The position numbers and the translations under genes were made by a program. Shown here in pieces: positions 1 to 64,000 of a stretch of 64,000 nucleotides of DNA. The stretch comes from Voacanga thouarsii (Eukaryota > Streptophyta > Magnoliopsida > Gentianales > Apocynaceae): contig JANUWF010001819.1 of assembly GCA_026120185.1 (NCBI GenBank), positions 1,860,001-1,924,000 on the forward strand. The letters are read 5' to 3'. Positions within the stretch are counted from its first letter, which is position 1. Every line of letters starts with the position of its first letter. The notes beneath the pieces are model-generated. The model searched no databases. It worked only from the letters and a program-made list of their open reading frames with translations, and was not told the origin of the DNA.

Positions 1-1880
1 TATCCAAAAGGGACAAAAGGAGGCTACTTTTATCATCCTAAGGAGCAGAAGGTATTAGTCAGTACCCATGCTAGATACTTGGAAGATGATCAAAGTACTT
101 CCACTAAAGGTTCAACGAGGGTGGAACTGCAGGAGAAGTTATCTATGGAATCAACTTCTACTGACCCGATTTTGGAACAAGAAGAGGCACAGCCTCAAGA
201 GCCTGTACAAATGGAGCCTCGTCGTAGTGGGAGAGTGTCTAGGGTTCCGGATAGATGGACTAGAGAAGCCTTTGAGCTGGTTTCCGACCATCAGGAACAA
301 GACCCCGCTAGATACGAGGAGGCTATTGTTGATGCCGATGCAAATCTGTGGCATGAAGCAATAAAAGCCGAGATTGAGTCTATGTACCTCAATCAGGTTT
401 GGAATCTTGTAGCTTCACCTGAAGGGATAAAACCCATTGGGTGCAAGTGGGTATACAAGAGGAAAAGAGGAGCGGATGGGAAGGTGGAAACCTTCAAAGC
501 TAGGCTTGTGGCGAAAGGGTATACTCAGAAAGAGGGTATCGACTATGAGGAAACCTTTTCCCCGGTAGCCATGCTTAAATCCATTCGCATCCTCATTGCC
601 ATCGCCTGTCACTATGACTACGAGATATGGCAAATGGATGTCAAGACGGCATTCTTGAATGGCCATCTTAGCGAAGACATCTATATGTCCCAACCGGAAG
701 GCTTCATTGCTGAAGGCCAGGAACACATGGTTTGCAAGCTTAAGAAGTCCATTTATGGACTTAAGCAGGCATCAAGAGCATGGAACATTCATTTTGATGA
801 GACTGTAAAGTCTTATGGTTTTATTCAAAACGAAGATGAACTATGCGTGTACAGGAAACTTGAAGGCATCAATGTGGTTTTTCTTGTCTTGTATGTGGAT
901 GACATTCTACTCATTGGAAATGATGTAGGGACATTGTCATCTACAAAGGTTTGGTTGTCTAGTCAATTCAGTATGAAGGACTTGGGAGAAGCCGACTACA
1001 TTCTCGGGATTAGGCTTCTTAGAAATAGGAAGCGAGAGAATGTTAGGATTATCCCAAGCGACATACATTGACAAGATGCTGGCCAAGTACGACATGGACT
1101 CATGCAAGGGAGCTCTAATCCCTTGCGGACATGGGTTGTCATTTTCTTCGAAGGACTGTCCTAAGTCTCAAGAAGAAAAGGACAGAATGAGTAGGATTCC
1201 CTACGCTTCGGCTGTGGGAAGTCTCATGTACGCTATGCTTGTGTACTAGGCCGGATATCCGTTTTGCCGTAGGCTTAGTTAGCGAGATATCGGTCAAACC
1301 CGAGGGAGGTTCATTGGCAAGTCTGTAAAATATATTCTCAAGTACCTCAAGGGAACGAGAGATTATATCTTCGGTTTACGTGGTCGATGATTTGGTTCCT
1401 ATAGGATACACGGACTCGGACTTCCGGGCGGATAAGGATGAGAGAAAATCCACTAATGGATATGTCTTCACCTTGTCCGGAGGAGCAATTTCATGGAGGA
1501 GTATCAAGCAATCTTGTATTGTCGACTCAACCATGGAAGGCGAGTATGTGGCGGCTTCGGAGGCGTCCAAGGAAGCAGTCTGGCTCCGGAAGTTTCTTTC
1601 AGAACTTGGAGTTGTACCACATATGGATAGGCCGGTTGTGATGTATTGCGACAACACTGGAGCAGTGTCACAATCTAAGGAGCCTCGGAACCACAAGAAT
1701 GGGAAACATATCGAGAGGAAGTACCACCTAATCCGAGATTTCATCCAGAGACGGGAAGTCATGGTGGAACATATTACCTCAGAAAACAATCTAGTAGACC
1801 CATTCACCAAGCCTTTGGCTGAGAGAGTCTTCAAGAGACACTTAGACGCCATAGGGGTGGGCACCTATGGACTTACCTAG
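1..1880 (+). pseudogene. Ty1/copia element A: end of integrase, reverse transcriptase, RNase H (frameshifted)
   Basis: The frame is open from base 1, so the element starts outside the window. In order: the integrase C-terminal end, the reverse transcriptase (KARLVAKGYTQ, QMDVKTAFLNG, YGLKQASRAW, and the intact active site YVDD near base 890-900), then RNase H (DSTMEGEYVAASEA, KHIERKYHLIRD). The reading frame changes near 1045, again near 1240, and RNase H lies in a third frame from about 1380. At least two indels therefore break the polyprotein. The stop at 1878-1880 is followed 22 bases later by a polypurine tract and an LTR start, the normal order for a copia 3' end. Identity as copia pol is certain; the lineage is not assigned. 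Confidence 0.93.
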
Positions 1881-1902
1881 TCTTAGAGTGCAAGTGGGAG
1901 AT

Positions 1903-3690
1903 TGTTGGATTGTATGCCCTCTTAGACTAGGTTTCTGATGTAAAATCGAATTATTTAATAAAAGAATTTAGTTTCAGAAATTGTTTGTGAATTTACTTTT
2001 TGTTTGTGCACGATTTTCGTTTGGAACAGACCCATTGTGTCTAAATAAGTGATCCATGTGAATGGTGGTCTTTCACAGTAAGGTATGGATCACGGGTTAT
2101 TTAACACATAAACATTTGTTCTTAACCTATTGATGAGACTGGGAACCTCATCATGTTTAGGTTATTATGTTATGAATTCCAAATGGGGAATGGCTTACCT
2201 TTAGCCAGTGGGTAATCCACTCACTTCATTACATGAGTGTATTTCGAATACGTAGAACATGACCTGTAGTAGTGGTTTCTCAAAGTACTATATGGTAGAA
2301 ACCTAGACTACTACCGCTACAACGTGGACTAGTACTCTACGACTTGAGTATGAGTTGGTGGTTATCGAAGCTGGAAGCATATACTTTGATTTGCTGTAGT
2401 TGAAGTTCTATCATTGGGCCAATATACTTGCATGTTGGGTATGTGTGACTAGTTAGTTAAGACAGACTTATACAAGATAGTTTCTGCACTATATCGCCCC
2501 TTGTGGTTGTCCGAATGGTCTAAATTATCCAGGGCCCTGGGAAACATGACTTGGATGTTTGCTTTAGGGTAGCTCCCTTGGAAAGCGAAAACACTCCAGG
2601 AAGTCGTGGATCATTGGACTAGAAGCCTAAGGATGGTAGATGTCATTTAGGGGGTGTTAGTACACTTCTTCCTCTCTAAATGTACGGCGATGTGTAGAGG
2701 GGTATTTTAGTCATTTCACCTGTAGGTCGGAGACTTTACTAACGCAGCATTGTCCTTGGGGTCAATATTTCCTTATGGTGATATTAGGAAATATTTAAAA
2801 TGCAAAATACAGCTATTTATATAGTAGGGGTATTTTGGTCATTTTAGCAGCCAAGGCAATGTGTCTTTTTGGTCCTCGGGATAGCCCGTAAGTCCTAACT
2901 ATTTTTGGGTTGAGGAATTGGTCTCAGTTGAAGAGGATTTTATTTTAGTTTGTTTTATTTTATTTTATTCAGGAAGTCTAATTTATTATTGGACTGGAAT
3001 AAAAAAATAAATAAATAAATAAAATAGGAGTTGAGAGAAATTAATTATCTAGTTTATTTGGTTAATTAATTATTCAGGGCCTAGGTCCAGTATGAATAAT
3101 TAAGAAATTAACTTGGGCTTAAACTAGGGAAAATAATTAATGTTTAATTATTTATTGGGTTATTTATGTAGGCCCAAGAAATAAATAATTAAAGATTAAT
3201 TATTATGGTTCATTTGGGCTCATTAATTATTTATTGGGTTACTTATGTAAGCCCAGAAAATAATTAATTAATATTTATTATTTTGGGCCTTTTGAGTCCA
3301 AGAAAAATAATAAATATTTATCTGGCCCAATAGCTTGGACCTTAGGGTTTTTTCCAGATACGGTTAAGAGGAGTTGAAGGTTAGGCCAAACTGTTTCTCA
3401 GGATAACATCCGGGTATTTTGAAATCCCGGGGAGATGTTTATCAGAGATTGAGAGACCTAGTTTAGGCTAAAAATATAAACAACTCTTTGAAAAAAAAAA
3501 CCCTAATTTTTCCTTTCCCAAGCCACACACTCACGTGGTCTCTTTCTCTCCTCTCTCTCACGTTTTCTCCTTCTTTGTTTTCTCCTTGGACTTTGCTAAC
3601 CAATAGCAGGTAAACCAAGGAGAATTGAGACCCTTCCTCTTCACCATAGTGTTCACCGACTAGAGGTTAGGTTGAGGAATATCCCGAGAG
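1903..3690 (+). repeat. 3' LTR of copia element A (right edge approximate)
   Basis: The purine tract AAGTGGGAGAT ends just before TGTTGGATTGT at 1903, the usual polypurine-tract/LTR junction. The following 1.8 kb has no coding capacity. It holds repeated TTATTGGGTTA/GGCCCA motifs around 3150-3260, a TATA-like stretch near 3470 and a pyrimidine-rich segment at 3530-3600 typical of an LTR transcription start region. No second LTR is in the window, so the right boundary is a guess. Confidence 0.6.
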
Positions 3691-3944
3691 CTGGAGAGCT
3701 AAGCGTTAATGCAAACAAGACGAAGTCGAAGACTAGCGGGTGTTCAACCGGAAGCTCCTTCAAGTGTGCAAAGCGAGGTGATTCCAGCCGTTCAATCTGT
3801 TCCTACGCAACCTAGGAGGGTTAAGGAACGCAAATGTATGATCTTCACGCTTCCACATGGCCTTTATGGCTCGCGGTTTAATTTTTCTCTTTGGTTTTTT
3901 TTTTCCCGTCCATGGCTTCCCTGTTTCTGCATTTTCCATCAATT
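3691..3944. other. Unassigned segment with a short open frame
   Basis: An ATG at 3709 opens a plus-strand frame starting MQTRRSRRLAGVQPE, a basic Arg-rich start followed by a Pro/Val/Gln-rich stretch. About 40 codons later it runs into sequence antisense to the neighbouring element B. I do not recognise the peptide. It could be 5' material of a retroelement or a host exon fragment. The join to element B gag is near 3944, where gag similarity on the other strand stops abruptly. Confidence 0.3.
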
Positions 3945-4360
3945 AAGCCTGGCATCTTCAGCCCATGAGTGGTCACAAAAGAACCCTCTGCCATTTTGCA
4001 ATGAAATAGTTGCTTCGAGATCTTGTATCTCTCAGTTCTGGCTTGGGCGTCAAACAGCTTTCGAAGATGTAGTATAATCAATTATCCATCCATATGCTCG
4101 TGCTGTTTTTGCAGCTCGGGAGTCATGGATGCCAGCATAATACACGATACTTTATCACTCTCCTCCTTATGCTTTTTGTTGACAACATGCTCATCAGCAT
4201 GAGCATCTTAAACTGGTGGTGGCGAAATAGGAGTATTTAGCACGTAGAGCAACTTTTCTGACTTGAGAACGATTCTCAAGTTTCTATACCAGTCGAGGTA
4301 ATTTGATTCGGTTAACTTGTTGGTCTCCAAGATGCTACGTAGGTTTAGGTTTGTTGACAT
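3945..4360 (-). pseudogene. Ty1/copia element B: N-terminal gag fragment
   Basis: On the minus strand the ATG at 4360-4358 starts MSTNLNLRSILETNKL and continues through a typical plant copia gag (UBN2 family) with SNYLDWYRNLRIVLKSEKLL and then LFDAQARTERYKISKQLF and HCKMAEGS. In-frame stops near 4210 and 4085 break it, and similarity ends near 3944. Protease, integrase and reverse transcriptase of this element are missing, so it is heavily truncated. The leader and 5' LTR lie upstream in the correct order at higher coordinates. Confidence 0.85.
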
Positions 4361-6469
4361 GATGCAAGTGTCCTAGATGTAAAGATAGAGAGGATTAGCT
4401 ACTGTATATGCACATGAAATGCAAATAATTAGGACTTTAATTAAACGCATTTTTACTCCACTATTTTACTCAAACCAATAGCCCCCACTATTGATTTGGA
4501 AAAGCCCGTTGGAAGCTTTCCTAGTAGACCGGTATCTAAATTCCTCAAGAATAACCTTGAGTTTACCCAACAAGCCACCCTTAAGCTCATTGGTAGGTAT
4601 CCAATACCAATTACATTGTATGTAATTACCGGATCATTGGGTGATTAACAGCTTTTAATTTTAAAGCTTTTTTGTCTACCCCAACTTTTCCTCTAAATTT
4701 CTTTATGCTTGAGTTTACCCAATCGGGATAAAGAATTTAGTTAAACCCAATCCATTAATCAGGAATTTAATTCTATAGCTTGAACATGCCCGATGTCGAG
4801 TAGACTTGGATTTGCTCAACAACCTGGTCTCGAAAAAGGACTCTCGCTCTTACTATATTAACGGAATGAATTAGATTTAATATTAATTGAGGGATTTGTT
4901 CCTTTTAGTGATTTCAATAAATGACATGCATAAAAATCAATAAATCACATAATTAATAATCATGGTAATAAAACAATTACGTGGTATGGTTATGGACTTT
5001 ACCCTAAATTAATTTCTTTAAGCCAAAAAAGAAATTAATATAGTTAACCCTATGTGTTCATGCATGATTTAAGTAGAAGGTCTTACCTTCTCGCCTTATT
5101 TTGGTTGCCATATCCAAAATAAAATAATTTTACTCCTATCTAACCTATGCAAACTAATTACATAATTTCCTAAAGAGAGAAAACCTCGAGTTACATTCGA
5201 AGTGAGTTAGATAAGAAGAGAATTACACAAGAATTCTAGAGAATACAGAACACGAAGTCCCTATTTCATAAAAAACCAAAACCATAAAATGCATGAATAG
5301 ATATAATTGATTTTAGTCCATAACCATCCACCATGCCATTAATTATGCTTAAATAAAATAAACATATAATTTTTATTATTCCAAAATCATTATTTTGAAA
5401 AAATAAAACAAATTCTAAAATTAATATTTTAGAAAAATACATTAATTTTAAATTTTCAAAATCATTATTTTGAAAGAATAAAATTGTTTGTCTCAAAACT
5501 AATTTTGAGAATATGCTTTTGGGTCCCGTCTCTAATAGCGATAACGGTGGTCCCGCTGGCCCGTCAGTGGGCGGGAGTCAAGGAGGCAGCGCCCCTTGAA
5601 AGAAAATTTTATTTTACCGCCTTTCATCAAATGAGATTTTTTTTCTTTCAAAATCCTTTTTAGAAAATGTATTAATTGTTAGAATGTCGTGAAACAGGAC
5701 AGAACCGGCGCCGGTTAGAGGCTAGAACCAACGCTGGCTGTAGTCAGGTTTTTGGAAAAAATTTTCCAAAAACAATTTCTGGACGTCGCAGAACAGTACA
5801 AAACCAGCGCCGGTTAGGAGCCAGAGCCGGCGCCGGCGCCGGCTACAGTCTGGAAAAGTTGGCGATTTTTAAAAATTTTCCATAAACGATTTTTGGAGCC
5901 TTCATCTTCTGCAACGGTTTAGTGAGAACAATTCTCAGCAGAATTTTTCTGTTTTGAAGCTCAAAATAACAACCAATTTGTTAGTTTAAACAAAAACAAA
6001 AGGCAAAAAACATGTTCACAGAAAACATTTTTCTGTAAAAAAACCTGTAGCACACACAGAAAATAATCTTTGACGGCTTTCAAAGTATGTTGTAACAATT
6101 ACTCAAGCATAATGCACTACAGATTTAACCCTCAATCAAATTCCATATCCAAAAATATACAAAACATTTCTTATGAATGAAACCAGAATCAGAGAAAGCT
6201 TTTGTATCAAGATGAAAACAATTTTCATCCAAGATAACAAAATAGAAAACTTTTCATACAGAACCCAGTCTCAGACACAATTTCTTTATGGCTCTTATCT
6301 TATGCACGAAACGTTTTCAGACATAGAAAACAAAGTCAGTAGAAAACATATTTCAGAGACATAATTGCACCATTGAAAACATTTTTCAGTCACTGAACAT
6401 GCTTGGAACAATTCACAACAAAATTTTAAACCCATTAGAAAACACATTGCAGGAAGGCTCTAATACCAC
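4361..6469 (-). other. Leader (5' untranslated region) of copia element B
   Basis: Two kilobases between the gag start and the primer-binding site, with no gene. It contains a GC-rich block at 5520-5600 (GTCCCGCTGGCCCGTCAGTG and GGCAGCGCCCCTTG) of a type I know from leaders of long copia elements. At 5700-5850 there are two imperfect copies of a GCGCCGGTTAG-containing unit. The rest is AT-rich. Assignment rests on position between the gag start and primer-binding site. Confidence 0.6.
6456..6469 (-). promoter_or_regulatory. Primer-binding site of copia element B
   Basis: Read on the minus strand this is GTGGTATTAGAGCC, one base different from the plant initiator-tRNA-Met complementary site TGGTATCAGAGC used by many copia elements. 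It directly abuts the LTR end (CCCATCA on the minus strand), which fixes the element's orientation. Confidence 0.8.
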
Positions 6470-7533
6470 TGATGGGATTTCTATATCACAACAATGATTA
6501 GTGTGGCGGAAACTAAGAAATCCAAGCCCCAAGATCATAAGCATGTGATTTAAAACAGGTTTAACAAGGAACAAAAGGCAACGGTTTTACCTTTCTTTGT
6601 GTGTTTGAAAAACAAAATTTTCCTTCTTCTTGTCTGACAATTGTGGTGCAATCCAGCAATCCTCTTGATCAAACACCACGAGAGTCGAATGTCCAACCAC
6701 TACAATCACAGTGTGTGATTATCTCTAACAGAAATCCACACGGAGGATCACACTTAAACACCAATATTTTTCTGTGCTAGCAGAAAACAACAAGGCGGCT
6801 AGGATTTTTATCCTTCTTGTTTGCTGAAGAACCACGAGAAAGAGAGAAAAATGTAGTGTTTTGGAAGCTGTTGTTTTTCATGTATAACACACCCCTTAGG
6901 TTTCGTGCATATCTCCTATATGTCATGAAAAAATACTAAAAAACTGAGAATTCTAAAACAATTAGAATTCTCTAACTGTAATTGGAATCATCAAGTTCTC
7001 ATAATTATAATTTGACCTATAAATTATAACTAATTATAATTTGGCCATAATAACTTCTCTTTCTCGCAATTAACCCCACTATATTATCAAATAACATCTT
7101 GAGTATATAATCATATATTGTGTGTGACCTATTAGGTTTCCCAATCAATTGGTAGCGAACATGAATTAATTCAAATGTCTTTGAGATTAATTAGAATTAA
7201 TCATATCAATTCTAATCAGAATTGATTTATTAATTCATCAATTAATAAACATATATTCTCAGATCATGAGTAGTATCTAGCAATACATCATAACCACCCA
7301 AGAGTCCAGGAAGTCAAGTGACTTAACATGAACCCTTTAATAACAAATTATAGTGCAATTAACTCCTTTCACCATACAATATTTCATTCGATTTGGAGTA
7401 CGGAATTAATGCCAACTCCCTCTAGAATATATTAATTCTGGCCCGAATATAATAGTACTTGTACCAGGAACCCACTACTCTATATGTGTATCAATTGGAA
7501 CTATTTTCAATACACAGTCGCCCCTACTTATCA
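6470..7533 (-). repeat. 5' LTR of copia element B
   Basis: On the minus strand it starts TGATAAGTAGGGGCGACTGT and ends AAATCCCATCA next to the primer-binding site, giving TG...CA termini with a short TGAT/ATCA inverted repeat. It is about 1.06 kb. A matching 3' LTR is not in the window, so a target duplication cannot be tested. Confidence 0.7.
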
Positions 7534-7539
7534 TAATGT

Positions 7540-9739
7540 TGTAACAACCCCACTTTTATACTTTAATCGTTACTGCTATGTATAGAATAAGAATTTGTAT
7601 AAGTGACCAGAATAAGAAATGATCAGTATAATGAGATGAATGTTTTGGTATGATAAACATATTTAAGAGCATTATTGAAATTTTGAAATTATAGGGACCT
7701 GAATGAAATTTTTGAATTTGTTCTACCCGTACCTTAAATTTTCATATTGCGACTACTTCGAGTAGAATAAGAATTTAAGGGTACATTAAGAACTAAAATT
7801 GATCAGTGTAATAAGACGAGTATTTTGGTATAAATTAAGCTATCGGGGGTATCAGGAGCATTTTTATAATTTTGACTGCGATCGGGATTTTGACCGTAAA
7901 TTTTACAAAATTGAGAAAGAATTGAAGATTTTGATTGTTACCATTGAATTTAGTGGAATTTATAGAATTTATTGGTGGAATAAAATATTTTCCCAATACG
8001 AACCTGAATTCCTAGTAATGTTTTATGTTTAGTTTAAGGACAAGCAAATATTTAAGTATGGAGGTATATGATGATGCCTCAATTGATATAATTTTTACGC
8101 AATTCACTACTCACCATATCCTTTTTATCTTATTTTTTCTAGGAAATGGAAAATATCAATTAATGATAAAAAGAAAAAGGGAAAATAGAAAAAAAAATAG
8201 AAGAAATTGGAAAATAAAGAAGACATGCCCGCCTAGTATGCATTTTTGTCCAGGAAGTAGGCGGCCAGGTTCCCTTGGCCACTAAGTGGTCCTCAAAGTT
8301 GCAGAATTTTTTAGAAAATTGCCCTAGACTGCTAGGCGTTTAATACTCGTGCACTTGTCCAGGATGTTGGTGGCCACTTCCCTAGACCACTTAGTGGCCA
8401 TTAGCAGAACAATTTTGTCCAAAATATTGGTAGCCTAGGGAACTTTAACTTCCTTAGGCCACTTTATATATACATACCAAGTGGCCTAAAGAAGTTGAAG
8501 TTCCCAAAGCCACCTAGTCTTCTTCATATTTGCTAAAATTTCATAATATTGGTGGCCCAAGAAAGGTGGACTTCCTAGGCCGCCTTGTTTCTAGGAAATC
8601 TAGTAGCCTAGGGAAGTCTAACATCCATGGGTAGCCCACAAGTAAGAAATGTAATCTACAGCGCATTTTTTTAGATTTCACATAGCCAAAGCTCTATAAA
8701 TTCATTCTTTTCACACACAAAGAGAGAGAGAGTTAGAATGGCCTAGGATTTTCTCTCAAGAACCCTAAGTCTTGTGGGTTTGAGCACAACGAAGAGAGAA
8801 ATACCAAGATGTTCATGAAAGATGAAGAGGGTTTTGCTTGAAGATCTCAAGAGGAAGAAGAAGGAGGCTCTGCTCGTCTATGAGTTTGCTTTTCTCTTTT
8901 TTTCGTAATCTTACTTATAATTTTTATGCTAAAATTCAACTTTTAATTGTAATGAATGGTTATACCATATTTTTATACTTAAGGATGATGTATTTTCTTT
9001 AGATCTAAAATTGTTGTTCTATAGCATTTGGTTATTTGTGCTTATTTGGTTATCTTAGTTGAGTTGGGTTTTTGATTGATTTATTTCAATTAAATGTTCT
9101 TTCTTAGTGATTTCGAGAGATGGGGGTTAAGGTTAGGACACCACTTGACTAATTTAACATTTTTCATTTTTAATTAATCCAAGAGGGAGGTTTAGAATTA
9201 GGGCTAAGAGCCAAAGGGTTTATAAATTTCCTAGATTAGGGATTTTGTGACCTTCGAATGATTTGGGATAGTAAGTGATGATTAATGCACTTTAAGATTT
9301 AATTGGTTAGATAGAAATACCAATTAATCAAATTTGAGGGTAGAAATCTTATAACTCGAGAGAGTGTGAGATTGATATTTTACTCACCCTGGTGCATAAA
9401 ATTAGAAACTATAGGTCCAAGGGATACTCATTTCTTAGGTATTGAATGGGAGAATTCCTTTTTACATGGGTTTATCTCTTTCTTATTCCTTGAGGAAATT
9501 GTGACTCTCTCTTGTATAAGAACATGACTATTCTCCTATTGTAGTTAGTGTTATACCTCACATTTATATTTAGCTAAACAATAAGAAGAGAAGAAAGTAG
9601 GGGCAATAGAGGTGTTCCCTAAGGTTCTTCGATACTTGCCAACGATACCGAACTACACGATAGGTGCACTTGTCTATTAACATAGATTTTCTATATACAT
9701 AAACACTCGCATAAAAAATGAAGTACAGCAGAATTCATC
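7540..9739 (+). repeat. Ty3/gypsy-type LTR and leader-like sequence, decayed
   Basis: Begins TGTAACAACCCC, the common opening of plant gypsy LTRs. Two diverged copies of a unit starting AGAATAAGAATTT lie at about 7585 and 7765. Between 8230 and 8650 several diverged copies of a GGTGGCC...CTTCCTAGGCC motif repeat. Around 9630-9690 a stretch reading CGATACTTGCCAACGATACC resembles sequence seen next to gypsy primer sites. No open gene is present. Internal boundaries are not resolvable by eye, and more than one element may be mixed here. Confidence 0.4.
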
Positions 9740-10904
9740 TCCAGGTGTTTAGTGTGCCAACAAGTTAAGGTAGAACATCAAAGAGCAGCTGAGTTACTGA
9801 AGCCTTTGGAAATTCCAATATGAAAGAGGGAGCACAATACTATAGACTTTGTTACTGGGTTGCCTAAGTTCAAAACCAGAAAAGACACAATTTAGGTCAC
9901 GTAGATAAATTGAATAAGTTAGTACATTTTCTGCCCATAAAATTGATTGCTTCCATGGAAGAGTTTGTCTAGCTATATATAGATAAATTGTTAGATTGCA
10001 TTGAGCATTAGTAAGCACCGTATCTGATAGAGATTTAGGTTCATGTCTCACTTTTAGAAAAATTTCAATGAAGACATGAGGACTACCATCACTCTCAATA
10101 TCGCTTTCTACCCTCAGATTGATGGTCAATCCGAGAAGATGATCGAAACTTGGAAGACATGCTTTGAGCTTATATTCTGAACTTTAAAGAAAGTTGGATA
10201 GATAGCTTAACCTTAGTAGAGTTCTCTTGCAACAATAGCTACAAATCTAGTATTAGTATAGCACCCCATGAAGGTCTCTCCAGATAGAAATATACATCTA
10301 TGATGTGTTGGGATAATGTAGGTGTGGAAAGGATTACCAGTCAGAGTTGGTGCAAATTGCATTTGAGAAGGTTATAATCATTCGGAAAAGAATGAAAGCT
10401 ACTTAAGATCATAAAAAGAATTAGGCTGATAGCAAAGAGTGACCATTAGAATTCTAATATAGGGGAAATTTATCTAAAAATTTTTCCTACTAAAGGTGTT
10501 ATAAGATTTGGTAAAAATAAGAAATTAAGCTTGAAACGTGTAGGACCTTATGAAATTTTAGAATTTAGCCTACCGATTCGATTTGTTGTCAGTATTATCT
10601 AGACTACACAATGTGTTCTATGAATCACAATTGTATATATATGCTTGATCCGAGTTATATTCTGGATACGTCACCACTATGAGTTCAAGAAGATTTGACG
10701 TATGAAGATGTATTGATAAAGATCGTGGATAAGAAGATTCAAGTTCTAAGGCGGAAACTAATGCCTTACATAAAAATGCAACGGTCTAATCATTCTGAGT
10801 GTGAAGCAATTTGGAAATTAGAAGAAGATGTACATCCAAATTACCCTTTTTCTATTCAAGGAACAAAGTACGTAATTTTCAAGAATGAAAATTTTTGTAA
10901 ATAG
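9740..10904 (+). pseudogene. Ty3/gypsy (chromovirus type) integrase and chromodomain remnant
   Basis: Conceptual translation across stops and frame changes shows the order expected of a chromovirus integrase: CQQVKVEHQRAAELLKPLEI near 9755, TIDFVTGLPK near 9840, the core region AFYPQIDGQSEKMIE near 10110, then NNSYKS/APHEGL-like sequence. Near 10480 comes VSPTKGV-like sequence and RFGKNKKLSLKRVGPYEIL. The tail from 10695 is open and matches the chromodomain end (RSNHSECEAIWKLEED). Numerous stops make it nonfunctional. Protease and reverse transcriptase are not seen upstream, so the element is truncated. Confidence 0.85.
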
Positions 10905-12390
10905 GGTAGAATGTGAGCCCAAAGTTAAGTGATCTATAAGTCTTGGGGTTAATTTCGTGTTATGTTATGGGCTTATTAGCTATTATTCTATTAAATAGGA
11001 ATTTTATTAATTTCGCAATGGCCTGTAATATCAACTATGCGAGTTTACTAATGGTAATCACGTCATTTTTAGTACCTACGCAATTAGAGAAAAAGAACAA
11101 TAGGGAAGACGGGATAGAGAAGAGATTGGAATCTAAAGTTCCAAACCAAGGTGAGTTCTAGATATAATTGTCCCTTAGGTGGATTTATTATTTTCTTAGG
11201 ATTTTAGTTTCTAAAGTGGGAATGATTCTGATAGGGTTTGTTTTAGGAGAAATTAGTTCATGTTTGAATTCTGATTTAGTCTACTAATTTGAGGTTTGTA
11301 GGTGATTAGATATTCTTGGAACCCATAGGAGGATTGTTTTGACTTTGTGATATATAGCCCAGGTAACAAGATGTGATTTCCTTATATTTTTTTCATTATT
11401 TCTTTTGAATTTAACAGCTTTTAAGTTTGTGAAAATTATATTGTGAGTATAAAATTAGATTGAGTATGGTATATTTGATTTGTTTTATATGTATGTATAT
11501 AATTGTAACACTTGCTTTGTATGTAAAAGTTTAGTGAAAGTGTGAAGTTTCTAGTGTAGTTATGAAGTTTAATTATTGGGATGTCTAATGCTTGTGGTTG
11601 GTAATGGTAGGAATACCCTAAACTTATATGAATTCCACCTTTTGTCTAAAAGGATATAATACCTAATCTCTATTTTGGTCATTCTCCTAATCGAATATAG
11701 TAGTTAAGAAACTGATATCAATTAGTCAAGACCTTACCAAAGCATGATTCAGCCTCTTTGTAATGTTTTGGAAGTATTTAAAGTTTGGCAAAAGTTTTTG
11801 TCGTAAAGAAAGCATTTAGTTATTTGAGTAATTATTGGTCTGAAGCGTTTTATATATATATTTGGTACTAGAATTCCTAAAAAAGTCCTTATTTTTAACG
11901 ACCTTGATGAAATCTTGTTACATTCGAATTGGTAACTCCTTTATGAATGTTTATTGTTATTTGATACTATTACCTTGAATCCTCTTGTTGGAATTAAGTT
12001 TTGGAGTTCCAAGTATATTTTCCTAGCTTTACTGTGTAGTTTAGACCATGGAAACCTCTAGAATTCCATTGAAAATTATGTCTAGTCTGTACTATATTAA
12101 ACAACATATGGCACTGCCTCTTTTAGTTTAAGTGACACCACCTCCTCTCAAAAATTCTTGCTACTAGGCTTTCCTTGACCAAGCTGCACTACTTGTTCTT
12201 GCTCAAGTGTTGCACTTCCTATCACAAGTTTCAATAATTGTCATGGCCTTTCCAAGTAGCATTATTTCTCTTGAAACAGGTGGTGTCACTCCTCCCTTCA
12301 TATAATATTTCTTTGTTCAACTATGCCTTTCCACCTTTGCTTTCTACTATCTTTCTATTTTATCAATTATGGAAGAAATCTAGTATTTTG
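10905..12390. other. No gene recognised; probably gypsy 3' sequence
   Basis: AT-rich DNA after the chromodomain stop. Short open frames at 10943-11161 and 12238-12438 have no recognisable motif. By position it should include the polypurine tract and 3' LTR of the gypsy remnant, but I could not match it confidently to 7540-8900. Confidence 0.3.
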
Positions 12391-15290
12391 TGTAACACCC
12401 CATACATTCAGTTCGTAGCGAGCCTCAAATATAGTTAAGGGATATCACCCCATCTAGCTAGGGGTCTTTACAACATATTAAAACTTATAGCGGAAGAACA
12501 TAGAAATAAAGCATGTCATTATCTTACAAGTCAAAATAAGATACATAGCATTTGTCTTGAAGTACATAAGATAAAAAGGCTACCATTTACAGATAACTAT
12601 AATACAAGGTTCAACCGTGGACTGAGTCTCCAAAACTGTACTAGTATCACAGTTACTTATTTCTAGCTCTGAGTCCTAAGAAAAATTTGAGAGATAAAAC
12701 TTGTTAAGTGTTATAATTAGTGAGTTCCAGTGTGTGTCAATGTTTTCCAATAGAGATAATATCAGAAGAGGCTTGAATTTTTCAAATAAAAAGAATTTAT
12801 TACATTTTTCTACTGAAAATAACTCTATAACTGAGAAGTGAAAAATCTCTATCAATAGTTGTTCAGAATTCTTGCGTATTTGGAAAAGGTGAATTTTCAT
12901 CAAAAGGCCCCTAAATTTTAAAGAAAGTAAGTACTTCTCTCTCTAGAAGGACAACCCACTTGCAAAGCATCTAAAGCTTTACCTTTGGCTATCGCAGTCA
13001 TATTGTACAAGAGATAGTGTCTCTCGCACTCAACTGGATCATGCCGGAGTGGTAAGTGGTATAAGCACAACACCTAGCACTTAGAAATCTTTTACTTGCC
13101 ACCGTAAGCCCAAAGTTCCCAAATCCTGACATCAATAACTATCAAAGCGACAAGGGATTAAACACACCGAGCATCCCTGCCTGGTATCATGTGAGTAATA
13201 TTCTGAGCTTTAATCATCGGTAAATGCCAGAAAATAAACGGCTAGCCAAGAATGGCTAATTTCAATATCTTATCGCCTTGTTCGGAGTAAGATAAACCCC
13301 TAAACTCAACCAAGTTCTTGAGACCATCTATCTCTAACAAAAGCTAATACACCAGTTAAAGCCCTTGCTGAATATTCAACGTCTTCAGTGGTTCGTAGAC
13401 CAGTCTATCTTTCACGTTTCCTAACGGAGTATTGCATTTCCCTTAGAAAGGTTGAGAACATATTTTCTAGAGCCAAAACATTATTTTCTAAAAGTTTATC
13501 GTTCGCCGAGTAATGTTTTTCTGAAGTTTAGAAAACATAAGGGTCACATACCCAAGATTTATAACATAGCGCTTCAAAAGGAAATCAGGCAAACGCCTAC
13601 TTACTTTACCATAAAAATGCTTTCCTTTATTAAAACATACTATTTATGAATATCTAGTTTCATAAGAATACTTTATTCCCAAAACTAGTATTAATGTATA
13701 ACTATAAACTCAAATAAACCCTTTTTGTGTAGTCTATGCCTTTAAAAAGGATTTAAGGCTTTAGAAATTCACATATAGCTTATTTCTAATAATTAAATAA
13801 GAATTAACTTATTTAATATATCTAAAGCTTCATTTTCTTATAAGTTTTGAAGAAGAAAATTCAAATTAATAATTGTAACAAATGTCCTTAAGTTTAAGCA
13901 AAATGCTTGTACAATATATCAGAAAAACACATAATTATATCAGGAAAGCTTATTTCCTTATCAAGAAAGATACTTTTAACAAAATGGAGTTTAAAATCAA
14001 CGGACTCACATTAAGGAGTAAACCAATTTTCTTACTACAATAGGTCTTAGTATCCCTCTCCTATCTTGGACCACCTACAAAAATGACATATACTCATAAA
14101 ACATTGCTCAATTCCTTAAATTGAGCTTGCTCAAAACTAGAGAATTCGAAAACACAAACTATTCTTTAATTTTCTCATTGTTTCACAGCTTTGTCACTCT
14201 TTAGAATTGTAGCCAAAACTTAAGCTACATAACTCCAAATGAGGTCAAATTTGTTTCTAAATACTCCTAAAATGTCTATCTACATTTATCTACAATTCCT
14301 AGCTCATGGAACACCATTTCCCTTCCCCATTTCATTCAGTTTTCACTGCAAAGTTGCAATAATCCCAGATGGCCTAAAACAGCCATTTTCTTGTTCAAAT
14401 TTATTCAATCTTTTCCCATGCTCCTTTCAACACAACTTACCACATTTAAACCCTTCAATGCCTCATTTAACATCCCAACATTAGTATTCTAATTGGTTTT
14501 CATACCCAGCACTTCTCCATCATTCAAATAAAATAAATCTTTCAAGCTCACCAAACCAGTAAATTTTGGCAGCTTTTACCAGCCTTGGTATTTATGGTTT
14601 CATAGCCATTCAAAACCTATCCAACTTGTTCCAAATCCTTTCCAATTATTCTAGGACATGTTTAGGGTTAGTTATGCTTCATTTCCAGCCACCCTTACTT
14701 GGATTTCATTTGAAATTTCCAAACAACACAGGTAGGTTATTTATTGTTATCAAAATAGCCTTTCTTGTTTCCTTATCATTCCTATCCTTTTTCTTTCCAA
14801 ATTTCCAGCATACCATCACTCGAAAACACATTAAATAAGATGAAAATCATACTCAATTCAACACCAAATCAGCCGGCCAACAAGCATCATGTAAGCAGAA
14901 TTTTTTTTTCTTCATGTAACATTAAGTATTCAACATTTCCTTGGAATAAATTCATACATAAATAACTTCCTATCTCCAATAGCATCTTAAGCTTTTAAAT
15001 TTGATTTCTTAATTTTCCAAAGATGAAGCAAGGCTATAATACTTCCTTCCCTTTCTTCCTCTTCTTTTCCTTCTCCTCGCTGTCGGTTCTTCTTTCTTTT
15101 TTTTCTTCTTGCTGCCGGAAATCTTTCTCCTTCTCTCCCTCATTTTTTCTCTTTTTTTTCCTTCCTTTTCCTTTTGTTTTCTTTCTTCCTCTTGTTGTTT
15201 CTACTGACCGACAGCCTCACACACACATACATATAGCTTCCATAATTTTACTACATGTGTTTGATAACTAGGCATTAACTAGAACTTGGT
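12391..15290 (+). repeat. Long gypsy-like LTR or solo LTR (edges uncertain)
   Basis: Starts TGTAACACCCCATACA. The next 550 bases contain GCCACCGTAAGCCC- and GTTCGGAGTAAGATAA-type sequence without coding potential. A strongly pyrimidine-rich block lies at 15030-15200. These are typical of very long plant gypsy LTRs. No internal region or second LTR was found, so a solo or truncated LTR is the simplest reading. Open frames at 14239-14838 and 15023-15271 are low-complexity and I treat them as noncoding. Confidence 0.35.
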
Positions 15291-15353
15291 GAAACTTAAT
15301 GGAAGCTTGTGGAACCTTATAGAAACTTTGAGAAATTCCACCTTTCATGTATA

Positions 15354-15382
15354 CTAGTTTGATTTTCCGTGCATTGCATGGG
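15354..15382 (-). repeat. Helitron-type 3' terminus: hairpin plus CTAG
   Basis: Plus-strand CTAG at 15354-15357 is followed by CCGTGCATTGCATGG at 15367-15381. The latter forms a 6-bp stem (one G-T pair) with a 3-base loop. The stem is close to the CCCGTGC-type stems I know from plant Helitron ends. The base before CTAG is A, as expected for insertion in an AT dinucleotide. Confidence 0.65.
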
Positions 15383-17294
15383 TTTATGTAAGATATTAAT
15401 TCAATGTATTTAATAAATTTAAGATAAATTTTATTTAAATTCAATGAATTAAAATAACTTTTCACATTTCTTTTTTTTTAAATAAAACTCATCTGTTCAA
15501 ATAATGTAAATTCAGATAACTTTCATTTGAATTCAATTCAAAGAACCCTTCACGTTTCTTTTTATATTAAAAAAAAAAAAACTCATCTGAATTGTTCATT
15601 GAAGACGTTTGATTTTTTTTCAAAATATAAATATAAATTATTTAAATTCAATAAGAAAATTAAAATTTTAATTTTAAATCTATTTTTTATCCTTTTTTTC
15701 CCCTTAACTCCTTACATTTTGCTTGATAATATATTTTCTCATAAAATTGTAATCTAAATACAAATAAGACCTACTATTGACATTTTATTTACCTCAAGAT
15801 GCAGATTTTGTGCACCCAGAGCTTCATCATTCTATCTAAAGCCATCTCAGGTCTTGATTTCAACTACCTAGACCTCTGCCAGTTTAGGAACTGAATAGCT
15901 TTAGCCATATGTAGTTTAAAATATGTATTTGAGGTGTTGACTTTTTGGATGTCCATAAGTAGATTTCTCTCCAACATTCTTCACTCATATATCCATATCA
16001 GTATTTCTTTTTTAAGTAAGAGATTATTTCTGATCCTATTTTTTTCTTGTAATTGATCTTGAACTGAGCTAGTCTCCTATCCAATTGTCTCCAAGTATTG
16101 AGTACTTTAAACTTTGTTATAAAAATTATTATGAGTTTTTTCTATCAAGATGTTTACAGTCCTAATCATACTCTATCCAATTCCAAATTGGACTAAGGAT
16201 TTACGGGTAATTGAGATGATTGCTTGCTAAAGCAATTTGACCTGTTTAAGGAGTTTAGCTGCCAGAAAGCTCATTTCTAGTAGATCCACAAGAATACAAA
16301 TACAAATGAACAATTCTGAAGTCTTGGATTTTCTTCATATCAAAGTCATTCACATTTTGTGATGTTAGTCATCATTTTGTGATTTTTTTTTTTTATATAT
16401 ATATTTATCTTCACGTGTTTACATTTCTTTATCAAAGTCATCATTTTGAGATAGCATTAATTGTTTCGTTTGCAAATGAAGCAATTGTCAGTTTCTGATT
16501 GTCCAACTATGCAGTCTCATTTGCAAATTTTGTTGGCCGCATGTTGTATTCCACCTTTGAGATTGTGACTTGAACTTCCTTCAGTTGTGACATTGTTTGC
16601 CTACAATCAGATATGCTATTCTAGTGATGAATATGTTCAATAGAATTTAATATTTGTACTCATCGTAGGACAATGAAACCTTTATACTCATCATTCAATA
16701 TGTTTTGCATGAGTGTGTGTTTTGTGGCACGAAAATAATTTTAAGAAAAGGTTTAAAAAAGAATCTAGACGTATCTTCGATCAATGCCTACCAAACTTCC
16801 ACCATTTCATTAGAATTAAATGAATTAACATCCTTACCATCTTCATGCCGTGTTGTTTGTATGGGTGATTGGGTATATGTCACTATATTCACTAACCATT
16901 TAGTCTATTCCTCCCACACTAAGAATGGGACATCATGGATCACAACAAGAACATATATCTTCAATTAAGAAAAAATTTTGATGGGATACTCGATTTTCAA
17001 AAGGTTTGTACAATATTAGGATGATTTCGCTGCTATTCTTTTTATCCTTTGCCCACTTTTTCTGGAGATGTAAACTAAAACAGATGGATAGGAGATATAT
17101 ATTTTTGAAGAATTTGATTCATTAACATATTATAGCTTTTATTGATCAAAAGAACTAAAAAGTTTCACAACTACAGAAGCTTGAGATTTTTTGGGCATCT
17201 TGAAGTCTGTAGTATGAAAATTGAGATGGAAAAGGTACTTGTATTTAGTTTACAATAGCTTGATCCTTTGGCCAATATAAATGCAAAAATTAAT
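15383..17294. other. No gene recognised
   Basis: AT-rich, with poly-T runs and a short TA tract near 16400. The open frames at 15527-15757 and 16705-16968 show no motif I know. If the Helitron reading is right this is its 3' internal part. Confidence 0.4.
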
Positions 17295-17868
17295 ATGTTT
17301 GGATTCTTGTCTTGTCTATGAGGTTTATAATAACATCACATGGCAATCTCCCATGGACACTGTGCCTTCAGAGTACCCAAACTGCCTACTTTCTCTATTG
17401 CCATTTTTGCTTTTCTTAACCTTAGTGAAGAACTAGTCCAAACCAAATGGATCAGCTTCTTCAGCCTCTCTCTCAAACTCAACATGCTTGTAAGTACCAC
17501 CGGCAGAGCAAAACCATTAAAAGCTAATAGTAATCTCAATAAACAATTTTTGCAAGTTGATGTAATGTATATCTCATTTCAGTGTTAGCTTCTTCCTAGA
17601 CCTCTCTTGTTTAATCACAATCGACATCTTTCGTTGGCCTGTACACGGTCAAAAGGGTAGGCTGAGCAATAAATAGCCCCTTGTCATAAATCTTATAAGA
17701 ATCATCAATGGCAAACCTATAATCCATTCCTTTCTCCTAGTTAAACAACCTTCACCACCTCTTCTAGTTGAAGCCATACCCAGTGTAACTTTCTCACTAA
17801 TATCACAGTCTCTATCTCGGGTAATCTTACTGTTCTTTACCATTGCAGCATCCTTTGCCTCCAACTGT
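17295..17868 (-). pseudogene. SKIP: Fragment of SKIP/SNW-domain splicing and transcription cofactor gene
   Basis: The minus strand from 17868 reads LEAKDAAMVKNSKITRDRD, then CDISEKVTLGMAST, then after a small deletion and frame change KGMDYRFAIDDSYKIYDKGL and AQPTLLTVYRP. Further on, from about 17490, come VEFEREAEEADPFGLD and EKVGSLGTLKA. This is the C-terminal third of SKIP, the SNW protein of the spliceosome and of transcription complexes. Everything before the EAKDAAM segment is missing, as is part of the stretch between the two blocks. A stop follows DPFGLD. It cannot make SKIP. It is one of three host fragments on this strand. Confidence 0.85.
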
Positions 17869-17953
17869 GTTGGTCTTACTTTTAGGAAGTTGTTCTGTGT
17901 ATTTTAACTCTTCTCTATCTTTAATCTTACTCTTCATGTGTTGGTCTTCACTT

Positions 17954-18069
17954 AGGAAGTTGTTCTATGTATTTACTTTCTATGAATCTCTACCCATGAA
18001 AACTGTAAATGAGCACTTCCTAAGTGCTTCGTCACCTAAATTTAAACCAAAAACATAGAACAACTTCCT
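17954..18069. repeat. Perfect 16-bp inverted repeat
   Basis: AGGAAGTTGTTCTATG at 17954-17969 is exactly reverse-complemented at 18054-18069. A near copy of the left arm also occurs about 70 bases earlier, near 17885. Between the arms is a small palindrome, GCACTTCCTAAGTGC. It may be a small foldback relic. Confidence 0.7.
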
Positions 18070-18299
18070 CTGTCAAGGCGAAAATTGAGAACACACTCAT
18101 TTCAACAATATCTACATATATATTGAAAAGATGGCATTAGCAAACCCGGAAACCTTCAACTTACAAATATTCAATTTCAATATAAGCACAATACACAAAA
18201 CAATAATGCTGTATTCAAACTTAGTAAATGCTAACAACAGAATATCTCATGGGCCATAAAACAAATTCCCATGAAGAGCAGGGTTGCAATGAAGCTTAT

Positions 18300-18862
18300 A
18301 GTACTAAAATCCACTATTTTTTTTATGTTGTCCTCGTATGATGTCTGACTACAAACTCCAGGTGTCCGGCCAGTAAACCAAAAGACGAATTTATTCAAAT
18401 AATCAAATCTAAAAAGGGTGATTGACATTATAACAACACACATATAAGAGTAACTGGTATATCTTAGAAATAAAAGATGTTGATTATCCATGTGACTTTA
18501 TAGCCCTAACAGAACGGATTAACATCAAATAAGCTGATTTTTCTTCTCTTTTTTTCTTTTGGGAAGGAGGAGGAAATCATCATATTAGTAACCAAATTCA
18601 AATCCCCAAACTGTCGAATCAATAATTAAGAAAATTTATGCTTATGCCATCTAATAAATTAAGGTCAGGCCTACAAATCAAACCAAGATAGAACAATAAG
18701 AAGAAAGAACACTACAAATTAACGAAGCAAATGTCTCATCTCTTCTTCGCATTCCATATATAAAATAGAGCATGTTCTCATGGTAAGCACTCCTAACCGC
18801 TTCATATGGCTAACATAAACAATCTCTAGAAAGTCTAGCCCTTCGTTTAAGATTTCATTTCC

Positions 18863-18908
<46 letters not shown>

Positions 18909-19470
18909 ATTATATAATCTTGGGCTAATGACAAAGTTGTGGAAACTATCTCTAGTTGAAGCCACAAAAATCATCAGGATAGCCAGACTTGAATTGTCAA
19001 TTGAGGTAAGCATGCTTCACTAACTTATAACTTGTCATACCAGTAAACAAAACTCCCCTATTGCCACAAATTAAGATACTCCACAAAATGTCTAAGTTAA
19101 AATGATGCAACCCAGAGTCATCTGATATGCCTGAATTAACTAACGAAAAAATTTAAAACTTTATCAACAATAAGTTCATAGAGAGAAAAGTGATGGATCA
19201 AGAAAAGTAATCTAAAACAACTTAAACACAATCAAGAGATAACCTTAAAATACAAAGGTAAACATAGATAGGGATGTAAGAATAGAAAACCTTGAGAGGG
19301 TGAAGACCAGCTTTGATGTCAAGAGCTATGCATTCACGCTTTTCGGCTTCTTTTTCTTTATCTCTACCGAAATTATTGCTATCGGCCGAGATGGACTCTG
19401 ACTGATTGTTATTACTAAAATCAAAGGTGACAACGTTCTTGCTCTCCGAATCTTTCTTGTCTGCTGCCAC
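18300..19470 (-). pseudogene. NCBP: nCBP (4EHP-type cap-binding protein): first two exons only, damaged
   Basis: nCBP is the plant eIF4E-family protein that binds the mRNA 5' cap. Exon 1 (19470-19291, 60 codons) reads AADKKDSESKNVVTF... to DIKAGLHPLK and ends at a GT donor. Exon 2 (about 18395-18300) reads NKFVFWFTGRTPGVCSQTSY and DNIKKIVDFST, the start of the cap-binding fold. Three defects are visible. The expected initiator ATG is GTG at 19470, with an in-frame stop upstream. The exon 2 donor reads AT instead of GT after the ACT codon. No later exon exists anywhere to the left. The usual RR before TPG is GR. I call it a truncated captured copy, not a working gene. Confidence 0.8.
18866..18905. 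repeat. (TA)n microsatellite
   Basis: About 40 bases of uninterrupted TA repeat, lying between the two nCBP exons in what would be intron sequence. Confidence 0.95.
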
Positions 19471-19689
19471 AACTTCATCTAAATAGTTTCCTTAGAATAA
19501 ACTTTTTCTCCAAAAAAGAAGCCCTAGAAGTCTTTCTATATCGGTTTGTTTTCTTGTCGATGCAAAAAAAACTCCTCCAACATGGTTCTTCTTTATCTTT
19601 CACTAAAACTTTCTGAGGTAAGGCAATAATTTTTTTTTTTTTTTTGAAATCAAGGCCAGTAAAATTCAAATCTCGATGAAACAAATGAA

Positions 19690-19962
19690 AAAGATCGAAC
19701 CTCTGTGCCACTATCAAAACAATTGGGTCTAGAAAGTCTTGTAAAGATGTCCCTTTTTACACAAATCCTTGCCAAAATCATTACTTTGACGATAACCATC
19801 ATCACCATAACAAATCCTCTGAATAACAGAATCATAATTGGAAGGCAACTTTGATTCCCAAACAAAATATGCTGATGAAGCACCCCTAAAGGCCCTGTTC
19901 ATCATTGCTAGCTTACAGATCTATGGAGGGTCTAGATCCAAAAAGTTCTCCTCCGTTAAATT
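19690..19962 (-). pseudogene. PP2-type F-box protein gene fragment
   Basis: The minus strand reads LDLDPP, a stop codon in place of the expected acidic residue, then ICKLAMMNRAFRGASSAYF and VWESKLPSNYDSVIQRI. After a frame change it continues LCVKRDIFTRLSRPNCFDSG (codon phase differs by one). This matches the F-box plus linker of the PP2-A11 to A15 F-box proteins, substrate adaptors of SCF ubiquitin ligases. The N-terminus and the lectin-like PP2 domain are absent. The nonsense codon and frameshift make it a pseudogene. The exact family member is not resolved. Confidence 0.82.
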
Positions 19963-19971
19963 TGACTGTGA

Positions 19972-20233
19972 ATTAAGTTTATTTAAGAGATTGATGTTTG
20001 GTTTCTCTAGAATTGAAGCAATCAACGAACAATAAAGAATTATTTGAAGTTTTTGACTCCTCGATTCTTTCTTTTTAATTGTTTTCCGAGAGGATCAATT
20101 GTATTAAGTTTATTTAAGAGATTGATGTTTGGTTTCTCTAGAATTGAAGCAATCAACTAACAATAAAGAATTATTTGAAGTTTTTGACTTCTCGATTCTT
20201 TCTTTTTAATTGTTTTCCAAGAGGATCAATTGT
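19972..20233. repeat. 131-bp tandem duplication
   Basis: Two adjacent copies start ATTAAGTTTATTTAAGAG at 19972 and 20103. They differ at only a few positions (for example CAACGAACA versus CAACTAACA and TTTTCCGAG versus TTTTCCAAG), so the duplication is recent. Confidence 0.92.
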
Positions 20234-22580
20234 ATTAGAATTCTTTCTAAATCTTTGAACTTCCAGAGCCTTTTGATTCAATACTGTCAAATATCAATTC
20301 AAAACTGTATCATTATTTGCCACAAGTCACTTGCATATCATTTCAAAACTGCCACATGTCACTACCACAATTGTCTGCAGTTACTTATATATATATAACT
20401 AATCAGGTAATTCCTTGTGGGCTTCGTGAATGGGCCTAAAATAATTACTAAACCCTTTAATTTAATGACCTGCCAATGTGGCCCACGAATTTTATTTATA
20501 TAAAAGCCCAAAGTCCATATATAACACTTCATCAATTGTGGCCCAATATATTGCGCACTAAACTTTATACATAAAAGCCCACCAACTTATATTTACCTGG
20601 GCCCATACTTCTCCAAATAGCCTACTAACTTTTATTCATGTGGGCCCACCAAATGGCCCACTAACTTTTTTTCTTTTTCTTTTCTGAATGGACTTTTCCT
20701 TTAGTAACTTTTACATCAAGGCCATCTATTTTTCTTTTCTTTTTCCCACACCATTTTCTTTTTCTCTTTAATACTAAAGCTCATAAGAAAAAATAAATGC
20801 ACATAAATAGAGAGGGGTATTACATCTAGAGTCACTTGTTTTTGAAATAGAATCGATTTTCATAAAAGACTATTTAAATGTGTATTTTTTTGTGACTTAA
20901 ATCTTTGAAAACTAATACTTATGTAATATGCTTAATCCTAGGCGATCCATTTTTTCTCACTGAGCTTATAAGCTCACTCCATTATTAATATTTTGCAAGC
21001 TCTCAATTAGAAGGTGATGAACTAAAAAAAATGGTTTGATGAAGATCTTGTGTAATTGAAAGTTTGAAGCTTTAGCTTATGTACTTGGGACATATTTTAG
21101 ATTTTTATTTGTGTATCAGTTCATGTACTTAATGTTCCTTGAGTTGAGAATATTGATAAGTTTTTATGTTTCAAAATTTTATTCTGTACCATGGAAATTT
21201 TTTATTTTAGTTCCCATTAATGTAAGTTCTAAATGTACTAGTCATGTGAAATTAGTTTAGTATGTTCGAGGTTCGACATTCCATTTTGATTTTGGGACGT
21301 TGCTATATCATCCTCAAATACTAAGCATGATATTTAGTGGTAATAGATGAAGAGATGAGAGAATGGCTCCTGTCTAGTATTTTTCAATTCTGGATATTTT
21401 TTACTATTTTAATAATATCAGAACACGTCATCTGATACTTATATAAATAATTATAATTCAACTACGTATTCTACTTTTTTCACCATGAAAAGTTAACTTT
21501 GATAACTAATTAATCTAATGGAAGTCATATATCAATATCAACCGTTTGTAATATTATTAATTACCTAATATGTTTTGATATTATTAAAAGATTAAAAAAT
21601 CTCTAATGTTTTCAATACTGGAGATGATTCTTACCCAAGAGATGGAGAGGAAGGTGGCAGTAGTGGCTATGGCTTAAGTGGCTGTTTTAACTGAGATAAA
21701 AAGAGAAAGGATCGAAAGAGAGAGATAATAGGAGGGATTGAGAGGGGGGCAGCAGTTGCCACGGTGACGGAGTGAAAGAAGAAGAGTTGCATTGGTGATG
21801 CATGTAATGAAAGAAATGAAGGAAAATTTTTTTTTTTTTCACTGTATTAGAATGGTAATGACAAATGAAACACATCAATTTATTTAAGGAGCACGAATTT
21901 GTGATTTTCCATTATTATTAACTCAAACCTGCACGTTTATACCTAACAATATATACGAGAATCACTCCTACTTATTCCCATTATTGGTCTGTACAGCACC
22001 AACCAAACACTTAGTAAATACTTATTCTTTTAAAATTGACAATTAAATATCTAATTGCAAATTCAATCAAAATCATAATGCAATTTATCTTAATTGACCC
22101 TAATTTCTTAGAAAATTTCTTATTAATTTCCTTTCCTTTCCTTTCCTTCTCCTTCACCTTCCTCCTCTTGTCTTTCTAAATATGAAGGAGATGCATTTGA
22201 ACTTCTTATTACAGTAGATTTACAAAAATAAAATTAAAGAAAATTTAGTAACTAATCAAAATTCACAGAATTGTTTTTCCAAGTTATCAATTAATTAACC
22301 CGATTGAAAGTTCACATTTAGTTTGAAGCAAATATACAAATAACATTTGTTTAGATTCTCAATAGTATAGAACTATTAGAGGTTTCAAAACAAAACAAAC
22401 TTTTGAAGCAAATACAAGTTTGCATGAAATGTGTTGTGTATACATTTGCGTAGTTTTATATGGATTTGTGGTCGTGCAAGGTCCCAAATGGCGCAGTCTC
22501 TCATGATTTGAATTTTTTAAAAAGAAATTCAATAGTCATGACTATTTAAGTGTAGAGGTATATTTAAATCAGGTTTTAAC
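20234..22580. other. No gene recognised
   Basis: AT-rich intergenic sequence. Around 20410-20660 the motif GTGGGCCCAC/GGCCCAATA recurs in a diverged, repeat-like way. The purine-rich stretch 21630-21830 has minus-strand open frames of low complexity only. Confidence 0.4.
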
Positions 22581-22659
22581 TCTTGTGTAAATTAATTTAT
22601 ATATATTTCTCACAAAAATATTTATATTTTTTATTTTTATTTTTATATAAGTATTTGAC

Positions 22660-22665
22660 ACACAC

Positions 22666-22696
<31 letters not shown>

Positions 22697-22900
22697 AAAC
22701 ACTATGTAAATGAAATTATATTATATATATATATATATATAATATATGATTTTCTTGTTTTCACATTGTTCTTGTATATATTGATTATCATCTCCATCTT
22801 TTTCACTACGAGGAACCATGTAACCTTCTTCTGCCATCTCTATATTTTTCACTGCGAGGTACCATGGAAGCTTCTTCCTTTCCTCATGCTTCTGCTGGTT
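22660..22900. repeat. (TA)n tracts and a short imperfect duplication
   Basis: TA repeats lie at about 22668-22695 and 22715-22742. Next to them CTTTTTCACTACGAGGAACC (about 22798) and TTTTTCACTGCGAGGTACC (about 22846) form an imperfect duplication of roughly 50 bases. Confidence 0.75.
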
Positions 22901-23075
22901 CCAAGATACTGCAGTGCTCATATACGGTGCTTCTGCAGGCATGTCCGCACAGCAAGCTTCTTGCCCTTCGCTCCCTCCTTCTTTAGACTTGCAGTAGTTT
23001 GAATACTTTTAGAGTCGTCACTCATGCATGCATGCGTCTGCAAATTGAAGAGACTGTTCCTTCGCAGTAAGTTTC

Positions 23076-23079
<4 letters not shown>

Positions 23080-23148
<69 letters not shown>
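23080..23148. repeat. (CT)n microsatellite
   Basis: About 69 bases of uninterrupted CT repeat, a candidate polymorphic marker. Confidence 0.97.
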
Positions 23149-23150
<2 letters not shown>

Positions 23151-24044
23151 ATGCCGCCGCTGCTTCTGCTGCTGTAAGCTGTCGGATGAGCAGTAGGTGA
23201 ACTGCTCCAGAATAGTTTGTTATTGTAGCATGGTCGTCGCTCCGATGATGTGTTTCATGTTGCCAATTCACATAGTTCCTCTTCGCACGCAAACACAACT
23301 TTGGATTGACAAATGCGAAAGCCAACGTTGTATGCAAGAAGCTCGGGCTAACACCAGCCCATGGTGTGGCACAGGGAAGGGAATTGGTGTTGATATCAAA
23401 TAAAATAATATAATATAAGCCTCCAGTTCAAAAATCAATTGGTATTGTACAACAACGTTTCTTCTGGACTCAATTACGGAACCATATGACCGTGAACTTG
23501 GGGAAAAGTCAACATCATCATCCTCATAAAAGACAATGTATACTATAAATTTTAGAGGAACATAAAAATTATACAAAATTTTTCAAAAAATCTCAATATT
23601 TCAAAAAAATAATTTTGAAAACAGACACTAACTTTAGTCTCGTCTTTCCGACCTTTGTGTATTGTTTTAGGAAATTTTGAAAACCAATGCTGGACTTCTC
23701 ACAAGTTCAATATATTATTTAGGTTCATGAATGGTTATTCAATTAATAATCCACCAATAATTATTTTAATGTGTACATATGTCATTTTAACATGGGATGC
23801 TGACATTTGATTTTCAATGAATTAATTAAAGTGTGTCTCCACATAAAGTATAATAATGGAAAACAAAAAGTTTATTAATTATCAATCAATACCTAACGTT
23901 TACTTGGAGACAAACGAACAAATGTGAGGCTAAGGCGAAGTATCAAGTTAACTACTCTCCTCATGGAAAATGCATTCTTTTGACAAAGTAATAATTTAAT
24001 TGATTAGAAATACAATATCAAGTAATGAATGTTAATAAAATCAA
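23149..24044. other. No gene recognised
   Basis: The open frames at 23197-23403 and 23268-23576 overlap on opposite strands without recognisable motifs. The last 500 bases are AT-rich DNA into which copia element C inserted. Confidence 0.4.
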
Positions 24045-24049
24045 TTCAG

Positions 24050-24414
24050 TGTTATGAATATCTTAAAATTATTAGCTCCATTAATTAGTGGAGGCTCCAC
24101 TAATTATGGATTTATGTGAATTGTTAGAGAAGATTTTTATGGATGTCCACCATTTAGTGGAGACACCACTAATTAAGATTAGTGGAAGATGATGTATGCA
24201 ATAATGTATTCCACTAATTAGAACTCTATAAATAGAGTTATTCTCTAAACTTGTAATACACCATTATTTTGTGAAAGAAAGATTAGTGAAAGAAAGATTA
24301 GAGAAAATTGTGAGAGAAAAGAAAGAGAGAGAAATTCTTGTGCAAAGAATAGTTAGAATTTTATTAGTGTGTAGTGTGTAGATTTTATTCTAACACTACC
24401 CTAATTTTATAACA
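24050..24414 (+). repeat. 5' LTR of element C
   Basis: TGTTATGAATATC...TTTTATAACA, 365 bp, with TATA-like CTCTATAAATAGAG near 24225. It is longer than its 3' partner mainly because of a duplicated GATTAGTGAAAGAAA unit near 24280. Confidence 0.95.
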
Positions 24415-24531
24415 CGTTATCAGCACGAGACTCTACCGAAGTACTAAAGGTTATAATCACAGTGATACTATTGAAGTGTTCTTGAACAAAAGAGGAAGGT
24501 AAATACTTTTTCTATTTGATTTTGTATCCAC

Positions 24532-25125
24532 ATGGCAAATCTTACCAAACTCGAGTTCGCAGCTCTTGATATTACTGGGAAAAACTATTTATCTTGGATA
24601 CTAGATGCTGAAATGCATTTAGCTGCAATGGGTCTGGAAGATACCATTATAGAAAGAAATCTATCGTCATCATCTTCATGATGACTTAAAGGTTGAATAC
24701 CTTACTGTGAAAAATCCACTTATTTTGTGGACTAATTTGAAAGAAAGGTTCGATCACCAGAAGATGGTCGTCCTTCCAAAGGCACGGTATGACTGGATGC
24801 ATTTGCGATTACAAGATTTTAAATCTGTTAGTGAGTAAAATTCTGCTATTTTTAAAATTAGCTCGCAGCTAAAACAGTGTGGAGAAAATATTACTGATGA
24901 GGATATGTTAGAAAAAACTCTTCTACTTTTCATGCCTCGAATGTGCTCCTGCAGCAGCAATATCGAGAAAAGGGATTCAAGAAATATGCAGAATTGATAT
25001 CTTGTCTTCTCGTAGCTGAGCAAAATAATGAGTTAGTAATGAAAAATCATGAAACTCGACCAACAGGTTCTACTCCATTCCCGAAAGTAAATGATGTTAG
25101 AACTCATAATTTTGGCCCTAGAAGA

Positions 25126-25157
<32 letters not shown>

Positions 25158-25581
25158 ATATGGCCGTGGTTGTGGACATATATATAGTCGTAATAAAAAT
25201 ATTCATTATGATCGCAACAGTCAAAATAAAGTTACGAGAAATAATGACAACCACCAGAAGTGGCCAAAAACTAACGTGAAAAGAAAAGGAAATGATGTTC
25301 CTAAAAATTATGAAGATAAATGTTATCGCTGTGGCATAAAAGGTCATTGGTCTCGTACCTGTCGTACTGCAAAACACCTTGTTGATCTGTATCAGGCGTC
25401 TATTGAGAAGAAAGGCAAAAATGTTGAAACAAATTTTACTCTACAACAATCTCTTCATGATAATAATGATATCAACCTTGACGATGTTGATGTAACTCAT
25501 TTAGACGTGGCTGATTTCTTTGAGCATCCTGAAGGAAAAATTGAGTATTTGATTGGTGATGGAAGTGTTCAAAATAATTAA
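24532..25581 (+). pseudogene. gag of element C, broken
   Basis: ATG at 24532 starts MANLTKLEFAALDITGKNYL, the copia gag N-terminus. Near 24650 about 45 bases expected from element E are missing and the frame is lost. A TAA near 24836 is a second break, and further frame disruption precedes 24943. The open part 24943-25581 has an RGRGRGRGRG tract and the zinc knuckle CYRCGIKGHWSRTC (CX2CX4HX4C), which is intact. The protein would package element RNA in the virus-like particle. No full-length product is possible. Confidence 0.9.
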
Positions 25582-27344
25582 AAGTTTACTTTTAATATGT
25601 TTCTTTTATATTTTATATTTTTGGCATTGTAATAGCACTTATCGTTTAAAGTTTTTATTGTTTGAGTATTTACATTTATAAATGTTTTGTTATGCCCGAG
25701 ATGGCTATTATTCCAGCTTACTTGGATACACAAATGGCATTGAAGATATATGCCTAATTGATAGTGGTACAACACACACCATATTGAAAGATAAAAAATA
25801 TTTCTCTTACCTGCAGATGGGAGAAACAAATGTTAATACTATAGGTGGTAGTGTAAAGTTGATTGAAGGCTCTGGAAGAGCTAATATTGTATTACCCGGA
25901 GGAACAAATGTTGTTATTCCTAAAGCGTTATTTTCTTCAAAATCTCGAAGAAATTTATTAAGCTTTAAAGATATTCGCTGAAATGGATATCACATTGAAA
26001 CAATGGAAGAAAATAGTTTTGAGTATCTCTGTATTACTCAAATAATGTCGGAGTAAGAAATCTTTATTAGAAAAGCTACCATCTCTTTCTTCGGCCTATA
26101 TAGCACAAAAATCCATGCAATTGAAATGCATCATTCAGTAAATCAGAAGTTTACTGATCCTGTTACATTTATCATTTGGCATGACCGTTTGGGTCATCCA
26201 GGAGCTATTATGATGCGAAGAATAATTGAAAATACGCATGGTCATCCTTTGAAAAGTCAAAGGATTTTGACATCTGATAAATTTTCATGTGTTGCATGTT
26301 CTCAAGGGAAATTGATTATTAAACCATCTCCAACAAAAGTGGAGTTTGAGTCTCCAGTATTTTTAGAAAGAATTCATGGTGATATATGTGGACCAATTAA
26401 TCCACCATGTGGGCAATTCAGATACTTTATGATTTTAATTGATGCATCGACCCGATGGTCGCATGTTAGTTTATTATCAACTCGCAACCTGGCGTTCGCG
26501 AGATTGCTTGCCCAAATAATTCGCTTAAGAGCGCAATTTCCAGATTATCCGATCAAAAGGATCCGTCTAGATAATGCTGGAGAATATTCCTCCCAAGCTT
26601 TTGATGCTTATTGCCTATCAATTGGCATTACTATTGAACATCCAGTAGCTCATGTTCATACTCAGAATGGTCTAGCTGAATCATTCATTAAACGGTTACA
26701 ATTAATTGCTAGACCGTTATTAATGAGAACAAATCTCCCGACAACTGCTTGGGGACATGCTATTTTGCATGTTGCAGCACTTGTACGCCTAAGACCAACA
26801 AGTTATCACAAATTTTCTCCCTTACAATTGGCTTTTGGTTCCAAGCCAAATATAGCTCATTTAAGAAATTTTAGGTGTGCTGTATATGTTCCAATTGCAC
26901 CAAACTAACGTACAAAGATGGGTCCTCAAAGAAGAAATGAGATCTACGTTGGATATGATTCTCCTTCTATTATCATGTATGTTGAACCCCTGACAGAAGA
27001 TGTATTCACAGCAAGATTTGCTGATTGTCATTTTGATGAATCATTATTCACTAAATTAGGGGGAGAACCAAAACAGCATACACTACTGGAAAATGGCCGA
27101 TCACCCACGGCAAATTCCGTGGCTGAGATCCCACGGCAAATTGATCTCAGCCACGGAATAGCCACGGAAATTTTTTCGTGGCTGATTAATCAGCCACGAA
27201 ATATTCCCTGGCTAATCACCCACGGAAATAATAAATAATAATTATTGAAAATTCGTGGTCCACAACCCACTTCGTGGACCAAGCACACTTGATTGTAACC
27301 TTCAAATTAATTGAAGAATGTTTTGAATCATTTGAGAGTTGAAC

Positions 27345-27412
27345 CCATGACCTCCCATATGAGAAGTTGAGACTTAACCAATTGGGTTATGTCCAGTTGC
27401 TTGGACATGTCT
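27345..27412 (-). other. tRNA-like, possibly SINE-derived, segment inside the CACTA element
   Basis: On the minus strand AACCCAATTGGTTAAG resembles a polymerase III A box (TAGCTCAGTTGG-like). GGTCATGGGTTCAACTC, about 25 bases further, resembles a B box. Spacing suits a tRNA-derived SINE head. I see no poly-A tail or target duplication. Confidence 0.35.
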
Positions 27413-27616
27413 CTTTTTTTTTTCCATTTAAACCATTCCTAACATTCATTTTATAATTTTTTTAAAATCTTTATACTATTACAAAATACAACAATTATAT
27501 TCAATTTACTATGAAACCATATTATTCAATATAATAAATTATTTTGTATATTTATATAATTAAAAGTTTATATACTGTTAATTATTTTATCATTTTTATC
27601 AAATAATTTTTTCAAA

Positions 27617-27629
27617 TACATACATACAC

Positions 27630-27714
<85 letters not shown>

Positions 27715-27723
27715 GCATGTATG

Positions 27724-27757
<34 letters not shown>

Positions 27758-27850
27758 TGTATGTATGTATGTATGTATGTATGTATGTATGTATGTATGT
27801 ATGTATGTATGTATGTATGTATGTATGTATATATGCATATGTATATATAT
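27617..27850. repeat. Compound microsatellite (CA)n (TA)n (TATG)n
   Basis: CA repeats to about 27660, TA repeats to about 27708, then more than 100 bases of TATG repeat to about 27830, followed by AT-rich TATTTATA sequence to 28090. Open frames here are repeat artefacts. Confidence 0.95.
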
Positions 27851-30800
27851 AATATATTTATTTATATAGATAAATATTTATAAATATTTATCTATATATC
27901 TATATTTATAAATATTTTTAAAAATATATAAAATAAATATGAATTTTTATTTATATATAAATATTTATTTATATATATATTTAAAAATATTTATATTTAT
28001 ATTTATATATATAATATTTTTTATGTATTTATATATAAATAGTTATATGTAAATAAATATTAATTTATATATAAATATTTTTAAATATTTATTTATAAAT
28101 ATATATTGATCAAAGATTTTCGTGGCTGATTCGTAGGAGATCAACCACGAAAAAAATCCGTAACTGATCAGCCACGAAAAATTTTTAAAAAATTGATTAT
28201 ATATTGATAAAAGATTTTCGTGAATCAGCCACGAAAATCTTTTATCAATATATAATTAATATTTGATAAAAGCTTTTCGTGGCTGATTCGTGGGTGAATC
28301 AGCCACAGATATTTTCGTGACTGATCACCTACAAATCAACCACAAAAAAATTTAAAAAAATTAGTTATATATTGATAAAAGATTTTCGTGGCTGATTCGT
28401 AACTAATCAGCCACGAAAATATCCGTGGCTGATTCGTGTCTGATTTACCCACGAATCAACCACGACATTTTTTATCAAATATTGATTATATTGAAAAAAT
28501 ATTTTCGTGGCTGATTCGTGGCTGAATCAGCCACGAATCAGTCACGAACTACGAGTCAGCCACGAAAATCTTTTATCAATATATAATCAATTTTTTTAAA
28601 ATTTTTGTGGCTGATCCGTGGGTGATCTCCTACGCCAGTTTTCGTGGCTGATTTTCGTGGCTGATTGCCTAGTTTCTAGTAGTGATAAAAAGGATCTTAC
28701 TTGGACAACATCATTAAATTATCTTGATCCGCGCACAAGCACATGTGAACTTGAAGTTCAAAAGATAATTCATTTGCAAAGCATTGCAAATCAAATGCCA
28801 GACACTTTTGTTGACTCCAGAAGAGTTACAAAATCGCATATTCTAGCTATAAATGCTCCTATTCGAATTGAAGTTCCAACAGAAACAAAATATTATACCT
28901 ATAGTCACTGAGTCAAAAACACGCCGTAAGCGTGGCCGACCTCTTGGTTCTAAAGATAAAAATCCTCGAAAGAAAAGAGAATTAAATGATCCGGAAGATC
29001 ATATTGAAGAAAAGAATGATAAAGACCAAGAGAAAACCGATGACAAAGAACCGTGAAGTTGATGAAAGTAACACTCGAAATTTCTATCAATTATACCACT
29101 TCCGGTAGAAGTTGGAATCAGATAGAAACTGTTATTGATAATATATTTGCATACAATATATCTCTTGATGTTACACAGGATAATGATGATCCTGAACAAT
29201 ATCAGTTGATGAATGTCGGCATAGAAAAGATTAGCTGCAATGGAAAGATGCGATTTAATCGGAGTTAAATGCACTGACAAAACGTGAAGTCTTCGGACCT
29301 GCAGTCCGAACTCCAGAAGGTGTAAAACCTGTTGGCTACAAATGGATATTTGTGCGAAAACGCAATGAAAAGAGTGAAATCGTTCGATATAAAGCACGAT
29401 TAGTAGCCCAAGGTTTTTCACAAAGACCAGGTATTGATTATGATGAAACTTATTCTTCTGTTGTTGATACTATTACACTCCGATATCTTATCAATTTGGC
29501 AGTACATGAAAAGATAAATATGTGCTTATTAGATGTTGTCACTGCTTACTTGTATGGAAATTTAGAAAATAATGTTTACATGAAAATCTCCGAAGGATTT
29601 CATATGCCTGAAGCATATAAACATTATCCTCGTGAAAATTACTCCATCAAGTTGCAGAAATCATTATATGGCCTGAAGCAATTTGGGCGCATGTGGTTCA
29701 CACGTCTTAGTAAATATTTATTGAAAGTGGGATTTAAAAATGACCAGGTATGTCCATGTATTTTTATTAAGAAATTTGGTTCTAAATTTGTGATATTAGC
29801 TATATATGTTGATGATATTAATCTTATTGGAACTCCTGAAGAGCTCCAAGAAACAATTGATTATTTAAAAAGAGAATTCGAAATCAAGGATTTTGGTAAA
29901 ACCAAATTTTGCCTTGGTTTACAAATTGAACATCTGGAAAGTGGAACATTTATTCATCAATCAACATATACAGCAAAAGTGTTAAAAAGATTTTACATGG
30001 ATAAAGCACATCCATTGAGTATTCCAATGATCGTCCGATCATTAAATGTGGATAAAGATCCTTTCCGACCTCAAGAAAATGATGAAGAACTTATTGGTCA
30101 TGAAGTACCATATCTCAGTGCAATTGGTGCATTGATGTATCTTGCTAATAATACACGACCTGATATTGATTTTGCTGTCAATTTATTAGCAAGATTTAGT
30201 TCTTCACCAACACGACGACATTGGAATGGAATTAAACAAGTCATTTGATATCTCCAAGGTACAATTGATCTCGGATTATTTTATTCAAATAAAACCAGCC
30301 CAACATTGATTGGTTATGCAGATGCTGATTATTTATCTGATCCACATAAAACACGTTCTCAAACGGGCTATCTATTTACATGTGGAAATACTGCTATATC
30401 ATGGCGTTCTACGAAACAATCTATAGCAGCTACTTCTTCAAATCATACTGAAATAGCCATTCATGAAGCAAGTCGAGAATGTGTATGACTAAGATCCATG
30501 ATTCATTATATTCGAGAAAGTTGTGGATTATCATCGATCAAAGATAGTCCAACTCCTCTTTATGAAGACAATGCAGCTTGCATAACTCAATTACGAGGAG
30601 GATATATTAAAGGAGATCGGACAAAACATATTTCACCAAAATTCTTCTTTACTCATGAACTCCAGAAGAAATGTGAAATTGATGTGCTACAAATTCAATC
30701 ATGTGACAACCTCGCAGATATTTTCACGAAAACTTTACCAACTGCAACATTTGAGAAGTTGAAATATAAAATCGGTATGCGTCGGTTTAAAGATTTAAAG

Positions 30801-30949
30801 GAATTAGCTCATCAGGGGGAGTAATAAACAGACATATAGAATAGTGTACTCTTTTTCCCTTACTAGATTTTTTTTCCCACTGAGTTTTTATCTAGTAAGC
30901 TTTTAACGAGGTATATTCTTTATGTAATGGATGGACATCCAAGTGGGAG

Positions 30950-31299
30950 TGTTATGAATATCTTAAAATTATTAGCTCCATTAATTAGTGGAGGCTCCAC
31001 TAATTATGGATTTATGTGAATTATTAGAGAAGATTTTTATGGATATCCACCATTTAGTGGAGACACCACTAATTAAGATTAGTGGAAGATGATGTATGCC
31101 ATGATATATTCCACTAATTAGAGCTATATAAATAGAGTTATTCTCTAAGCTTGTAATACACCATTATTTTGTAAAAAAAAGATTAGAGAAAATTGTGAGA
31201 GAAAAGAAAGAGAGAGAAATTCTTGTACAAAGAATAGTTAGAATTTTATTAGTGTGTAGTGTGTAGATTTTATTCTAACACTACCTTAATTTTATAACA
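30950..31299 (+). repeat. 3' LTR of element C
   Basis: 350 bp, same termini as the 5' LTR, ending TTTATAACA directly before the TTCAG target duplication. Confidence 0.95.
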
Positions 31300-31304
31300 T
31301 TCAG

Positions 31305-31933
31305 ATCTTTTTCTTTCCCTTGATGTATATTTTTTAAAAAAAAAAAATTGATGCTGAAGCAATATTTATATGGCGGATAGCTGGAGTCCAATTGGTTGAT
31401 CTTCTCACCTCTCTTCATGAGTTGCCTATGTGAATTTGCTTGCCATAATACTTCCGGGATACTGGATGGTTGAAAATATCAAGGTAGGGTTATATTCGAC
31501 TCGGCTCAAGTCCAACTTTAGAATAATCAAATTGAACTCAGTATTTTGTGTAATGATTTAAATATAAGTTCGAGTCTGATTCGAGCCTTAAATCAAGGCT
31601 CAAACTTAATTTTATAAATATATATTGAAACTCAAGTTTAATTCAAAATTTGATTAATTAATAAGTTTAAAAGTTCAAGATTAGAATCAATTTTAGACTA
31701 TTTAAAAATTTATAAAATATTTTTAAAAAAGTATTTTAGATGAATAATTTAAGACCAATAATATTTATGACTATTCAACTATTTAAAATTTAACTTTTAT
31801 CTTCTGATTATTTTCCATTAAATTCGCAGAATATTCAAATCTTATCTTTTTATCAATTGGCTAATCATCAATAGCTAATTCCATCAAATTTAAAGGGTAT
31901 TTAAATCATTTTAAATTACTTATTAAAATATTC
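31305..31933. other. Spacer between copia elements C and D
   Basis: About 630 bases with no gene. GACTCGGCTCAAGTCCAA and GAGTCTGATTCGAGCC near 31500-31590 look like decayed repeat sequence. It is the loop between two long inverted copies of copia pol. Confidence 0.5.
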
Positions 31934-31938
31934 TTTTT

Positions 31939-32305
31939 TGTTATAAAATTAGGGTAGTGTTAGAATAAAATCTACACACTACACACTAAGAAAATTCTAA
32001 CTATTCTTTGCACAAGAATTTCTCTTCAAACTTCTCTCTTTCTTTCTCTCACAATTCTTTCTCCAATCTTTCTTTCACTAATCTTTCTTTCACAAAATGA
32101 TGGTGTATTACAAGCTTAGAGAATAGCTCTATTTATAGAGCTCTAATTAGTGAAATACATCATGTCATACATCATCTTCAACTAATCTCAATTAATGATG
32201 TCTCCACTAAATGGTGGACATCCATAAAAATCTTCTAATAATTCACATAAATCCATAATTAGTGGAGCCTCCACTAATTAATGGAGATTCCAATAATTCA
32301 TAACA
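31939..32305 (-). repeat. 3' LTR of element D
   Basis: Plus-strand view TGTTATAAAATTAG...ATTCATAACA. It adjoins the polypurine tract (GGGGGAG on the minus strand) at 32306-32312. Confidence 0.95.
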
Positions 32306-32429
32306 CTCCCCCTTGGATGTCCATCCATACATAAAGAATATGCCTCGTTAAAACCTTACTAGATAAAAACCCAAGTGGGAAAAAAATCTAGTGAAGGAAA
32401 AAGAGTACACTATTCTATATGTCCATTTA

Positions 32430-34617
32430 TTACTCCCCCGATGAGATGATTCCTTTAAATCTTTAAACCGACGCATACCGATTTTATATCTCAACTTTTC
32501 AAATGTTGCCAGTCGGTAAAGTCTTCGTGAAAATATCTCGCGAGGTTGTCACATGACCGAATTTGTAGCACATCAATTTCACATTTCTTCCGGAGTTCAT
32601 GAGTAAAGAAGAATTTTGGTGAAATATGTTTTGTCCGATCTCCTTTAATATATCCTCCTCGTAATTGAGCTATGCAAGCCGCATTGTCTTCATAAAGAGG
32701 AGTTGGAATACCTTTGATTGATGATAATCCACAACTTTCTCGGATATAATGAATCATGGATCTTAGCCATACACATTCTCGACTTGCTTCATGAATGGCT
32801 ATAATTTCAAGCATGATTTGAAGAAGTAGTCGCTATAGATTGTTTCGTAGAACGCCATGATATAGCAAGTATTTCCACATGTAAATAGATAGCCCGTTTG
32901 AGAACGTGCTTTATGTGGATCGATAAATAACCAAAGATCTCGCATAACCTATCAATGTTGGACTGGTTTTATTTGAATAAAATAATCCGAGATCAATTGT
33001 ACCTTGGAGATATCGAAGGACTTGTTTAATTCCATTCCAATGTCGTCGTGTTGGTGAAGAACTAAATCTTGCTAATAAATTGACAAATAAAGCAATATCA
33101 GGCCGTGTGTTATTAGCAAGATACATCAATGCACCAATTGCACCGAGATATGGTACTTCAGGACCAAGGAGTTCTTCATCATTTTCTTGAGGTCTGAAAG
33201 GATCTTTATCCACATTTAATGATCGGACGATCATTGGAATACTCAATGGATATGCTTTGTCCATGTAAAATCTTTTAGCACTTTTGTCGTATATGTTGAT
33301 TGATGAATAAATGTTCCACTCTCCAAATGTTCAATTTGTAAACCAAGGCAAAATTTGGTTTTACCAAAATCCTTGATTTCGAATTCTCTTTTTAAATAAT
33401 CAATTGTTTCTTGGAGCTCTTCAGAGTTCCAATAAGATTAACATCATCAACATATATAGCTAATATCACAAATTTAGAACCAGATTTCTTAATAAAAACG
33501 CATGGACATACCTGGTCATTTTTAAATCCCGCTTTCAATAAATATTCACTAAGACGTGTGAACCACATGCGCCTGATTGCTTCAGGCCATATAATGATTT
33601 CTGCAACTTGATGGAGTAATTTTCACGAGGATAATGTTTATATGCTTCGTGCATATGAAATCCTTCGGGATTTTCATGTAAACATCATTTTCTAAATTTC
33701 CATACAAGTAAGCAAGTGACAACATCTAATAGGCGCATATCTATCTTTTCATGTACTCGCCAAACCGATAAGATATCTGAGTGTAATAGCATCAACAACA
33801 GGAGAATAAGTTTCATCATAATCAATACCTGGTCTTTGTGAAAAACCTTGGGCTACTAATCGCGTTTTATATCGAACGATTTCACTCTTTTCATTGCGCT
33901 TTCGCACAAATATCCATTTGTAGCCAACAGGTTTTATACCTTCCGGTGTTCGGACCGCAGTCCGAAGACTTCACGTTTTGCCGGTGCATTTAACTCCGAT
34001 TGAATCGCATCTTTCCATTGCAGACCAATCTTTTCTATGCCGACATTCATCAATCGATATTGTTCAGGATCATCATTATCCTGTGTAACATCAAGAGATA
34101 TATTGTATGCAAATATATTATCAATAACAGCTTTCTATCCGATTCCAACTTCTACCTAAGTGGTATAATTGATAGAAATTTCAAGTGTTACTTTTATCAA
34201 CTTCCGGTTCTTTGTCATCAGTCCTCTCTTGGTCTTTATCATTCTTTTCTTCAATATGATCTTCTCGGATCATTTAATCCTCTTTTCTTTCGAGGATTTT
34301 TATCTTTAGAACCAAGAGGTCGGCCACGCTTCGGCATGCTTTTGGCTCAGCAGACTATAGGTATAATATTTTGTTCTCACTGGAACTTCAATTCGAATAG
34401 GAGCATTTATAGTCGGCATATGCGATTTTGTTACTCTTCTAGAGTCAACAAAAGCGTCTGGCATTTGATTTGCAATGCTTTACAAATGAATTATCTTTTG
34501 AACTTCAAGTTCACATGTGCTTGTATGCGGATCAAGATAATTTAATGATGTTGTCCAATCACGATCTTTCTTGTACTGTTTCTGTTCTCCCCTTAATTTA
34601 GGGAATAATGATTTCAT
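32430..34617 (-). pseudogene. Reverse transcriptase and RNase H remnant of element D
   Basis: Minus-strand translation gives the integrase tail (SLFPKLRGEQKQ near 34600), then reverse transcriptase motifs (RYKTRLVAQGFSQ, LKREFEIKDFGK, MIVRSLNVDKDPF), then RNase H (YEDNAACIAQLRGG, GDRTKHISPKFFF). The pieces lie in different frames, with breaks near 33270, 33420, 33650, 33750, 34200 and 32900. In the RNase H end a frameshift lies near 32520. No working enzyme is possible. It stops abruptly at about 34617, where host-derived sequence begins. Confidence 0.9.
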
Positions 34618-34784
34618 AAGAGAATAAGAAAATAAATATAAGAAAATGATGACAAGCAGAAATGTCAAGAAAAATATCTATTTTTTTTTCACTCTTCCTG
34701 CATCGACTTTTCCTCTTCCTCTCTTGTCTTTTCTTCTCCTCCAACCCTCTATCTACCATCTACCTCTTCTTCTTCCTCATACAG

Positions 34785-34816
<32 letters not shown>

Positions 34817-34877
34817 CGATATATATCTCAGTTATCAGTCATTAGTAAACATCAAAAACAAAAATCACAAAGCAGAT

Positions 34878-36053
34878 ATGGAGACTCGTAATTCATTTGA
34901 GACATGGTCAAATTTTGACTCGATTTCTGCAGCAGATGTTGATGTATTTTTCTTTCCAAACCAACCGCTTCTGCCTAATTCAAACACAGAAGATTTTGAT
35001 ATGTTTTCCTTTCCAAACCAACTGCTTCTGCCTAATTCGAACGCAGAAGATTGTGATATGTTTTCCTTTTCAAATCAACCGCTTCTGCCTAATTTCAGGT
35101 GAGATACCTTTGATGGCTTCCATTTGTTTTTAGTGTGCTTGATAATGAAATTAAACTCTCTTTTGGTTTGTTTTTTATGTAAATCAGTGGAAGTTTTGAA
35201 CATACCGCTTTGGACCAAGTTGATCTCGCCTCTACAAGAGACTCGCTTTTGATACTGTTCTTCTTGATGCTATTCCTTTGAATGAGGATATGCTTGTGCA
35301 TGATCCTTTCTACTCTCTAATGGATTTTGAACAAAGCCATAATATGTTTCCAGGTTATTATACATTTAAACATGGATTTTGAATGGTATTACCTTTATCG
35401 ATATTATTTTCTTTTTCTAGGAGAAATAATGAGTGGTCTTGGCAACGAAGTCGGAGTAAGTACTCATGAAATGCATAATATCGAAGTTCAAGATATTATT
35501 GCAGACAAAATTCCCGGGGAGAAGAAGATGATTAAGAGGCAGAGAGAGAAGAAGGGCAATAACTCCCGGACACTATCAAGAGAAACAATTTCGCAAGTAC
35601 TTTTACCTACCAATCAAAAGCGCAGCCAAAGAACTCGAATATTGGCATAACCCGTCTCAAGAAAAGATGTAGGGAGTTAGGAATTCGTCGATAGCCTCAC
35701 AGAAATTGGTGAGCTTGGAGACCATAATCAAGAATGTTCGAGTTCTCTCTCATACATACTTATAATTTGCAAGTATGAAACTATGAAAGATTTATAAATA
35801 AATAACCGATGATATCACTTCGATTTACAGGATATGCAAAATAAAGAAGAAGGAGGACATATGGTCGAGAAGAAATTACAAGAAGCCATTGCGATACTCG
35901 GAATGTGAAAAACAGTTGGTGGAAGAAAGTCCTAATACGCAGTTAGAGGACCAAACACAGAAATTGAGACAAGCATGCTTCAAGGCCAAATATAATAAGA
36001 AATATAATAAACTTAAGGAGATCATAAAATCTCAAGACTCATTTCGCAGATAA
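34878..36053 (+). pseudogene. RKD: RKD (RWP-RK domain) transcription factor gene, intron-containing, inside a retrotransposon
   Basis: RKD proteins are plant-specific nuclear DNA-binding factors linked to egg-cell identity and embryogenesis. Proposed exons: 34878-35098, 35188-35353, 35421-35741 and 35831-36053, with GT-AG introns between them. Exon 1 starts METRNSFETWSNFD and has three repeats of an N-Q-P-L-L-P-N-containing unit. Exon 3 holds the RWP-RK domain: LSRETISQ, then in other frames YFYLPIKSAAKEL, GITRLKKRCRELGIRR and PHR. Exon 4 has KLQEAIAIL and LEDQTQKLRQACFKAKYNKK, the conserved C-terminal segment. Damage: a frame shift in exon 2 near 35250, several single-base indels and a TAG in place of the domain Trp in exon 3, and one extra base in exon 4 near 35908. 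Plant RKDs are about 250-300 residues, so the copy is nearly complete in extent. It is antisense to the host element. Confidence 0.87.
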
Positions 36054-36309
36054 TTTTACTGCTAATTCTGCTACTAGTCTCGATGCTCGGCTCAAAGGGG
36101 AAAGAAAAGGAGGAGGATGTCGAAAAAGAGGAGTCGAAATCCATAATTACTAATTGTTTGTCATCCTCTAATGTAAATATTGAAAAAGAACAATTACAAA
36201 CCTTCATCTTACATTTGTCAGCTCAATTACAAAAGAGCAACTATATGCATGTATCATCAAGTTCATATGAACACTATTGGTATGAATAAAAGATGTGATG
36301 TTTATTATT

Positions 36310-36870
36310 AATGGAAATATCTTTTTCCCTTATTATCTTTTCTGTTCCACTTCAGGTGGCCAGTATTTCTCTGTGATAAGGGAAATATCGAGTGTGTCCA
36401 TAACCATAACCACGGCCACTCGCCACAACTACGACTATAACGATGGCTTCACTGGAGCCAACGACATTCACTTCGGAGTGCTTGTTGAGCCGCTTCACCT
36501 GGCTTCATGATTTCTCAATAATAACTCATGTTAAAGCTGTCAATTTTGGATACCCTTTTTCTCGATATTGTTACTATAGAACATGAAAAGTGGAGAATGT
36601 CTTCTCCAATATAACTTCATCAGTAACTTTTTCTCCGTAAAATTTTTAACTAAGATGTAGTTTTATACATCACGGAGTTCACGGTTTTACAATCTTGCAA
36701 CTTCAGGTGCAACCATTCATACCATGCAATGGGTAGTACGACCATCTTCGAGTGGTCAAATCTTTCTTTTTATCCACATGACATATGGATCTCCTTTTTT
36801 TAGCATTTAGATGCATTTTTGTATGACATATAATTTTTTTTTCAGAAATATCAATGGCTACAAATTCGAA
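36310..36870 (-). pseudogene. gag remnant of element D
   Basis: On the minus strand the ATG near 36857 starts the MAT(N) gag N-terminus as in C and E. Then follow LKMVVLPIAWYEWLHLKLQD-like sequence near 36730 and NTGHLKWNRKDNKGK near 36340. The zinc knuckle seen at this point in C and E is missing; similarity ends near 36310 at the join with the RKD-bearing block. A deletion and frame changes break the N-terminal part too. Confidence 0.8.
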
Positions 36871-36896
36871 TTTAGCGAGATCAATAAATGCGTACC

Positions 36897-36966
36897 TGTC
36901 TTCTGGCTTTAATAACGGCAGAGACTCGTGCTGTCTTCTGGCTTTAATAACGGCAGAGACTCGTGC
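36897..36966. repeat. 35-bp perfect tandem duplication in the element D leader
   Basis: TGTCTTCTGGCTTTAATAAC... is repeated exactly at 36897 and 36932, ending with the primer site sequence. Element E has a diverged version of the same duplication at about 38800-38865, so it predates both. Confidence 0.9.
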
Positions 36967-36974
36967 CGATAACG

Positions 36975-37341
36975 TGTTATAAAATTAGGGTAGTGTTAGA
37001 ATAAAATCTACACACTACACACTAAGAAAATTCTAACTATTCTTTGCACAAGAATTTCTCTTCAAACTTCTCTCTTTCTTTCTCTCACAATTCTTTCTCC
37101 AATCTTTCTTTCACTAATCTTTCTTTCACAAAATGATGGTGTATTACAAGCTTAGAGAATAGCTCTATTTATAGAGCTCTAATTAGTGAAATACATCATG
37201 GCATACATCATCTTCAACTAATCTCAATTAATGATGTCTCCACTAAATGGTGGACATCCATAAAAATCTTCTAATAATTCACATAAATCCATAATTAGTG
37301 GAGCCTCCACTAATTAATGGAGATTCCAATAATTCATAACA
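36975..37341 (-). repeat. 5' LTR of element D
   Basis: Same length and termini as the 3' LTR, and next to the primer-binding site at 36960-36974. Confidence 0.95.
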
Positions 37342-37346
37342 TTTTT

Positions 37347-38535
37347 TATTTTTTATTTTAGATTATTTCTTTTTTTTTCCATCCCTTCCCTTCTTTTCTT
37401 CTTCAGTTACATGTGGCCATCATCTTCTTTTCTTCTAATTTTCCTTTCTATTCTTTTTTAAAATTTTTTTTAAGAAGGGAAGGAATGAAGAGTCGGGAGA
37501 AAAAGATGAGACATAATTCATGTGGAATTCAAGACATAAACAGCTCTCTAATCACTAAGATAAGTTAGTTCCATTTTATCCTTCTTTCTTGTCTTCGTCC
37601 CTTCTTCTCTAGTCACTGGCAGGCTACCCCCGGTCACCTTCAACTAATCAGACAATCGGTCCTTTATCGAAGATAATGCTCAACTCCAAGATTATATTTT
37701 TTAGATCGATCAGGAATCCAGAGCCTCCACAACAAGAGAGGAGCAATCGCCGCAAGCATAGCATTAGGCTCAGTATTTCAAAACCAACTTACAACAGAAT
37801 CAAGTTTCTATTTCTGGCATTGAGTTTTTCAATTTTTGATTTTTACAATTTATCACTCAGAACCTCTTCCACAACAAACTCAGGATGCCTCTTTCTCAAA
37901 GAAAATCCCTCATATCAAAATCAAGAGATTTTTCACATCTACAATAGAAACCCATAAAAACAACCAAAGAATCAGCTCACGAGTATAAAGCATAAGCTCA
38001 TAACATCTTTAGTAATAGGCCAATAACATATAAAAATGGGCAAAGATTGGATTTTGATGGAAAATTACTTTTGCTGAAGGTGTGCAATATTGAAGTCGAA
38101 ACTATGGGTAAGCGGAGCAAAAGAATGGATTTTTGGTAAAGAGCGCACTTTATGATAGGTCTCCTCATTAACTTGCTTTTGAGGCGTCTTCTTATAAAAT
38201 CTTGCATTTTATGCCATCTTCGGAGTCTAACTCGCCACCATCTAAGTCGCTACCTATGTTTCTGATGACGACTTCCAATTCCGTGAACTCATTGAGTCTA
38301 TCTTTGGGCTCCAACTCTATCAACGAAATGGCAGCCTCTCTGTCAACTTGCAATTGACGCAGAGGAACCACCATTTTGTATGTACTAACTCTTAGAATGG
38401 TATTTTCCTCCATAGTAAGGCAGATTGGTTGCAGTGGCAGGCTAGACAGGAAGAGGAGGACGCGCAAGGGGGGAGGAGCGAAGGGGGGACGGGAGGAAGG
38501 AGAGAAGGAAAAAGGAAAAAGATTTAAAAAACTTT
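37347..38535. other. Host DNA between elements D and E
   Basis: Mostly AT-rich, with a pyrimidine-rich block at 37365-37460 and purine-rich DNA at 38450-38520. The only open frame of interest is the minus-strand one at 38192-38413, listed separately. Confidence 0.5.
38192..38413 (-). CDS. Possible exon or gene fragment, unrecognised
   Basis: ATG at 38413 gives 73 codons, starting MEENTILRVSTYKMVVPLRQ and followed by an acidic, non-repetitive stretch with ELEPKDRLNEFTELEVVI and GSDLDGGELDSEDGIK. The composition looks like a real protein and not a chance frame, but I do not recognise the family. It could be one exon of a host gene or a decayed fragment. No splice partners were identified. Confidence 0.3.
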   Translation of the reverse strand: MEENTILRVSTYKMVVPLRQLQVDREAAISLIELEPKDRLNEFTELEVVIRNIGSDLDGGELDSEDGIKCKIL

Positions 38536-38540
38536 TAAAA

Positions 38541-38787
38541 TGTTGTAAATATGTTGAATTAGTGGAAGCTCCACTAATTCTTAATTAGTGGAAGATGATG
38601 TATTTTACTAATTAAGAATTTTATAAATAAAGTTATTTTTTAAACTTGAAATACACCATCATTTTGTGAAAGAATTGTGAGAACAGAAAGAGAGAAGTTT
38701 GAAGAAATTCTTGTGTAAAAAATACTTAGAATTTTCTTAATGTGTAGTGTGTAGATTTTATTCTAACACTACCCAAATTTTATAACA
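38541..38787 (+). repeat. 5' LTR of element E, internally deleted
   Basis: 247 bp, beginning TGTTGTAAATATG and ending TTATAACA. About 110 bases present in the 3' LTR are missing after AAGCTCCACTAATT, between short repeats of the motif CCACTAATT/TTAATTAGTGG. Confidence 0.93.
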
Positions 38788-38889
38788 CGTTATCAGCACG
38801 AGTCTCTACCATTACAAAAGCCAGAAGACTAAAGCACGAGTTTCTACCGTTACAAAAGTCAGAAGATAGGTACACATTTATTGATTCCT

Positions 38890-39943
38890 ATGGCTAACCT
38901 GACTAAACTCGAATTTGTAATCCTTGATATTACTGGAAAAAATTATATGTCATGAGTTCTCGATGCAGAAATGTATCTAAATACTGAAGGTCTTAGTGAA
39001 ACTATTCAAGAAAACAATAGTGCATCTGCACGACAAAAGGCCAAAGTTTTGATTTTTATCCGTCGTCATATTGACGAAAATTTGAAAATAGAATATCTTA
39101 CCAAAAAAGATCCATATGTCCTGTGGGTAAATTTAAAAGAAAGATTTGACTACTTGAAGATGGTCGTACTACCCACTGCATGGTATGAATGGTTGCACAT
39201 GAGGTTGTAAGATTTTAAAATCGTGAATGAATATAGCTCCGCGATGTATAAAATTACTTCTCAATTAAAATTATGCGGAAAAAAAGTTACTGATGAAGAT
39301 ATATTGGAGAAAACATTCTCCACCTTTCATGCCTCAAATATTATCCTGCAGCAACAATATCGCGAAAAAGAGTATACAAAATTTACAATTTAATTATTGC
39401 CCTCCTCATTATAGAGAAAAATAATGAGTTATTATTGAGAAATTATGAAGCTAGACCAACTGACCCAACAGCACTCCCAGAAATGAATGTTGTTGGCTCC
39501 AGTAGAAACCATCGTTATAATCGTAGCCGTGGTCGTGCTTATGATTGTAAACACGCTCGATATTTCCCTTATCATAGTCATAATCAAGTTGTGAAAAATA
39601 CTGGCCACTTAAAGTGGAACAAAAAAGATCATAAAGGAAAAGAAAAAGAAAAAGAAATGGAAGAAAAGTATAAGGATACATGTTATAGATGTGGCATGAA
39701 AGGTCACTGGTTACGTAACTATCGTACGGCCAAGCATTTAGTGGAGTTATTCACTGAAAATGAATAATAAAAATATTAAAGCAAATTTTTTTTAACATCC
39801 AGTGAATGATGCTGAGGATGATAATATTGATCCTAAAAATCTTAATATCAATATTACCCATATGGATGTATTGGATTTTTGTAAACACCCAAACGGTAGG
39901 ATAGACCATTTAATTGATGATGACAGTGTCCAGAAAAATTAAT
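38890..39943 (+). pseudogene. gag of element E, broken
   Basis: ATG at 38890 starts MANLTKLEFVILDITGKNYM, followed at once by TGA where C has a Trp codon (TGG to TGA). Another stop (TAA for CAA) precedes the DFK segment near 39210, and the frame is lost near 39390. The zinc knuckle reads CYRCGMKGHWLRNY: the fourth ligand is Tyr instead of Cys, so zinc binding would fail. Confidence 0.9.
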
Positions 39944-39960
39944 GCCTCACCCTGATATGT

Positions 39961-42900
39961 TTGACTTTTCATTATATTCTAATAATATTTACGTTTGCAT
40001 ATATATATTTTTTTGTTCAAATGGTTGTTATTAATGATGATGTATGTATTATTAATAATGGAATTACACACACCATACTCAAAAATGAGAAATATTTTTC
40101 TTATCTCAAAATTGGAAAAATAAATATTTATACAATAAACAGTAGTACAAAGGTGATTGAAAGCTCCAAAAGAGCTAGTATATTGTTGCATGAAGGAACA
40201 ATAATTACTATTGATAAGGCATTATTTTTCTCAAAATTCAGAAGAAATTTATTGAGTTTTAAATATATCCGTAGAAATGGGTATCATGTTGAAACAAATG
40301 AGAAAAATAGTATTGAACATTTTTATATTACTCAAATTAATTTGGGTAATAAATCTGTATTAGAAAAATTGCCGTCTTTTTCTACTGGCTTATATTTTAC
40401 AAAAATACGTACAATTGAAATTCATCATCTCGTAAATCAGAAGTTTACTGATTCTACTACTTTTAGCATTTGTCATGACCGGTTGGGTCATTCAGGATTT
40501 ACCATGATGAAAAGAATAATTGAAAATACACATAGTTATCCTATCCAGATAGTAGGATATACCATTTAATTGGTGATGACAGTATCCAGAAAAATCTGTA
40601 TTAGAAAAACTGTCGTCTTTTTCTACTGGCCTATATTTTACAAAAATACGTACAATTGAAATTCATCATCTCGTAAACCAGAAGTTTACTGATCCTACTA
40701 CTTTTAGCATTTGTCATGACCGGTTAGGTCATCTAAGTTTACCATGATGAGAAGAATAATTGAAAATACACATAGTCATCCATTGAAAAATAAAAAGATA
40801 TTGACATTTGAAAAATTCTCATGTGTTGCATGTTCCCTAGGAAAATTAATTGTTAGACCATCACCAGTAAAAGTAGGAGTTGAAAGTCCTACATTTCTTG
40901 AACGGATTCACGGAAACATTTGTGGACCTATTGATCCACCATGTAGACTGTTTAAAAATTTTATAGTCTTAATTGATGCATCATCGCAATGGTCATATGT
41001 GTATTTATTATCTACTCGCAACTTGACGTTTGCGAGATTATTTGCTCAAATAATTAAATTACGAGTACAATTTTCTGACCATCACATTAAAAATATCCGT
41101 TTGAATAATGTTGGTGAATTTTCATCACATGCTTTTGATGCAAATTACATGTCAATTGTGATTAATGTTGAATATCCTATAGCTCATGTTCATACACAAA
41201 ATGGTCTTACTGAATCTTTTATTAAAAGATTAGAATTAATTGTTAGACCATTATTAATGAAAACAAATCTCCCAACATCTGCCTGGAGACATGCTATTTT
41301 ACATGCTGCAGCACTTGTACATATAAGGCCAACTAGTTATCATAAATTCTCTCCTTTGCAATTGGCTTTTGGTTCAGAATCAAATATTACTCATTTAAGA
41401 ATTTTTTGGTGTACTGTATATGTTCCAATTGCACCAAACCAACGTACAAAGATGGGTCCTCAAAGAAGAAAGGGGATATACGTCGGATATGATTCTCCCT
41501 CTATTATCAGGTATATTGAACCCCTAACAGGAGAAGTATTCACAGCAAGATTTTCTGATTGTCATTTTGATGAATCATTATTCCCTAAATTAGGGGGAGA
41601 ACATAAACAGCATAAGAAAGATCTTGCTTGGACAACATCATTAAATTATCTTCATCCGTGAGCGCATGTGAACTTGAAGTTCAAAAGATAATTTGCAAAG
41701 TATTGCAAATCAAATGCCAGACGCTTTTGCTAACTCCAGAAGAGTTACAAAATTGCATATTCCAACTATAAATACTCCTATTCGAATCAAAGTTCCAGCA
41801 GAACAAAAGATTATACCTATACCTGCTGAGTCAAAAGCACTCCAGAGGCGTGGCCGACCTCTTGGTTCTAAAGATAAAAATCCTCAAAAGAAAAGAGGAT
41901 TAAATGATCCAAAAGATCACATTGAAGAAAAGAATGATAAAGACCAAAAGAAAACTGATGACAAAGAACCAAAAGTTGATGAAAGTAACACTGAAATTTC
42001 TATCAATTATATCACTTCCGGTAAAAATTGAAATAGGATAGAAACTGTTATTGATAATATATTTGCATACAATATATCTCTTGATGTTACACAGGATAAT
42101 GATGATCCTGAACCAATATCAGTTGATGAATGTCGGCATAGAAAAGATTGGCTGCAATAGAAAGATGCGATTCAATCGAAGTTAAATGCACTGACAAAAC
42201 GTGAAGTCTTCGGACCTGCAGTCCGAACACCAGAAGGTGTAAAACCTGTTGGCTACAAATGGATATTTGTGCGAAAACGTAATGAAAATAATGTAACCGT
42301 ACGCTATAAAGCACGGTTAGTAATCCAAGGTTTTTCACAAAGACCATGTATTGATTATGATGAAACTTATTCTCCTATTGTTGATGCTATTACACTCCGA
42401 TATTTTATCAGTTTGGCAGTACATGAAAATATAGATATGCGCCTATTAGATGTTGTCACTGCTTACTTGTATGAAAATTTAGAAAATGATGTTTATATGA
42501 AAATCCCCGAAGGATTTCATATGCCTGAAGTATATAAACATTATCCTCGTGAAAATTACTCCATCAAATTGCAAAAATCATTATATGGCCTAAAGCAATC
42601 TGGGCGCATGTGGTTTAATCGTCTTAGTGAATATTTATTGAAAGCGGGATTTAAAAATGACCAGGTATGTCCATGTATTTTTATTAAGAAATTTGGTTCT
42701 AAATTTGTGATATTAGCTATATATGTTGATAATATTAATCTTATTGGAACTCCTGAAGAGCTCCAAGAAACAGTTGATTATTTAAAAAGAGAATTCGAAA
42801 TCAAGGATTTTAGTAAAATCAAATTTTGCATTGGTTTACAAATTGAACATTTGGAAAGTGGAACATTTATTCATCAATCAACATATACAGCAAAAGTTCT

Positions 42901-43744
42901 AAAAAGATTTTACATAGACAAAGCACATCCATTGAGTATTTCAATGATCGTCCGGTCATTAGATGTGAATAAAGATCCTTTCCGACCTCAAAAAGATGAT
43001 CAAGAACTCCTTGGTCCTGAAGTACCATATCTCATTGCAATTGGGACATTGATATATCTTGCTAATAATACACGATCTGATACTACCTTTGCTGTCAATT
43101 TATTAGCAAGATTTAGTTCTTCACCAACACGACGACATTGGAATGGAATTAAATAAGTTCTTCGATATCTCCAAGGTACAATAGATCTCGGATTATTTTA
43201 TTCAAATAAAACCAGCACAACATTGATAGATTATGCAGATACTGGTTATTTATCTGATCCACATAAAGTACGTTCTCAAATGGACTATCTCTTTACATGT
43301 GAAAATATTGCTATATCATGACGTTCTACAAAACAATTTATAGCAGCTACTTCTTCAAATCATACTGAAATTATAGCCATTCATGAAGTAAGTCGAGAAT
43401 GTGTATGGTTAAGATCAATGATTCATTATATCTGAGATATTTGTGGATTATCATCTATCAGAGATATTCCAACTCTTCTTTATGAAGACAATGCAACTTG
43501 TACAGCTCAATTACGAGGAGGATATATTAAAGGAGATCGAACAAAACATATTTCACTAAAATTCTTCTTTACTCATAAACTCCAAAAGAAATGTAAAATT
43601 GATGTGCTACAAATTCGGTCATGTGACAACCTTGCAGATATTTTCATGAAGACCTTACTGACTGCAACATTTGAGAAGTTGAGATATAAAATTGGTATGC
43701 GTCAGTTCAAAGATTTAAAGGAATCGTCTCATCAGGGGGAGTAA
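39961..43744 (+). pseudogene. pol of element E with mutated catalytic sites
   Basis: The protease motif is INNGITHTIL where C has IDSGTTHTIL, so the catalytic Asp is Asn. The integrase has HGNICGPI and RLNNVGEFSS where C has HGDICGPI and RLDNAGEYSS, losing two catalytic Asp residues. The reverse transcriptase box is YVDN, not YVDD. A duplication near 40351-40782 and stops near 41660, 42030, 43154, 43320 and 43435 further break it. Domain order is otherwise normal, and the RNase H end matches C closely. Confidence 0.92.
40351..40782. repeat. About 190-bp duplication inside the element E integrase region
   Basis: AAATCTGTATTAGAAAAA starts both copies, at 40351 and 40592, and both run through the CATGACCGGTTRGGTCAT zinc-binding segment. 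The 48 bases between them (ACCATTTAATTGGTGATGAC...) resemble the end of gag at 39905-39943, so the rearrangement joined three pieces. Confidence 0.85.
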
Positions 43745-43869
43745 TAAACAGACATATAGAATAGTGTACTCTTTTTCCTTCACTAGATTTTTTTTTTCAC
43801 TGAGTTTTTATCTAGTAAGGTTTTAACGAGGCATATTCTTTATGTAATGGATGGACATTCAATGGGGAG

Positions 43870-44227
43870 TGTTGTAAATATGTTGAATTAGTGGAAGCTC
43901 CACTAATTATGGATTTATGTGAACTATTAGGGAATTAGTGGAAACTCCACTAATTAGTGGAAGTTTCACTAATTATGGATTTTTATGGATGTCCACCATT
44001 TAGTGGAGACACCACTAATTAAGATTAGTAGAAGATGATGTATTCCACTAATTAAGAACTCTATAAATAGAGTTATTCTCTAAACTTGAAATACATCATC
44101 ATTTTGTGAAAGAATTGTGAGAAAAGAAAGAGAGAAGTTTGAAGAAATGCTTGTACAAAAAATTGTTAGAGTTTTCTTAATGTGTAGTGTGTAGATTTTA
44201 TTTTAACACTATCCAAATTTTATAACA
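43870..44227 (+). repeat. 3' LTR of element E
   Basis: 358 bp with the same termini as the 5' LTR. It contains several alternating AATTAGTGGA / TCCACTAATT palindromic units near 43885-43975. Confidence 0.95.
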
Positions 44228-44471
44228 TAAAATAAAATTTAAAAAAGATAATGATATACTTTAATAAAAATTGTGAATTGACCAAAATACTATTAGACTG
44301 AGGATGTTCTCCATACATGGTTAACAGAATTGGCAGTTGACACGGACTAGTTAAATGAGGATGTTTTAAGGTTTAAAGGTAAGTTTCATTCGTTTTGTGA
44401 TCGAGAGTAGAAGTTGAATTTTGAGATAATTGAAAGTCACCATAATTATTTATTCAATGATTTATTATATA

Positions 44472-44683
44472 AAAAATTAATCAATTCAATTCTTTAATTT
44501 TTATATTTTGAAAGTTTAGATTTTTTTTTTCAACTTTTTAAGTCTCCTAATTATTATTTTTGTACAGTTTTGGTCATTTTATTAGGGTTCCGTTAATTAG
44601 GAGATCTAACAAGTTAAAAAAAGAAAAAAAAAATCTAAACTTTCAAAACATTAAAGTTAAGGGATTAAATCGACTAATTTTTC
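44472..44683. repeat. Foldback (MITE-like) repeat, copy 1
   Basis: Arms pair end to end: AAAAATTAATCAATTCAATTC at the left against GGGATTAAATCGACTAATTT at the right, GAAAGTTTAGATTTT against AAATCTAAACTTTC, and CTCCTAATTA against TTAATTAGGAG in the centre. It is AT-rich, noncoding and about 210 bp. It shares arm sequence with copy 2. Confidence 0.75.
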
Positions 44684-45425
44684 TTTAAATAATAAAGCAA
44701 TTAAAAAAATCTACCTCCAAATTTAGAAGGATTTCGAATAGATTTAAGATGCATTTTTGAAATTTATTTTTAAAAATCATAAAGTAATAAAAGTATTCGT
44801 TGTAAATCTATCTCAAATTTAATTAAAATTTAGAACAAATTCGAAATAAACTCTTAAGTATATATTATTTAATAAAAAATCCGTTCCAACTTTTGGAATG
44901 GAATTGGCATGCAAAATTCTTATAAAGGAATCCATTCCAAATTAAAGACGGTTAGTTAATAAAAAAATTTAAAAATTAATAAAAGAATTCAAGGCAAATA
45001 TATCTCAAATTTAAGAGAAATTTTAGAATATAATCTTAAGAAAAATTTATTATTTGACGAAAAATAAAATTAATAATTTAATTAATGAATATTTGCAAAT
45101 TTTAATTAATTTACATAGTTGATATTTTAATTTTGCTTTAAATTAATCTAATAGAATAGTTAGTATAATCATTTTATTAATATATTTTTTTTAAAATCTT
45201 TCATACGATATAAGTTAAATGAGTAGATATATCATTAATTTGATAGTTACATATTTTAAATTAAACAAACGTCAAAATATAACATTATTTAAATACTTGA
45301 TAAAATGACAAATTACATCTGGTGTGATTAAAATTTAATATATTTATTTTTTAACTTTTTATAGAAAATCTAACAATTAGATTATTAATTTGTGAAACTT
45401 ATATATACTTTACAAATATGCTTAG
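44684..45425. other. No gene recognised
   Basis: Very AT-rich DNA between the two foldback repeats, with no open frame of note. TTTGGAATGGAATTG / CCATTCCAAATT near 44893-44943 is a short imperfect inverted repeat. Confidence 0.4.
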
Positions 45426-45647
45426 AAAATAAGTCGATTTAGTACTTTAACTTTTATTTTTTACGATTTTGATCTTTTTTTTATTAACTTGTTAAATCCC
45501 TTAACTATTATTTTTGTACCGTTTTGGTTATAACCAAAACGGTACAAAAATATTAGTTAGGGGATTTAAAAAGTTTTTTAAAAAAAGAAGAGAGACCTAA
45601 ACTTTCAAAATGTAAAAGATAAGGGATTGAATCGATTAATTTTTCTT
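45426..45647. repeat. Foldback (MITE-like) repeat, copy 2, near-perfect palindrome
   Basis: The centre is the perfect palindrome ACCGTTTTGGTTATAACC... around 45532/45533. With one mismatch the pairing extends to ACTATTATTTTTGTACCG. The outer arms pair AAGTCGATTTAGTAC with GAATCGATTAATTT. It is about 220 bp and related to copy 1 in its arms (AAACTTTCAAAA, AAGGGATT). Confidence 0.82.
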
Positions 45648-46078
45648 TATTACATATATATATATATATATACATAAATATATACATATATATATAGTAT
45701 TCGATAATTAATTAATTAATATAAATGTAAATAATTAAATATATTTGCAAACTTATAAATCACATATATAGATATTCGAACTTCCTTAATTAAAATTTTT
45801 GAGTTAAAGTGTAATATTTAATATTTAAATATTCAGACTCAATTAGATAAAAAATTTGAATCTAATAGTAATAATTGAATTCGAGTTTGAACAACTCAAT
45901 AGAGCCGTATACAATCTTACATCAAGATGGATTTTTTTTTTTTTTTTGGAGCAATCCTATTGAGAGAGAACATTTCTGTCACGGTTTTCAGCCACTAAAA
46001 GCATAAGCTTAGTTACGTCAAAAATATGACATATCCATGATTGAAAATTGTGGCGAAATCTTTCTATTGGGTAGATTG

Positions 46079-46618
46079 GAATAAATAGCTGACTAAACCT
46101 TACACACTACAAGACATGCCTGGGAGTGAAGACCTTTTTTAGGAAAAGGACAACATAAATAATTGCGTTCCTAAAACATTGAAGCTTCATGCTATTTCTC
46201 CAAGGATTAGCAAGCTATAAATTTGACACCACATTTCCCACATTGTGTACCTTTTCTTTGCCGTCTTCCAATTCTCAATCGTTGCTGCCACTGACATCCT
46301 CATTGTTATTTCTCAGGTTAGCTTCGCATGTTCAGTACACTTTTTGTAAAACTTGCAGTCATTTCTCCTATAACATACTGCGGTTTCTCTTTTCCATTGC
46401 TAATGGCTTAGACAATTATCTTCTTATTTTCTGTTCTGTTCCTGGTTTTAATGTAACTAATTAATTTCTTGTTACTCTAAGAATTTTTGATAAATAAGTT
46501 TGCAACCTGCAGTGAGCATATATCCACACTGACGAGGATAAACTGATATATTACTTCAGACAGCAGAGGAGGTTGCTGTTGCCATTTCAAGCTTAAAATC
46601 CAGTACCCCTTACTTATC
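46079..46618 (+). promoter_or_regulatory. Proximal promoter and 5'UTR (probable 5'UTR intron) of the MATE gene
   Basis: A TATA-like AATAAATAG lies at about 46079. An intron in the 5'UTR is suggested by TTTCTCAG/GTTAGC at 46316/46317 and CAACCTGCAG at 46503-46512, ahead of the ATG at 46619. The open frame at 46189-46464 crosses this and is not expected to be translated as such. Splice choice is inferred, not proven. Confidence 0.45.
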
Positions 46619-49600
46619 ATGGCAGAAGAAGCTACTCTGGTTCGCCCCGAGCAAAAACGCAAGATGCCACTCTCTGTATTCTTCAAAAATGTCAGGTACA
46701 TTTTTGGAATATATATGCTCATCTAATTATCTTTTGATGGTTCATGTTGAACCTACCTACTTAATACAAGAAAAATGAGAGCTCCACAAAGCCATCAGAT
46801 AGCTATGGCATGTCCGGTTCTTGAAAACAAATCAGGAAAATGTGAGTGAAAAAGCGTTCCCTAGTTGAAGGTATATAATGCATTTTTACCTGAAAATAAC
46901 TTTTCAGGCTTGTGTTCAAATTGGATGATCTGGGCCTGGAGATATTGCGTATTGCATTTCCCGCAGCCCTGGCATTAGCTGCAGATCCTATTGCATCTTT
47001 GATTGATACGGCATTTATTGGACATCTAGGTATATTTTGTACTCAGTTTGAGCTGGTCTAACGCAAATTTTGCATCTTTAAGATATATTTTTGTTGATGC
47101 ATCACTGCATATATTTATAGTTTTGCTTGCAGACTCAAATATAAGATGCCTTTTTTGTTCCAATGGAGAAGAGTCTTTTCTTCAAATATACCACATGGGT
47201 TTCTTATTTCAATGTTTCGATTTTGTACAGGTCCAGTAGAAATTGCAGCTGTTGGGGTTTCAATTTCTATATTCAATCAAGTATCCAAGGTTGCCATATT
47301 CCCGCTGGTCAATATCACTACTTCGTTTGTTGCTGAAGAAGATACAATCAAAAGATTAACTCGGGCATCCCAAAAATGTGATGACATAGAGAAAGGTTCT
47401 GTCAAGAAAAATGAAGCGGCAGAAGATGCTAACCTCGAAAAATAGATGGTTCAAACAAAGAAAGTGAAGGAATGGATTTTGAGCAAGAAGATGGTATGCA
47501 ATCCTAAATCCATCAGCGATAAATATCTAATGAGCTCAGAAAGATACTTTGTTCGAGTTTGACGAAATGAACTATAACGGCAGATCAAATTATAATTATC
47601 TTTTCCTTCATTTAGGTTTCAGGACTAAGACGTGCAAGTCTCCAACTGTCATGAGCAGCAGCACTCAGGAGGGGAGCACACTGAAACACGAAAGACAACA
47701 CATTCCTTCAGCATCAACTTCGCTGGTTGTGGGCAGTGTGCTTGGCCTTCTCCAAACAATATTCCTCATATTTCTGGCAAAACCAATTCTTGGATTCACG
47801 GGAGTGAAATCTGTGAGTCGATCTTGAAACTTGCCAATTTCTATTTGGTAGTGCATATCAATATGAAGTCTAACTCGAATCAACCTCACTCCTTTCCTAG
47901 CTGTTTAGGTTCCATGGTGCCATGTCCTTTATCACTGGTCCATTTAGCATAATTTGCCAATATTCCCAATCCCGGTTTTTTGGCCGTTTGAATCAAACAA
48001 CTTATCATGTGCACTTGAACATGGATGAGTTTAACTTTTATACTCTTTGGAGAAGATGCATTTATGCCGCATTGTTCACGAGACAAAGTAAAGTTAGAGA
48101 AAAACCTGATGAATAGTACTCTGATTAAGGTACATTTCATTGAAGAGCCGAATAAATGAAAAGAAGGCATATAGTTTTCCAACCAAATTTCCGATCCTTA
48201 ACACTCAGAGGGCCAGATTTCACATTCTGCTACCTTGATCCCTTGTTCTGCTCCTTTTTGAGGATCAAATGCATTAAAGATTAATTTCACTTCAAGATCT
48301 TCCTGTCTTTTGAAAGCTACCTGTCATCTTTAAACCTGATGCATAACAGGGGAACTGCAGCTTATATTGTCCAACTCTGCTTGCCTTTGTTTCTGTCCAG
48401 CATTTCATCTCAGTGCTGTTAATCAATAGATGCACAAATAATTCGCCAATATTAGCCTTAATTGTAGTTTTGGTTTTGGATCAAATAGGGATCGTCAATG
48501 CTAGTCCCAGCAAGGAAGTATCTGACAGTAAGAGCACTTGGCTCTCCTGCAGTGGCTCTTTCTCTGGCCATGCAAGGGGTTTTTCGAGGTATGAAGGATA
48601 CCAAGACTCCTTTGTATGCCACTGGTAATGCTACTTCCTTGTCTTAGTTTTCCCTTTCTGGTTTCTATCGTTTCTATCACTCCGATTCTGTTCCGTCTAG
48701 TGCTGAATGCAATATCTTCCAAGTTTCCTTCTAAAGATGATCCAACACATTGGAAAGAACTTGTAATTTTTCATTATAGTTCCCATACGAATTTAAAGAA
48801 AAGAAAAAAAAAACATTACAACTTATTCGACCAAAATTTTCTTCTGAATCCATTTCATTTATTTCTTCAAACAGTTATAGGAGATACAGCAAATATAATT
48901 CTGGACCCCATTTTCATATTTGCATGCCATTTGGGAGTCAGTGGTGCAGCCATTGCTCTTGTTCTTTCTCAGTAAGCTATCCTAGATTGCTTATGCATTT
49001 AACAGTACAGTTCGGAGTACTTCTTTCAACTTCTAATACATTCATATTGTGCTGTCCTCATGTGGTTTTCACTCACTTGACTAATTGTCTTACAGGTACT
49101 TGATTTCCATAATTCTCTTGTGCAAACTAATGAGACAAGTTGACCTGTTACCTCCAAGTACTAAACATATGCAGTTTTGTAAATTTCTCAGGAGTGGTAG
49201 GTATCAATTCTGCACATTACATAACCCACACGGTCCAGTTTACAAATTACATGGGCCAATATTGGGACATTAAGACCTTACTGACATAGAGATCTTGAAA
49301 TGAATTTCTTATGAGGAATCATTGTGAAGCCGGGCTTTTAAAGGATTGAATCCTTGAAAAGCGGTATCAATCATGAGCAACTAACTAGCAGGCTCAGATT
49401 AAAGAGTAGAGTGTGCTATCAAGTGTCTTCTTTCGTTTTCCATTTATCAATTAAATAGTGAAGGATTCAAGTTGATGAGACAATTGAATACATTGCTTGG
49501 GCACTTAACTGCAGGTTTTCTCATATTAGCAAGAGTACTAGCTGCAACAATCTGTGTTACTCTGGCTACATCAGTGGCTGCAAGGCTTGGTTCTACCCCA

Positions 49601-50996
49601 ATGGCAGCATTTCAAATTTGCTTACAGGTCTGGCTGACATCTTCACTTCTAGCGGATGGTTTGGCTGTTGCTGGACAGGTAAGTGATGTCCTAATTATGT
49701 ATAATCTGACCTAAACATGCAGTTTTCAATTTCATTCTTCATACAATATGCATTCCTAAGCAGTGTTTGTACCCCAAAAATGATTAATCATCTGCCCTTC
49801 AGGCCATTCTCGCTTGTGCCTTTGTTGAGAAAGACTATGAGAAGACAACAGCAGCTGCAAGCCGAGTACTGCAGGTAAAATTAAGAATGGTTCTTATTTC
49901 ACTTGTGCTGGGAACCTCACTTGTTCTGATCTATCCACTATATTGTTTATCAAACCAATATAAGCTTGTCATGAATAATAGGCAACGTTCCAAACCAATT
50001 GCCAATCTGATCAAACTTAGCCTTCAAGAAATGGAAATCAGCAACTATTCATGAATATTGACTGAAAACCATTTTGTAGTACATAAATATCGCATGAAAA
50101 CTTGATGAAATTCAAACTATTATCACATCTTTTTTTCCATTCTGTCACTACAAGTAATAACAACCTTGTTTTTGCAAGAATTTTGAGAAGTTCTAATTTG
50201 CTCCACAGATGGGATTCGTACTTGGACTTGGACTAGCTCTTATTGTTAGAGTTGGTTTACAATTTGGTTCTGGAATCTTTTCTAGGGACAAGAACGTTCT
50301 TCACATTGTTAGCATAGGCATCCCAGTAAGACCATATGATTACAGAATGTTCTCTCATAGTTTTTGGGTTCTTCAATTCATCCTCTGAAGATTTCCATCT
50401 GTTCTGCTATCAGTTTGTTGCAGGAACACAACCTATCAACTCATTAGCCTTCGTCTTCAATGGTATTAATTATGGATCATTTGATTTTGCATATTCTGCT
50501 TACTCCATGGTTAGTTTACAACCTCTCACAGAAAAATGAGCAGAAATTTTTGCACATTCTTGCTGTCATATTCATGAAATTCCCCTCTATACAGGTTGTG
50601 GTGGCAATATTAAGCATTGGATGCTTATTTGCTCTCTCTAAGTTTTATGGCTTTATTGGAATATGGATTGCTTTAACCATATATATGGCCTTGCGCACAT
50701 TGGCTGGAATCTGGAGGTAATTCATTTTTTCATCTTAGATTTAACTTCCATGCACTAAAGGTGTTGAAAACATCTCTTTTACACGTGCGATTCAATTGGT
50801 GTTCTTTGTAGAAAAATAATTTTACAAGTTTAAAAGTAATTACTCGGTATCAATCTAGATATGCTTGTGAAATAACCGAATTGCTGGGAACCAAACGTAT
50901 CTTCTGCTACTTGGTGACAAACTTTTTGTTGCATTTTGCAGGGTGGGAACAGGCACAGGACCTTGGAGGTATCTAAGGGGAAGATCATTATCTTAG
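46619..50996 (+). CDS. DTX42: MATE efflux transporter, DETOXIFICATION 42 type (citrate exporter family), with one frameshift
   Basis: The family exports citrate across the plasma membrane, in aluminium tolerance or iron movement. Exons: 46619-46695, 46908-47029, 47231-47493, 47616-47812, 48489-48624, 48875-48971, 49096-49196, 49515-49678, 49803-49874, 50209-50325, 50414-50509, 50595-50716, 50942-50996. All junctions are GT-AG and phases agree. The start gives MAEEATLVRPEQKRKMPLSV. Family segments are PAALALAADPIASLIDTAF, VSKVAIFPLVNITTSFVAEE, SLAMQGVFRGMKDTKTPLY, RLGSTPMAAFQICLQVWL, VAGTQPINSLAFVF and the ending VGTGTGPWRYLRGRSLS. Summed exon length is 1619 bases, one short of a whole frame: in exon 3, five A at 47438-47442 lead to TAG at 47443. 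One more A would keep the frame and give about 539 residues, normal for the family. The indel is in the variable cytosolic loop, so it is either a recent null mutation or an assembly error. Confidence 0.88.
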
Positions 50997-52379
50997 AGGG
51001 GGGAAGCACGTCTGCCATCTGGCACTGCTTTCTGTTTAAAACAGTCTAGTAATTCACAAGAAAAGATACTTTTCATGTGAAAATAACAAAAGATCTTGCT
51101 TCTTTTGATCTCTTATGATTTTGTGAAAAATTCCTATGGTTTTCAAAGTGAGCTGTCATGACCAAGAATAAAAATTGCATACCCTATCCTTGTGTTCCTT
51201 TTTCCTTTTTTCTAAAACTCTCATTCCCATATTTGAAAATCGAGCTAAAATAATAGCTAAAGTTATAAGATATTATCTCATTAAATCAAAAGATCTCAAA
51301 TTTAGTGTTCACCAAGCGTGCGTTGCCCATTGCTGTCCCGCAATATCACCAATTTGAAGTCCAAAAGATGGCATGCCCTTTTCCTTCCTAAATTCCTAGG
51401 AGTCTAGGTCTCCTAAAAAAATGTCCAAAAGCAATGGGAATTGGCCCTTAAAAATGGGTCTTCTACTTTTGTCTGTTTAGTGTTTGATCATTGAAAAACC
51501 CACCACATCTCTCTAAAGTAAAATCCACAATGGAGAATCAGTAGTACCTTGGGGGCAGGCCATCAGCGAAAAACAAATGGAGAAAAAGGGTCAATTCTCA
51601 CATCATCAAAGAAAATTATAGTACACATCTCATCTATATCCAGTTTGTCATATTCAAAAGAGAGCATTTTGTTTCTGATCAAAGAATAAGTACCCTTTTT
51701 ATCATAATCCTAAAAGATTCCTATTCTTGAACAAATTGAATAGAAATATATATTAAAAAAAGGGAATGAGAATAAAATAATAAATTGATGAATAATTATG
51801 ATACAGACTCATCTACATAGTGGACAATCTAATTTACACATTATGTATAGTATTTATTTGTTAATATATCATAATAAAGATTTTTTTAAAAAAATAATTG
51901 AAGTCGTATATTTAAAATACAAACGAATTTTAGACATTCATATATCAAGTGAAATAGAAGAGAAGATCTAGCTTAGCAGGCTAATAGCTTATACGCATTT
52001 TAACACATGTCTAAAACCTAATAAAGATCAGACAAGTGTATAAAATTTTAATTACGTTCAAAAGTTTCACTTAACTATCAATTTTTAATAGATGTTAAAT
52101 TTTATAAACGACCATAGTGATTAGAAAAACAAAAATTGCTAAGTAGGATATATATCCATTTGTCTAATCTCTCTTAGTTTATTGAACAAATATGAGGATG
52201 TTTATAAGTTATTATAATCCCGGAATGAGACTATCCAAAATGACACCAAAACAAGTAGGATCAAAGAGGGTGCTATCTGTGTTGTCCAACATAGTTATTT
52301 GGAAGTGATGTTTAACCGACAAAGATCATGATTAGGAAAGACCAATGAGTCTTAGCTCCATTTATTGTTCCCACTTAAT
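50997..52379. other. MATE 3' flank; no further gene
   Basis: The first 200 bases include AATAAAA near 51166, a plausible polyadenylation region. Beyond that there is only AT-rich DNA with short unconvincing frames. Confidence 0.5.
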
Positions 52380-52399
52380 CATCACTACAACAAAAATCT

Positions 52400-52880
52400 C
52401 TTCTAACTACACTTTTTTTACATCATTAATTAAAAGCGTTCCTATAATAATGACATTCTCGACGTTCAAAATAAAATGTCGCCAAATATAAAATATAACG
52501 TCATTTTTAATTAAAGTGTCGGCATTTTATATATTTTTTTCGACGTTAATGAAAATGCGTCGTAATATTAAAAAAAAAAATTCTCTTCTGGCTGAATTTT
52601 TTTTACGTCATTAATTAAAAGCGTTCTTATAATAATAACATTCTTGACGTTTAGAATAAAATGTTACCAAATAAAAAATATAGCGTCATTTTTTAATTAA
52701 AGTGTCGGTATTTTATATATTTTTTTCGACGTTAATAGAAATGCGTCGTAATTTAAAAAAAATATATCTTATGGCTACACTTTTTTTACGTTATTAATTA
52801 AAAATATCCCTATAATAATGACATTCCCGTCGTTTAGAATAAAATGATGAAAAATTAAAAATATAGCGTCATTTTTTAAA
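52400..52880. repeat. Three tandem subterminal units of the CACTA element
   Basis: Units begin near 52405, 52598 and 52775 with (CTACA)CTTTTTTTACRT. Each contains ATTAATTAAAAGCGTTC, TAATGACATTC, CGACGTT and GTGTCGGYATTTTATAT in the same order. These are likely transposase-binding repeats. Confidence 0.85.
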
Positions 52881-53229
52881 ATATATCAAAATATACGTTT
52901 GTATTAAAATTAAAAATTTTAAAGAAACGATATAATTTTATTTTATTTTGACTGTAAAAACCAGTGAAAATTGTTGTGAAAAACTATATAATAGTTGAGA
53001 GTATACAAAAGAGTATATGAATATATATATATATACACACACATGAATATGTGAACATATATATTTATGCATATATATATACATATATATGTATAAATCA
53101 TTTAATAAAAAATATAATATAATTGATAATATATAAAAATTTAAAATTATATAACTATAAAAAATATTTTTGAATTAAATAATATAATTTTATAGTAAAT
53201 ATAAATATACAAATTTTTGTTGTGTATTC

Positions 53230-53345
53230 CATGGGTAATTGGTGACTATTTGCCATAGATTTATTACGGAATCACAAAATTACTACTAATCTTGGCAAAT
53301 CCGTGGCAGATTACCACGGATTTGCCATGGTATTTTTTCTTTTTT
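53230..53345. repeat. Short repeat with GGCAAATCCGTGGC palindromes
   Basis: GGCAAATCCGTGG and CCACGGATTTGCC form an inverted repeat at about 53297-53331, with a related TTGCCATAGATT earlier. It resembles a remnant of another CACTA-type subterminal region. Confidence 0.45.
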
Positions 53346-53419
53346 TTCCAATTTTTTTTGGGATAATCTATATATATAAAAAAAAAACTTCTTTTTTTTT
53401 TTCAAACACTTAGAAAATT

Positions 53420-53960
53420 TTTTGTTAGAATTCCCAATTTCTTCTTCTTCTCACTCCCTCCTCCTACTCTCTCACTACCCCCCGTCCCCCCGCCTCCTGC
53501 CTTCCCCTCCCCTGGCGCCCCCCTGTCCTGACTTCCCTTCCCCCGTCGCCAGCCACCCCCGCGAGTCCGCCGACTCTCCCCTCCTGCCTTTGCCCCCTCG
53601 TCCCGATCTCCTCCCCCGGCACCCCCTATCCCGACTTCCCTTCCCCCGTCACCCGCCACCCCTGCGACAGCCACCCCCGCACCCGCCACCCCCATGAGTC
53701 CCCTGACTCCCCCCTCTCACCTCTGCCCCCTCCTTCCGATCTCCTCCCCCGGCACCCCCCTCGTCCCGATCTCCTCCCCCACGACCCCTTCTCCGCGACC
53801 CCTTGTGTTCTGAGTGAAAAAACCATCCCGCTCTTTTTCCTTTTCACTTTTCCCATTTTTCTGTCAAACCCATCCCTGCTCTCTGTTTCTCTCGAACCCT
53901 CATCGCTTCTTGTTTTCGTCGAACTAGACAATCTTTACGGTGCTGGTCTTGGAGCGATGG
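53420..53960. other. GC-rich block within the CACTA element, possible captured first exon
   Basis: A sharply C-rich segment (53455-53820) in otherwise AT-rich DNA. It is open on both strands because it lacks A/T, so translations from it are not trustworthy. At 53956 ATGGAGGAAGAAAAAG is followed by a good donor GTAAGA, which could be a short first coding exon on the plus strand after a C-rich 5'UTR. Confidence 0.35.
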
Positions 53961-54979
53961 AGGAAGAAAAAGGTAAGATTCTTCCCTTTCTTAGCTATGA
54001 TGTGATTTCCAATTTTCCCTTTCTTAGCTGTGGTGCAATTTGTTGGTTTGATCCTTCTAAATATTTCCATCTTCTACGATTCGTTGTTGGTTTGGTTCCA
54101 TCATCTTCTGGCATTTAATATTTGGTTCCACATTTTGGTCTTGTAATAGCTTTTCTGAATCTGATGCTACTAAAGTTCTATTCTTTGAGTTTCTTATTTT
54201 GCGGAAGTTATTCTTATTTGTAATGTTGCTATGGGATTTTATTTTCCCAAGTTAATTTCAGGAATTTTATTTATGCTGCTATGGGCTTTCTTATTTATAA
54301 TTTCAGGATTAATACTTAGGTTAATATTTCCTCATTTTAGGGGTTTTGACATTGCACTCATTTCAGTGGTTTTGACATTGCACTCTACTTTCAGTAGCTA
54401 TTTGTTCTCTTACAGGATTCTATATTTTGGGTTCCATTGAATTTACAATTTCTATAGATTATCACTGCAAATGAATTTCTATTATCTTCTATTTGCTAGA
54501 GTTCAGATGCTAGTCTTATTTTTATGATTGGAATTTACAATAGTATAGCGTGAAATAGGTGTGATGGCTCTGTTGGTTTAAAATTAATAGGCCCATCACC
54601 AAAGTGATTCTCAAGTTTGAGAGCTAATAACAAAAACCAGGTTAGATATCTTAACCTACAATATGAAGAAACATGTCAAGATTGTGTGTATCTTTTTACC
54701 TTAACTGGATAAGATGGACGTGCTCAACTATATCAGAGTTGTAAATGTGAAGTCATCTTAAACTCTAGCATTTGTAAATGGATTTGTGGACTTAGTGCTG
54801 AATACCGCTGAATCTGAATCTAGTGAATCTGATGTTATTGGTAGTTCTCTTCATAAGGAGCTTAGAAACCCTGACATACAGGATGCAAAAGCTGCTAGTT
54901 ATCTGAAACCACCAAGTATGTTATCGGACTTCGCTTTCTTTTGAGATATAGGAAATAAATTTCTATTTGTATAGACTTT

Positions 54980-54997
54980 GGGGGGGGGGGGGGGGGG
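54980..54997. repeat. Poly-G tract
   Basis: Eighteen consecutive G, followed by GGTGGGGGG. It may form a G-quadruplex on the plus strand and is a likely place for sequencing error. Confidence 0.9.
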
Positions 54998-55554
54998 AGG
55001 TGGGGGGTAAAAGAAGTTGGGGAAGGTAGCAATGGAGTGTGTAGTTATGCAGATCCTAAAAGTGGTCTTTAAGTAGGAGTTTTAGCAATTCATCTTTGCT
55101 AGAGCAACAGAAGTTAGGAGCTTTAGTTTATCTAAGATTTGGATATTGTGCAGGAAGATAAAATAGCTATGCAGTGTAGATGAATCATATGTCTACTAAC
55201 CATAATGCAGGTTTTTGCTCTTTGTTGTCTCGAAGTATAAGAACTCTAGTACAGTTCCAACTCATGTAATTTTGGTCTGTGGGTGTGTATTATTGTGTTT
55301 TACTTTTATTTCTATTTGGCAGGGATAGACTATAATAAAAAAGCAGAAAGTTTGTTTCTTAAAAGGGTGCAAGAAAGTAGGAAGAGAACAAAACAGTACC
55401 AAGTATGAATTATTAGCAATTTCTGATACTTGACAAGGGGATTGCTATTGTCGAGCATTTTTAGCTATTGTTGTGTGGTTTCAATTGGACATTTGAGATG
55501 TTACTAGCACTGGGACTTTTTGCCTGTCTTGGTCCATTTTTTCTCTACTTCTGG

Positions 55555-55700
55555 TCACTGTATGAGGATTTGGTATCTATCTTGCTCACCGTGCATTGCA
55601 TCTGGTCAATGATCTTTATCGTGAGGTTGAAGTTCAGCATTTGTTAGACATGGGAATCATGTTTGTTGCGCATCCTACTCTTGTGTCTCCACTTGTGATA
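55555..55700 (+). other. Exon-like open stretch in the CACTA interior
   Basis: Plus-strand translation GFGIYLAHRALHLVNDLYRE, then VEVQHLLDMGIMFVAHP, looks like real protein sequence. I cannot name the family. About 0.8 kb further on, near 56510-56590, MLLNCELNALKKKIEELDEQ is a short coiled-coil-like frame. They may belong to one captured or element-encoded gene. Confidence 0.3.
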
Positions 55701-57218
55701 GTTAGAGTTTCTTTTCAGTTGTGGCTTTTTCCTCAAATACTGTTCTAATATTTCCCGCCTTTGATCTGAAATGAAATTCACCGGTTACAATTAAAAGTGT
55801 AGTAGTTTACTTGCTCCTGATACATACTTTATCATTTGGACTAATTTAGCAGCATAGATGTTATTGTGTATTTGTATTATAATATACTTATCATGTTTTA
55901 ATTGTCTTACATTGGAATCTGAAATGGTCGGGCTTTCCAGCTTTAGTCAAGGACAGTGGTTGAACTTCGGTTCACACATGATTGTAACTGTGTTTTCTAG
56001 GTGAGATAGGTAGGAAGTGGACTGAAGTTGAGAATAACTTTAAGTCCTTTCTCCTGTATTTGGTATGGTTGCTCTTGCTCTTTTAAGCTTCCATTCCACA
56101 AATTCTAAAATGCTTAAATCTTCTTTAGGTAAATGCATCTTATGTCATAATCTTGGAGGGGATTCTTGTTTTTCATGATGGGGATTGGTTTCTTAGATAG
56201 CTATACTTGCTTTTTATTGTAGGTACAATACCTACCTAGTCATTTCCATGTGTGCCATATGAATTCCTATTTTGTAAGTAGAATGTCTCTTTTTGTATGT
56301 TCTATAGAAATCAACCTAGTTGTGTGTTTTCATATCTATTTTCCCCTTATTTTTAGCTGAAAACTCTTCTTAGCTTCTCTGTTATTATTATAGTTGTTAG
56401 TATCTTGTTTAACATTATCCTATGTCACATCTTTGTAGCAAACTCTTAAAATGGGGGCTGAAGTCAAAGGAATCTATCAAAAGAAACTCTGACAGTATAG
56501 TGACACAAACATGTTGCTGAATTGTGAGCTTAATGCGTTGAAAAAGAAGATAGAAGAACTCGATGAACAGCGTTTGAAAACAAATCTGCTGACTTTTTTA
56601 GCTTGATGTTTCCTTTGACTGTGAATTGACATTTGTTTATTTAGGATATTTTTCATAGTATAATTGGTCCATTCAGTGTAATGAAGATGCTTGAATTAGG
56701 ATACTATAATTGATTGTGTCATAAAAAGGGGACATAATTGTATTTATGTGTCGCTATTTGGGGACTTTATATAATAAAATATTGTCAATTTCAAGACGTG
56801 ATAAATTTGAAACGTAGCCAGAAAAATAGACAGAATAAAAAATTTCCGTCGTCAATTGGGGGACACTTTAATAAAATGTCGTTATATTAACGACATTAGA
56901 GAATTTAAGCGTAGTAAATTTAGAGACGCTTTTAAAAAAAATGCTGGAAAATTTTGAGACGCTTTTAGCAAAATGTTGGTAAATTTAGAGACGCTTATAT
57001 AAAAAACGTCGTTTCATATAGAGAAGCTTATATAAAAAGTGTAGATAACTTAATTTACCAACGCAAAGTCTTGTGTCGTAAAATTTCTTGGCAACACCAC
57101 TTATAGCAACGTATGTGGCGACACGTTTATAAGTGTTGGTAAATAATTTTACGACATAATTTAGCGTCCCAAAACAATTTTATTAGCGTCCCTAAATGCT
57201 AAGTTTGTTGTAGTGCAT

Positions 57219-58300
57219 GTACAAAATGTGCCTATTACTGCTGCTTTTAGATGACAAAATTTTGAGAACATAATAATTAGCAACACCAAATTAGGAAACA
57301 CATTAGCAAAGCCTGCTTCCTCTTATTCAAGAAAAGCAACAATCAAAAACTAATATTTAAAAGATTTTTCCAAAAAAAAAAAAATTAGAGATGGCTTATA
57401 CGATTATTAAGACTTCTTGATTGTTTAAAGCAAGTTTAATTTTTGTTTTCTTGAAGTCAAGAAGTTAATCTAAGGTATTTTAATCTATCATAATTTTCCT
57501 TTTTTTTAATAAGAAAAATGAGTATGAGTCTAAGATGCCATGAGTCACAAAAAGCTTTCTTTATCATTGAGAAAGCCCTCATCTCTCTCAGTCATCTTTT
57601 TTATCAATCTTCTTAATTATTTTGGTGTATTAATGTATTATTTGTCTAACTTGTTTTTTCCTCCTCTAAACACTAACTTTTCTTTTTTAGCTAGATAAGA
57701 TAATTTATTCTTATAAATAAATTAAAAAAAAAGCTACATAAAGAGACTACACAATACATGATAATAGAGAAAATAATACATTCTTAACCGTGTAAAGTAC
57801 AAAAGATGTAAAATAAAACAAACACATAACAAAATCCTTCGTAGGCCAAATCAACATTCATAAACAACCTCTAAGCAATAACTTCAAATTTTAAAAGAAT
57901 ACTTAAAAATTTATTTACACATTTCCAAAGATTCCACTAGAGAGCCTATAATATTGCCTTGTGTGGAAATTTTCTCTATACACTGGTAAAATTAAATAAG
58001 TAGCACCAAAATGTCTAAAATTCCATCTTTTTCATCACTACATAGGAAGCTGTATGTACTCATTTTTCGAAACTCTTTAGGACCTCAAAAATTTACAGCA
58101 AGGAAAGTTAAAGATTCTTATGTGATCCAATAAGGCTGAGGGTGACATAATTCCAATTAAGTCTACGTAGTTCAATGCTGATTGTGTATATTCTTCATGA
58201 AATAGTAACTTTCCAAAATTCTTCATCAAGTTCAAGCACTATCCAAGTGGTCGCAAGAATCCTTCGAATCAGCAATTGCTCAAAAGATATGCTCATAAAT

Positions 58301-58366
<66 letters not shown>

Positions 58367-60800
58367 GCTTTTCCATATATATTAGCTAGTTGTAGAGAGT
58401 ATAAATTTTGCCTTAATTCTCCATTTTCCCTATTATCGAGAAAAAAAGATGTCCAAAAATTCTTTCTACTTGTATTATATGATAGGAAAGTCACACAAAA
58501 AGGTGAAAGAAATGGCAAAAAGAAAAATGGGGTTCTTGGTATGTTAAGTTAAATACAAAGTTCTTAAAGAAGGTTGAAAATTTGTGGTTGCTAAAACTAG
58601 AATTTTCCTAAAAATCCAACAAATTATTTATAAGTGCAAGATATAGATACCATTACCTTTTTCTCAAACCTAATACACATAAAAGTAATCACTTTCTTTC
58701 GCGTTTTTTTTTTTTCATTTTTCGTTTATATCAAAATAAATTTGTGATTTTACCATTCATAACTAGCCCACATGTCTAACTTTTGCTTATTTTTATCTCC
58801 AAGAGTTCAAAGCACCAACCAAAAACGATGTAGAATATAGCTAACCTTTAATAAAGTATGCATTATACAATTTAAGAAATGTGTGTCTCTTCTTATATCC
58901 TATATGCTCTGCACTATTACTTTCTTTTGATATTCTCATATTTGAACAAAAAAAATTTCTAAGAATAAAATTAAATTGTAAGAAAGTAATACTTCAGGTG
59001 GCTAAAACTATTTCTTACTGAATAATAGTAGGAATAGCAGTAATATGATAATCGTAGCTTTTACCGTATAATATTATCATTACTTATTAAAGTTGTCTTA
59101 TCGTAATTATATTAATTATCAAAATGCTTATTGTTTTACTAATACTAATAAAATGTGCTTTACTAAAACTTACATATACCAATACCAACTGATTCAATAC
59201 TAAAATATTGATAATTTTTTTTGACAAAAAAACCAAATTACATAAATAATGTTCTTTAATTTAAACCATACAAATCCAAGAACTACATAACTAAATTAGT
59301 ATACAAAAATATAGAAAAATAAATATATTTTTATACTCTTTTTTATATGTATTATAGATATAGCTAATATCTGTAAAGGATACTGTAAGGAGTCTCTTAT
59401 CAATACTTAATAGTATTAGTACTAGTTGGCGTCTCCACACGATGTGTGGAGATTTGTCCATCGTGTTAAAAAAAATATGCATTAAACATATGTATTTGTA
59501 ATGTTTAGCCAACGAAAGACTAAACAAAACTTCCAAAGATTTTATTGTGAGTTTAGCCATGAGAAGCTTATGAATTTGTATAGACTACCTTATAGGAGTC
59601 CATCAATATGATTATCAAATGCCTTCTAGAAGATATTCACTCTAGCAGTTCAAATCAGCTTGGACAAGCCATCGCTAGTAAATTAGTCAAGATTAACTGT
59701 TGTGTTTACTCCATTTTCAGAACTATCTTCATGAACTTGTAAAAGAAATAACTTATGGCAGCTGATGGTAAAACCTGAAGGAGAAACACAAGGACAAATA
59801 TATTTGGAGAAGAAAACAACATCTATTAGCAGTGATTTCTAGTAACCCAATATCAAGCCAAAATATAGTATCAAAGAATGAAAATAGGAAAATGTGTTAT
59901 TGTCAAGTACAAAATCAACCAATGAGTGATCAAGCTTTCATATTTACAGCATTGAATCATTTTTGATAGAAAACCAAGGAAAGTTCAAATTCTTAGATTT
60001 TTTCCATAGGTTTTTCTAATGAAAACATGGGTCTATGAGTTTGAAATAATGGACAGAGTTGATTGTAAACCTACCAATGCTAAAACATACATGATGATGT
60101 AAGGAAAAGGAAGATACGCTACATGTCATGGACAAATGGGACTATTTCCATTCTATTAATCTTGTGCAGCTATTCCTTCAAAACAAAAAAAAAAAAAAAA
60201 CATAAAAGGAATGAGACAAATTGATGTTGGCACTTTGAGCATACTTAGATTTCAAACATCTGAATAGTCAAAGATATCGAATAGCTTCCTCTCCAATAAC
60301 TGTTAAAAAAATGGATAGCTGGTTGTGACTAAACATTCAAGACAGACAACAAATGCAGGTTTCTAAGATCTTTACTCAAAGACTCAATGTCATTATGAGC
60401 CAAAATTAACTTCTATAACTCCACAGCCTACAAATGTGTAATAGCAGACATCATTATCTCATTATACCTAACCTACACAGCCGCATTATCCATTCAAAAG
60501 AAACATTGCATAATAAACAGAATATGCGACAAATATACCTCCCACCAATTCTCACCCTCACAAACTGCATCCAAGCTCTTGTACAAATCATTCGACACTT
60601 CCCTATTACAAAACTCATATTTTGTAAAAAGCATAATTCACAAGTAACCCTTTCTTGTGTGTGCATATAGATTTGTTGGCCCCAAAGAGCAATCACTATT
60701 TAGCTCAAGAATGCATCTAGTCAAACAAATATCAAATAGCCCATATTTAAAAAATCAACAGTTATCATTGCACCAACATATCTGTGAATATGTAATAATT
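57219..60800. other. Gene-poor AT-rich DNA
   Basis: No recognisable coding sequence. It contains the CA microsatellite listed separately and scattered poly-A/T runs. Open frames at 58175-58552 and its antisense are largely the microsatellite. Confidence 0.45.
58303..58368. repeat. (CA)n(TA)n microsatellite
   Basis: About 55 bases of CA repeat followed by a short TA run. Confidence 0.97.
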
Positions 60801-62820
60801 GCTGTGTATGTATAGCAATTGTCATACACAGCATCGGCCTTCATCAATGCTTCAGTTATACCCTGTAAGTGAGAAGCTTAATTTCAGCAAGGCTTATTTT
60901 TAGGAAATCTTTCCATTGCATTTTAGAGGATCTCACTTCTTCTACCTAAGTTACCATATGGTTGAAATATATTCCTATCTCAAACCAAGAACGTGGGTTC
61001 TTTATTAAAGCCACAATATACCTTGAATAAATTTCACCTTCATTTCTTCTCGTTCTTTGGTTTACAGAAAATGACAAATCATCTTTCTCGTTATTATTCT
61101 TTTTGTTAATTCAGATCAGGGAGGTATCAAAGTCCTTTTTCCCATTACTTATCTTCAGGTTAACTTCAAAATGATTTCCTTTGCTTCTTTTCTCTCTAGT
61201 GAATTAGAAAAGTAGGTCCCATTTTATAATTTCATATTTTGTAAACCTTGTACTGACAGATCTATTCTGTGCAAGGCGATTTTGCCTCGTTTGCATAAAT
61301 GTAAACACAGGATATTTTCTTTTTTTACCTTATTTTATTAGCATTATCAACCATCAAGGTCTTTGATATTTTATTTGACTGTTACATATACAACGGACAT
61401 GTTTCTAAGAAATCCAATCAGTAACGGTAGAGCATCCACAAAGACACAGATTACTGCAACTGGTGAGTTTACAAACTTCACCAAGAAAACAGAGAAGAAT
61501 ATTCTTGCACATCAACCAGACTATACAAGAACATCTTTCTAAAGCTTCAATCATATATGTGTATATACCATATGCTATGTATATATATAGCATTCCAAAT
61601 TGAATGACAATTTCCTATGTTCTCAGATATTTTGGTGCCTTTCTGTGTTACTTTTACATTTCCTCCAATTTGGCAGCTACCATTAGCACCTAAATCTAAT
61701 GGCATTATAAATCTAAAAAGAGCAAAGTGCTCATTTAGATAGCTATATTTTAAGAAAATGAATTCATTAGTGTTTTTTCCGGCATTATCAAAATCTGGTT
61801 TGGCCAATCACCAGAAAAATACCAAAGTAAATGTAAAAGTAGCAGCTTCCAAAATAATGGGCAGCCATCTTCAAGCAATGTAAAACATTATGAAAACCAA
61901 CACTGAAGAAGATTTAAGCACACATACAAAACATAAATTGTGCGGTCAAAAAGAACAATGACAAAAGGTATTGATCATGGGGGTGACTCGATAAATTGGG
62001 GTGGTGGTAAAGACGGAACTATTAGGTAAGAAAGTAGTTCATATCCACACAAAGTAATGAAAGAATACTGCTCATCAAGTTATCCTAGGTTTTCTACACT
62101 AATAAATAAGGATTACAGAAAGTAATGAAAGACTACCCTTGGTTATCAAGGAAAGAAATCAGATTTTCAAGTATGCATCCTACTTCACAAACCAATATGC
62201 CACTGACCTAAAATGACCAAAAGTGAAGAACATATTAATATAGAACCCAAAGAAAAGGCTGATAATTGCCACAATGATCTTGGAGGTAATTCATTTCACT
62301 CGCAATACAAGTGTGGAAAATGCATAATTTAATTCTCAAACTGGGTGTGGAAAATCTCTGGAGTGGCTATGATCTTTTTCAACATTTAAAAAAAAAGAAA
62401 TTAAAGCAACTATTTTTAGAGTAACATGCTAGAGACAAAAGCCTTGGAGGAAAGGCGTTTCATTGACCAATAGCGAATCTAAAGGAAATATTCATGGAAT
62501 CATAATTACCTTGTCAAAGGATATGATCTTATTCATGGAACCAACATTGATTATTACCTGCACAGTTTCAACATCACCAAATTAAGTCAAAAAGTTGCAC
62601 AGGAAATAGTTGGAAGTCTAGAATTAAACAAAGCTCTAGCCACTACTGCTGCAGATTTCTTAGTGAAATATTTTGCAAGGTTACCTACCATCTTTTTGGA
62701 AACTAGAACAAATGATGGCAGCTTTTTAATCACCCAAAGATCTGCCAGTTGAGAACTGATCAATGCTTTCTATTCTAATTATCATCTGGCTAGCAACACT
62801 AATTTGGGCTAGCCCTTAAA

Positions 62821-63116
62821 TTACTGGGACACTCTTATTCATTTTTGTCTAAGCCAAAGTCCTATAATATATATGTACTCAATAACCCAGAACACAAAAT
62901 TATATCACAGTAGCTCCTCATTTTCTTTTTCTTTTTTTCTTTCCAGGGGAGGGAGTGTGGTAGCATAATTACTGGGACACTCTTATTCATTTTCATCTAA
63001 GCCAAAGTCCTATAATATATATGTACTCAATAACCCAAAACACAAAATTATGTCACAGTAGCTCCTCATTTTCTTCTTCTTTTTTTCTTTCCAGGGGAGG
63101 GAGTGTGGTAGCATAA
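62821..63116. repeat. 148-bp tandem duplication
   Basis: TTACTGGGACACTCTTATTC begins copies at 62821 and 62969. They differ at a handful of bases. Each ends in GGGAGGGAGTGTGGTAGCAT. It lies in intergenic or intron sequence of the D2HGDH locus. Confidence 0.92.
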
Positions 63117-63237
63117 TAACATCACCATTATTGCATTACTTAGATTAAGAATAAGAAATTATTGATATTCCCACAAGGCACAGCATTCAAGTTCTGCTTT
63201 GCTGTTCATTTCTTGTTTTGGGGTTGGCCAAGCAATG

Positions 63238-63262
63238 GGTGGGGGGAGGGGGTGGGGGGTTG
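63238..63262. repeat. G-rich tract
   Basis: GTGGGGGGAGGGGGTGGGGG on the plus strand has four G-runs and could form a G-quadruplex. It lies in an intron of the D2HGDH fragment. Confidence 0.8.
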
Positions 63263-64000
63263 TTGGTGTGAGAGAAGAGCAAAGGTTCAACATTCAACAT
63301 GCACTATAGCGCAATGGCATTGAAAAAAAAAAAAAAGAACGGTTGAAAATAGGCATAAATCATATGAAGCCTAGTTCACAATGTATATAATCTCAAAGAA
63401 ATCATATAAAGGTAGAAAATACAAGCTAGTATTCTAATGTCACCAAGGACATCCATGTAGCTTTATTAGATTAAAACAATATGTTCTAATTCTTCAATAT
63501 CCTTAAGTTCATCTTATTTAATTGAATCACAAAAACATCAAATTTCCTACAATAAAACTCACTTCCTTTTAAGGAATACCCAATGCATCTGATTTCTGGA
63601 ACAAAAGTTGGATTTTATTTGGAACAAAAACAATTCAACCCGTCTAATGCTAATAATATAATACCACCACATCTGTTAATTAACATATGGTACCACAGTG
63701 TCTATCCCAGATTTGAATGTCCACCAATCACAATGAAAATAACCAAACACTACCTGATAAAAAACAGGAACAGTTCCACCAACAAGAGCCGTATTTCCAC
63801 CTTGTGGAACAACAGTCAAGCATCTTGAATTGCAATAGTTAAGAATCTGAGAAATCTGCAAAAACGATGATAATCAGGAGTTAGTATTCCTCAAGTATGG
63901 TAGACCAGTCTCCATAAGAACCACAACCATGTCAAATATGCAAGTGCGTGTATACATTGACATGCAAAAGTTTCTGCCAGTTAAATAAAAAATAAAACAT

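Follow-up and report, generated by a model that had tools for sequence, protein, structure and literature searches.

An intron-bearing RKD gene in antisense orientation within a young Copia-type element of plant DNA

Elements in the window

The window, i.e., the whole 64-kb stretch of plant DNA analysed here, contains three related Copia-type elements (A, D and B), each flanked by a 5-bp repeat. The element under study, D, is a non-autonomous LTR element, and an RKD gene read in the opposite direction takes the place of part of its gag and pol. RKD genes are known as controllers of egg cells and embryos. The features are listed in Table 1.

Table 1. Elements, coding remnants and RKD gene parts with their coordinates in the window
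Feature	Position	Strand	Remarks
Element A, related Copia copy, used as a comparator	24050..31299	+	TTCAG on both sides
Left target-site duplication of D, TTTTT	31934..31938	.	
Element D, non-autonomous Copia-type LTR element	31939..37341	-	LTR pair, flanking TTTTT, RVT_2 piece
3' LTR of D, 367 bp	31939..32305	-	99.73% identity to the 5' LTR
Pol remnant of D: end of the integrase region, RT, RNase H	32306..34615	-	
RKD insert, antisense to D	34616..36322	+	occupies the place of B 39642-41549; ends +/- ~20 bp
RKD exon 1, ATG at 34878	34878..35098	+	
RKD exon 2, one frame change within 35215-35262	35188..35353	+	
RKD exon 3, RWP-RK domain, three frame changes and TAG	35421..35741	+	
RKD exon 4 and acidic tail, two frame changes; 3' end uncertain	35831..~36180	+	
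AATAAA, polyadenylation-like signal	36285..36290	+	
Gag remnant and leader of D, zinc knuckle absent	36323..36974	-	comparison with B
5' LTR of D, 367 bp	36975..37341	-	high-coordinate end of the element
Right target-site duplication of D, TTTTT	37342..37346	.	
Element B, related Copia copy, zinc-knuckle and integrase C-terminal regions present	38541..44227	+	TAAAA on both sides

The earlier note on this DNA described D as having paired, almost identical LTRs with TTTTT flanks, and this is what we find: the two LTRs align with a single mismatch and no gap, the element has TG...CA ends, and TTTTT adjoins both of them. Two random 5-mers drawn from the two flanks would match with a chance of 0.0022, a value weakened as evidence by the T-richness of the flanks. 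Considering that A and B are also flanked by 5-bp repeats, five base pairs appear to be the duplication size typical of this Copia family. The LTR pair of A differs by 12 substitutions in 352 aligned bases, and that of B by 24 in a 228-base piece; D is thus by far the youngest of the three. Stretches resembling a primer-binding site and a purine-rich tract were recognised in D by eye. A perfect 35-bp tandem duplication (36896-36966) lies just inside the 5' LTR and adjoins the primer-binding stretch.

The arrangement proposed in the same note, with gag at one end and RT-RNase H at the other, is also borne out. A 69-aa open piece of D matches RVT_2 in Pfam (E 6.3e-19), which marks a Copia-type RT; the ORF of A matches the same family at E 9.8e-60, and the open stretches of the RNase H and of the RT end of D are 91% and 89% identical in amino acids to the ORFs of A. 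By blastn, homology to B extends in pieces over D 31934-34633 and 36323-37315, with none in the insert, and outside the insert the two elements are collinear. The stretch of B that is missing from D (39642-41549, 1,908 bp) contains a zinc knuckle at 39678-39716 (PF00098, E 0.0069, short of the curated threshold), together with the greater part of an SH3_retrovirus domain, the C-terminal part of integrase, at 41368-41586 (PF25597, E 5.5e-14). The protease and the integrase core were not reported by Pfam and are placed in this stretch by order alone. Accordingly, the claim that an opposite-strand RWP-RK gene replaces the zinc knuckle, protease and integrase agrees with the loss of 1.9 kb relative to B, the protease and integrase core being assigned by position.

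The RKD insert

The insert comprises a gene with its flanks, namely, about 260 bp upstream of the ATG, four exons, three introns and the AATAAA signal. The introns (35099-35187, 35354-35420 and 35742-35830) all start with GT and finish with AG, the donor of the third (GTTCTC) appearing weak by eye. Since introns and both upstream and downstream sequence are present, the insert is a gene with some flanking DNA and no spliced copy; spliced mRNA as its source is ruled out by the introns.

Its assignment to RKD is well supported. At E <= 0.001 it is matched by 214 proteins, the best at 9.2e-44 (50% identity over 64% of the query), and the informatively named ones among the 120 listed of these 214 are eudicot RKD or RWP-RK proteins. 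The RWP-RK domain is found by Pfam (PF02042, E 2.2e-13) on the stretch read with X at the breaks. Alignment with eight RKD proteins, together with tblastn using the best 120 of the 214 matches, places the regions that accompany this domain: N-terminal AFD..PL..DP, C-terminal LRQACFKA and the acidic tail. The claim of an antisense RKD gene with three GT-AG introns therefore stands. In a tree with the 120 listed proteins the copy has an overlong end branch (1.65) and no supported neighbour, and the RWP-RK stretch has no PDB match at E <= 1. In exon 1, a 57-bp tandem repeat of 2.9 copies occupies 34930-35094, its unit being a multiple of three.

On the RT side, the blastn alignment of D with B reaches 34633, and homology is clear by MAFFT only to about 34615. 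In a comparison limited to shared and inverted words, none longer than 6 bp was found between the borders 34591-34660 and 36281-36345. The insert of about 1.7 kb has no other copy in the window by blastn except TA repeats, and no second RKD insert was found there by the same search.

These borders bear on the proposal that a DNA transposon brought the RKD gene into the Copia element. Pack-MULE, CACTA and Helitron-type elements carry genes with introns, and a CACTA-like element is indeed present nearby, in element A (27081-28684). However, inverted ends and direct repeats longer than 6 bp are lacking at the insert borders, and a simple insertion leaves the loss of 1.9 kb of Copia sequence unexplained. 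We consider this origin very improbable.

Small indels and the RKD reading frame

As assembled, the RKD exons contain six frame changes (within 35215-35262, at about 35592, 35635, 35702 and 35899, and within 36025-36100), two of which were given by the automatic listing from ungapped tblastn and the remainder read by eye. In addition, an in-frame TAG at 35692-35694 stands where all eight aligned RKD proteins have the Trp of RRWPHR (the RWPHRK motif). The copy is thus no open reading frame, and the description of a nearly whole RKD gene holds for its span, which is near-complete and retains the introns, but not for its product, as no intact protein is encoded in the assembled sequence. It is unlikely that this copy yields a functional RKD protein.

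If the frame changes are real, the age of the insertion matters. If one assumes 0.1 indel for every substitution and a coding length of 850 bases, the LTR clock gives p 3e-9 for at least six coding indels in RKD since insertion (6e-5 at the 95% upper rate), so that real frame changes would be older than the insertion. This speaks for the reading in which D contains a dead pseudogene within a decayed element, nearly all lesions having preceded the last transposition; the number of lesions, six frame changes and a stop, is in its favour as well. The pol remnant of D points in another direction.

In the three-way alignment of the pol regions of A, B and D (2,094 ungapped columns), 20 indels are found only in D; 18 of them are of 1 bp and 19 shift the frame, while the frameshifting indels specific to A and B number two and six. 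Within 32441-34560, 15 of the 19 D-only indels of 1-2 bp touch CAG, CTG, CCG or CGG of the unmutated copy. Such CHG motifs make up 14% of positions, which gives p about 4e-10, and the result is the same with A or B as the reference. Among the controls, 0/2 of the A-only and 1/3 of the B-only indels are at CHG sites. Of the ten single-base insertions in pol, six create CAAG or CTCG (on either strand).

An unpolarised comparison of 1-bp indels covered ten repeat pairs. At CHG are 17/18 such indels between D and A and 18/21 between D and B in pol. The A-B control in pol gives 3/4 (p 0.02), so the signature is not wholly specific to D; the integrase region of A and B gives 1/2 and its inner part again 1/2, the internal duplication of B 0/1, a repeat at 52 kb 0/1, and two further repeats 0/0. 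The gag remnant of D is devoid of the signature (1/3 small indels between D and B, or 1/4 by a slightly different count). The LTR of D, one copy being counted, includes no CAG, CTG, CCG or CGG and, therefore, could not show it.

The substitutions were considered as well. In D, C>T changes affect 9/77 CHG, 2/87 CG and 8/456 CHH sites (Fisher p 0.025 and 0.0002), and C>A adds one, three and one, respectively; the C>T pattern differs from plain deamination. The largest class of D-only substitutions is A>G/T>C, with 31 at 1,312 AT sites. As the columns are unpolarised, some of the changes counted as D-only may belong to the A-B branch instead. Among the codon changes in pol, nonsense accounts for 0/38 in D, 2/32 in A and 3/83 in B. 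Non-synonymous changes make up 55% in D versus 71% under neutrality (p 0.026), i.e., there is slight constraint, which suggests that the lineage of D had a working pol until recently.

Deamination makes no indels and would favour CG too. For this reason, we take the CHG signature to reflect likely errors of basecalling where cytosines in CHG are methylated. The frame changes in pol and RKD of D are then likely to be mostly basecalling errors at methylated CHG, and D would be a densely silenced element, not a decayed one. According to a general statement in PMC9749173, in which CHG is not named, plant methylation is likely to lower nanopore accuracy. An outright statement of CHG indel error was not found in the literature searched, where the printed support is general only. 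This explanation has its own difficulty: methylation is expected in A and B as well, and an effect on D alone needs the extra assumption that D is too repetitive to polish or is densely CHG-methylated.

For RKD itself, where the unmutated state is not anchored by a parent gene, the signature is suggestive only. Four frame changes have a narrow placement; three of them are on CAAG or CTCG and one is at CAG, and both broad intervals likewise contain words of the CAAG/CTCG type. The chance of at least three of four falling on such words is 0.0075 with 10-base windows and 0.08 to 0.12 with windows of 21-25 bases. This modest result leaves some room for the pseudogene. However, pol indels at CHG far above the 14% background are unlike neutral decay, and neutral decay would also be expected to produce something other than 18 of 20 D-only indels of a single base and no nonsense among 38 codon changes. 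We consider it rather unlikely, though to be taken seriously, that the RKD frame changes are real. The basecalling explanation that fits them does not extend to the TAG in the RWP-RK domain, which may be a real lesion. The RKD lesions had also been tried as dating proof that the capture long predates the last transposition; this was dropped, considering that the pol indels sit at CHG motifs. Lesions that are perhaps not real are unusable as a clock.

Likely basecalling errors in this stretch could indicate a region of low quality, and one may ask whether the assembly has simply fused a Copia element with an RKD locus. Such a chimera needs two breakpoints within one LTR pair whose flanks match, and we find it hardly credible.

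A more general caution follows: one-base indels at CAG, CTG or CCG in methylated plant DNA can mimic an old pseudogene and spoil its dating. The clustering of single-base indels at CHG over 32441-36100 is also a possible readout of methylation from the assembly alone.

Probable capture and movement of the gene

D is a young Copia-type element whose middle is replaced by an antisense, intron-bearing RKD gene. We believe that this gene was probably captured as genomic DNA and then retrotransposed in trans, and that the frame changes are mostly basecalling errors at CHG. In the first step, unspliced genomic RKD DNA would have been taken into a copy of a Copia element, replacing the interval that starts at the gag zinc knuckle and stops shortly before the end of integrase. 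The gene could have been incorporated directly as genomic DNA, or reverse transcriptase could have jumped to an RNA transcribed antisense from the genomic locus; we favour the DNA-level route. In the element RNA the introns would be reversed and, presumably, not spliced, and in this way they would survive copying. The proposal that antisense placement keeps the introns fits the locus: a host-type gene with introns does lie antisense in a young Copia element, and the orientation would explain their survival. As the integrase region is missing from D, the enzymes would have been supplied in trans for one or more rounds of retrotransposition.

That D moved with RKD inside is suggested by the young LTR pair, the matching flanks and the orderly chimera, one copy being present in the window. 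The same single copy of the junctions is compatible with a different order of events, in which RKD entered D after integration through break repair with a loss of 1.9 kb and filler DNA, and the element never moved with the gene; the slight constraint on pol, pointing to a recently working pol, would suit this order. Against it, one difference in 367 LTR bases leaves little time, and the exchange is confined to the interior, with both LTRs, the leader and the RT still collinear with B. Later entry thus seems unlikely to us, and we retain capture followed by transposition.

Relation to known systems and possible consequences

Capture of host genes by plant LTR elements is known. PMC7264820 cites maize Bs1 and 672 captured genes in rice and 1,343 in sorghum, and states that transduced sequences are usually in the gag-pol sense. 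PMC2773423 counts gene fragments in 20 LTR elements across a 22-Mb region of maize, and in PMC3726574 many passengers of rice LTR elements are described as pseudogenes. Element D resembles these cases in having host gene sequence inside an LTR element, but differs from what PMC7264820 presents as usual in that its near-complete gene with three introns is antisense and in the middle of pol. As a case of gene capture, an almost entire regulator with introns, set in pol in reverse orientation, is an unusual variant.

The additional ORFs of Grande, RIRE2, Retand and PvRetro13 are also coding-like regions antisense to gag-pol. As outlined in PMC7264820, these occupy the region between pol and the 3' LTR, and no gene resembling them is known outside the elements, unlike the insert in D, which has a clear source gene family and replaces part of pol. 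Abnormal template switching in Veju and BARE-2, described in PMC13317346, likewise yields chimeras with foreign sequence between element parts. That route starts from packaged RNA, however; for a gene with introns in antisense, it would require either antisense transcription of genomic sequence or else capture as DNA. RKD genes are also associated with mobile elements in citrus (CitRKD1, with a MITE inserted upstream) and in mango polyembryony; there the element is reported to lie upstream of a live RKD gene, whereas in D the gene is inside the element. In the open-access literature searched (titles and the starts of abstracts), we did not find an RKD gene carried by an LTR element, which does not mean that none has been published.

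Given the orientation, any transcript from the 5' LTR of D is antisense to the RKD exons, and such a transcript might give rise to small RNAs that target a parent RKD gene. It is tempting to go further and propose that D belongs to a small, recently amplified RKD-Copia family, founded by the intact antisense capture of an entire RKD gene with introns, in which LTR-driven antisense and small RNA from many methylated copies tunes the parent RKD gene; we hold this to be quite doubtful. If true, it would be a natural counterpart of the CitRKD1 antisense experiment, and the CHG error signature would mark copies too alike for short-read polishing. Clonal embryo formation in citrus is already decided by an RKD gene. 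A near-complete unspliced regulator carried by a mobile element would demonstrate how genes with introns can be moved by way of an RNA stage.

Other features of the window

The CACTA-like element within A runs from CACTACTGGA to TAGTG with ATA on both sides, and inverted repeats of the CACGAA type are seen by eye near its right end. Element B has an internal direct duplication (40351-40541 and 40592-40781, 94% identical). An open frame at 1329-1880 looks by eye like the RNase H end of a further Copia element. A host gene for a MATE transporter of the DETOXIFICATION 43 type occupies 46900-50720 on the plus strand in several exons; its best match is from Catharanthus roseus (73%), with a further entry at 72% and Cinchona at 71%, matches that suggest a lamiid asterid, perhaps of the Gentianales. 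The RT search brought up no closer species.
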